Below are positions 1 through 40,106 of a stretch of DNA of 40,106 nt, piece by piece. The notes beneath the pieces are model-generated. The model had not been told where the DNA came from, did no database searches, and was given only the letters and a program-made list of their open reading frames with translations. How positions within the stretch are numbered: the stretch's first letter is position 1; each line of letters begins with the position of its first letter. The stretch comes from Gammaproteobacteria bacterium (GTDB lineage Bacteria > Pseudomonadota > Gammaproteobacteria > SZUA-140). The stretch covers positions 1-40,106 of the forward strand of contig WFNO01000115.1 of the NCBI GenBank assembly GCA_015488555.1, given 5' to 3'. The translations under genes and the position numbers were made by a program.

Positions 1-103
1 ATACCGTCGTCCAAGTATAGCGCCGGCCACAGCGACGGCATTTGAAACGCCCGTCCTCAAGCTTCCACGCGCGAGTATAACCGCATTCCGTACACCGTCT
101 CAT
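1..103 (-). CDS. Transposase N-terminus (zinc ribbon), partial
   Basis: This is the first 34 codons of a minus-strand gene that runs off the left edge; it is too short for the ORF track. The peptide begins MRRCTECGYTRAW and continues with FKCRRCGRRYTW. That gives two CxxC pairs of the zinc-ribbon type found at the N-terminus of IS1595-like and related transposases. The ribbon would bind DNA at the element ends, while the catalytic domain lies outside the window. No clear Shine-Dalgarno precedes the ATG, and a short inverted repeat sits directly upstream. The IS family is my inference from the ribbon alone; another zinc-ribbon protein is possible. Confidence 0.55.
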   Translation of the reverse strand, partial: MRRCTECGYTRAWKLEDGRFKCRRCGRRYTWTTV

Positions 104-108
104 ATACA

Positions 109-130
109 GACCAGACTACAAAATCTGGTC
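109..130. repeat. 7-bp inverted repeat upstream of the transposase
   Basis: GACCAGA and TCTGGTC flank an 8-nt loop, starting 5 nt upstream of the minus-strand transposase ATG. It could be part of an element end, an operator, or an mRNA hairpin limiting transposase translation. The sequence does not decide between these. Confidence 0.4.
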
Positions 131-304
131 CGATTTGTTTAGGAATTACCAAAATTTAACAACGACTGACATTCGCGCCTGCGGTGAGCCGCGCGGAGTC
201 CGTCAAGCACCTCCCTCCCCCGAATCTTCACCCCGGATTCAGACCTGATCCAGACGGGCGTGAACCGAGAAACAAATAGCTTCGAAAATTTAAGGAGAGC
301 TGCG

Positions 305-1210
305 ATAAACATCAAGAACCTGTTCATGCTGGGGGTGCTCGCAACCTTTACCGTAAACGTCCAGGCCCTCGTGTTGGAGACGAATGCCGAACATCTGGTG
401 GGAGGCAGCGTATTACACGACGACCCCCAAAGCGACATCAGTCCCGCCAGCATCACCTCTACCTTCACGCTTCCGAACACCGTGGGTTCCGGTATCGCCA
501 TCGACGGTAGTTTTACCATGGGCGGTCCCTACGCCACGGCCAGCAACGACTCCGGTGCAGGTGCGGTGGCCGCGGGCGGACTCTTCTACGCCGGTAATGC
601 AATCCACGAAATGCGGGCCACTTCCCGAAACACCGATACAGTGATCAACGACTCCGGAGCCACACAAGAGTTCTTCTATGACTTCACCGTCAATGGGCCT
701 GGTCTCTATCTAGCCGACTTCGCTGGGACAGGGGTGAGCCCAGGTGCGCCCGTATCCCGTTACGACATCACCGTGCTCGTCGACGGCCTGCCGATGTGGG
801 AGTCCTCTGCAATCCTCGAGGGCGGACTGCTCGGACACAGCCTCACGGAGAGCGGCACCGATCTCGGCGGCACTTACGATGCGATCAGTTCCAACCTCTT
901 CGGTTATCGATTCGGCGACTATTCGGACACCATTTCCCTCGGTATTTTCAATGACGGCGACAGCTTCGTGTTCGAAACGGTCATGAGCGTGAGCATCTCG
1001 GCATTTCCGGCCGAGCTGGGTGGCTTGGCATTCATTGGTGACCCGGGCAATATCGTCGGCATGGGTGGCAACATCTTTTCCCAGACCGTGGGCGGTGGCG
1101 GAGGTGGCGGCCCCACCACCACGGTGGTGGAACCCGGCACTTACGCCCTCCTGGGCGTGGGCCTGCTGGGCCTGCTGCTGTCGGCGAGAAGGACCGCGCG
1201 GGCTTCCTGA
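305..1210 (+). CDS. PEP-CTERM sorting-domain exported protein
   Basis: This is an exported protein of unknown function. Its C-terminus has a PEP-CTERM signal: VVEPGTYALLGVGLLGLL followed by an Arg-rich tail (ARRTARAS), i.e. short motif, hydrophobic helix, basic end. Family knowledge: such proteins are processed by an exosortase (XrtA/EpsH type) and often linked to exopolysaccharide or biofilm; no exosortase is in this window. A Gly-rich linker precedes the signal. The N-terminus IKNLFMLGVLATFTVNVQA looks like a signal peptide cut near VQA. Start choice: the track's GTG at 260 has no good ribosome site. AAGGAGAG lies 5-6 nt before an in-frame ATA codon at 305, where the protein naturally begins (about 301 aa). 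ATG 326 would remove the positive charges from the signal peptide. The body has no domain I recognise. Confidence 0.7.
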   Translation: MNIKNLFMLGVLATFTVNVQALVLETNAEHLVGGSVLHDDPQSDISPASITSTFTLPNTVGSGIAIDGSFTMGGPYATASNDSGAGAVAAGGLFYAGNAIHEMRATSRNTDTVINDSGATQEFFYDFTVNGPGLYLADFAGTGVSPGAPVSRYDITVLVDGLPMWESSAILEGGLLGHSLTESGTDLGGTYDAISSNLFGYRFGDYSDTISLGIFNDGDSFVFETVMSVSISAFPAELGGLAFIGDPGNIVGMGGNIFSQTVGGGGGGGPTTTVVEPGTYALLGVGLLGLLLSARRTARAS

Positions 1211-1242
1211 ACTTCCTGATCGAAGAACCCTGAACCCGCCCC

Positions 1243-1274
1243 GCCTTCCCCGCCGCCCGGGCGGCGGGGAAGGC
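1243..1274. terminator. Perfect 32-bp palindrome between convergent genes
   Basis: Two 16-nt arms (GCCTTCCCCGCCGCCC and its exact complement) meet with no spacer. It sits between the 3' ends of the PEP-CTERM gene and bpt. The position fits a bidirectional terminator, but no T-run follows on either strand, so it may work with Rho or only as an mRNA-stabilising hairpin. Confidence 0.5.
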
Positions 1275-1287
1275 GCTGATTCCAGCC

Positions 1288-1998
1288 TCACGCCCATTCC
1301 CAGTGTCCTTCCCGATAGAGCTGGTGAGGGCGAAAGCGCGCCTTGTAGTTCATGCGCGGGCAGGCCTCGATCCAATATCCCAGATAGAGCCAGGGCAGTT
1401 CCCGCCGCCGGCACTCGGCGATACCCTGCAAGATGGCATACACCCCCAGGCTCCGCCGTGCCTGCGCCGGATCGAAGAAGCTGTAGACCGCAGAGAGCCC
1501 ATCGTCCAGGACATCCAGCACCGCCACGCCGAGCAGGCGGCCTGCGAGCCGCTGTTCCAGGAATAAAGTCTCCAGGCCGTCGGCGAACAAAAAGTCCCGG
1601 TATCCCTCAGGAGTGGGGTCGTCCATCCCGCCCCCCGCATGGCGGGCTGAGAGGTAGCGGGCATAGAGTTCGAAATGGGCCGGGTCGCACACCGGTTCGG
1701 AGATGCTGGTTTCCAGGTCGGCGTTGCGGCGCCAGACGCGCCGCTGGCTGCGATTGGGAGCAAAGGCCGCGGCGTCCACCCGCAGCGGGACGCAGGCACT
1801 GCATGCGGCGCAATGGGGCCGATAGACGTGGTTGCCGCTGCGGCGGAAGCCTCGCGACACCAGGCGGCTGTAGAGCCGGCGGTCCATGCGCAGGGCCGGG
1901 TCCACCACCAGCGACACGCTTTCCTGGCCCTGCAGATAGCCGCATTCCTGCGGCAGGGTCAGAAAGCAACGGAGGCGCCCTTCACTTCCGGAGGTCAT
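1288..1998 (-). CDS. bpt: Aspartate/glutamate leucyltransferase Bpt
   Basis: Transfers Leu from leucyl-tRNA onto proteins with N-terminal Asp or Glu, marking them for ClpS/ClpAP (bacterial N-end rule). At 236 aa it has the usual family length. The N-terminal half shows the cysteine cluster ECGYL...[13 protein letters not shown] and the region [10 protein letters not shown]. The C-terminal half is the acetyltransferase-like fold with [34 protein letters not shown] and the end GHWEWA. The start overlaps the 3' end of aat by 17 nt, so the two are very likely co-transcribed and translationally coupled. Together they cover both leucyl branches of the pathway. Assignment is firm. Confidence 0.95.
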
Positions 1999-2827
1999 CG
2001 CTCGTGTGCTCGGCCTTGCCCGCCCCTTCTCCGCCAGGCATTTTCCCAGACTCCTTCCCAGACTCCTTCCCAGACCTCTTGCCGGACATCTTGCCGTACC
2101 TTTTCAGGGCCGCCTCCTCGGGTTCCCCGCCGCCCGCCGCCCCATCTGCAGGCCAGCCGGGCTGAGGACAATGGCTGTCCAGCAGTTCTATGAAGTGCGC
2201 GCGGGGAATTTCGCGTGCCCCCAAAGTGGCGAGATGATCGCTGGCCACCTGGCAATCGATGAGCGCGAAGTGCCACCGGCGCAGGTGTTCCACCAGGGCC
2301 ACGAGGGCCACCTTGGAGGCATCGCGGCGGCGGTGGAACATGGATTCGCCGAAGAAGACCCGGCCGATGGCCACGCCATAGAGTCCTCCGGCGAGTTCGT
2401 CCCCCGCCCACACTTCCACGGAATGGGCCCATCCCTCCCGGTGGAGGCGGCAATAGGCCGCCTGCATCTCCGGGGTGATCCAGGTACCGGGTTCGCCTCG
2501 GCGCGGGGCGGCACAGGCGGCGATCACCTCGGAGAAGGCCTGGTCCACGGTCACCCGGTAGAGGCCGCGCCGCAGGGCCTTGCGCAGACTGCGCGAGATG
2601 CGCAACTCGCCGGGAAAGAGCACCATGCGCGGATCGGGCGACCACCAAAGAATGGGCTGAGACTCGCAGTACCAGGGAAAAATGCCCTGCCGGTAGGCAC
2701 GCAACAGGCAGGTGCTGCTCAGCCGCCCGCCCACGGCCAGCAGGCCGTTGGGATCGGTGAGGGCCTGAGATACGGGCGGAAAATCGCAGGCATCCGCCTG
2801 CCCGTCCAACAGTCGAGGAATCTGCAT
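1982..2827 (-). CDS. aat: Leucyl/phenylalanyl-tRNA--protein transferase Aat
   Basis: Adds Leu or Phe from aminoacyl-tRNA to N-terminal Lys/Arg of proteins, feeding ClpS/ClpAP degradation. Family landmarks: [76 protein letters not shown] and HFALIDCQ. I place the start at the ATG of MQIPRLLDG; the track's longer ORF adds 30 residues read from a hairpin region. The enzyme core ends near [11 protein letters not shown]; about 40 extra residues follow, including a repetitive (S)GK/GKE tail encoded by five tandem 12-nt units. The tail is unlike the family and is probably disordered. Upstream is the PilZ gene on the same strand; downstream bpt overlaps by 17 nt. Confidence 0.95.
2041..2100. repeat. 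Five 12-nt tandem units in the aat 3' end
   Basis: Units read TTTTCCCAGACT, CCTTCCCAGACT, CCTTCCCAGACC, TCTTGCCGGACA and TCTTGCCGTACC on the plus strand. They encode the Ser/Gly/Lys-rich Aat tail. This is one copy of the dispersed 12-nt repeat described in the findings. Confidence 0.85.
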
Positions 2828-2885
2828 ATCCGAAACGCACGAACACCGTCCCGCCCACCGGCGGCGGACGAGATGAACGCGTTGC

Positions 2886-2915
2886 GCCGGCGTATGGGTC
2901 ACCCCATACGCCGGC
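2886..2915. terminator. 13-bp perfect hairpin between the PilZ gene and aat
   Basis: Arms GCCGGCGTATGGG and CCCATACGCCGGC enclose the loop TCAC. The hairpin lies 59 nt upstream of the aat start and 29 nt downstream of the PilZ stop, both genes reading leftwards. It has no T-run. It may be a partial terminator or an mRNA-processing structure separating the two genes. Confidence 0.45.
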
Positions 2916-2944
2916 ATGGACGAGCCACGCGAGTGCCAGCGAGG

Positions 2945-3298
2945 CTATTTCACCAGCGAATGGATGCTGGCCGCGATGCCGTAACGGCCTTCTTCCGCGG
3001 CCACCGTCGCATCCACCCGTACCACCTCCACGATGGCCTTGAAGGGAGGGATGGAGAGCGTGCCCGGCTGGATCTTCACTTCGATGAAGCTGCCCACTGC
3101 CAGTGGTTCATCCGCCAGGAACATCAAACCGTTGCCGCTGATGTTCTTGGCCACGCCCTGCCGTTCCTCTCCAGCCTCCATCCCTCCTGGGCCGGCACCC
3201 GTGCGGGATTCTCGACCGGCGACCTCCACCCCCCGATACGTGATCCCGCAATCGATGGTCATCCTGGGGTATTTGCGGTTTTCCGCTACCTTGAACAT
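2945..3298 (-). CDS. PilZ domain protein
   Basis: A small (117 aa) single-domain PilZ protein, a likely c-di-GMP receptor. It shows the N-terminal RxxxR motif as RKYPR at residues 8-12 and the second motif as AKNISGNGLMF (usual form D/NxSxxG), followed by beta-strand-rich sequence typical of the PilZ barrel. The start at MFKVAENRKYPR is supported by GAGGAGGT 5 nt upstream; the 37 extra residues in the track's ORF are not needed. It lies between trxB and aat on the same strand. The output target cannot be told from the sequence. A diguanylate cyclase is encoded 33 kb away in the same window, but no direct link is shown. Confidence 0.88.
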   Translation of the reverse strand: MFKVAENRKYPRMTIDCGITYRGVEVAGRESRTGAGPGGMEAGEERQGVAKNISGNGLMFLADEPLAVGSFIEVKIQPGTLSIPPFKAIVEVVRVDATVAAEEGRYGIAASIHSLVK

Positions 3299-3359
3299 GT
3301 GACCTCCTCCCCCCATCTTCATGCAGCCTCCATGCCAGTCCTTCTCCGGCCATACCCCT

Positions 3360-5605
<2,246 letters not shown>

Positions 5606-5613
5606 GAAAAGAC

Positions 5614-5642
5614 GTGACAATCCCATCTGAACTCGCTAGATT
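5614..5642 (+). promoter_or_regulatory. Candidate sigma70 promoter for ftsK-lolA-rarA
   Basis: GTGACA, 17-nt spacer, TAGATT, located just after the ald stop. The leader to the chosen ftsK start would be about 70 nt. Confidence 0.45.
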
Positions 5643-5719
5643 GTCGGGGATTTTGGCGGGCATGCCCCGTGGCGGACATGCCGGATGGCGCCGCCGATGA
5701 CTGCAGAGAGGACCGTGAC

Positions 5720-8071
5720 TTGGCCCAAGCCACACGCAGAAAGAATCCCCCCGCCACCCCCGTGAAACCCCTGCACGGCCTGCGGGAAGGGGCATTGTTG
5801 ATCAGCGGGGCCATCGCCCTCTACATGCTCCTGTCGCTGTTCACGTACAGCCCTTCCGATCCCGGCTGGTCCTACAGCGCCACTTCCGAGGAGATCCACA
5901 ATGCAGGGGGCCTGGTGGGCGCCTGGTTCGCCTCCCTGTTCCTGTTCTACTTCGGTTACCTGGCCTATCTCTTCCCCTTCATGGTGGTCTATGCGAGCTG
6001 GGTGTTCTATCGGGGACGGCGCGCGCCCGCGGCCCCTGCCCTGCGCCTGTTACTGGCCCGGGCCGGCGGGTTCCTCCTGACCCTGGCCACCGGCGCCGGA
6101 CTCGCCACCCTGCATTTCCAACAGGCCGGCGCCCTGCTGCCCACCAACCCCGGCGGTATCCTGGGCGACATCGTGGCCGACATGCTGGTAGCCCCCTTCA
6201 GCTTCGCCGGCGCCACCTTGTTCCTGCTGGCCTTGTTTCTCACCGGCATCTCCCTGCTCACGGGCCTGTCCTGGTTCGCGCTCATGGACCGCACCGGGCG
6301 CCTGACCCTCACGGCCGCGGCCTGGATCTCCGCCCGTCTGGCCGCCCTGCGCCAGCGACGGCAGGAACGCAAGGCCGCCCGCCAATCCCGCCAGCGCCGC
6401 GCCGAAGCGGTCAAGACCGAAAAGATCAAGCAGGTCAGCCGGCCCAAACCGCGCATCGAACCCGTGATCAAGACCCTGGAGCCCGGCACCCGGGTGGACA
6501 AGGAACGCCAGGTCCCGCTCTTCACCTCTCCGGCCGACGGCGACTTGCCGCCCCTGGCCCTGCTGGACGAACCCGAGGCCACGCCCCACACCATCTCCGA
6601 GGAGACCCTGCAGGCCATCTCCCGGCAGGTGGAACTCAAACTCCAGGACTTCGGCGTGGAGGTGCAGGTGGTGGCCGTCCATCCCGGCCCGGTGATCACC
6701 CGCTATGAACTGCAACCGGCCCCCGGCGTGAAAGTCAGCCAGATCAGCAATCTGGCCAAGGACCTGGCGCGTGCCCTGTCCGCCATCAGCGTGCGCATCG
6801 TGGACGTGATTCCGGGCAAGTCCGTCATCGGCCTGGAGATCCCCAACGAACACCGCGAGATCGTGCGCCTGCGGGAAATCCTGCAGTCCAGGGACTACGA
6901 GCAAAGCCGCGCCACCATCCCACTCGCCCTGGGCAAGGACATCAGTGGCCACCCGGTGGTGGTGGACCTGGTGAAGATGCCCCACCTGCTCATCGCCGGT
7001 ACCACCGGTTCCGGCAAGTCGGTGGCCATCAACGCCATGCTGCTGAGCATGCTCTACAGTGCCTCGCCCCGGGACATGCGCCTCATCATGATCGACCCCA
7101 AGATGCTGGAGCTGTCCATCTACGAGGGCATTCCCCACCTGCTGGCGCCGGTGGTCACCGACATGAAGGAGGCCGCCAACGCCCTGCGCTGGTGTGTGGG
7201 GGAGATGGAGCGCCGCTACCGGCTCATGGCCCATCTGGGCGTGCGCAACATCCACAACTACAACCGCAAGGTGCGGGCGGCGGCGGAGGCCGGCCGGCCC
7301 ATTCCCGACCCCTTCGCCCGGCCGCCCGCCGCCGAGGAGGCCGGCGGCGAAGAAGGCGGGGAGGCGGACACCGGCAGCGCCACCCCGGTGTTGCAGGAAC
7401 TGCCCTACATCGTGGTCATCGTGGACGAACTGGCGGACATGATGATGATGGTGGGCAAGAAAGTGGAACAGCTCATCGCCCGCCTGGCGCAGAAGGCCCG
7501 GGCCTCGGGCATCCACTTGATCCTGGCCACGCAACGGCCCTCGGTGGACGTGATCACCGGCCTCATCAAAGCCAACATTCCCACCCGCATCGCCTTCCAG
7601 GTCTCCTCCAAGGTGGATTCCCGCACCATTCTCGACCAGATGGGCGCCGAACAACTGCTGGGCCACGGGGACATGCTCTATCTACCGGCGGGCACCAGCG
7701 TGCCCACCCGGGTCCACGGGGCCTTCGTGGACGATCACGAGGTCCACAAGGTGGTGGACTTCCTCAAGCAGGCGGGCGAACCGGAGTATCTGGATCAGGT
7801 ACTGGCCGGCGCCGAGAGTGAGGAGACCCTCCTGCCCGGAGAGCGGGGCGGCGCGGGGGAGGGCGAGAGCGACGCCCTCTACGACCAGGCGGTGCGCATC
7901 GTCACCGAGACCCGGCGGGCCTCCATCTCGGGCATCCAGCGCCGCCTCAAGATCGGCTACAACCGCGCCGCCCGGCTCATCGAGGAGATGGAGCGGGCGG
8001 GCATCGTGGGCCCCATGGAGGCCAACGGTTCGCGCGAGGTCCTGGCGCCGCCCCCGCCTCCCGCGGACTGA
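5720..8071 (+). CDS. ftsK: DNA translocase FtsK
   Basis: Septal DNA pump that clears chromosome dimers and activates XerCD at dif. The 783-aa protein has an N-terminal membrane region of about four helices (residues ~27-180), a basic linker, then the motor. The motor carries Walker A GTTGSGKS near residue 427 and Walker [14 protein letters not shown] near 565. The C-terminal gamma winged helix ([22 protein letters not shown]) reads KOPS. The linker is short compared with E. coli (about 1330 aa). A Gly/Glu-rich insert ([14 protein letters not shown]) lies before Walker B. I prefer the TTG at 5720 (protein then begins [10 protein letters not shown]) because GAGAGGA lies 7 nt upstream; the track's GTG at 5669 has no such site. 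lolA follows after 5 nt. Confidence 0.95.
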
Positions 8072-8076
8072 CCGGC

Positions 8077-8754
8077 ATGCCCCGCTCCGTACAGCGCCTG
8101 CCGCACCTCGGCCTGCTGTTGAGCCTGACCCTCTGGCTGGTACCCGCGGGGGCGGCGAGCGCCCCGCCTGCGCCGCGGCAGCTGCTGGAGGACTTCTTCT
8201 CCGGTCTCACCGCCCTGCGCGCCGAGTTCCAGCAAACGGTGCGCGATGCCCGGGGTCGTATCGTTCAGGAAAGCCGCGGCATCTTCTTCCTGCAACGCCC
8301 GGATCGCTTCCGCTGGGACTACCGGGAACCCTACCGGCAAGTGGTGGTGGGCGACGGGCGGCGCCTGTGGCTGTACGACGAAGACCTGGAACAGGTGACG
8401 GTGCGCGATTTCGCCAGTCTCGGGCCCACACCGGCGGCCCTGCTCAGCAGCACCGAACCCCTGGAGCGGCGCTTCCACATCCGCCCGGCAGCGGACCGAG
8501 AGAACGGCTGGGACGAGTCCTCCCTCGTGCTGGAACCGTGGGAGAGCGGTACGGGGTTTGCGCGCATCCGCCTGGCCTTCGGCAGGGACGGCACCTTGCA
8601 GCGCATGGAACTGGAGGACGATTTCGGTCAGGTCACCACCCTCCGTTTCGCGCGACTGGAACGCAATCCCGAACTGGACCCGGCGCTGTTCCACTTCCAG
8701 CCTCCCGCCGGGGTGGATATCATCTACGACAGCGCGGATCCTCCTGCACCCTGA
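8077..8754 (+). CDS. lolA: Outer-membrane lipoprotein carrier LolA
   Basis: Periplasmic chaperone that takes lipoproteins from LolCDE in the inner membrane to LolB. The 225-aa protein has a signal peptide (hydrophobic LLLSLTLWLVPAGAASA). Family sequence follows: LLEDFFSGLTALRAEFQQTV, SRGIFFLQRPDRFRWDY, QVVVGDGRRLWLYDEDLEQVTV and, near the end, NPELDPALFHFQPPAGVDII. It sits directly after ftsK, and rarA follows, as in E. coli. The gene probably depends on the ftsK promoter. Confidence 0.95.
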   Translation: MPRSVQRLPHLGLLLSLTLWLVPAGAASAPPAPRQLLEDFFSGLTALRAEFQQTVRDARGRIVQESRGIFFLQRPDRFRWDYREPYRQVVVGDGRRLWLYDEDLEQVTVRDFASLGPTPAALLSSTEPLERRFHIRPAADRENGWDESSLVLEPWESGTGFARIRLAFGRDGTLQRMELEDDFGQVTTLRFARLERNPELDPALFHFQPPAGVDIIYDSADPPAP

Positions 8755-8774
8755 AGCGGAACCAAGGCCGCCAG

Positions 8775-8813
8775 CATCGATTCGACATTGATCCAGCTCC
8801 GATCCAGCACCCT
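8775..8813. repeat. 12-nt-type repeat in the rarA leader
   Basis: Degenerate units CGATTCGACATT, GATCCAGCTCC and GATCCAGCACC fill the short gap between lolA and rarA. They are too decayed to be sure on their own but match the pattern seen in mutL and aat. Confidence 0.45.
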
Positions 8814-8814
8814 C

Positions 8815-10134
8815 ATGAACAGCATGCAACCCCTCGCCGACCGCATGCGCCCCCGCACCCTGGAGGAATTCGCCGGGCAGACCCACATCCTCGGTCCCGG
8901 CAAACCCCTGCGCCTGGCCATCGAGGGAGACAAGCTGCATTCCATGGTCCTGTGGGGCGCCCCCGGCACCGGCAAGACCACCCTCGCCCGCATGGTGGCC
9001 CATTACGCCCGCGCTCATTTCATCAGCCTCTCGGCGGTGATGGCCGGCGTCAAGGAGGTGCGGGCCGCCGTGGCCGAGGCCCAGCGACAGCGCGCCGCCG
9101 GCCGTGCCACGGTGTTGTTCATCGACGAGGTACACCGCTTCAACAAGGCCCAGCAGGATGCCTTTCTGCCCTATATCGAGGACGGCACCTTCGTCTTCAT
9201 CGGCGCCACCACCGAGAACCCGTCCTTCGAACTGAACAACGCCCTGCTCTCGCGCAGTCGCGTCTACGTGCTCAAACCCCTGTCCGCCGCCGATCTGCGC
9301 GCCCTCATCGACCGTGCCCTGGCGGATGCGGAACGGGGGTTGGGCGGCTTGAACCTGGAGATGCCCGCGGAATTGCGCGACCGCCTGGCCCAGGCCGCGG
9401 ACGGCGACGCCCGCCGGGCGCTCAATTTCCTGGAGATCGCCGCCGATCTGGCCGAGCCCCGGGACGACGGGCGGCGCCTCGTCCACGATCGGTTGCTGGA
9501 CGAAGTCCTGGCCGGCGGCAGCGTGCGCCGCTTCGACAAGGGAGGCGAGGCCTTCTACGACCAGATCTCCGCCTTGCACAAGGCGGTCCGCGGTTCGGCC
9601 CCGGATGCCGCCCTGTACTGGCTGGCACGCATGCTGGACGGAGGCTGTGACCCCCGCTACATCGCCCGGCGGGTGGTGCGCATGGCCAGCGAAGACATCG
9701 GCAATGCCGACCCTCGCGCCCTGGGCCTGGCCCTGGACGCCTGGGAGGTACAAGAGCGCCTGGGCAGCCCGGAGGGAGAGCTGGCCCTGGCCCAGGCCGT
9801 GACCTACCTGGCCTGCGCCCCCAAGAGCAACGCCGTGTACCGGGCCTTCGGTGCGGCCCAGGCCGATGCCCGGGAACACGGCTCTCTGGAAGTGCCCCTG
9901 CACCTGCGCAACGCCCCCACCCGGCTCATGAAATCCCTGGACTACGGCAAGGGCTACCGCTATGCCCACGACGAGCCGGAAGGCTACGCCGCCGGCGAGA
10001 ACTATTTCCCCGAGCCCTTGCGGGGGCGCCGCTACTACCATCCCGTTGCCCGCGGGCTGGAACAGAAGATCGCCGAGAAACTGGCCCATCTGCGTGCCCT
10101 GGACGCCCGGCGGCGCGAGCAGGCCGATGACTGA
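8815..10134 (+). CDS. rarA: Replication-associated recombination protein A (RarA/MgsA)
   Basis: AAA+ clamp-loader-like ATPase acting at stalled replication forks. Motifs: [16 protein letters not shown], Walker [12 protein letters not shown], Walker [21 protein letters not shown], sensor 1 [20 protein letters not shown], then the C-terminal tetramerisation domain ending [16 protein letters not shown]. Length is about 439 aa, as usual. The track starts at a TTG at 8788. I take the ATG at 8815 ([11 protein letters not shown]), with ATG 8824 as alternative, because E. coli-type proteins begin just before LADRMRP. The ribosome site is weak and the leader is repeat-like. It lies downstream of lolA as in E. 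coli. Confidence 0.94.
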
Positions 10135-10164
10135 AGTGATGATGATGAAATCGGGGGCGCGCGC

Positions 10165-10539
10165 TTGAGCCAGCTCCTGGCCATCGCCGCTGGCGGGGCC
10201 CTGGGGGCGTTGCTGCGCTACTGGACCTCGCTGTCCGTGCACGGCCTGCTGGGACGGGGCTTTCCCTACGGCACCTTGACCGTCAACGTCCTGGGCTCGC
10301 TGCTCATGGGACTGCTGTATGTCCTGCTGGTGGAACGCCTGAGCCTGACACCACACTGGCGCGCCGCCTTGCTGGTGGGCCTGCTCGGTGCCTTCACCAC
10401 CTTTTCCACCTTTTCCCTGGAAACCCTCAACCTGCTGGAAGAGGGCGCCCTGGGCAAGGCCCTGCTCAACATCCTGCTCAGCGTCGTCCTCTGCCTGATG
10501 GCCGCCTGGGCGGGCATTCTAATGGGGAGGCAGCTATGA
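10165..10539 (+). CDS. crcB: Fluoride channel CrcB/Fluc
   Basis: Small inner-membrane channel (124 aa, four helices) that lets fluoride leave the cell, working as a dual-topology dimer. Family motifs: GGALGALLRYW, GTLTVNVLGSLLMG and GAFTTFSTFSLETL, the Phe/Thr/Ser-rich pore segment. It starts at TTG 31 nt after rarA. No fluoride riboswitch is evident in that gap. The 3' end overlaps the next gene by 4 nt (ATGA), which points to coupled translation with the DUF190 protein. Confidence 0.94.
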   Translation: MSQLLAIAAGGALGALLRYWTSLSVHGLLGRGFPYGTLTVNVLGSLLMGLLYVLLVERLSLTPHWRAALLVGLLGAFTTFSTFSLETLNLLEEGALGKALLNILLSVVLCLMAAWAGILMGRQL

Positions 10540-10871
10540 CCATTCAGCACAGCACGCAAGTGACCGTGGTTCGCATCTATCTCACCGAGGGCGAGGCCAA
10601 GCTCAGCACCCTGCTCAAGCGCCTCCACGACTGGGAGCACGTGCGCGGGGTGACGGTCTTCCGCGGCATCTCCGGATTCGGACCTTCGGGCAAGTTCCAC
10701 GGGGCATCCCTGGTGGATCTGTCCCTGAACCTGCCGGTGGTGGTGGAATTCTTCGATACCCCCGCCAAGGTGGCGGAGATCCTGGAGCACCTCGCCCCCA
10801 TCCTCAAGCTTGGCCACACCATCTGCTGGGACGCCCAGCTCGTACCCGCCCCGGAGAATTCGGACCACTGA
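10536..10871 (+). CDS. DUF190 family protein
   Basis: A 111-aa cytoplasmic protein of the DUF190 family. Recognisable parts are VRIYLTEGEAKLSTLLKRLHDW near the N-terminus, RGVTVFRGISGFG and LPVVVEFFDTPAKVAEIL, a ferredoxin-like (PII-like) pattern. Its start overlaps the crcB stop by 4 nt. Family knowledge: DUF190 genes are often next to crcB, so a role in fluoride handling is usually inferred. The biochemical function is not established. No ligand-binding residues can be named from this sequence. Confidence 0.88.
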   Translation: MTIQHSTQVTVVRIYLTEGEAKLSTLLKRLHDWEHVRGVTVFRGISGFGPSGKFHGASLVDLSLNLPVVVEFFDTPAKVAEILEHLAPILKLGHTICWDAQLVPAPENSDH

Positions 10872-11007
10872 CCCGCGACATCAAGATTTTCCCGCGGCAA
10901 CCGCTATAACGAGTGGAAGGTGGGAGCGGCACTGCGTGTCCAGCCGCCGGTCTTTCGCACCCGCTCTCGTACAACGGCATACCTGACGGGGACGATCCAG
11001 CACTGAC

Positions 11008-12195
11008 ATGAACGTCGATCCCACATTGCTCATCCTCTTGGTGGAACTGCTGGTCCTGGAGACCCTTGCCCTGCTGGTCATCGGCTTCCTCTTCGTGCGC
11101 CGCAAGGTCCAATACAAGAACATGATGGAAGAAATCATCGAGTCCGCCGACGCCTCGGAGGCAGCGCGGCAAAAGGTCCTGGAACAAACCCTGAAAGACG
11201 TTTTTCACGAGGGCGGTGAAGAAGCCTGCTCCAAGGCCAAACAGCTGGCCGAGGCGGAGAGCCGTTTCAGCAAGCGCCTCATCTCCGCCTTCGTGGCCCG
11301 CCAGCACGAGATCCTCAACCGCCTGGACAAGATGACTGACGAACTCATCTCACCCTATCGCACCATTATCTCGGAAACCGCCGAGGAGAAGTTGCAGAAC
11401 GAACGGCAGGCCGACGAGCGCATCCACACTCTCAAGCTCACCATCGACACGCTCAAAGAAGAAAAGGAAAAGATCAACCAGCGCCTCCAGGAGACCGAGG
11501 AGGAACTGGAACGCATCACCACCGAATACGTCTCGGCCTTCAAGAAAGAAGAGCTACTGCGGAAAGAGACACACCACTCCGAGGTGCATCCTGCTGCCAC
11601 CCGCCAGACTGAGATGGCCCCCGGCAGCGATACCGTACCCACGCCTGTGGAGGCACCCACCCGGGATATGACGGCGAATGTTGGCTCTATAGAACACGCA
11701 GCGGAGGAACCGCCCGCGGCCGCTGATCAGACCGAGAGCAAGAACCCCGGTGTCGAATCCCATACCGAATCCCGTACCGAAACCCGCGCTGAATCAGGCG
11801 CGGCCGAAGCGGGTCATGACTCTGGCATCGAATCGGACACAGAAACAGACGCCGAAATCAGCGTGCAAGACGATGCCAACTCGCAGACGGCCGAGCAGGT
11901 GCTGGAAGAAGAGGAATTGTTGCAACTGCGCGAGGAGGATGCCGCCGATCCCGTCCCTGAATCGGAGCCTGAATCAGCACCCGAACCAAAACCAGGACCA
12001 GAATCCGAACCGAAATCCGAACTGGAGCAGGACGGCGACCAGAACGACGCGGATGATGCCGTAGGCGGCGCCTCTACGAACAATGGAGACACGGGGAACA
12101 CGGGCGCCATCCTGGAGGACGTGGACATCGAGGAAGCGCCGCTCATGGAAGAGCTGGTCAAGGAAAACGCCGTCAAGAGCGCCGCCGGGCGCTGA
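11008..12195 (+). CDS. Unrecognised membrane-anchored coiled-coil protein with acidic repeat tail
   Basis: I do not recognise this 395-aa protein. An N-terminal helix (LLILLVELLVLETLALLVIGFLF) followed by RRK suggests a membrane anchor with the rest in the cytoplasm. Residues ~60-190 are highly charged and heptad-like (for example TIDTLKEEKEKINQRLQETE), so probably coiled coil. From about 190 to the end it is low-complexity and acidic, with blocks of Glu/Ser/Pro (PESEPESAPEPKPGPESEPK) that follow a 12-nt DNA repeat. It lies alone between the DUF190 gene and the convergent mutL. A weak promoter-like TATAAC near 10906 precedes it. A scaffold or envelope-linked role is conceivable but unproven. 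Confidence 0.7.
   Translation: MNVDPTLLILLVELLVLETLALLVIGFLFVRRKVQYKNMMEEIIESADASEAARQKVLEQTLKDVFHEGGEEACSKAKQLAEAESRFSKRLISAFVARQHEILNRLDKMTDELISPYRTIISETAEEKLQNERQADERIHTLKLTIDTLKEEKEKINQRLQETEEELERITTEYVSAFKKEELLRKETHHSEVHPAATRQTEMAPGSDTVPTPVEAPTRDMTANVGSIEHAAEEPPAAADQTESKNPGVESHTESRTETRAESGAAEAGHDSGIESDTETDAEISVQDDANSQTAEQVLEEEELLQLREEDAADPVPESEPESAPEPKPGPESEPKSELEQDGDQNDADDAVGGASTNNGDTGNTGAILEDVDIEEAPLMEELVKENAVKSAAGR
11752..12036. repeat. 12-nt-type repeat blocks in the 395-aa protein gene
   Basis: One block near 11752-11800 has units such as CGAATCCCATAC, CGAATCCCGTAC and CGAAACCCGCGC. A second near 11829-11860 has CGAATCGGACAC. A third near 11958-12030 has TGAATCGGAGCC, TGAATCAGCACC and CGAACCGAAATC. 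All encode the Glu/Ser/Pro-rich tail. Confidence 0.7.
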
Positions 12196-12223
12196 ACGAT
12201 CCTTAGCAGCCTGTCAGTAAACT

Positions 12224-14314
12224 TCAGCGGCCACGCAGAAACAGGCGATCCAGTTCCTGCCAGCTCAGCTGCACCCAGGTGGGGCGCCCGTGATTGCATT
12301 GCCCGCTGCGTTCGGTACGCTCCATGTCGCGCAGCAGGGCGTTCATCTCCTCCAGCCCCAAGCGCCTGCCCGCACGCACCGCGGCGTGACAGGCCATGGT
12401 GGCCAGCACTTCGTGCAGGCGTTCCCGGATCCGGTCGCTGCATCCCAACACCTTGAGGTCGGCCAGCACGTCCCGGACGAGCTGCGCCGCATCGGCCTGG
12501 TCCAGCAGACTGGGGACGGCACGTACGGCCAGGCTCTCGGGCCCCAGGACGCGCAGCTCGAAACCCAGCGTCTCGAACAGGTCCTGATGCGCTTGGGCCA
12601 ACTCCGCCTCCTCGCGCGATACCTCCACGACAACTGGCACCAGCAGAATCTGACTGCGCACTCCGCCCTGTTCCAGGGTGCGTTTCAGATGTTCGTAGGT
12701 GATGCGCTCGTGGGCCGCATGCATGTCCACCAGCACCAGGCCCTGGTCGTTCTGGGCCAGGATATAGGTCTCGCGAAGCTGAGCCAGAGCGAATCCCAAC
12801 GGCGGCGAAACCGACTCCGGAGCGTCGCCGGCACCCGCTTCCCTCGCGCCTGCCGTACCGGCGTGCGCGGCCCCATCCTCCATACCAGTCTCTCCCGGCG
12901 CTCGGCTGTGCGGGCCGGGTTCCATCACCGCCGTAGCACTGGCGCCGGCGGCCGCCTCCTGCAACCAGGCGCCGTAGGCGCGCAATTCGGCCGCCCGCGG
13001 CGGCAGAGACAGTGCCGCCTGCGACCGCCACCCCGAGCCGCTCCCTGGCTCGTTGCCCGAAGGTTTTCCGGCATCGCCGGCCGGACCCGCCCCCTGTTCA
13101 CCCGCACAGCTGCCGTCGAGCAATACCGCTCCGGTGGCGGCCGGCGGGGCACCGCCGGGACGCGTGCCGGCCAAGGCCCGGTGAACGGCGCCGAACAGAA
13201 AATCCCGCACCCGGCGCGGCTCGCGGAAACGTACCTCGTGCTTGGTGGGATGCACGTTGACATCCACTTGTTCTGGGGGCAGCTCCAGATAGAGCACGTA
13301 CACCGGCTGCCGGCCGCCGTAGAGGACGTCCTGATAGGCCTGGCGCAGGGCATGGCCCACGAGCCGGTCGCGGACAATGCGGCCGTTGACGTAGCAATAT
13401 TGCAGATCCGCCTGGCTGCGCGAGAAGGTGGGCAGCCCGATCCACCCCCACAGACGCAGTTCCCCGGCCTGCGCCTCCACTTCCAGGCAGTGTTGGACGA
13501 AAGCCCGCCCGCAGACCGCGGCCATCCGCTCCAAGCATTGTCCCTCCGGAAACCCTTCCCCGGCGACCCGCACGGGGGGGGTCAGGGCCGGCAGTTGCAG
13601 GACGTTGCGGCGGTTGTGCCGCAGGTTGAAGGCCACATCGAAGCGACTGAGGGCGATGCGTCGCACTACGGTTTCGATATGGCCGAACTCGGTGCGCTCG
13701 GCGCGCAGGAATTTGCGCCGTGCCGGCACGTTGTAGAACAGATCTCGCACCTCCACGGTGGTGCCGGGGGGATGGGCGGCGGGTCTGGAAATGCCTGGGA
13801 GATCGCTTGGGCCCGCGGCTGAGGGTTCCAGGCACCACGCCTGGGATGCGTCGTGGCGGCGAGACGTGAGACGGAGGCGGGAGACGGAGGCGATGCTGGG
13901 CAGGGCCTCGCCCCGGAAACCCAAGGTGGTGATACGGCCGAGATCGTCCACGCCTCGCAGTTTGCTGGTGGCATGGCGGCTCAAGGCCAGGGCGAGGTCC
14001 TCCGGATGGATACCGGCGCCGTCGTCCCGTACCCGGATGAGACGCATGCCCCCCTGCTCGATCTCGATCTCCACATGCCGGGCTCCGGCATCGAGGCTGT
14101 TCTCCAGCAGTTCCTTGACCACAGAAGCCGGCCGCTCCACCACTTCGCCGGCGGCGATCTGATCAGCGAGCAGACGCGGCAAGGCTTGAATGCGACCTGT
14201 TGCGGCCCCGGCTGAGGAATCCCCAGTCACGCCAGATGCGCCAAAAGCAGATCCAGAGACAGATCCGGAGTCAGATCCAGAGACGGATCCACTGGTGGAA
14301 GAAGGAGTCGGCAT
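12224..14314 (-). CDS. mutL: DNA mismatch repair protein MutL
   Basis: GHL ATPase that links MutS to strand incision. ATPase motifs: [26 protein letters not shown] and [10 protein letters not shown]. The C-terminal domain has [12 protein letters not shown], matching the endonuclease pattern DQHA(x)2E(x)4E with Met for Gln. It also has ACHAAVRAG and, near the end, CNHGRPTW. This points to a nicking MutL as in species lacking MutH, unlike E. coli. The ATG at 14314 (MPTPSSTSG) gives 696 aa. About 38 residues before the conserved RIQALP are Ser/Gly/Asp-rich and come from a 12-nt DNA repeat. The linker is also low-complexity. amiC lies upstream on the same strand. Confidence 0.95.
14248..14295. 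repeat. Four 12-nt tandem units in the mutL N-terminus
   Basis: CAGATCCAGAGA, CAGATCCGGAGT, CAGATCCAGAGA and CGGATCCACTGG in perfect 12-nt register (6-nt half units). Read on the minus strand they give the [11 protein letters not shown]-type extension. Confidence 0.85.
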
Positions 14315-14330
14315 GTGGGGATTGTAGCAG

Positions 14331-14395
14331 ACCGGATCTAAATCTGGTGTCCAATTTGGTGCCGGACCTGGTAGCGGCTCCAGGCCGGATCGGAT
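14331..14395. repeat. Decayed 12-nt-type repeat upstream of mutL
   Basis: Units CGGATCTAAATC, TGGTGTCCAATT, TGGTGCCGGACC, TGGTAGCGGCTC and CAGGCCGGATCG continue the same periodicity outside the coding region, between the mutL start and the amiC stop. Confidence 0.5.
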
Positions 14396-14457
14396 GGCCA
14401 CGGCCGAATCGAGCTGCTGCAATCTCGCCTGTGCCCGTCACGGCGGGGTACCCTTCC

Positions 14458-15756
14458 TCAGCTTTCGTTTCCAACGGGTATGTGCAGGACCTGGCCCACG
14501 CGTAGACGGTCATCCTTCAGGCCATTGGCTTCACGCAATGCGGAGAGACTCACGTGATAACGCTTTGCCAATCGGGACAGGGTGTCGCCCCGGGCGATGA
14601 CATGGCGGCGTATGGAGGCGAAATACGTGCCGGGCGGTGGATTCTTGGTGAAATAGCCGCGAATACCCGCCAGCAGGGCCTTGGCCAGGGCTTGCTGGTA
14701 GCGCGGGTTGCGCAGATTGCGCTCGTCCCGTGGGTTGGAGATGAATGCAGTCTCCACCAAGATGGAAGGGATATCTGGTGACTTCAACACCACAAATCGG
14801 GCCTGCTGCACGGTGTGCTTGTGCAACTTGCCCAGGCGGCGCATGTGGCGCAACACCTCACTGCCCGCCGAGAGGCTGGCTTCGATGGTGGCGGTCTGGG
14901 ACAGATCCAGCAGGACCGAAGCCAGGAGATCGTCCTTGTCCTCCAGGCTCACGCCGCCGATGAGATCTGAGGCATTCTCCTTCTCCGCCAGCCAGCGGGC
15001 TGCTTCGTCGCTGGCGCCGTTGGGAGACAGGGCATAAACCGACATCCCGCGCACCCGGCGATCATGAAAGGAATCGGCATGGATGGAAATGTAGAAATCC
15101 GCCTTGTGACGCCGGGCCCGCCGGGTGCGTTCGCGTAGACTCACGTAATAGTCACCATCGCGGATCAATAGCGGGCGCATGCCTGGCTCCCGCTCCACCA
15201 ACTTCGCCAGTCGCTTGGCGATGGCCAGGACCACATCCTTCTCATACACGCCGCTGTACCCCCGCGCACCTGGATCCTCTCCCCCATGCCCAGGATCGAT
15301 GGCGATGACCAAATCCCGGGGGCGTTGGGGCGCCTCCGGGGTCGTCTTCACCGCACGGGGGGCACGGCTGGCCAACGGGTAAACATCGATCACCAGCCGG
15401 TACCCGTATTTCTCGTTGGGTTTGAGCAGGAAACTCTTGTACTTGACCTTGGCTCGCAGGTCCAGCACCACGCGCAGATCGGTGCCATGGCGCACGCCGC
15501 TGCGAATGCGGCGCAGGAGGCGGTCATCGGAACGGGGTTGTTTCAGGGTACTGGCGAGACGAGTGTTCTTGAGATCAATCACGATCCGGGCGGGATTCTC
15601 CAGATCGAACAGGCGGTATTCGGTAGGGCCGCTGATATCCAGTACCAGGCGCGTGTTGTCGGGGGCCGGCCACATGCGCACCCCTTGCACCTGAACCGTC
15701 CCCCCGAAACTGCATAGCGGCAACACAAGCAAGACAGCGGCGAGCAGCTTTTTCAT
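14458..15756 (-). CDS. amiC: N-acetylmuramoyl-L-alanine amidase AmiC/AmiB with LysM
   Basis: Periplasmic zinc amidase that cuts septal peptidoglycan to separate daughter cells. The 432-aa protein has a signal peptide (KKLLAAVLLVLPLCSFG) and an AMIN domain (~22-125) for septal targeting. Next is an Amidase_3 domain (~148-375) with IDPGHGGEDPGARG, SIHADSF and the catalytic-glutamate region VETAFISNP. A C-terminal LysM (~385-430, VIARGDTLSRLAKRYHVS) binds peptidoglycan. The tsaE-amiB-mutL order matches E. coli, where AmiB also carries LysM, so amiB is an equal name. The 189 nt upstream to tsaE is AT-richer than its surroundings and probably contains the promoter, but I cannot fix one. Confidence 0.93.
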   Translation of the reverse strand: MKKLLAAVLLVLPLCSFGGTVQVQGVRMWPAPDNTRLVLDISGPTEYRLFDLENPARIVIDLKNTRLASTLKQPRSDDRLLRRIRSGVRHGTDLRVVLDLRAKVKYKSFLLKPNEKYGYRLVIDVYPLASRAPRAVKTTPEAPQRPRDLVIAIDPGHGGEDPGARGYSGVYEKDVVLAIAKRLAKLVEREPGMRPLLIRDGDYYVSLRERTRRARRHKADFYISIHADSFHDRRVRGMSVYALSPNGASDEAARWLAEKENASDLIGGVSLEDKDDLLASVLLDLSQTATIEASLSAGSEVLRHMRRLGKLHKHTVQQARFVVLKSPDIPSILVETAFISNPRDERNLRNPRYQQALAKALLAGIRGYFTKNPPPGTYFASIRRHVIARGDTLSRLAKRYHVSLSALREANGLKDDRLRVGQVLHIPVGNES

Positions 15757-15945
15757 TGTGCTTGTCCTCGCGGGCGGTTCTCTACTCTAGCCTCTTTTAA
15801 TACATTATCCGGACAAATGCAAGGATTCTTAAGCAGATAGAGACAGAATTTACTCTAAAGTCTCGAGCCTCGCGCAAAGAGCCGTCCCGGCACTCTCATA
15901 AAACCAGTATAAAAGGAACAGAGACGGTCCTTCACCCTACTCCCA

Positions 15946-16482
15946 TCATTCGCATTGCAAATTTCGCACCTTTCGTAAATTCTGTATCAGACAATCCCAC
16001 AGACTCTGTCCCCGATCCGAAGCCTGACGCCGGTATACCACCCGTCCGTTTCCCGTTACTTCCAGTTCCAAGCGCAAATCCGCCGGCGGCAGCTCACGCG
16101 CGCCATGCGCGGGCCATTCCACCAGGCATACGGCCGGTGGACTGAAATACTCTCGCACGCCCAGATATTCCAGTTCGCTGGGATCGGCCAGGCGGTAGAG
16201 ATCGAAATGGTGAAGGGGAAACGCCTCGAGGGCGTAACTCTCCACCAGCGTATAGGTGGGACTGCGTACGGCCTCCTGCCAACCCAGTGCCCGCAAGAGG
16301 CCACGCACCAGGGTGGTCTTGCCTGCGCCCAGCACGCCTTCCAGATAGATGCGCTCGCCGCCCCGCAGGCAAAGGGCCAGGGCCGCGCCCAGGGCCTCCA
16401 TGTCCCGGGCCTCCGGAACCTCCAGCCCTTCCGGCCCGTTCCCGCTCATGGGCGTGCCCGTGTCCGTTCCCGTTCCGCTCAC
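15946..16482 (-). CDS. tsaE: tRNA threonylcarbamoyladenosine biosynthesis ATPase TsaE
   Basis: ATPase partner of TsaB/TsaD in making t6A37 of ANN-decoding tRNAs. Walker A is LEGVLGAGKTTLVRGLLRALGW. SPTYTLVESYAL, LHHFDLYRLADPSELEYLGV and VCLVEWPAHG follow, the last two being TsaE signatures. Length 178 aa is somewhat above the usual ~155. The first ~25 residues (MSGTGTDTGTPMSGNG) are low-complexity and come from a hexamer-like repeat. The GTG start overlaps the nnr stop in GTGA, indicating coupled translation; ATG 16449 is an alternative. Confidence 0.93.
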   Translation of the reverse strand: MSGTGTDTGTPMSGNGPEGLEVPEARDMEALGAALALCLRGGERIYLEGVLGAGKTTLVRGLLRALGWQEAVRSPTYTLVESYALEAFPLHHFDLYRLADPSELEYLGVREYFSPPAVCLVEWPAHGARELPPADLRLELEVTGNGRVVYRRQASDRGQSLWDCLIQNLRKVRNLQCE

Positions 16483-18056
16483 CTCAGCAGCGCCTGCAGC
16501 TGCTCCAACAGATCGCCCGCCAGCAGGCCGCGCGCACCCGCCCGCGCAGCCCTATCACCGGCTGCGGCATGGAGGCAGACCCCGAAGCGTGCCGCCCGTT
16601 CGAGCGGCAGTCCCTGGGCCACGGCGGCGGCGATCACCCCCGTGAGCACGTCTCCCATACCGCCGCTGGCCATCCCGGGATTGCCGCCATGGCACAGGCC
16701 CACCGGATGCCCCCCTTCGCCGGCCCCTTTCTCGCCGATCAGGGTACCGTTGCCCTTGAGGACGCATACCCCGCCAAAGCGGCGCTGCAAGGCCTCCAGG
16801 GCGGCGAAACGGTCCTGCTGCACCGCTCGGGCCGATTCCAGCCCCAACAAACGCGCCGCCTCACCGGGATGGGGCGTCAGGATCCAGTCTTCCCGCCGCA
16901 CGGACCTGCCGGCCAGGGCCCACAGGGCATCGGCGTCCACCACCAGGGGAACGCCGCTCCCTTCCTCCAGTGCGTCCAGGAGCGTATCCAACAAGGCCCG
17001 GCCCCAGGCGGAACGCCCCAAACCCGGGCCCACGGCCACCACGGTGGCTCGCGACAGCAGGGCGCGCAATTTCCGCCCATCGGCCACCCCATGCACCATG
17101 AGTTCGGGGCGGCCCACATTCAGCACGGCGGCGTGACAGGGATGGGTGGCCACGGTCACCAGGCCCGCTCCGCAGCGGGCGGCGGCGGCCGCCGCCAGGT
17201 GCGCCGCGCCGGACAGGCCTGGTGCTCCCCCCACCACCAGGACGTGACCGAAATGTCCCTTGTGGGCGGCTCGGGGACGCGGAGGCAGCCATGCCCGCAC
17301 CGCCTCCCAGTCCAGGCGCTCCGCCGCCGGCGGTACCCGGTCGAAGAGCTGCGGCGGAACCTGGAGATCCTCGTAGAACAGACGCCCGCAATGATCTGGC
17401 CCTGCCGCCGTGAACAGCCCCTGTTTGAGGCCGATGAAAGTGACAGTGGCCTGGGCCTCGACCGCCACTCCCCACACCGTGCCGCGATCGGCGTCCAGTC
17501 CCGAGGGTACGTCCAGCGCCAGCACCGGCGCGGGGGCCGCATTGACGGCCTCGATGGCCTCGCGCCACACGCCCTCCACGGGACGATCCAGGCCGGTACC
17601 CAGCAAGGCGTCCACCACCACTTCGGCCCCTGCCAGCTCCGGCCCCAGCTCCGGCGCCAACTCCGACCCCAGCTCCAGATCAGGCCGCAGGCCAGACGGG
17701 CCGCACACGCGGGGTGTGAGGCCGGCGCGCTCCATGTCCTCGCAGGCACTGCGGGCGTCCCCCCGCAGGCGCTCGCGCGCACACAACAGCAACACGGTCA
17801 CGGCGTATCCGGCCTCGTGCGCGCACCGCGCCAGGACGAAGCCGTCGCCGCCGTTGTTGCCCGGCCCGCACACCACCACCAGACGCTTCGCTTCCGGCCA
17901 CAGGTCCTGCAGGCGGCGCCAGGCCGACTCCCCCGCCCGTTCCATGAGCGCGCGCCCCGCAATACCGTATTCCTCGATGGCGAGGCGGTCCAGTTCGCGT
18001 ACCTGGGCGGCGCGATAGAGGGCGCGAGGCAGGCTGGGGTGAGACGCTTCGTTCAT
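16479..18056 (-). CDS. nnr: Bifunctional NAD(P)H-hydrate epimerase/ADP-dependent dehydratase Nnr
   Basis: Repairs hydrated NAD(P)H. The N-terminal YjeF_N epimerase (~1-215) shows MERAGESAWRRL, VVVCGPGNNGGDGFVLAR, VVDALLGTGLDRPVEG and LALDVPSGLDADRG. The C-terminal carbohydrate-kinase-like dehydratase (~245-525) shows GHFGHVLVVGGAPGLSGAAHLA, VAVGPGLG, LTPHPGEAARLL and the catalytic NPGMASGGMGDVLTG. The start at MNEASHPSLP gives 525 aa. An insert LELGSELAPELGPELAG in the epimerase is encoded by four 12-nt repeat units and is not typical of the family. tsaE follows with a 4-nt overlap. queG is divergent only 18 nt away by the chosen starts. Confidence 0.94.
   Translation of the reverse strand: MNEASHPSLPRALYRAAQVRELDRLAIEEYGIAGRALMERAGESAWRRLQDLWPEAKRLVVVCGPGNNGGDGFVLARCAHEAGYAVTVLLLCARERLRGDARSACEDMERAGLTPRVCGPSGLRPDLELGSELAPELGPELAGAEVVVDALLGTGLDRPVEGVWREAIEAVNAAPAPVLALDVPSGLDADRGTVWGVAVEAQATVTFIGLKQGLFTAAGPDHCGRLFYEDLQVPPQLFDRVPPAAERLDWEAVRAWLPPRPRAAHKGHFGHVLVVGGAPGLSGAAHLAAAAAARCGAGLVTVATHPCHAAVLNVGRPELMVHGVADGRKLRALLSRATVVAVGPGLGRSAWGRALLDTLLDALEEGSGVPLVVDADALWALAGRSVRREDWILTPHPGEAARLLGLESARAVQQDRFAALEALQRRFGGVCVLKGNGTLIGEKGAGEGGHPVGLCHGGNPGMASGGMGDVLTGVIAAAVAQGLPLERAARFGVCLHAAAGDRAARAGARGLLAGDLLEQLQALLR
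17634..17681. repeat. Four 12-nt tandem units inside nnr
   Basis: CAGCTCCGGCCC, CAGCTCCGGCGC, CAACTCCGACCC and CAGCTCCAGATC in 12-nt register. They encode the Glu/Leu/Pro/Gly insert in the epimerase domain without breaking the frame. Confidence 0.75.
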
Positions 18057-18074
18057 ACACGTTATCATATCCCG

Positions 18075-19412
18075 ATGGACCAGCGAGCACACAAGAGATC
18101 ACCAGCACAGGCGGCCGGACCCGGAAAGTTGCAAGCGCAAGGCCTGCATGCCGTGACTGGAAAGGCCATCTCCACTCGGGTGGTTCCCCGCCGGCAGGCC
18201 ACCGTGGTGCCTACCACATCGAATGATCCGGACTACCGGCAATTGGGCGGGGAATTGGATGCTGAGGCGTACGGGGAGCTGGCCCGCAACATCAAGCGCT
18301 GGGCCCGGGAGTTGGGCTTCCAGCAGGCGGGCATCGCCGGCATTGATCTGTCCGAGGACGAGGTCCGACTCGAGACCTGGCTGGCCCGGGGTTTCCACGG
18401 GGAAATGGCCTACATGGCGCGCCATGGCCGCAAGCGCAGCCGCCCGCAGTGGCTGGTGCCGGGTACCCTGCGCGTGATCGCGGTGCGCATGGACTACCTG
18501 CCACCCGGCGCGGCCGATGCCGACGAGGTACTGGCCGATTCCCGCCTGGCCTATGTCTCACGCTATGCCCTGGGGCGGGATTATCACAAGGTCCTGCGCC
18601 GGCGCCTGCGGGCCCTGGCCCGGCGCATCGAGGCCCGCATCGGGCCTTTCGGCCACCGGGTCTTCGTGGACAGCGCCCCGGTGCTGGAGAAGGCGCTGGC
18701 ACGCCAGGCCGGCCTGGGTTGGATCGGTAAACACACCAATCTCTTGCACCGCGAGAGCGGTTCCTGGTTCTTCCTCGGCGAACTCTACACGGATCTGCCC
18801 TTGCCCGTGGATGCGCCCGCCACGGACCACTGTGGCCGCTGCCGGCGCTGCCTGGATCTGTGTCCCACCGGCGCAATCGTCGCGCCCTACCAACTCGACG
18901 CCCGCCGCTGTATCTCCTATCTCACCATCGAGCTGCCCGGCAGCATCCCGCACGAACTGCGCCCGCTCATCGGCAATCGCATCTACGGGTGTGACGACTG
19001 TCAATTGGTCTGCCCCTGGAACCGCTTTGCCCGCCTCAGCGCCGAACGGGACTTCCAGCCCCGACATCGTCTGGACCAGCGCCGCCTGCTGGAATTGTTC
19101 GCATGGAACGAGGCCGAATTCCTGCGATATACTGAAGGCAGTGCTATCCGCCGCATCGGCTATCAGCGCTGGCTGCGCAACATCGCTGTGGCGTTGGGCA
19201 ACGGTCCTGCAGACGAGGCGGTCCGCATCGCCCTGGACTCCCGGCGGCAGGCAGTTTCCCCCTTGGTCAGGGAACACATCGACTGGGCGCTGCAGCGCTT
19301 GGAGGAGAAAGCATGCACGGAAAGACAGTCCACCGACCCCGCAACCCGCGCCGATCCCCTTCCCGCAGCGCCCGCGCAGGCATCCAGACCCCTGTCTCGC
19401 TCCCGCCCCTAA
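18075..19412 (+). CDS. queG: Epoxyqueuosine reductase QueG
   Basis: Cobalamin- and 4Fe-4S-dependent enzyme for the last step of queuosine formation in tRNA. Motifs: IKRWARELGFQQAGIAG, FHGEMAYMARHG, LVPGTLRVIAVRMDYLP, RYALGRDYHKVLR, FVDSAPVLEKALARQAGLGWIGKHTN, and iron-sulfur clusters CGRCRRCLDLCPTGAI and CDDCQLVCPWN. The track's 1041-aa ORF starts inside nnr and is not real. The ATG at 18075 leaves ~70 residues before the conserved core and only 18 nt to divergent nnr, so a downstream GTG (18153 or 18207) may be the true start. The C-terminal ~30 residues (TDPATRADPLPAAPAQ) lie in the overlap with the cytochrome gene. Confidence 0.93.
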   Translation: MDQRAHKRSPAQAAGPGKLQAQGLHAVTGKAISTRVVPRRQATVVPTTSNDPDYRQLGGELDAEAYGELARNIKRWARELGFQQAGIAGIDLSEDEVRLETWLARGFHGEMAYMARHGRKRSRPQWLVPGTLRVIAVRMDYLPPGAADADEVLADSRLAYVSRYALGRDYHKVLRRRLRALARRIEARIGPFGHRVFVDSAPVLEKALARQAGLGWIGKHTNLLHRESGSWFFLGELYTDLPLPVDAPATDHCGRCRRCLDLCPTGAIVAPYQLDARRCISYLTIELPGSIPHELRPLIGNRIYGCDDCQLVCPWNRFARLSAERDFQPRHRLDQRRLLELFAWNEAEFLRYTEGSAIRRIGYQRWLRNIAVALGNGPADEAVRIALDSRRQAVSPLVREHIDWALQRLEEKACTERQSTDPATRADPLPAAPAQASRPLSRSRP

Positions 19413-20032
19413 ACCTGGACGAGTACGAGAAGGGGGAACCACCATCCGCCTCCCGGCCGGCCATCCTGCAGCTTTCCCATCCAATCCTGGGACTACTGAT
19501 CATGGGCCTGATCATGGGTTCAGCCGCGCCGCCAGTCTTCGCCCTGGATCTCAAGGCCCCGCCCCTCGCGCCGCTGGCCGAGGACGGCATCCATGATCCC
19601 AAAGGCGCGGCCATCGGCGCGCTGCAGGAACCCTACGAGGCCATGAAAGACTTCCCCAAGGATCGGCGGGGGGAGGTGGACTGGGTGCGGACCCTGCAGG
19701 AGGGATATATCAAACCTCGCAAGAGCCTCACCGGTGATCCCTGGGAGGAGGCCATGCCCATGGAGATGGATTTCGACATCATCATGAAGCACACCATGGG
19801 CATGCCCTGGGTGCGTTTCCCCCACAAACCCCATACCCAGTGGCTGGCCTGTAGCAACTGCCACCCCAAGATCTTCATCCCCCGCGAGGGCGCCAACGAC
19901 ATCAGCATGACCAAAGTATTGCGTGGCGAATATTGCGGGCGCTGCCACGACAAAGTGGCCTTCAGCCTCTTCGTGTGCGAGCGCTGCCACAGCGTGCCTC
20001 ACGAGAATTCGCCGCCTGCCTGGTGGAAATAG
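19313..20032 (+). CDS. Triheme c7-type cytochrome, exported
   Basis: Multiheme cytochrome, 239 aa, with three CxxCH sites (CSNCH, CGRCH, CERCH) in the last ~80 residues and extra histidines (FPHKPH, SVPH) fitting bis-His coordination. It looks like the c(7)-type triheme domain family. A hydrophobic stretch ILGLLIMGLIMGSAAPPVFA ends in a plausible signal-peptidase site, so the heme domain would be periplasmic. Oddly, about 50 residues precede it. Still, the ATG at 19313 is backed by GGAGGAG 5 nt upstream, inside queG, giving a 100-nt overlap in another frame. The middle (residues ~75-150) has no named domain. Redox partner is unknown. Confidence 0.85.
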   Translation: MHGKTVHRPRNPRRSPSRSARAGIQTPVSLPPLNLDEYEKGEPPSASRPAILQLSHPILGLLIMGLIMGSAAPPVFALDLKAPPLAPLAEDGIHDPKGAAIGALQEPYEAMKDFPKDRRGEVDWVRTLQEGYIKPRKSLTGDPWEEAMPMEMDFDIIMKHTMGMPWVRFPHKPHTQWLACSNCHPKIFIPREGANDISMTKVLRGEYCGRCHDKVAFSLFVCERCHSVPHENSPPAWWK

Positions 20033-20241
20033 CCGGTTGGCGATATTCGGCTGAAAACGTCCGGCTACAGCTACAGCGGCCCGAATTCTGCACGTAACCT
20101 TCAGCAAGGAAACGCACCACGGACGCGCGCTCGCAGGTCGGTCCGGATGCGCTTACGTGACACGCCCCTGCAGCGACGCTGCACCGAATGCACCCGAAAC
20201 TCTACTGCGGAACAGTCGAATCCAGCCCCGCCCGAATGGAG

Positions 20242-20247
20242 TATAAT
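20242..20247 (+). promoter_or_regulatory. -10 box upstream of ppc
   Basis: A perfect TATAAT 78 nt before the ppc ATG, with no convincing -35 at 16-18 nt. The rest of the 287-nt gap after the cytochrome gene holds no gene I can support. Confidence 0.45.
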
Positions 20248-20285
20248 GCGCGCTCCGGTATAGACCGGCGATGAGTGGGGGTATG

Positions 20286-20300
20286 GGGACCGCTGGTCCC
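20286..20300 (+). promoter_or_regulatory. Small hairpin in the ppc leader
   Basis: GGGACC, loop GCT, GGTCCC, ending 20 nt before the ppc ATG. It may influence translation because no strong Shine-Dalgarno is present. Confidence 0.3.
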
Positions 20301-20319
20301 GTCGCGAGCCTTACAATCC

Positions 20320-23124
20320 ATGATCGACAGCGACAAGAAACTGCGCGCCCGGGTCAAGCTTTTCGGCAATCTCCTGGGCAACGTCCTGCGCGCCCAGGCA
20401 GGCGGCCGTGTGTTCGTGGCGGTAGAGGCCCTGCGCAAGGGTTACATTCGCCTGCGACAGGAAGAGTCCCCGGCCAAGCGCAAGCAGCTTGCGCGCATCA
20501 TCCAGAAACTGGATCCCCAGATACTGACCCATGTAGTAAGGGCCTTCAGCACCTATTTCAGCCTGGTGAACATCGCCGAGGAGGCCTACCAGCACCAGTT
20601 ACGCCGTCAGTTGCGTCGGCGGCGGCGCAGCTGGACCGGTTCCTTCGAAGAGACCCTGCAACAGTTCCGCAAGGAGCGCATCTCCGCTGAACAACTGCAG
20701 ACCCTGCTGGACCGGCTCAGCTACATGCCCGTCATCACCGCCCACCCTACGGAATCCAAACGCCACACCATCATGGAGGCACAGCGTCGCATCTTCGTCA
20801 CCAGCCAGCAGCTGGACGACAGTCGCCTGTCCAAGGAAGAGCGGGAGGCCGTGGTGCGGGATCTGGAGACCAAGATCCAGATCCTATGGAAGACCGACGA
20901 GGTACGCGCGCAGCGCCCCCAGGTCATCGGTGAAATCCGCCACGGAATCTATTATTTCCAGGACAGCCTGTTTCAGGCCATTCCCAGCATGTACCGGGAA
21001 TTCGAGCAAGCCCTGGCGCGCGTCTACGGCGACGGCGAGGGCGAGCAAGCGGCTGCGCCCATCCGCCTGCCCAGTTTCCTGCGTTTCGGTTCCTGGATCG
21101 GCGGCGACCGGGACGGCAATCCCAACGTCACGCCCCAGACCACGGCGACGGCGGTGCGCTTGCATCACGCCACAGTGCTCAAGGAATACCTGCGGCGTAT
21201 CAACCAGCTCAGTCACGAACTCACCCAATCCATACTCTTATGCCAGCCCAGCGAGGCCTTCCTCGCCAGCCTGAAACGAGACGAGCGCTTCGCCGCCGCT
21301 GCCTTTCCCGACAACCCGGACCGCTTTCGCCGCGAACCCTACCGGCGCAAACTCTACATCATGCGCCATCGCCTGCAGCACATGCTCGACGACGTGCGCC
21401 GGCGCCTGGAGGGGCAATCCTGTCCCGCGGCCGAGGAGACCTATCCCAATGCCGGCGCCTTGCTGGAGGACCTCTATCTCATGCGCGACTCGCTCGCCTC
21501 CCACGGCGACGCCAACGTGGCCGACGGCCATCTCAAGGATCTGATCCGTCTGGTGGAGAGCTGCGGTTTCTTCCTCGTGCACCTGGACGTGCGCCAGGAA
21601 TCCAGCCGCCACACCGAGGCCGTGGCGGAACTGTGCGCCCGGCTGCCCGAACCGGTGGACTACACCGCCCTGACGGAACGCGAGCGCCTGGAACTCCTGG
21701 CCCGGCAGCTCGCCCGCCCGCCCCTGGACCTGGACCTGGAACGCCTTTCTCCTGCCACCCGCGAGACCCTGGAAGTATTCGCGGTGATGAAGGCCATGCG
21801 CGAAGAGATCAGTCCAGAGGCCTTTGGCAGTTACGTGATCTCCATGACCCACAGCGCCAGCCACGTGCTGGAAGTCCTGTTCCTGGCCCAGCAGATGAGC
21901 CTCGCCGGCCGCCGGCCGGACGGCCGCTGGTATTGCGACCTGCGCGTGGCGCCTCTGTTCGAGACCATCGAAGATCTGCAACACATCGAACCGGTGCTCG
22001 CCACGCTCCTGGACCAGCCCACCTATGCCGCCCTGCTCAAGGCCTCGGGCAACCTGCAGGAAATCATGTTGGGGTATTCGGACTCCTGCAAGGACGGTGG
22101 CATGCTCTCCTCCTCTTGGAACCTCTACAAGGCCCAACTCAAGATCATCGACATCACGACACAACGTGGAGTGGAGTGCCGCCTGTTCCACGGTCGCGGC
22201 GGTACCATCGGCCGCGGCGGCGGCCCCACGCACGAAGCCATCCTGTCCCAGCCGCCGGGAACGGTGCACGGCCGCATCAAGTTCACGGAACAGGGGGAGA
22301 TGGTCTCCTACAAATACAGCAACCGGGAAACCGCGGTCTACGAGCTGGCGGTGGGCATCACCGGCCTGCTCAAGGCGAGCAAATGCGTCATCGCCCCGGC
22401 CCCCGAGACCAATCCGCGCCACAGTGAGATCATGGAACACCTGGCCCGCTACGGCGAAGAGGCCTACCGCGACCTGGTGGACCGCACCGAGGGATTCCTG
22501 GACTATTTCTACGAGGCCACGCCGGTGAACGAGATCGCCCTGCTCAACATCGGCTCCCGTCCTTCCCACCGCAAGCGCAACGACCGTTCCAAGGATTCCA
22601 TCCGCGCCATTCCCTGGGTGTTCGGATGGGCTCAATCCCGCCACACCCTGCCCGCCTGGTACGGCATCGGCACGGCCCTGCAGGCCTGGGTGCAGGATCA
22701 TCCGGAACGCCAGGAGGAATTGCGCGACATGTACCGGCGCTGGCCCTTCTTCCGCGCCCTGCTCAGCAATACCCAGATGGCCCTGTTCAAGGCGGACATG
22801 CACATCGCCCGCCAGTACGCGGGCCTGTGTCACGACCGGCAACTGGCGCAGGCGGTCTTCCGGCGGATCGAGGCGGAATACCGGCGTACCGTGGAGCACA
22901 CCCTGGCGGCCGCCGGCGCTAGCCGCCTGATCGAGGAGAATCCCACCCTGGCCCTGTCGCTCAGCCGCCGCAATCCTTATCTCGATCCCCTGAGCCACAT
23001 CCAGGTCACGCTCCTGCGGCGCTGCCGCGACCCGGAATTGGGCGAGGAACAACGGCGGATGTGGCTCGATCCCCTGCTGCGTTCCATCAACGCCATCGCC
23101 GCCGGCATGCGCAACACCGGCTGA
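20320..23124 (+). CDS. ppc: Phosphoenolpyruvate carboxylase
   Basis: Makes oxaloacetate from PEP and bicarbonate, an anaplerotic reaction. The 934-aa protein is of full family length. Catalytic and binding segments: PVITAHPTESKRHT, FGSWIGGDRDGNPNVT, HLDVRQESSRH, GYSDSCKDGGMLSS, LFHGRGGTIGRGGGPTH, and the C-terminal NPYLDPLSHIQVTLLRR followed by AIAAGMRNTG. The protein start is taken at ATG 20320 (MIDSDKKLRARVKLFGNLLG); the track's GTG at 20275 adds 15 unlikely residues. A perfect TATAAT lies upstream. The gene is convergent with panD across 74 nt. Confidence 0.96.
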   Translation: MIDSDKKLRARVKLFGNLLGNVLRAQAGGRVFVAVEALRKGYIRLRQEESPAKRKQLARIIQKLDPQILTHVVRAFSTYFSLVNIAEEAYQHQLRRQLRRRRRSWTGSFEETLQQFRKERISAEQLQTLLDRLSYMPVITAHPTESKRHTIMEAQRRIFVTSQQLDDSRLSKEEREAVVRDLETKIQILWKTDEVRAQRPQVIGEIRHGIYYFQDSLFQAIPSMYREFEQALARVYGDGEGEQAAAPIRLPSFLRFGSWIGGDRDGNPNVTPQTTATAVRLHHATVLKEYLRRINQLSHELTQSILLCQPSEAFLASLKRDERFAAAAFPDNPDRFRREPYRRKLYIMRHRLQHMLDDVRRRLEGQSCPAAEETYPNAGALLEDLYLMRDSLASHGDANVADGHLKDLIRLVESCGFFLVHLDVRQESSRHTEAVAELCARLPEPVDYTALTERERLELLARQLARPPLDLDLERLSPATRETLEVFAVMKAMREEISPEAFGSYVISMTHSASHVLEVLFLAQQMSLAGRRPDGRWYCDLRVAPLFETIEDLQHIEPVLATLLDQPTYAALLKASGNLQEIMLGYSDSCKDGGMLSSSWNLYKAQLKIIDITTQRGVECRLFHGRGGTIGRGGGPTHEAILSQPPGTVHGRIKFTEQGEMVSYKYSNRETAVYELAVGITGLLKASKCVIAPAPETNPRHSEIMEHLARYGEEAYRDLVDRTEGFLDYFYEATPVNEIALLNIGSRPSHRKRNDRSKDSIRAIPWVFGWAQSRHTLPAWYGIGTALQAWVQDHPERQEELRDMYRRWPFFRALLSNTQMALFKADMHIARQYAGLCHDRQLAQAVFRRIEAEYRRTVEHTLAAAGASRLIEENPTLALSLSRRNPYLDPLSHIQVTLLRRCRDPELGEEQRRMWLDPLLRSINAIAAGMRNTG

Positions 23125-23132
23125 CAATCGTG

Positions 23133-23151
23133 ACGTGCTGTTAAGGCACGT
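23133..23151. terminator. Weak hairpin between ppc and panD
   Basis: ACGTGC, 7-nt loop, GCACGT, nine nucleotides after the ppc stop. It has no T-run, so it is a poor intrinsic terminator, but no better candidate lies in this convergent gap. Confidence 0.3.
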
Positions 23152-23198
23152 TCGTGAAAAACCGGAAAAGACAGGACAAGAGACAGGGACAGGGCGGC

Positions 23199-23579
23199 TC
23201 AGGCCACCTGCAGGGGGATGCTGTTGCGGGTGTGGGTGATCTTGTTGGCGGCGTCCAGATACACCAGGCGGGGCGCGTAACGAGCCAGTTCCCGGCTCTC
23301 CACCACGGCATAGGTGCAGATAATCACCCGGTCACCGGGGCGTGCCTTGTGGGCGGCGGCGCCGTTCACCGAGATGATGCCGGAGTCGCGCTGGGCGCGA
23401 ATGGCATAAGTGACGAAGCGCTCACCGTTGTCGATGTTGTAGACATGGATCTGTTCGTATTCACGGATATCGGCGGCCTCCAGCAGCGCCTCGTCGATGG
23501 CGCAGGAGCCCTCGTAGTCCCGCTCCACATGGGTCACGCAGGCGCGGTGCAGTTTGGCCTTCAACATGGTCCGGTTCAT
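23199..23579 (-). CDS. panD: Aspartate 1-decarboxylase PanD
   Basis: Pyruvoyl enzyme producing beta-alanine for pantothenate. The 126-aa proenzyme has the self-cleavage Gly-Ser in YEGSCAIDE (residues 24-25). Family sequence includes [45 protein letters not shown] and TYAVVESRE. The start at MNRTMLKAK is chosen from family length; ATG 23585 two codons earlier is possible, and the track's 30-residue extension is not supported. It is the last of the panB-panC-panD run but is separated from panC by 237 nt containing a short tandem repeat. Confidence 0.95.
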
Positions 23580-23735
23580 GGGCATCTCATCACGATACAC
23601 TTCAGTGGTGGCAATCACGGGCTCCACCACGGAGTTCATGTGGCGTAACTCGTGTGGCAAAACAGGCAAAAGACATCATGCCTGCGTTCCATTGCCCGCC
23701 CGCGCATTGTAGCACCACCCTCCGGCGCACTCCAA

Positions 23736-23774
23736 GGAGGGTATGGGCGGAGAGTATGGGCGGAGGGTATGAGC
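23736..23774. repeat. Three 13-nt direct repeats in the panC-panD gap
   Basis: GGAGGGTATGGGC, GGAGAGTATGGGC and GGAGGGTATGAGC follow each other without spacing. They lie 43 nt downstream of the panC stop on the minus-strand transcript and about 155 nt before panD. Function unknown. Confidence 0.8.
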
Positions 23775-23816
23775 AGAAAAGCACGGATTCAGCATACATG
23801 GCGCTGGACCGAAGGA

Positions 23817-24686
23817 TCACCTGCCCTCGGGCGGCGGTGCGGGCACCGCGACATTGTCGATGAGACGCGCGCGCCCCAACCAGGCGGCGGCGAGAATGCG
23901 CAAGGCTCCCGATTCCTCTTTCGCGGGCAGCTCGAGATCCGCCGCCCGACGAATGGCGAAATACTCGGGGCGAAAACCCGCCCGTTCCAACCTGGCCATA
24001 CCCTGCGCCTCCAGAGCCGCGTAGTCCCGCCGGCCCGAAGCCACCGCCTCGGCCGCCTCGCACAGGATACGATAGAGCGCGGGCGCGCGGCGCCGCTCCT
24101 CCTCGTCCAGATAGCGGTTGCGTGAGCTCATGGCCAGGCCATCCCTTTCGCGCACCGTAGGCACGGCCACGATCTCCACCTCCAGCGCCAGTTCTTCCAC
24201 CATGCGGCGAATGAGCAGTAATTGCTGGAAGTCCTTTTCGCCGAACAAGGCGACGTTGGGATGCACGATATTGAACAGTTTGTTGACCACCGTGGCCACG
24301 CCGGTGAAATGACCGGGACGGTAGGCACCACACAGGATCTCCGAAAGTCCGGGCACCACCACCCGCGTGCTCTGTTCCAGCGGCCGCCGGTAGAATTCCT
24401 CTGCCGCCGGAGCGAAGAGCAGATCCACGTCCTGGGCCTCCAGCAGGGCCATGTCCTCGGTCAGGGTGCGGGGATAGGCAGCGAAATCGCGCGCGTCGTT
24501 GAACTGCATGGGATTGACGAAGATGCTCACTGCCACCGCCGGCGCCCGGCACTGCGCCTCGGCCACCAAGGCCATGTGGCCATCGTGCAGATTACCCATG
24601 GTGGGCACGAAGGCCAAGCTGCCACGCTGCTGGCGCAGGGCCCGTGCTGCCTCCCGCATGGCCTCGATGTCGCGCTGCACTTCCAT
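23817..24686 (-). CDS. panC: Pantothenate synthetase PanC
   Basis: ATP-dependent ligation of pantoate and beta-alanine. Motifs: FVPTMGNLHDGHMALV (nucleotidyltransferase HxGH), VSIFVNPMQFN, GAYRPGHFTGVATVVNKLFNIV, ALFGEKDFQQLLLIRRMV, and VRERDGLAMSSRNRYL, which contains the KMSKS-like loop. At 289 aa it fits the family. The ATG at 24686 (MEVQRDIEAM) has GGTGGG 5 nt upstream and is preferred to the GTG at 24701. It starts 21 nt after the panB stop, so the two are co-transcribed. Confidence 0.96.
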   Translation of the reverse strand: MEVQRDIEAMREAARALRQQRGSLAFVPTMGNLHDGHMALVAEAQCRAPAVAVSIFVNPMQFNDARDFAAYPRTLTEDMALLEAQDVDLLFAPAAEEFYRRPLEQSTRVVVPGLSEILCGAYRPGHFTGVATVVNKLFNIVHPNVALFGEKDFQQLLLIRRMVEELALEVEIVAVPTVRERDGLAMSSRNRYLDEEERRRAPALYRILCEAAEAVASGRRDYAALEAQGMARLERAGFRPEYFAIRRAADLELPAKEESGALRILAAAWLGRARLIDNVAVPAPPPEGR

Positions 24687-24707
24687 CACATCCCACCGCA
24701 CAGGTGA

Positions 24708-25520
24708 TCATTCATAGCTGTGTTCGGGCCCGGGAAAGCGTCCGCTCTGTACCGCCTCCACGTAGGCCCGTATCGCCGCCGGGATGTCGCCCGTGCGGGT
24801 CAGGAAATTCTCACAGAAACGCGGCCGCCGCCCTGGCGTGATCCCCAGTATGTCGTGCAGCACCAGGACTTGGCCGTCACAGCCGGGTCCGGCGCCGATG
24901 CCAATGACCGGTACCGGCACGCTGCGGCTGAGTTCGGCGGCCAGCGCCGCTGGCACGCATTCGAGTAGCAACAGATCGGCGCCGGCCTTGCACAGCAGGC
25001 GGGCCTCCTCCAGCATGCGCCGCGCCGCCTCCGGATCGCGGCCCTGCACGGGGTAGCCCCCCAACTTGTGCACCGACTGGGGCAGCAGGCCCAGGTGGGC
25101 GCACACGGGGATGCCGCGCCCGCTGAGCAAGCGCACGGTTTCGGCCATCACCGCCCCGCCTTCGATCTTGACCACCTGGGCTCCCCCTTCCTTGAGCAGG
25201 CGACCGGCACTGGCCAGGGCCTGCTGCGGTGTGGCATCGCTCATGAACGGCATGTCCGCCATGACCAGGGCCCGGCGCCGCCCCCGGGCCACACAGGCGC
25301 AATGATAGATCATTTCCTCCAGGGTCACCGGCAAGGTGGTATCGTGCCCCTGCACCACCATGCCCAGGGAGTCCCCCACCAGCAACACCTCCACCCCCGC
25401 ATTCTCCAGCAGGCGGGCGAAACTGGCATCGTAGGCGGTCAGGCAGGCGAAACGCTCCCCGCGCGCCTTCCTGCGTTGCAGCGCCTTGATGGTGATGGGT
25501 TGGTCGCCTGTCGGGCTCAT
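24708..25520 (-). CDS. panB: Ketopantoate hydroxymethyltransferase PanB
   Basis: First committed step of pantoate synthesis: transfers a hydroxymethyl group from methylene-THF to ketoisovalerate. The 270-aa protein shows FACLTAYDASFARL, VLLVGDSLGMVVQGHDTTLPVTL, ALVMADMPFMS, VKIEGG, AHLGLLPQSVHKLGGYPVQGR, LLLLECVP and VIGIGAGPGCDGQVLVLHDILG. These cover the Mg-binding aspartates, the catalytic lysine and the glutamate. It lies between the nucleoside kinase (6 nt upstream) and panC in one minus-strand operon. Confidence 0.96.
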   Translation of the reverse strand: MSPTGDQPITIKALQRRKARGERFACLTAYDASFARLLENAGVEVLLVGDSLGMVVQGHDTTLPVTLEEMIYHCACVARGRRRALVMADMPFMSDATPQQALASAGRLLKEGGAQVVKIEGGAVMAETVRLLSGRGIPVCAHLGLLPQSVHKLGGYPVQGRDPEAARRMLEEARLLCKAGADLLLLECVPAALAAELSRSVPVPVIGIGAGPGCDGQVLVLHDILGITPGRRPRFCENFLTRTGDIPAAIRAYVEAVQSGRFPGPEHSYE

Positions 25521-25526
25521 GGCGCC

Positions 25527-26195
25527 TTACAACTGCAGCGGCATGGGATTGAAATAGAGGCGGCCGCTGGTAACGGTACGGATCTTCTCCAGCAGCGCCG
25601 CGTAGTCCTCTTCCTTGGTGATGGGATCGATCTCGGCGACATTGACGATCAACAGGGGCGAGGCATCGTAATAATGGAACAGGCGGGCATAGCCGTCCAC
25701 CACCCGGCGCAGGTATTCCTCGTCGATGGCCTGCTCGTAGGGAACCCCCCGGCGCCGGATACGGGCCTGCAGCACCTCCACCGGTGCCTGCAGGTAGACC
25801 ACCAGATCGGGCCGGGGGGCATCCAGGGTGAGCCGCTCGTACACCTGTTCGTAGAGCCGCAGTTCATCGTCATCCAGCGTGAGGCGGGCGAACAGGCGGT
25901 CCTTCTCCATGAGGAAATCCGCCACCCGCACCGGCCGGAAGATGTCCCGCTGGCGCAGGGACTGGAGTTGTTGCGCGCGCTGGAACAGGAAGAAGAGCTG
26001 GGTCTGCAAGGCCGCCGCCCGCGGCTCGCGATAGAAACGCTCCAGGAAGGGATTCTCGTCCGCCCTTTCCAGGAGCATGTCCGCGCCGAAGCTGCAGGCC
26101 AGGCGCCGGACCAGACTGGTCTTGCCCACCCCGATGGGCCCTTCGACCACGATGTATTCGGGAACGCCGTGTTCAGTGGGCTTGCGTGCGGCCAT
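25527..26195 (-). CDS. Deoxynucleoside kinase family protein
   Basis: A 222-aa P-loop kinase of the deoxynucleoside kinase group, which phosphorylates deoxyribonucleosides for salvage. P-loop: IVVEGPIGVGKTSLVRRLA. Further family features are ENPFLERFY near residue 47, LQTQLFFLFQRAQQL, FLMEKDRLFARLTLDDDE, DLVVYLQAPVEVLQARIRRRG (lid region) and DEEYLRRVVDGYARLFHYY. Substrate preference cannot be read from the sequence. Its start overlaps the folK 3' end by 23 nt. In many gammaproteobacteria this kinase sits between folK and panB, so the context is normal. Confidence 0.9.
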   Translation of the reverse strand: MAARKPTEHGVPEYIVVEGPIGVGKTSLVRRLACSFGADMLLERADENPFLERFYREPRAAALQTQLFFLFQRAQQLQSLRQRDIFRPVRVADFLMEKDRLFARLTLDDDELRLYEQVYERLTLDAPRPDLVVYLQAPVEVLQARIRRRGVPYEQAIDEEYLRRVVDGYARLFHYYDASPLLIVNVAEIDPITKEEDYAALLEKIRTVTSGRLYFNPMPLQL

Positions 26196-26787
26196 CGACA
26201 GGCTCTATGACAGGATCAGGGGAATCCGGAATCGCGTGCAGAGCGATGGCGGACTCGGACAGGCGTTCCAACCCTCGCCGTGGACAGCGGCGCACCAGTT
26301 CCGCCAGGCGGCCCAGTCCAGGCACCACCAGCTGCGGGGCGATCTCCTGCAGAGGGTAGAGCACGAACTCGCGCCGGGCCAGTTCAGGATGGGGCACCTG
26401 GAGTTGCGGGCTGCAAATCGTCTCCTCGCCATACAATAACAAATCGAGGTCCAGGACCCGCGGTCCCCAGCGCACGGCCCCTTCCCGGCGCCGGCCCTGC
26501 CGGTATTCGATGTCCTGCAAGGCGGCCAGCAAGGCCGCCGGCCCCAGGCGGGTGGCGACAGCAGCCACCGCATTGACGTAGTCGGGCTGCCCCGCAGGTC
26601 CCAGTGGACGGCTGCGATAGAGCGCGGAACGGCGCAGCAGGCGGCAGGCAGGCAGGGCATTCAGGGCGGCAAAGGCCCGGGTCAATTGCCCCGCAGGATC
26701 GTGCAGATTACTGCCCAAACCGATGTAGGCGCGAATCTCAGGCGGCATCCGCCCCGCGTTCGTATCCATCCCGGTGTTTCCGTCCAT
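26173..26787 (-). CDS. folK: 6-hydroxymethyl-7,8-dihydropterin pyrophosphokinase FolK
   Basis: Transfers pyrophosphate from ATP to hydroxymethyldihydropterin in folate synthesis. Signature parts: RAYIGLGSNLHDP, LYRSRPLGPAGQPDYVNAVAAV, ALQDIEYRQGRRR, RWGPRVLDLDLLLYG and VPHPELARREFVLYPLQEIAP. The 204 aa are longer than E. coli (159 aa) because of 13 extra N-terminal residues (MPPEIRAYIG at 26748 is an alternative start) and a C-terminal extension that overlaps the kinase gene. The start codon follows the pcnB stop directly, indicating coupling. Confidence 0.94.
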   Translation of the reverse strand: MDGNTGMDTNAGRMPPEIRAYIGLGSNLHDPAGQLTRAFAALNALPACRLLRRSALYRSRPLGPAGQPDYVNAVAAVATRLGPAALLAALQDIEYRQGRRREGAVRWGPRVLDLDLLLYGEETICSPQLQVPHPELARREFVLYPLQEIAPQLVVPGLGRLAELVRRCPRRGLERLSESAIALHAIPDSPDPVIEPVDGRTQAH

Positions 26788-28242
26788 TCAGGCCTCCCGG
26801 CGCCGGCGTCTCGTGCGCACGCGCTGCTCAGTCTCGGATGCGCCCGTATCAGACTGGACATGGAATTGGGGTGGGGATTGAGCAGCGGAGGGAGATGCCA
26901 CAGGTGACATGGGAAGGCGCCCAACTTCAGTTCCAGTTTGAATTCTAACTTCAGATTCAGTCCGCGCGCGGGTTCCTTTGCGCCGCCGCCGGCGCCGCCG
27001 GCGGCGGAGGGAGGCGGCCCGAGCCAGGGCCGGGCGTTCCGCCTCCTCCATATCCTGGAAACGGGACCACCAGCGGGCGCATTCTTCCACTTCCTCGCCC
27101 GCCCGGACGCGCAGCAGCAGAAAATCGTAGGCGGCCCGGAAGCGGGGATGGCCGAACAAGCGCAGGGCGCGCTTGGAAGGCACCCGCTCCAGGCGCGGCT
27201 GCAGCAGCCAGATCTCCTGCGCCTGCGCAGCGAAGCGTTTGGGTAACACCACGTGGCGCTGTTCCGCCGCCAGCACCTCGCTACCAGCCGCCTGCATGGC
27301 CTGCAGGGCCGTCATTCCCTCTTCCTGCAAGGCGCGCACGCGCAGGCGCAAGGGCTCCCACAACAGGACTGCGAACAGGAAGGCCGGCGTCACCGGTTTG
27401 CCTTCCGCCAGGCGCTGGTCGGTGTTCTCCAGGGCCCGCACCAGGAACATGTGAGGATATCCCCCCTCCTCTTCCTGCAAAGCCGTCTCAGTATCCGGAA
27501 ACAGGCGGCCGAAGAGCCCGTAATGGCGCAACAACTCGAAGGTCTGCACCGCACAGCCACCGAGAAACAATTTCAATACCTCCTCGAACAGCCGCGCAGG
27601 CGGCACCTCTTCCAGCAGGCCACCCAAGGCACGAATGGGTGCCTCGGTACGCGGATCCAGACGAAAACCCAGCTTGGCCTGGAAGCGTACGGCACGCAGC
27701 ATGCGTACCGGATCCTCCCGGTAGCGTACCTCAGGATCGTCGATGAGGCGCAGCACCCCGGCCTTGAGATCGGCCACCCCCCCCGTATAGTCCACCACCG
27801 AGAAATCGCGGATGTCGTAATACAAGGCGTTGACGGTGAAGTCGCGCCGCCAGGCATCCTCTTCGATGGTGCCGAAGACGTTGTCGCGCACGATCATGCC
27901 GTTCTCGATGACCCGCTCCCCTTCTTCCGCTTCACCGCCCTGGGCGCGGAAAGTCGCCACCTCGATGATCTCCGAGCCGAAATGCACGTGAGCCAGGCGG
28001 AAGCGGCGGCCGATGAGCCGGCAGTTGCGAAAAAGCTTGCGGATCTCCTCTGGACGGGCATCGGTGGCCACGTCGAAATCCTTGGGTTCACGCCCTAATA
28101 GCATGTCCCGTACGCAGCCTCCCACCAGATAGGCGGCATAACCGGCGTTCTTCAAACGGTACAGCACCTTCAGTGCGTTTTCGCTGATCCCGGACCGCGA
28201 AATGACATGCTCGGAACGGGGAATGATCGTGGGACTACTGAT
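26788..28242 (-). CDS. pcnB: Poly(A) polymerase I PcnB, apparent AUC start
   Basis: Adds poly(A) tails to RNA 3' ends for decay. Nucleotidyltransferase core: AYLVGGCVRDMLLG, KDFDVATDA, RDFTVNALYYD and REDPVRMLRAVRF. The C-terminus is strongly basic (RRRRRRRRR) followed by a low-complexity tail from the 12-nt repeat family. The track begins at GTG 28167, but the upstream frame reads SSPTIIPRSEHVISRSGISENALKV, matching the conserved PcnB N-terminus. A TAG closes that frame three codons before ATC 28242, and no ATG, GTG or TTG lies between. GAGGT and AGGA sit 4-8 nt before the ATC. Known: E. coli pcnB starts at AUU. I therefore place the start at this AUC; ATT/ATC codons slightly downstream are alternatives. 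Confidence 0.93.
   Translation of the reverse strand: MSSPTIIPRSEHVISRSGISENALKVLYRLKNAGYAAYLVGGCVRDMLLGREPKDFDVATDARPEEIRKLFRNCRLIGRRFRLAHVHFGSEIIEVATFRAQGGEAEEGERVIENGMIVRDNVFGTIEEDAWRRDFTVNALYYDIRDFSVVDYTGGVADLKAGVLRLIDDPEVRYREDPVRMLRAVRFQAKLGFRLDPRTEAPIRALGGLLEEVPPARLFEEVLKLFLGGCAVQTFELLRHYGLFGRLFPDTETALQEEEGGYPHMFLVRALENTDQRLAEGKPVTPAFLFAVLLWEPLRLRVRALQEEGMTALQAMQAAGSEVLAAEQRHVVLPKRFAAQAQEIWLLQPRLERVPSKRALRLFGHPRFRAAYDFLLLRVRAGEEVEECARWWSRFQDMEEAERPALARAASLRRRRRRRRRKGTRARTESEVRIQTGTEVGRLPMSPVASPSAAQSPPQFHVQSDTGASETEQRVRTRRRRREA
26819..26968. repeat. Degenerate 12-nt-type repeats in the pcnB 3' end
   Basis: Units such as CAGTTCCAGTTT, GAATTCTAACTT and CAGATTCAGTCC (26930-26965), and more decayed ones near 26825-26870, encode the Ser/Thr/Glu/Gln-rich PcnB tail. 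Confidence 0.5.
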
Positions 28243-28281
28243 GGTTTCCTACCTCGATGTGGATTGGCTGTAACGGCTCGC

Positions 28282-28309
28282 TTGTACTCTTGTAAAACGG
28301 CCGTATAAT
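28282..28309 (+). promoter_or_regulatory. Promoter for tRNA-Glu
   Basis: TTGTAC, 16-nt spacer, perfect TATAAT, pointing at the tRNA gene whose 5' end lies about 48 nt beyond the predicted start of transcription. Confidence 0.6.
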
Positions 28310-28363
28310 AGCCGAAAAAATTTCCCGAAGCTCGCTGAACCTCCCCTAACGAGTACGGACTGC

Positions 28364-28439
28364 GCTCCCTTCGTCTAGCGGCCTAGGACACCGCCCTCTC
28401 ACGGCGGTAACAGGGGTTCGATTCCCCTAGGGAGCGCCA
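28364..28439 (+). tRNA. tRNA-Glu (anticodon CUC)
   Basis: Complete cloverleaf. The acceptor arms are GCTCCCT and AGGGAGC, with discriminator G and an encoded CCA. The anticodon stem is CCGCC/GGCGG around loop CTCTCAC, giving anticodon CTC at 28398-28400. The T arm is AGGGG TTCGATT CCCCT. It decodes GAG. Confidence 0.97.
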
Positions 28440-28440
28440 T

Positions 28441-28738
28441 TCACTTTGATTTCAACAGCTTACGCCAAAACACGGCTTCAGGCAACGTTCGTTCGTTGAC
28501 CTCGAAGGGATCGGCGCGACCTCCCTGCGGGGATTGCTCGGCCCAAGGCAACCGGCGGCGAACCAGACCCGGAACACCGGCCGATATTGGCACAACAGGC
28601 CACACCCCACCGCCACAACATCCGGATGGGGCACGCATTCCACAGCCATGCTCACTGGTTACGATAGTGGGGACGGTGGCCAGCGCAGTCACTGGCCCAC
28701 CCGTTTCGGGGTCGAGGGGGTTGCCGAGAACCATCGGC
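28441..28738. other. Stretch without a supported gene after the tRNA
   Basis: About 300 nt between the tRNA and the HbpS/GlcG-like gene. Open frames exist on both strands (e.g. 28441-28857 minus) but none has a ribosome site or recognisable protein. No copy of the tRNA 3' end that would mark an integration site was noticed. Confidence 0.5.
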
Positions 28739-29335
28739 TCACTCGCCAGGAACAGACGCTCCCGGCGCGTAAGGATGGGCGCCGATGCGCAACAGACCAG
28801 CGCGGGCACAATCCTCGTCCAGATGCGCCCCCGGGGCGCCACCCACGCCGATGCCACCTACCACCTCACTACCGAAGCGGATGGGTAGGCCGCCGCCCAA
28901 CATGAGGATGGAGGCGTTCATGTCCTGCAGTCCCTGCAACTCAGGCTTGCGGGCGATGAGTTCGGCAAAGTGGGTCGTGGGCGCCCGCAGGCTGGTGGCA
29001 GTATAGGCCTTGCGGCGACTGCTGTCCACGGTGTGCACCCCGGCGCCGTCGTCGCGCAGCAACACCCGCAGGACCCCACCACGATCCACCACAGCCACGC
29101 TGACCAGGTAACCACCTGCTCGACACTGCTCGAGGGCAGCCTGTGCGGCCTCCAGGGCGAGGACCAGGGGCAATATGGCCTCCCGCGGCAGCGCAGCCTC
29201 ATCGGTCTTCTCAGCCACTGTTCCAACCGAGGTGCCAGTCGCCGCTCCGGCTACACCCGCCCCCGCGGTGCCAAACATCAAAAGCCCCGCCACACAGAAT
29301 CTCACATATCGCTGGACGGCACGCCAGCGGACCAT
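28739..29335 (-). CDS. HbpS/GlcG family (DUF336) protein, exported
   Basis: A 198-aa protein with a signal peptide (VRFCVAGLLMFGTAGAGVAGAA) followed by a HbpS/GlcG-type domain. Family features: ALEAAQAALEQCRAGGYLVSVAVVDRGGVLRVLLRDDGAGVHTVDSSR is interspersed with KAYTATSLRAPT, GLPIRFGSEVVGGIGVGGAPG and DEDCARAGL. Known members bind heme or cobalamin, or act as accessory proteins of glycolate or diol enzymes. The specific role here is open. The ATG at 29335 (MVRWRAVQRY) is preferred because the upstream 29 residues would spoil the signal peptide. It is not obviously linked to its neighbours. Confidence 0.85.
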   Translation of the reverse strand: MVRWRAVQRYVRFCVAGLLMFGTAGAGVAGAATGTSVGTVAEKTDEAALPREAILPLVLALEAAQAALEQCRAGGYLVSVAVVDRGGVLRVLLRDDGAGVHTVDSSRRKAYTATSLRAPTTHFAELIARKPELQGLQDMNASILMLGGGLPIRFGSEVVGGIGVGGAPGAHLDEDCARAGLLRIGAHPYAPGASVPGE

Positions 29336-29449
29336 CCCAAACCTGATCCCACTTTCCCTGCGGTCTCGCAGGTTTCGCGACCACATCGAGGGGTATTCCG
29401 AACGTACTACCGGCAGGTTCATCGCTGTCCTCCTCGGCCACTCTGAATT

Positions 29450-29713
29450 TCAGACCATTTCCACCACTTCACTCCCCATCTCTGCGGAGGGATCCAACAA
29501 CGGTCCGAGCATGAATGCCAGCGGCGTGAATCCTTGAGACTCGAGGACCTGAGCCATATCCTCCCAACTACACTGAGGGTCGGCCTCCTGCACTGCAGCC
29601 AACAGGGTGGTGACCCGGCGATAGGCCTCATGCTGCTCGAAATCCAGGGGAATCTGCAACAGGCGCAGATCCCGGAGATCGGCAGCGGGCAAGATCATGT
29701 ACCGGACGGACAT
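29450..29713 (-). CDS. Small hypothetical protein (87 aa)
   Basis: I do not recognise this protein. It begins MSVRYMILPAADLRDLRL, is soluble-looking and contains WEDMAQVLESQGFTPLAF. A strong GAGGAGGA 7 nt upstream of the ATG argues that it is a real gene. No membrane segment or cysteine motif is present. It lies between the HbpS-like gene and the phosphatase pseudogene, pointing away from the latter. Confidence 0.6.
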   Translation of the reverse strand: MSVRYMILPAADLRDLRLLQIPLDFEQHEAYRRVTTLLAAVQEADPQCSWEDMAQVLESQGFTPLAFMLGPLLDPSAEMGSEVVEMV

Positions 29714-29755
29714 GTGTCATTCCTCCTCGTTGCGGGGATGCATTCGAGTGTAGTG

Positions 29756-30316
29756 CATCGGTACAGGCTGAACAATGCCGTCGACCTCATCGATCGCGGC
29801 CCGGAATCCTCTGCCGTGCTGGAATGGCTGGCACAGCCCTAGTTTCACAGCGTTTGCGGCAACCATGAAGCCATGCTCCTGGAGCAGGATGGAGACGTGC
29901 AGCGCCTGGCCTGGTGGCTGCGCTGCAATGGCGAGCAATGGTGGGAGGAACTGGCCCCGAAACAGCGCCGGGATTGCCTCGAAGCCTTTGCCCGCCTACC
30001 CCTGGCATTGGAGATCGAAGCCGCCGATGGCTACGTGGGCATCGTCCATGCCGACGTACCACCTTGGTTGGACTGGCCTGCCTTGCACGCACTCCTTCAG
30101 ACCCAAGACCCGGATTTACGCCATTACCTGCTCTGGGAACGGCGCCGCATCTCCTTCCTGGACGACACCCCGGTGGCTGACATCCAGCGCGTCTTCTGTG
30201 GGCATACTCCGTTGTCTCTACCCCGCCGGCTGGGTAACGTCTATTTCATCGACACCAGTATCTGTTACGGGGGCGAAGTGGCGATCTTGTCCCTTGCCGG
30301 CGAGCCTGCCGCTTGA
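29756..30316 (+). pseudogene. Metallophosphatase (lambda PP-like), truncated with an amber codon
   Basis: One frame reads DLIDRGPESSAVLEWLAQP, then TAG at 29840-29842, then FHSVCGNHEAMLLEQDG. The rest follows in the same frame: IVHADVPPWLDW, YLLWERRRIS, VFCGHTPLSLPRRLGNVYFIDTSICYGG. This is the order of lambda-type Ser/Thr protein phosphatases (DxVDRG, GNHE, H, GHTP). In relatives a Trp follows the Pro (PWF), so the stop is most simply TGG changed to TAG. The first ~40 residues with the GDxHG metal motif are also missing. The gene is therefore dead, unless the downstream part from ATG 29873 is made alone, which lacks essential metal ligands. Confidence 0.85.
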
Positions 30317-30340
30317 AAAAGCTACCGGCCGCATGCGCCC

Positions 30341-30742
30341 TCAGGCTGGCAATTTCAACCAGTACAGGAGAATGCCTGCAAAGGAGATGATGCCTAGAAC
30401 GATGAGGTAGAGGCGATAGTGATCGTCGCGGCGGCGCAGCCGATGACGGTTGAGCCACAGCCCCGCCACGCTGGCAGTCAGTCCCAGTACCATGGCATAA
30501 AAGATGTAGCGGGCCAGTTCCAGGTCCCAGTACGGACGCAGTGAAGACGGCAGGCCCAGACGTTCCAGCAAGCGTGGATCGATGAAGGTTTCTTGGGGCC
30601 GGGCCAAATCGAACATGGCCAGAGCCGCGAACAGACACAGCCAGCCGACGATGCCGAACAGGCGCATCAACAACAACCAAATATCTTCGCCGCGCCGGCG
30701 TTCTCGAAAGATATCTCGCTTTTTCAATACGCCTTTACGCAC
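30341..30742 (-). CDS. Small inner-membrane protein, unknown function
   Basis: A 133-aa protein with three predicted membrane helices: LLMRLFGIVGWLCLFAALAMF, YIFYAMVLGLTASVAGLWL and LYLIVLGIISFAGILLYWL. A basic N-terminus (RKGVLKKRDIFRERRR) suggests it faces the cytoplasm. No functional motif is evident. The start is uncertain: GTG 30742 is used, but TTG 30727 or the internal ATG before RLFGIVGW is possible. Convergent with the phosphatase pseudogene. Confidence 0.65.
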   Translation of the reverse strand: MRKGVLKKRDIFRERRRGEDIWLLLMRLFGIVGWLCLFAALAMFDLARPQETFIDPRLLERLGLPSSLRPYWDLELARYIFYAMVLGLTASVAGLWLNRHRLRRRDDHYRLYLIVLGIISFAGILLYWLKLPA

Positions 30743-31015
30743 GCCCCATCTCTCTGTCGCCCCGGCACGTAGGCACGGGCGGACCTGCGTCCGCCGTACC
30801 GGTGTCAGAAAGATCTCTTCATCTTGATCTGTATCGGCCGTACCTGCCGCCGAGATGAATGGGAGCGGAGTCGGAGCCTCACCAGCTTCTATCCGCGTGC
30901 GGATTCACGCCACGAGTGCTTGGGAAAGATCTCGACGAGAAAGGTGAACACCAAGACGGATAAGGGCCAAGATAGATACAGGGGTGCAGGAGGGGCAGGC
31001 GACCCGCTCCCAGCC

Positions 31016-31129
31016 TCAATGGCCGGCAGCCGCCCGACCGTCACCGGTCTTCTTCTTGCGCGGACGAGGCTTGCCATAGGTGCCGCGCCAGATCTTGCCG
31101 CGGCGAGTGCGTCGGTCACCCTTTCCCAT
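31016..31129 (-). CDS. 30S ribosomal protein bTHX
   Basis: A 37-aa basic protein missed by the ORF track: [20 protein letters not shown] followed by PRPRKKK and a short tail. This is the pattern of the THX family (MGKGD..TRRGKI..G.YGK.RP), a small peptide at the top of the 30S head, known from Thermus and found in some other bacteria. AGGAGGT lies 6 nt before the ATG, and a good sigma70 promoter (TTGAGA/TATGAT) lies about 40 nt upstream. It is a monocistronic gene. Convergent shadow ORFs in this stretch should be ignored. Confidence 0.92.
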
Positions 31130-31165
31130 GTGTCTACCTCCTTAGCTCGTAATCGCCGTGCTGAA

Positions 31166-31194
31166 ATCATATATGGTACGAGAACTTATCTCAA
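31166..31194 (-). promoter_or_regulatory. Sigma70 promoter for bTHX
   Basis: On the minus strand TTGAGA, 17-nt spacer, TATGAT, followed by a leader of about 30 nt to the THX ATG. Confidence 0.65.
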
Positions 31195-31311
31195 CACTCC
31201 CCGCAGCCGCGCACTGGGCAATTTTCGGTGGCGACGGCGGACGCCCAATCGAAAATCGCCGACACCTGTGATTACGACTCCGGACAGCACCGTCCGTTTC
31301 CGGAACGGGCT

Positions 31312-32337
31312 TCAGGGATGAGCTGTTAGGGGCGGAATCTCTGGTGTGGATCTTTGAGGCGGGCTCCATGGAACTGTCAGCCGTAGGGGGGGGTATCCCA
31401 AATCTCGCAGCTCCGCGAGCAGGCTGTCTGCCCCCAGCAGATGAGCTGCGCCCACCACCACGAAATAGCGGCGCCCCGGCTGCACCATCTCCAGGAGGCG
31501 CCGTACCATGGCCCGGTCGCGAGTTCGAAGCAGGCGCTGATACAAGATCTTGCCTTGTGGCGAGTCACTGAACCCTTCCATCAACAGCCGCTCCAGCACC
31601 TTCGTCCGGCCGCAGTACCAAGCCTCCAGGAGGGCACGAAAATACTCACCGCTCTCAGACAGGGTCTCAAGAGCCTGCTCGAGCAGGGCCTCTTGCACAG
31701 TGTATGGCAATTCGTCCAGAAAAGACCACTGGGCCTCCAACCCCTCCAATTCCAGCACCGGTTTGTCCACCCGCGCTGCGGCCTGGAGAAAGTGCCGGTC
31801 GACACCCCAGCGCGCTTCGTAACCCGCTTCCTGCAGAGCGGCCACCGTGAGACCCATGGCTACCAGCCAGGGTTTGCGCGTGCGCAAACCTTCCAGGGTC
31901 AAATCCAGGCGCGCCGCTGCCCGCACCAGAGCCTGCCAACCCTGGGCTGACAAATGTTGCTCCAAGGTTTCACCCTGCGGCAGACGTCCCCGCCGAGAGA
32001 TCCACGTCGCTGCCTGCGCCGACGAAACGGCATGAACGTCAGCTTCCACTACGAGGAAATCAGCGGCGGTGAAATGCCGTTCGATCTGTTCCGGCAGGGG
32101 ATAGAGGGCCGGCTCACCGAAATGGATGGATCCCAGGAAATGAATGACGGCCCCGCGGACCTCCACCCGCCACAGGGGTGGCAACCGGCAAGGGGGAGAG
32201 GTATCCTCCGGTGCCGCAATCTCCCCAGCCTCAACCGCGGCGGGCGCCTCCCACAGCAATCCCGGCAGGAACGACACCAGCAACAACAGGCCCGCCAGCA
32301 CTATGCCTCGGACACGCTCTGAATGAGGCTTCATCAT
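31312..32337 (-). CDS. TraB/GumN family protein, exported
   Basis: A 341-aa TraB/GumN (Tiki-like) protein. The N-terminal hydrophobic segment IVLAGLLLLVSFLPGLLW suggests a signal peptide or anchor. The first conserved motif is HFLGSIHFGEPALYPLP and the second is FVVVGAAHLLGADSLLAELRDLGY; both are family hallmarks with putative metal-binding histidines and glutamates. Relatives of animal Tiki are proteases, but the bacterial function is not established. The ATG pair at 32337/32334 (MMKPHSERV) is chosen; the track's 95-residue extension runs over the promoter region of the divergent hslR. Confidence 0.87.
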   Translation of the reverse strand: MMKPHSERVRGIVLAGLLLLVSFLPGLLWEAPAAVEAGEIAAPEDTSPPCRLPPLWRVEVRGAVIHFLGSIHFGEPALYPLPEQIERHFTAADFLVVEADVHAVSSAQAATWISRRGRLPQGETLEQHLSAQGWQALVRAAARLDLTLEGLRTRKPWLVAMGLTVAALQEAGYEARWGVDRHFLQAAARVDKPVLELEGLEAQWSFLDELPYTVQEALLEQALETLSESGEYFRALLEAWYCGRTKVLERLLMEGFSDSPQGKILYQRLLRTRDRAMVRRLLEMVQPGRRYFVVVGAAHLLGADSLLAELRDLGYPPLRLTVPWSPPQRSTPEIPPLTAHP

Positions 32338-32479
32338 CGTTTGTCTTGATATTCCAGCAATGCATGGAATCATGCCAAGATATTCCTGCGCATTCCTGTG
32401 CCAGATCGCTACCGGCACGCCCTTCCGGATAACCGAGCCGAAATCGCAACATGATGAGAATTCAGGAACGCATTGGAAC

Positions 32480-32909
<430 letters not shown>

Positions 32910-32917
<8 letters not shown>

Positions 32918-33008
32918 AGTTCACGCCCCCTTGCTGGAAGGCGTGTTGCTCCGCTGTCATCGGCGCTTCTTGGCCGATGTGCGGCTCGCCGACAGCACCT
33001 TACAATAC
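32910..33008 (+). pseudogene. sfsA: sfsA remnant (N-terminus only)
   Basis: A GTG overlapping the hslR stop opens a frame reading APLLEGVLLRCHRRFLADVRLAD. This corresponds to the N-terminal OB-fold part of SfsA (typically ..PLLxGxLxxRxxRFLADVxL). After about 30 residues similarity ends (YETRRNDPEAKS) and the conserved PNTG and later domains are absent. I read it as the stump of a deleted sfsA. The remaining frame to 33188 looks non-coding. Confidence 0.65.
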
Positions 33009-33135
33009 GAAACAAGACGGAACGATCCAGAGGCAAAGTCGGTAACGAGAGTGAAAGCGGAAACCATGCGCGCAAACGGCTGCAAAAGGGAGAAAAAAGT
33101 GGGAATCGAGCACAGGGAAGGCGTGCCGGGCAGCC

Positions 33136-33339
33136 TCATTCACCCTTTTCGATCTGGCGCGCCCGCTCCCGCTTACCTACCCAGATGATGAGAGCCACAG
33201 GCAACACCACCACCAGCAGCACCGCCAGTAACACCAGCAAGGTCCCAGGAGTGGACTCGGAAGTCGCCAGAGAACCCAGGAAGAACACCACCGCGGCGGC
33301 ACTGCCGCTATAGATGAGAAATCGTTTCAGTTCCTTCAT
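33136..33339 (-). CDS. Small membrane protein (67 aa)
   Basis: Starts MKELKRFLIYSGSAAAVVFF and has two hydrophobic helices, the second LLVLLAVLLVVVLPVALIIWV, then a basic end GKRERARQIEKGE. AGAGGGG stands just before the ATG at 33339; the track's upstream ORF adds 21 residues that are not needed. No family recognised. It is divergent from the next small gene. Confidence 0.6.
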   Translation of the reverse strand: MKELKRFLIYSGSAAAVVFFLGSLATSESTPGTLLVLLAVLLVVVLPVALIIWVGKRERARQIEKGE

Positions 33340-33570
33340 AACCCCTCTTTGCTCCTTCGGTGGGCACACATCCCGATTCACTGCCCCAATATCTGCCTCC
33401 ATGATAGCTCAAATGACAGGGGGTTTCATGCCCGCTCCCCTTCCTGCCCACGCTTTCCGTAGCGCCTTAGGAGCCCCCGCTGGCCCTACGACGGCGCAGG
33501 TTCTCCACTCTCAATCTCCACCCGTGCCTGCCGATAACCCTCGATGGAGGAACCAGGAGGAGCAATCATC

Positions 33571-33792
33571 ATGAACCATGCGTCTACAGCCCGCGACACT
33601 ACCGATCGTGCCCATTATCGCATCGGAAGCATTTTCTTCCAAAGCACCATCGATGGTACTAACGCCGGCTGGTACATCACCATCCACGGCGGCAACGTCT
33701 ATGGCCCCTTCCGGGAGAAGAACGTGGCCAAGACCATTCTCGCTGGTCTACTGAAAAAGGCCAACGAACACCAGGAAGACGGCTCTTATTGA
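33571..33792 (+). CDS. Small conserved-looking protein (73 aa)
   Basis: Starts MNHASTARDTTDRAHYR after a strong GGAGGAG, 9 nt upstream. The core GWYITIHGGNVYGPFREKNVAKTILAGLLK resembles small gammaproteobacterial proteins with a GWYF...GPF...A motif (DUF6316-like), but I am not certain of the match. Soluble, function unknown. The track's longer ORF reads through the ribosome site and is unlikely. Confidence 0.65.
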   Translation: MNHASTARDTTDRAHYRIGSIFFQSTIDGTNAGWYITIHGGNVYGPFREKNVAKTILAGLLKKANEHQEDGSY

Positions 33793-33937
33793 GTGAGAAA
33801 AGGCCGTAGCAACGTCCGGATCACACCAGCCTGGAGCCCCGCAGCCGCCAAACTGCACTCCTCGCTGCGCCGCACGGCGAGAGATGGGGGCCACCGCTGA
33901 AAATGGCGCAAGATACTGAACCCCAAGAGACAACACC

Positions 33938-35242
33938 GTGTCGCATACGGATCAGTTCTTCGTACTCGCCATCTTCCTTGGCCTGCTGGTAGCTTGTGGA
34001 GGTGGAACCACCCCTCTCTACACCAACGACTCGGGGGGTGCCTTTGACACTTCCTCCACACCCACCTTTCAGATCCCCGCCGGGTTCGGCAACCCTGGTG
34101 GAAGGGCTGCCGCACCGGGAGAACGCTCGGGGGGAGTGAACTCCACTCCGGCTCCCGCGAGCATGAATCCCGCCCTTGTCGATGGAGGTGCTCCGACCTC
34201 GAATCCAGTTTCGAACCCAGATTCGAATCGGTCCTCAGACGAGCGACTCGCTGAATCGGTTCTCGAGGTGATCGATGTCCTGAGCGGCGTGGGCAGTTCC
34301 GGAGCGGAACTGGGTCGCGTGGGTGATGCGATCTTCTCCACGGGCCTGCGCTGGCGGATCGCTCTGCCTGTCTCCATGGCGGGCGATACCAAAATCGACC
34401 TGGAAAATACCGGCCTGCTGCACGGACTCAGCGTCATCCTGATGCGCCTGCAACAGACCCCCCAGCCCATCGCCGCATCCCTGCGCGCCCTAGGCGCAGG
34501 ACACGGGGGAGGACAATTTCCGAGTACAGGCATGCTAAGCTACTCTTGCGGCAAGGACGCCACAGATTCCATCCTGAGAACGGGAAACCCAGCAGCTTCC
34601 GAGGATCCGGGACGTTATGAAGTACAGAGTCTGCAGGTCCCCGAGGGCGCCGGCTTTTTTCTCGGCGGCAAGGTCCTCACGGTGCAATTCTACAACTGCC
34701 TGCTAGACGGCCACCGCCTCAATGGCGGCTTCAACCTTTCCACGTTCACTGTCTACGAACCCCCGGCGCAGGACGGTGTGTATCGCAAGGAGATTCGCGC
34801 CGAACTTTCTTTCAACGGCCTCAACGTGCGGCGCGGCTTGGGAGAAGCAGAACTGTCTACGGAAAACGGTTCCCGGACCTTGCTGCAAGTCACCTATGCC
34901 GGTGACGGGCGGGTGCTGTCCATCCGCCTTGACAGTGGACACCTCACTCTCAGCCGCGCAGGCAATCAAAACGAACGCCTCCGGAATCTGATACTCCAAC
35001 GCGAGGCATACCTAAACGGTGGCGGATGGACTTTGGAAGTCTCTGGCGCTTTGATCAGCAGCATCACCGAAACCCGCATCGAAGTGGAAACTCCAGAACC
35101 CCTGCGCTGGCTGCCGGAGGCAGACCGCCCCTTCTCCGGCATCCTCACGATCCACCAAGGCTCCACCCCACTCCGCATTACCTTCCTCGACGCTCCCCTC
35201 CTAGAGAGGGTCGGTGACGAACAAGACCCATTCCAATTCTAG
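33938..35242 (+). CDS. Lipoprotein of unknown function
   Basis: A 434-aa protein with a lipobox: hydrophobic FFVLAIFLGLLVAC followed by Gly at +2, so probably outer-membrane anchored. Residues ~22-105 are a Pro/Ser/Thr/Asn-rich linker containing SNPVSNPDSNRS, encoded by three 12-nt repeat units. The rest is beta-strand-rich with no domain I recognise, e.g. GAGFFLGGKVLTVQFYNCLL and HLTLSRAGNQN. Two Cys (LSYSCGKD, YNCLLDG) could form a disulfide. It uses GTG 33938 with a poor ribosome site. A small hairpin with a T-run follows at 35421. Confidence 0.75.
   Translation: MSHTDQFFVLAIFLGLLVACGGGTTPLYTNDSGGAFDTSSTPTFQIPAGFGNPGGRAAAPGERSGGVNSTPAPASMNPALVDGGAPTSNPVSNPDSNRSSDERLAESVLEVIDVLSGVGSSGAELGRVGDAIFSTGLRWRIALPVSMAGDTKIDLENTGLLHGLSVILMRLQQTPQPIAASLRALGAGHGGGQFPSTGMLSYSCGKDATDSILRTGNPAASEDPGRYEVQSLQVPEGAGFFLGGKVLTVQFYNCLLDGHRLNGGFNLSTFTVYEPPAQDGVYRKEIRAELSFNGLNVRRGLGEAELSTENGSRTLLQVTYAGDGRVLSIRLDSGHLTLSRAGNQNERLRNLILQREAYLNGGGWTLEVSGALISSITETRIEVETPEPLRWLPEADRPFSGILTIHQGSTPLRITFLDAPLLERVGDEQDPFQF
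34199..34234. repeat. Three 12-nt tandem units in the lipoprotein linker
   Basis: TCGAATCCAGTT, TCGAACCCAGAT and TCGAATCGGTCC in exact register, encoding SNPVSNPDSNRS. Confidence 0.8.
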
Positions 35243-35420
35243 GGATTAGTGACAAACGAGAATCATTCTCGTCCTTACTGTCCCATCTTGTTCATCCCGG
35301 TTCACCTCGAATCCGTACTTTGGACGGCATTGGAGCAGATCTGTCGTGAAAAACACACGGAAAGACGAGAGAATGACGCAAGGGGCCATCTATTGAAAAC
35401 GCCTCTTTTGAAATTTGAGT

Positions 35421-35438
35421 GGGTAGTTTACCCTTTTT
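35421..35438 (+). terminator. Small T-tailed hairpin
   Basis: GGGTA, loop GTT, TACCC, then TTTTT, 179 nt after the lipoprotein stop and just before the convergent cyclase. The stem is short, so strength is doubtful. The remaining gap from 35243 shows nothing else. Confidence 0.35.
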
Positions 35439-35445
35439 GCTGAGA

Positions 35446-36411
35446 TTAGACGGCTTCTTTATAGAGACACCATTGATTGCGCCCGCCATGCTTGGCCTGG
35501 TAGAGGGCCTTGTCCGCACATTCTATCCACTGCACTGGCCCCTCCATGAATTCCGCCAATTCAGCGATCCCGGAACTTATGGTCCAACGAACGGAGCCCT
35601 GTTCACAGTCCAGGGTCTGGCTGGCCATCCGGCGCCGCAGACGCTCGGCTACCAGTTGTGCCTCTTTGGCATTGGTGTCCACCAGGATCAGGCAGAATTC
35701 CTCGCCCCCATAGCGCGCAGCAATGTCGGTATCGCGGATGGATGTACGTACCACCCCGGCGGTGGCCTGGAGAATAGCATTACCGATCTGGTGACCATAC
35801 GTGTCGTTGATCTTCTTGAAATGATCAATATCGAACATAAGTAGCGTACAAGGCTGAAAGGTACGCCGGCTGCGCTTGAATTCCCGCTCCAAACATTCTT
35901 CGAAATAGGCACGATTGAAAAGCTGTGTCAAATGATCCGTACGGTTGAGTCGCTCCAGGCGCTGATTGGCCTCCTGCAGATCCAGTTTGTGCACCGCGGT
36001 ATCGGTGACGTCGTAGAGGATCAACCCCAGATGACTGACCTCCCCTCCCAGTGACAGCAGAGGCACGAAGGTGACATTCTGGTACATGTGAGCCGCGGTA
36101 CCGGTGATGGGCCGGTAGTTCTTGAAGCGGAATAGAAACGGACGCTGTTCCCAGGTCACGAAGGCACGACAGCCGAGCTGGAAAACGGGTTCCGCTTTGC
36201 GCTGAAACCAGCTCCGGGGGATGTCCGGAAAGAGTTCGAACAGGGAATGGCCGATCACATCGCTCGGGCGCCGGCCGCTATGATTCTCCATGAAACTGTT
36301 CCAGATCTGGATGCGATAGTCCCGGTCAAGGACCACCAGTCCCACATCCAGTGCCTGAAGCAAGTGGATGAACCAGTGCATCTCGCGAATGTCGATCTTG
36401 CCGGTCTCCAT
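35446..36411 (-). CDS. PAS-GGDEF diguanylate cyclase
   Basis: Makes c-di-GMP from two GTP. The 321-aa soluble protein has an N-terminal PAS-like domain (~10-130; LLQALDVGLVVLDRDYRIQIWN), a short coiled linker (LDLQEANQRLERLNRTDHLTQL) and a GGDEF domain (~160-315). The domain contains LLMFDIDHFKKINDTYGH, the active site RYGGEEF and, five residues before it, RDTD, an intact RxxD inhibitory site. So it should be active and product-inhibited. It starts 3 nt after the response-regulator gene, so the two form one operon and the regulator may control this enzyme. The PAS ligand is unknown. Confidence 0.93.
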   Translation of the reverse strand: METGKIDIREMHWFIHLLQALDVGLVVLDRDYRIQIWNSFMENHSGRRPSDVIGHSLFELFPDIPRSWFQRKAEPVFQLGCRAFVTWEQRPFLFRFKNYRPITGTAAHMYQNVTFVPLLSLGGEVSHLGLILYDVTDTAVHKLDLQEANQRLERLNRTDHLTQLFNRAYFEECLEREFKRSRRTFQPCTLLMFDIDHFKKINDTYGHQIGNAILQATAGVVRTSIRDTDIAARYGGEEFCLILVDTNAKEAQLVAERLRRRMASQTLDCEQGSVRWTISSGIAELAEFMEGPVQWIECADKALYQAKHGGRNQWCLYKEAV

Positions 36412-36414
36412 GCT

Positions 36415-37404
36415 TCACCCCATCACGCAAGAGACACATTCGTTCAGAGACGGACGGGAGTCCTCTGTGAACAGGAGCAACAGATCGCAGTTGATCTCGT
36501 GACGCTCGATCTTGCAACCCATTTCTATGGCCAATGTCTGCTGCCAGCGTCGGGCATCGTTGCGCAACAGGTCTTTGACCTGCACGTGCCTTCCCAGCAA
36601 TTGGGGTGGTCCCTGGCTAAAGCTGAGATCCACTTGTTCGGCAATACCCTTGAGACAGGCGCTGATGAGGATACTGGCGATGTCCATGAGCAACTCCACT
36701 TGCAACGCTTCGTTGAGGGGACCTTCCTGCTTCAAGAGCCGGGCGATGTCGCGCATGCTGGACTCGTTGAAGATCAATAGCGCTTCGCCGGCCACCCCCG
36801 GGGCGATAAATCCCTGACACACGGCGGACACCCGTTCACCACGGGCGATATCTTCCAGGGCCATCTCCAGCTCGCTGCGCGACAACATGTGGACGTTGGG
36901 AATGGGCATGACGACAAAGATGCCCAGCAGCCGTGCCAACAGATCGGCTGCACGCCCCATAGCCACGTTGGCCACCTCGCGATAGCCATCCCACAGATCC
37001 ACCGCATCGGGTTCCACGGTATCTACTTGTTGGGGCACTTCTCCCAGGCCGTACTTGTCGATGACTGCTGCCACGTGCTCCGGGCGAACGGGTTTCTTCA
37101 GGAAATCCAGGGCCCCCAGCTGCAGCACCCGCTTGTGGGCCTCGGGCTGGATATCCCCAGAAACGACGAAAACCATGGTTGGCAGGTCCTCCCGGCGAAT
37201 GATTTCCAGTACCTGGTAGCCATCCATCTCTGGCATATTGAGATCGAGAAATACCACTTCGCCCCGACCGGCGCGGATGGCCTCCAGGCACTCCTGGCCG
37301 TTGGCAGCGAAACTCAGAGACACTTCCCAGCCCTCGGGCAGCGCGCGAGCTATTTGCCGCCGGGCAAAGGCGGAATCGTCACAAATCAACACCGCGGTAG
37401 ACAT
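36415..37404 (-). CDS. Response regulator with CheC-like phosphatase domain
   Basis: The 329-aa protein has a receiver (1-120) with acidic DD at 9-10, phospho-acceptor D54 (FLDLNMPEMDGYQ), S82 and K104 (LKKP). A CheC-like domain follows (~135-325). The first phosphatase motif is intact: DGYREVAN followed 22 residues later by Pro (D-x3-E-x2-N-x22-P). The second copy (VELLMDIAS) has lost the Asn. This suggests a regulator able to dephosphorylate itself or a partner. The start at MSTAVLICDD is clear; the 67 extra residues in the track are not real. No histidine kinase lies nearby. The PAS-GGDEF gene follows after 3 nt. Confidence 0.9.
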   Translation of the reverse strand: MSTAVLICDDSAFARRQIARALPEGWEVSLSFAANGQECLEAIRAGRGEVVFLDLNMPEMDGYQVLEIIRREDLPTMVFVVSGDIQPEAHKRVLQLGALDFLKKPVRPEHVAAVIDKYGLGEVPQQVDTVEPDAVDLWDGYREVANVAMGRAADLLARLLGIFVVMPIPNVHMLSRSELEMALEDIARGERVSAVCQGFIAPGVAGEALLIFNESSMRDIARLLKQEGPLNEALQVELLMDIASILISACLKGIAEQVDLSFSQGPPQLLGRHVQVKDLLRNDARRWQQTLAIEMGCKIERHEINCDLLLLFTEDSRPSLNECVSCVMG

Positions 37405-37605
37405 GTCACACGAGATTCTCCATCGATATAAAAAACACCCGGTCCTGAGCCTTCTCAAACCTGCGATGAGGCCACATGCCTCTCGTGGCTCAGAAAAATC
37501 CGATAGCACTTCCTTGCGGACTGCCCAACTAATACTTAATATCGGACGCTGGCGCAAAAACGTGACCATTCTCATCCCCGGTTCGACGTGAGATCCTGAT
37601 TCCAA

Positions 37606-37648
37606 TCACGAAAAAAGGCCGGCTCAACGAGCCGGCCTTTTTTCGTGA
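37606..37648. terminator. Strong bidirectional intrinsic terminator
   Basis: 20-nt perfect arms (TCACGAAAAAAGGCCGGCTC) around loop AAC, with A- and T-runs so that it works on both strands. It ends the cold-shock gene transcript, isolating the response-regulator operon. Confidence 0.92.
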
Positions 37649-37665
37649 GACGGGAATGGTGCCCG

Positions 37666-37869
37666 TTATGAGGGTACGACATGCAAGGCTTGTTTCCCCT
37701 TCGGCGTATCTTCGGTCTCGAAACTCACGGCCTGGCCTTCCGCCAAGGTCTTGAAACCGTCCCCCTGAATGGAAGAGAAATGCACGAAGACATCCTTGCT
37801 GCCGTCATCAGGGGTAATAAACCCATAACCCTTCGACTCATTAAACCATTTGACTTTACCTGTAGCCAT
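37666..37869 (-). CDS. Cold-shock domain protein
   Basis: A 67-aa CspA-type single-strand nucleic-acid binder and RNA chaperone. RNP1 is KGYGFITP and RNP2 is DVFVHFS; the N-terminus [14 protein letters not shown] is typical. The ATG at 37869 follows GAGGT at 8 nt; the track's 10 extra residues are spurious. A strong terminator lies 18 nt past the stop. The long non-coding stretch upstream would allow the long structured leader usual for this family. Whether it is cold-induced or constitutive cannot be told. Confidence 0.95.
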
Positions 37870-38260
37870 TGCGATTACCTCATAACGATGTTGAAACAAA
37901 TTGCGGCAGAACTCAAAGGGCGCGACTCAGAGACTCGACAGGCACACACTGAAGGCTGCGATTCACCCCGAAATCCGCACTTGAAGCGCTGCTACACACC
38001 CAAGCCTACAACATTCACCCGCTCTAGGCCACAAAATGTTCGCGATCGCGCCGATCAAATGGGTTTGCAAGCCGCGCCCGGGAGGTGTAGCATCTGGTTG
38101 CTGAGGCCTGCCGTTACTGCTGCCCGATGGGGTACTTCCGATGGGATATCACACATCTTGCCGTTCTCGTCCAAGTCACTCACCCGTCATGCTGCAACGT
38201 CCGGCCCGGTTGCCCCGCCTGGGGGCAGGTAACAATCTGTAATCTCAAAGGAACACGTTT
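37870..38260. other. 391-nt gap between the divergent csp and slyD genes
   Basis: No supported gene. It should carry the csp leader and promoter on the minus strand and the slyD promoter on the plus strand. It includes the palindrome CGCGATCGCG at 38041-38050 and a small hairpin (TGCCCC/GGGGCA) at 38211-38227, just before the slyD ribosome site. Confidence 0.5.
38065..38093 (+). promoter_or_regulatory. Candidate promoter for slyD
   Basis: TTGCAA, 17-nt spacer, TAGCAT, giving a leader of about 160 nt before the slyD ATG. Confidence 0.4.
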
Positions 38261-38737
38261 ATGCAAATCGCCGACAACAAAGTGGTCACCATCGACTACG
38301 TACTCACCGACGACGACGGGAATCTCATCGATCGCTCAGAAGGCGGCCAGTTCGCCTATCTGCACGGGGCCAACAATATCATCCCCGGGCTGGAAAAGGC
38401 GCTCACCGGCAAGGAGAAGGGTGAACGGCTGCAAGTGGTCATCCCCCCGGAAGAGGGCTACGGCCTGCGGGACGATTCCCTCACCCAGGTGATCTCGCGC
38501 AGTGCTTTCGAATCGCCGGAAGACATCGCCGTGGGGCGCCAGTTCCATGCCCAGTCTCCGGATGGCCAGCCGCTGGTCATCACCGTGATCGCCGTGAACG
38601 ATGACGAAGTCACCATCGACGGCAATCACCCCCTGGCCGGCACGCAACTCAATTTCGAGATCGACATCGTCGACGTGCGGGACGCCACGGCGGAGGAACT
38701 AAGCCACGGCCACGTCCACGCAACGGCAGAGGCCTGA
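38261..38737 (+). CDS. slyD: FKBP-type peptidyl-prolyl isomerase, SlyD-like
   Basis: Prolyl isomerase and chaperone of the SlyD group, 158 aa. The FKBP part is split by an insert-in-flap domain: VVTIDYVLTDDDGNLIDRS and YLHGANNIIPGLEKALTGKEKG first, then PPEEGYG. The flap (~70-130) holds QFHAQSPDGQP and VTIDGNHPLAGTQLNFEIDIVDV. The C-terminal tail is short with HGHVH, far poorer in His/Cys than E. coli SlyD, so nickel storage is doubtful. AAAGGA lies 8 nt before the ATG, and a strong terminator follows. Confidence 0.93.
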   Translation: MQIADNKVVTIDYVLTDDDGNLIDRSEGGQFAYLHGANNIIPGLEKALTGKEKGERLQVVIPPEEGYGLRDDSLTQVISRSAFESPEDIAVGRQFHAQSPDGQPLVITVIAVNDDEVTIDGNHPLAGTQLNFEIDIVDVRDATAEELSHGHVHATAEA

Positions 38738-38779
38738 GACCGCGCCGGTCGCAGACCCGAGTACTGTATCAGACGAAAG

Positions 38780-38806
38780 CCCCCGGGGGGCGCCCCGGGG
38801 GTTTTT
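38780..38806 (+). terminator. Rho-independent terminator after slyD
   Basis: CCCCCGGGG, loop GGCG, CCCCGGGGG, then TTTTT, 43 nt beyond the slyD stop. Confidence 0.92.
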
Positions 38807-38843
38807 CTTGTTCGTGCCGCCGCTGGATGCCATGCAGGGCGAT

Positions 38844-39659
38844 TCAGAGAGTGGCCCCTTTGCGTTCCAGGGCGTAACGCTCCAGTCGCTCCACGATGTA
38901 GTCATAGGCCTCGTCCACGGAATCGGTCTCGAAGAACAGCTTCAAGTCGTCACGACCGATGGTGCCGTAACGGATCATGGCCTCGAAATCGATCACTTCC
39001 CGCCAATAGTCCCTGCCAAACAGGACGATGGGTAACGGCTTGCTCATTTTGCGCGTCTGCAGAAGCGTCAGCAACTCTGTCAACTCGTCCAGGGTGCCGA
39101 AGCCGCCGGGAAAGACCAGCACGGCCTTGGCCAGATAGGAGAACCAGAACTTGCGCATGAAGAAATAGTGAAAGTGGAAGGACAGCTCGCGCGTCACGTA
39201 ACGATTGTCGAATTCCTCGATGGGAATGGCGATGGTCAGCCCCACGTTGATGCCCTTGGCCTCGGAGGCCCCTCGGTTGGCTGCCTCCATGATCCCGGGG
39301 CCGCCGCCGGTGCAGACCACGAAACGGCGTTTCTCGCCCGCCAATTGTTTGGACCATAGCGTGAGCCGGCGGGCTAGTTCACGTGCCGCCTCGTAATATT
39401 TGGACATCTCCACCATCATGCGGGCCTGTTCCAGGTCTCCGCCCTGTTCCCGGGCCTGCTTGAGCCGCCGGCGCGCCTCGTGCCGGGACAGGAGCCGTGC
39501 CGAGCCGAGAAAGACGATGGTGTCGTCCACCGCATAGCGGGCGAATCGGCTGGCGGGCTCGTGATACTCCGCCAGGATGCGCAAGGAACGGGCATCCCTG
39601 CTGGAAAGGAACTTTTCGTTGCGAAAGGCTTCGATGGCGGTGCTAGATTTCAGGGCCAT
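38844..39659 (-). CDS. LOG family (TIGR00730-like) Rossmann-fold protein
   Basis: A 271-aa member of the LOG/'lysine decarboxylase-like' family, whose tested members are nucleotide 5'-monophosphate nucleosidases. The hallmarks are present: VVCTGGGPGIMEAANRGA, then PGGFGTLDELTELLTLLQT (PGGxGTxxE). The N-terminal ~45 residues and the segment with HYFFMRKFWFSYLAKA are typical of the longer bacterial type. The start at ATG 39659 (MALKSSTAIEAF) has AGGAGA 8 nt upstream; the track's GTG at 39680 is less likely. It stands alone, convergent with slyD. Substrate is not determined by the sequence. Confidence 0.9.
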   Translation of the reverse strand: MALKSSTAIEAFRNEKFLSSRDARSLRILAEYHEPASRFARYAVDDTIVFLGSARLLSRHEARRRLKQAREQGGDLEQARMMVEMSKYYEAARELARRLTLWSKQLAGEKRRFVVCTGGGPGIMEAANRGASEAKGINVGLTIAIPIEEFDNRYVTRELSFHFHYFFMRKFWFSYLAKAVLVFPGGFGTLDELTELLTLLQTRKMSKPLPIVLFGRDYWREVIDFEAMIRYGTIGRDDLKLFFETDSVDEAYDYIVERLERYALERKGATL

Positions 39660-39790
39660 GGTGGGTATCTCCTCGGACACATTTTTCTCACAAGGTTCAT
39701 GCCAGTCCGATCAGTCTCTGGAATCACCGCCATGCCGGTTCCAGAACCGCTCCATGGCGAGTACTTATTAACCCAGCAATCAAAGCCTCG

Positions 39791-40106
39791 TCAGCAGAAT
39801 CTATGGGTAGATTCTGGTTCAGGCAAGGCGCCAAGTGTATGATACAAAGCGATTTCCATAGCGTGATAGGTTCGAAAACCAAAGGCTTTTCTGACCGTCA
39901 GTTTTGCCTTGGCATTGAAACCCTCCACCACGCCGCTGGAAAGCTGCCCCTTGGTGCGAAACCAGTTCATCAGCAGCGGTCGATGCCTGCGCAACATCCT
40001 CGCCACTTTCTTCATCGGTTCGATCTTCGAGCGCATGGTCTTCTTACACCAACATTCCAGGAATTCACCGGCCCAGTAGGGCGACTTGTAGGTCCAGAAG
40101 AACTGG
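39791..40106 (-). CDS. ISL3 family transposase, C-terminus only (cut by the window edge)
   Basis: The frame is open to the right edge and reads FFWTYKSPYWAGEFLECWC, then RSKIEPMKKVARMLRRHRPLL, SSGVVEGFNAKAKLTVRKAFGFRTY and the end HTLGALPEPESTHRFC. These are the final ~105 residues of ISL3-family DDE transposases. The track's Met at 40036 is internal. The catalytic Asp residues lie outside the window, so whether the gene is whole cannot be said. I could not identify the element's terminal repeat between its stop and the LOG gene. Confidence 0.92.
   Translation of the reverse strand, partial: QFFWTYKSPYWAGEFLECWCKKTMRSKIEPMKKVARMLRRHRPLLMNWFRTKGQLSSGVVEGFNAKAKLTVRKAFGFRTYHAMEIALYHTLGALPEPESTHRFC

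Follow-up and report, generated by a model that had tools for sequence, protein, structure and literature searches.

A response regulator made of a receiver and a CheC-like domain (RR-CheC) and the PAS protein encoded next to it form a real and conserved pair. In a class sample of 274 genomes, which is independent of the set of named loci and of near-duplicates, the 38 strong matches to the CheC subfamily and the matches to the PAS subfamily occupy the identical 38 genomes, and the two genes are adjacent in 38 of 38, with 3–78 nt between the matched stretches. A second set of 123 loci, collected from several sources, with many named loci and including the locus studied here and a few near-duplicates, has the PAS gene immediately downstream in 122. 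The constant unit seems to be the receiver, CheC and PAS, c-di-GMP being one output among several, present in the locus studied here.

The window, that is, the whole stretch of 40,106 nucleotides that was analysed, carries the following features of the pair.

36415..37404, minus strand: RR-CheC, response regulator with a receiver (REC) and a CheC-like domain, 329 aa
37054..37404, minus strand: REC domain, residues 1-117 (Pfam PF00072 Response_reg, E=1.9e-22)
37243-37245, minus strand: codon of the phospho-acceptor Asp54, within the REC domain
36418..36999, minus strand: CheC-like domain, residues 136-329 (profile against T. maritima CheC; Foldseek)
36967..36978, minus strand: CheC motif 1 (ExxN), E143-V-A-N146, EVAN (from the sequence)
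36673..36684, minus strand: CheC motif 2, D241-I-A-S244, DIAS, a degenerate ExxN (from the sequence)
35446..36411, minus strand: predicted PAS-GGDEF diguanylate cyclase, 321 aa
35986..36384, minus strand: PAS domain of the conserved partner family, with invariant W87, M109 and Q111
35473..35940, minus strand: GGDEF domain (Pfam PF00990, E=4.3e-47)
35695..35709, minus strand: GGEEF active-site motif (from the sequence; conserved in the aligned orthologues)
35725..35736, minus strand: RxxD inhibitory site (I-site), R226-D-T-D229 (from the sequence)

The original prediction described a receiver fused to CheC and followed 3 nt later by a cyclase. Both reading frames are indeed at these positions, on the minus strand, which had not been named, and 3 nt separate the stop of RR-CheC (37404->36415) from the start of PAS-GGDEF (36411->35446). 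Full-length homologues of both genes are found across dozens of genomes, which rules out chance ORFs. The PLSDB/RefSeq labels for the two genes are merely "response regulator" and "PAS domain-containing protein".

We give about an even chance to an account in which the pair is a conserved two-protein unit. The phosphate on Asp54 of the receiver would come in trans from a kinase with its gene elsewhere, a CheA being the likeliest, and the fused CheC domain would shorten the lifetime of the phosphate via its single intact ExxN motif. The receiver-CheC protein would act in a complex with the co-translated PAS protein, and the state of this complex would set the local c-di-GMP through the GGDEF domain of the PAS protein, intact in this organism. 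Within this account, we infer from the sequences and the gene order the phosphorylation by CheA, the phosphatase activity on the own receiver, the binding between PAS and CheC, and the control of the cyclase.

The receiver has the complete set of phosphotransfer residues, that is, the acidic pair D9 and D10, the phospho-acceptor D54, S82 at the Ser/Thr position, and the lysine K104. This quintet is nearly invariant among the orthologues, and the receiver Asp is retained in 100 of 102 fused proteins. Three orthologues (L012-L014, from genomes G017-G019) have damaged receivers: the acidic pair is altered in all three, and two have Ala or Ser in place of Asp54, although CheC motif 1 and the PAS-GGDEF partner are intact. 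These receivers, as well as 26 loci with no GGDEF domain, are counted as evidence against the account given above. The same three genomes also hold a second operon of the structure CheY-CheC-PAS-histidine kinase (L015-L017), and the two kinds of operons look as if the work were divided between them. A search of the own genome with RR-CheC yielded paralogues matching the receiver alone.

Among close relatives of this receiver are two stand-alone CheY proteins (L125 and L126, about 6001-6370), whose loci have no CheC or PAS gene. Both lie near a lytic transglycosylase-like gene and an apparent prolyl-tRNA synthetase gene.

The CheC-like domain was said in the original prediction to have an intact first phosphatase motif and a degenerate second one. 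In the profile alignment EVAN corresponds to the first EIGN of T. maritima CheC and DIAS to the second, and the description stands. RR-CheC therefore lacks the double ExxN of Thermotoga CheC, its second motif being DIAS. The single RR-CheC sequence stays below the Pfam CheC/CheX cut-off (13.6 bits for CheX, versus 27), and 19–23 of 27 relatives match these models at E<=1. A profile built from the 27 relatives and compared with PDB retrieved Thermotoga CheC with E=6e-12, and FliY was also matched. The AlphaFold model of RR-CheC (pLDDT 87.6, pTM 0.80, with the linker 123-129 poorly predicted) has 2f9z, 1xkr, 3qta and 4hyn as its best Foldseek matches in PDB, these being CheC, haloarchaeal CheC-like and FliY structures. 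The Pfam CheC model finds no other CheC paralogue in the own genome.

Motif 1 retains both its E and its N in all 123 loci, in fused and split forms. At motif 2, D is present in 118 of 123, and the fourth residue is N (about half), S or T in most. Two prolines of the domain are conserved as well, P169, which is the characteristic proline after the ExxN motif, in 122 and P267 in all 123 loci. An alternative is that the CheC domain serves for docking and has no catalytic role, with motif 2 decayed and motif 1 kept for structure or binding. The loss of ExxN at motif 2 in most members and the position of the window protein below the Pfam cut-offs would agree with that; however, the invariance of motif 1 in both gene arrangements speaks against it, and so does the fact that a single ExxN motif suffices in CheX. 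We consider a docking role quite unlikely.

Another locus (L203, genome G002, 1949-2989) has a CheY gene followed by a highly divergent CheC-like gene, with no PAS gene, near a gene resembling a pilus/secretion ATPase. This CheC-like gene possibly represents a second, distinct CheC lineage in the family.

The arrangement of the pair is tight: the median intergenic gap is 2 nt, 112 of 121 gaps are between -20 and 30 nt, and 34 pairs overlap by 1 or 4 nt. The class sample has 17 other, weaker CheC matches, with no such PAS gene adjoining them. Beyond genus-level synteny, no further conserved neighbour of the pair was seen. That two unrelated signalling genes are neighbours by accident is thus extremely improbable, as it is refuted by the reciprocal adjacency over many families with no other gene conserved nearby, and we found no point in its support. 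Conserved co-occurrence and retention of the catalytic residues in orthologues had both been named as checks of the original prediction. The first holds in both directions, and the second is borne out by motif 1 and the receiver Asp.

The PAS-GGDEF protein has a PAS_4 domain (Pfam E=2.5e-9) and, as predicted, intact active and inhibitory sites, since both GGEEF and RxxD are present; R and D of the I-site are invariant in 27 of 27 aligned orthologues. The closest solved relative of the GGDEF domain is PDB 3IGN, titled as a GGDEF domain complexed with c-di-GMP. Its identity to the GGDEF domain of the window is about 45%, and that to the cyclases of the Marinobacter pairs is 85%; the latter value supports probable c-di-GMP binding by this cyclase family.

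The receiver and CheC are fused in 102 of the 123 loci and encoded by separate adjacent genes in 21. The output domain of the partner also varies. GGDEF is present in 93 loci (76 fused, 17 split), no output domain in 26, and HisKA-HATPase in three. The bare PAS partners come from Vibrio, Salinivibrio, Aeromonas, some Pseudomonas and Alteromonadaceae; the PAS-histidine kinases, all in the split (CheY-CheC) form, are the partners in L015-L017 and belong to the same PAS family. On the tree of fused proteins, eight changes between GGDEF and none are needed, at least five of them forced on well-supported branches. Repeated loss of GGDEF would fit this tree, which leaves the direction of change unproven. 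In two loci (L094 and L100), counted among the 93, the PAS-GGDEF frames look frameshifted and REC-CheC is intact, possibly due to a recent loss of the cyclase or to a sequencing error. A long frame in G648 (L167), considered as a direct REC-CheC-PAS fusion, was rejected, as the REC-CheC ORF there has 350 aa.

Since GGDEF is missing from 26 loci and changes eight times on the tree, control of a cyclase cannot be the family-wide function. On the other hand, W87, M109 and Q111 are present in 122 of 122 PAS partner proteins, irrespective of the attached domain. As these residues are kept and the output varies, the constant unit is drawn around the receiver, CheC and PAS. Hence the original prediction, a remote phosphorelay coupled to c-di-GMP output, is supported as regards a kinase encoded elsewhere, and is not supported as regards c-di-GMP as the defining output, given 26 bare PAS and three PAS-kinase partners.

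Since some PAS partners are bare, the PAS protein must have a function that needs no effector. On a simple reading, it senses and tunes CheC, and the signal may flow in either direction. In the reversed direction, PAS would be a sensor that binds CheC and tunes the phosphatase, phosphorylation of the receiver would be the output, and GGDEF or the kinase would be an optional extra. A precedent is provided by CheD, which tunes the CheC phosphatase in Thermotoga. The pair would then be a widespread unit whose dedicated PAS protein sets the lifetime of the phospho-receiver via the tethered CheC, a PAS counterpart of CheC-CheD, where output domains were gained and lost repeatedly and the CheC partnership stayed fixed. 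In line with this, the 26 effector-less partners keep W87, M109 and Q111, and PAS and CheC are never apart in the 38 genomes, the sole non-adjacent PAS match in the class sample being an incomplete PAS-kinase gene where a contig ends. However, GGDEF is the commonest partner output (93 of 123) and its active and inhibitory sites are intact, hence it is not a decaying appendage, and no other effector of the receiver is known. We regard the reversed direction as possible and hold it only tentatively.

In the account that we prefer, with c-di-GMP set downstream of the receiver, the phosphate has to come from a kinase encoded elsewhere. The original prediction saw no kinase or chemotaxis genes nearby, which is true within the window; two CheA clusters lie elsewhere in the genome, one of them with CheZ. 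The latter, on contig C75 (L137), has the order sigma factor-CheY-CheZ-CheA-CheB; the second chemosensory cluster (L136, G000:C119) comprises genes for a STAS protein, CheY, CheA, CheW and CheR. No kinase adjoins the pair in the window, and there is no conserved kinase neighbour among the 80 named loci, which are the best 80 of 502 matches and thus biased towards close relatives. Within 6 kb, five of these 80 loci have a kinase-like ORF, three of the five being one syntenic Alteromonas gene on the opposite strand, and none of the 80 has CheA.

Nevertheless, CheA is present in 39 of 39 pair-bearing genomes of the class sample versus 138 of 235 others (Fisher p=7e-9; p=4e-7 after quality filtering), an association that may just mirror a motile lifestyle or genome size. 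Moreover, one genome (G097) has MCP, CheB and CheA genes directly after its CheY-CheC-PAS-GGDEF operon. CheA is the leading, if unproven, candidate for the donor.

The same observations would fit a different role, in which CheC acts in trans on the CheY of chemotaxis, or the receiver drains phosphate from CheA as a sink, so that the pair links c-di-GMP and PAS sensing to flagellar chemotaxis. The receiver itself points the same way, its best curated match being CheB, and CheB and CheY being among its nearest paralogues in the own genome. However, CheZ, the usual CheY phosphatase, is already encoded in this genome, and a role of RR-CheC as its chemotaxis phosphatase is unlikely. Furthermore, nearly every locus has CheC either on the same polypeptide as its receiver or in the gene next to it, as would be expected if this receiver is its target. 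The link to chemotaxis as a whole is unlikely.

REC-CheC is a published class of response regulators, and the P. syringae protein PSYR0886/PSPTO1039 is listed there as an orphan response regulator (PMC2222644). It shares the architecture, is found once per genome and, like RR-CheC, has orphan status (PMC2222644). The census context in which it appears, as far as it concerns this protein, makes no mention of a PAS partner (PMC2222644). We infer that PSYR0886 is in the same subfamily from its architecture and from the P. viridiflava and P. asturiensis members. A predicted partner of the phytochrome kinase BphP1, Psyr_0886 showed no detectable phosphorylation when tested with this kinase in vitro (PMC5654926). 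This counts against the account that we prefer, although a protein that removes its own phosphate might give an identical result. On the P. syringae genes, the literature search yielded the census and this phosphotransfer test alone.

RR-CheC shares with CheC, CheX and FliY the fold, the ExxN motif 1 and the conserved proline; it differs in being fused to a receiver, in being normally outside chemotaxis operons and in having DxxS/N as the second motif. Unlike in the CheC-CheD pair, its direct conserved partner is the PAS gene, not CheD. GGEEF and the I-site are common to the window cyclase and to PAS-GGDEF cyclases such as 3IGN (GGDEF) and PA0861 (PAS-GGDEF-EAL, 5xgd), whereas the window family is tied one-to-one to REC-CheC, has invariant W, M and Q in PAS and often has no GGDEF. 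With WspR and PleD (REC-GGDEF) it has in common a receiver input to a c-di-GMP output, but here these parts are divided between two proteins, the cyclase being on one and the receiver, joined to a phosphatase-like domain, on the other. The PAS profile matches PDB 3MXQ, "Sensor protein", over most of its length (E=6e-31); this is a sequence relative only, with 51 bits versus a Vibrio bare-PAS partner.

No published account of the REC-CheC/PAS partnership was found in a literature search mostly outside subscription journals, so that the word "unreported" is provisional. As far as this search reached, receivers with a built-in phosphatase have been catalogued but scarcely investigated. The strict link of REC-CheC to a single PAS family names its partner, points to a conserved pocket and allows natural comparisons (PAS only, PAS-GGDEF, PAS-kinase) across genetically tractable genera, for instance, Pseudomonas, Shewanella and Vibrio. 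This makes testable both the integration of signals at the dephosphorylation step and the attachment of a c-di-GMP output to an existing switch, or its dropping.

The PilZ protein that had also been predicted in the window is present at 2945-3409 on the minus strand (Pfam 28.5 bits, cut-off 22.5). It has RKYPR and NISGNG motifs, may be a c-di-GMP receptor and lies over 30 kb away from the cyclase. The window extends from the contig start to 40106, and its edge falls inside an ISL3-family transposase gene, 39791-40106 (Pfam DDE_Tnp_ISL3).
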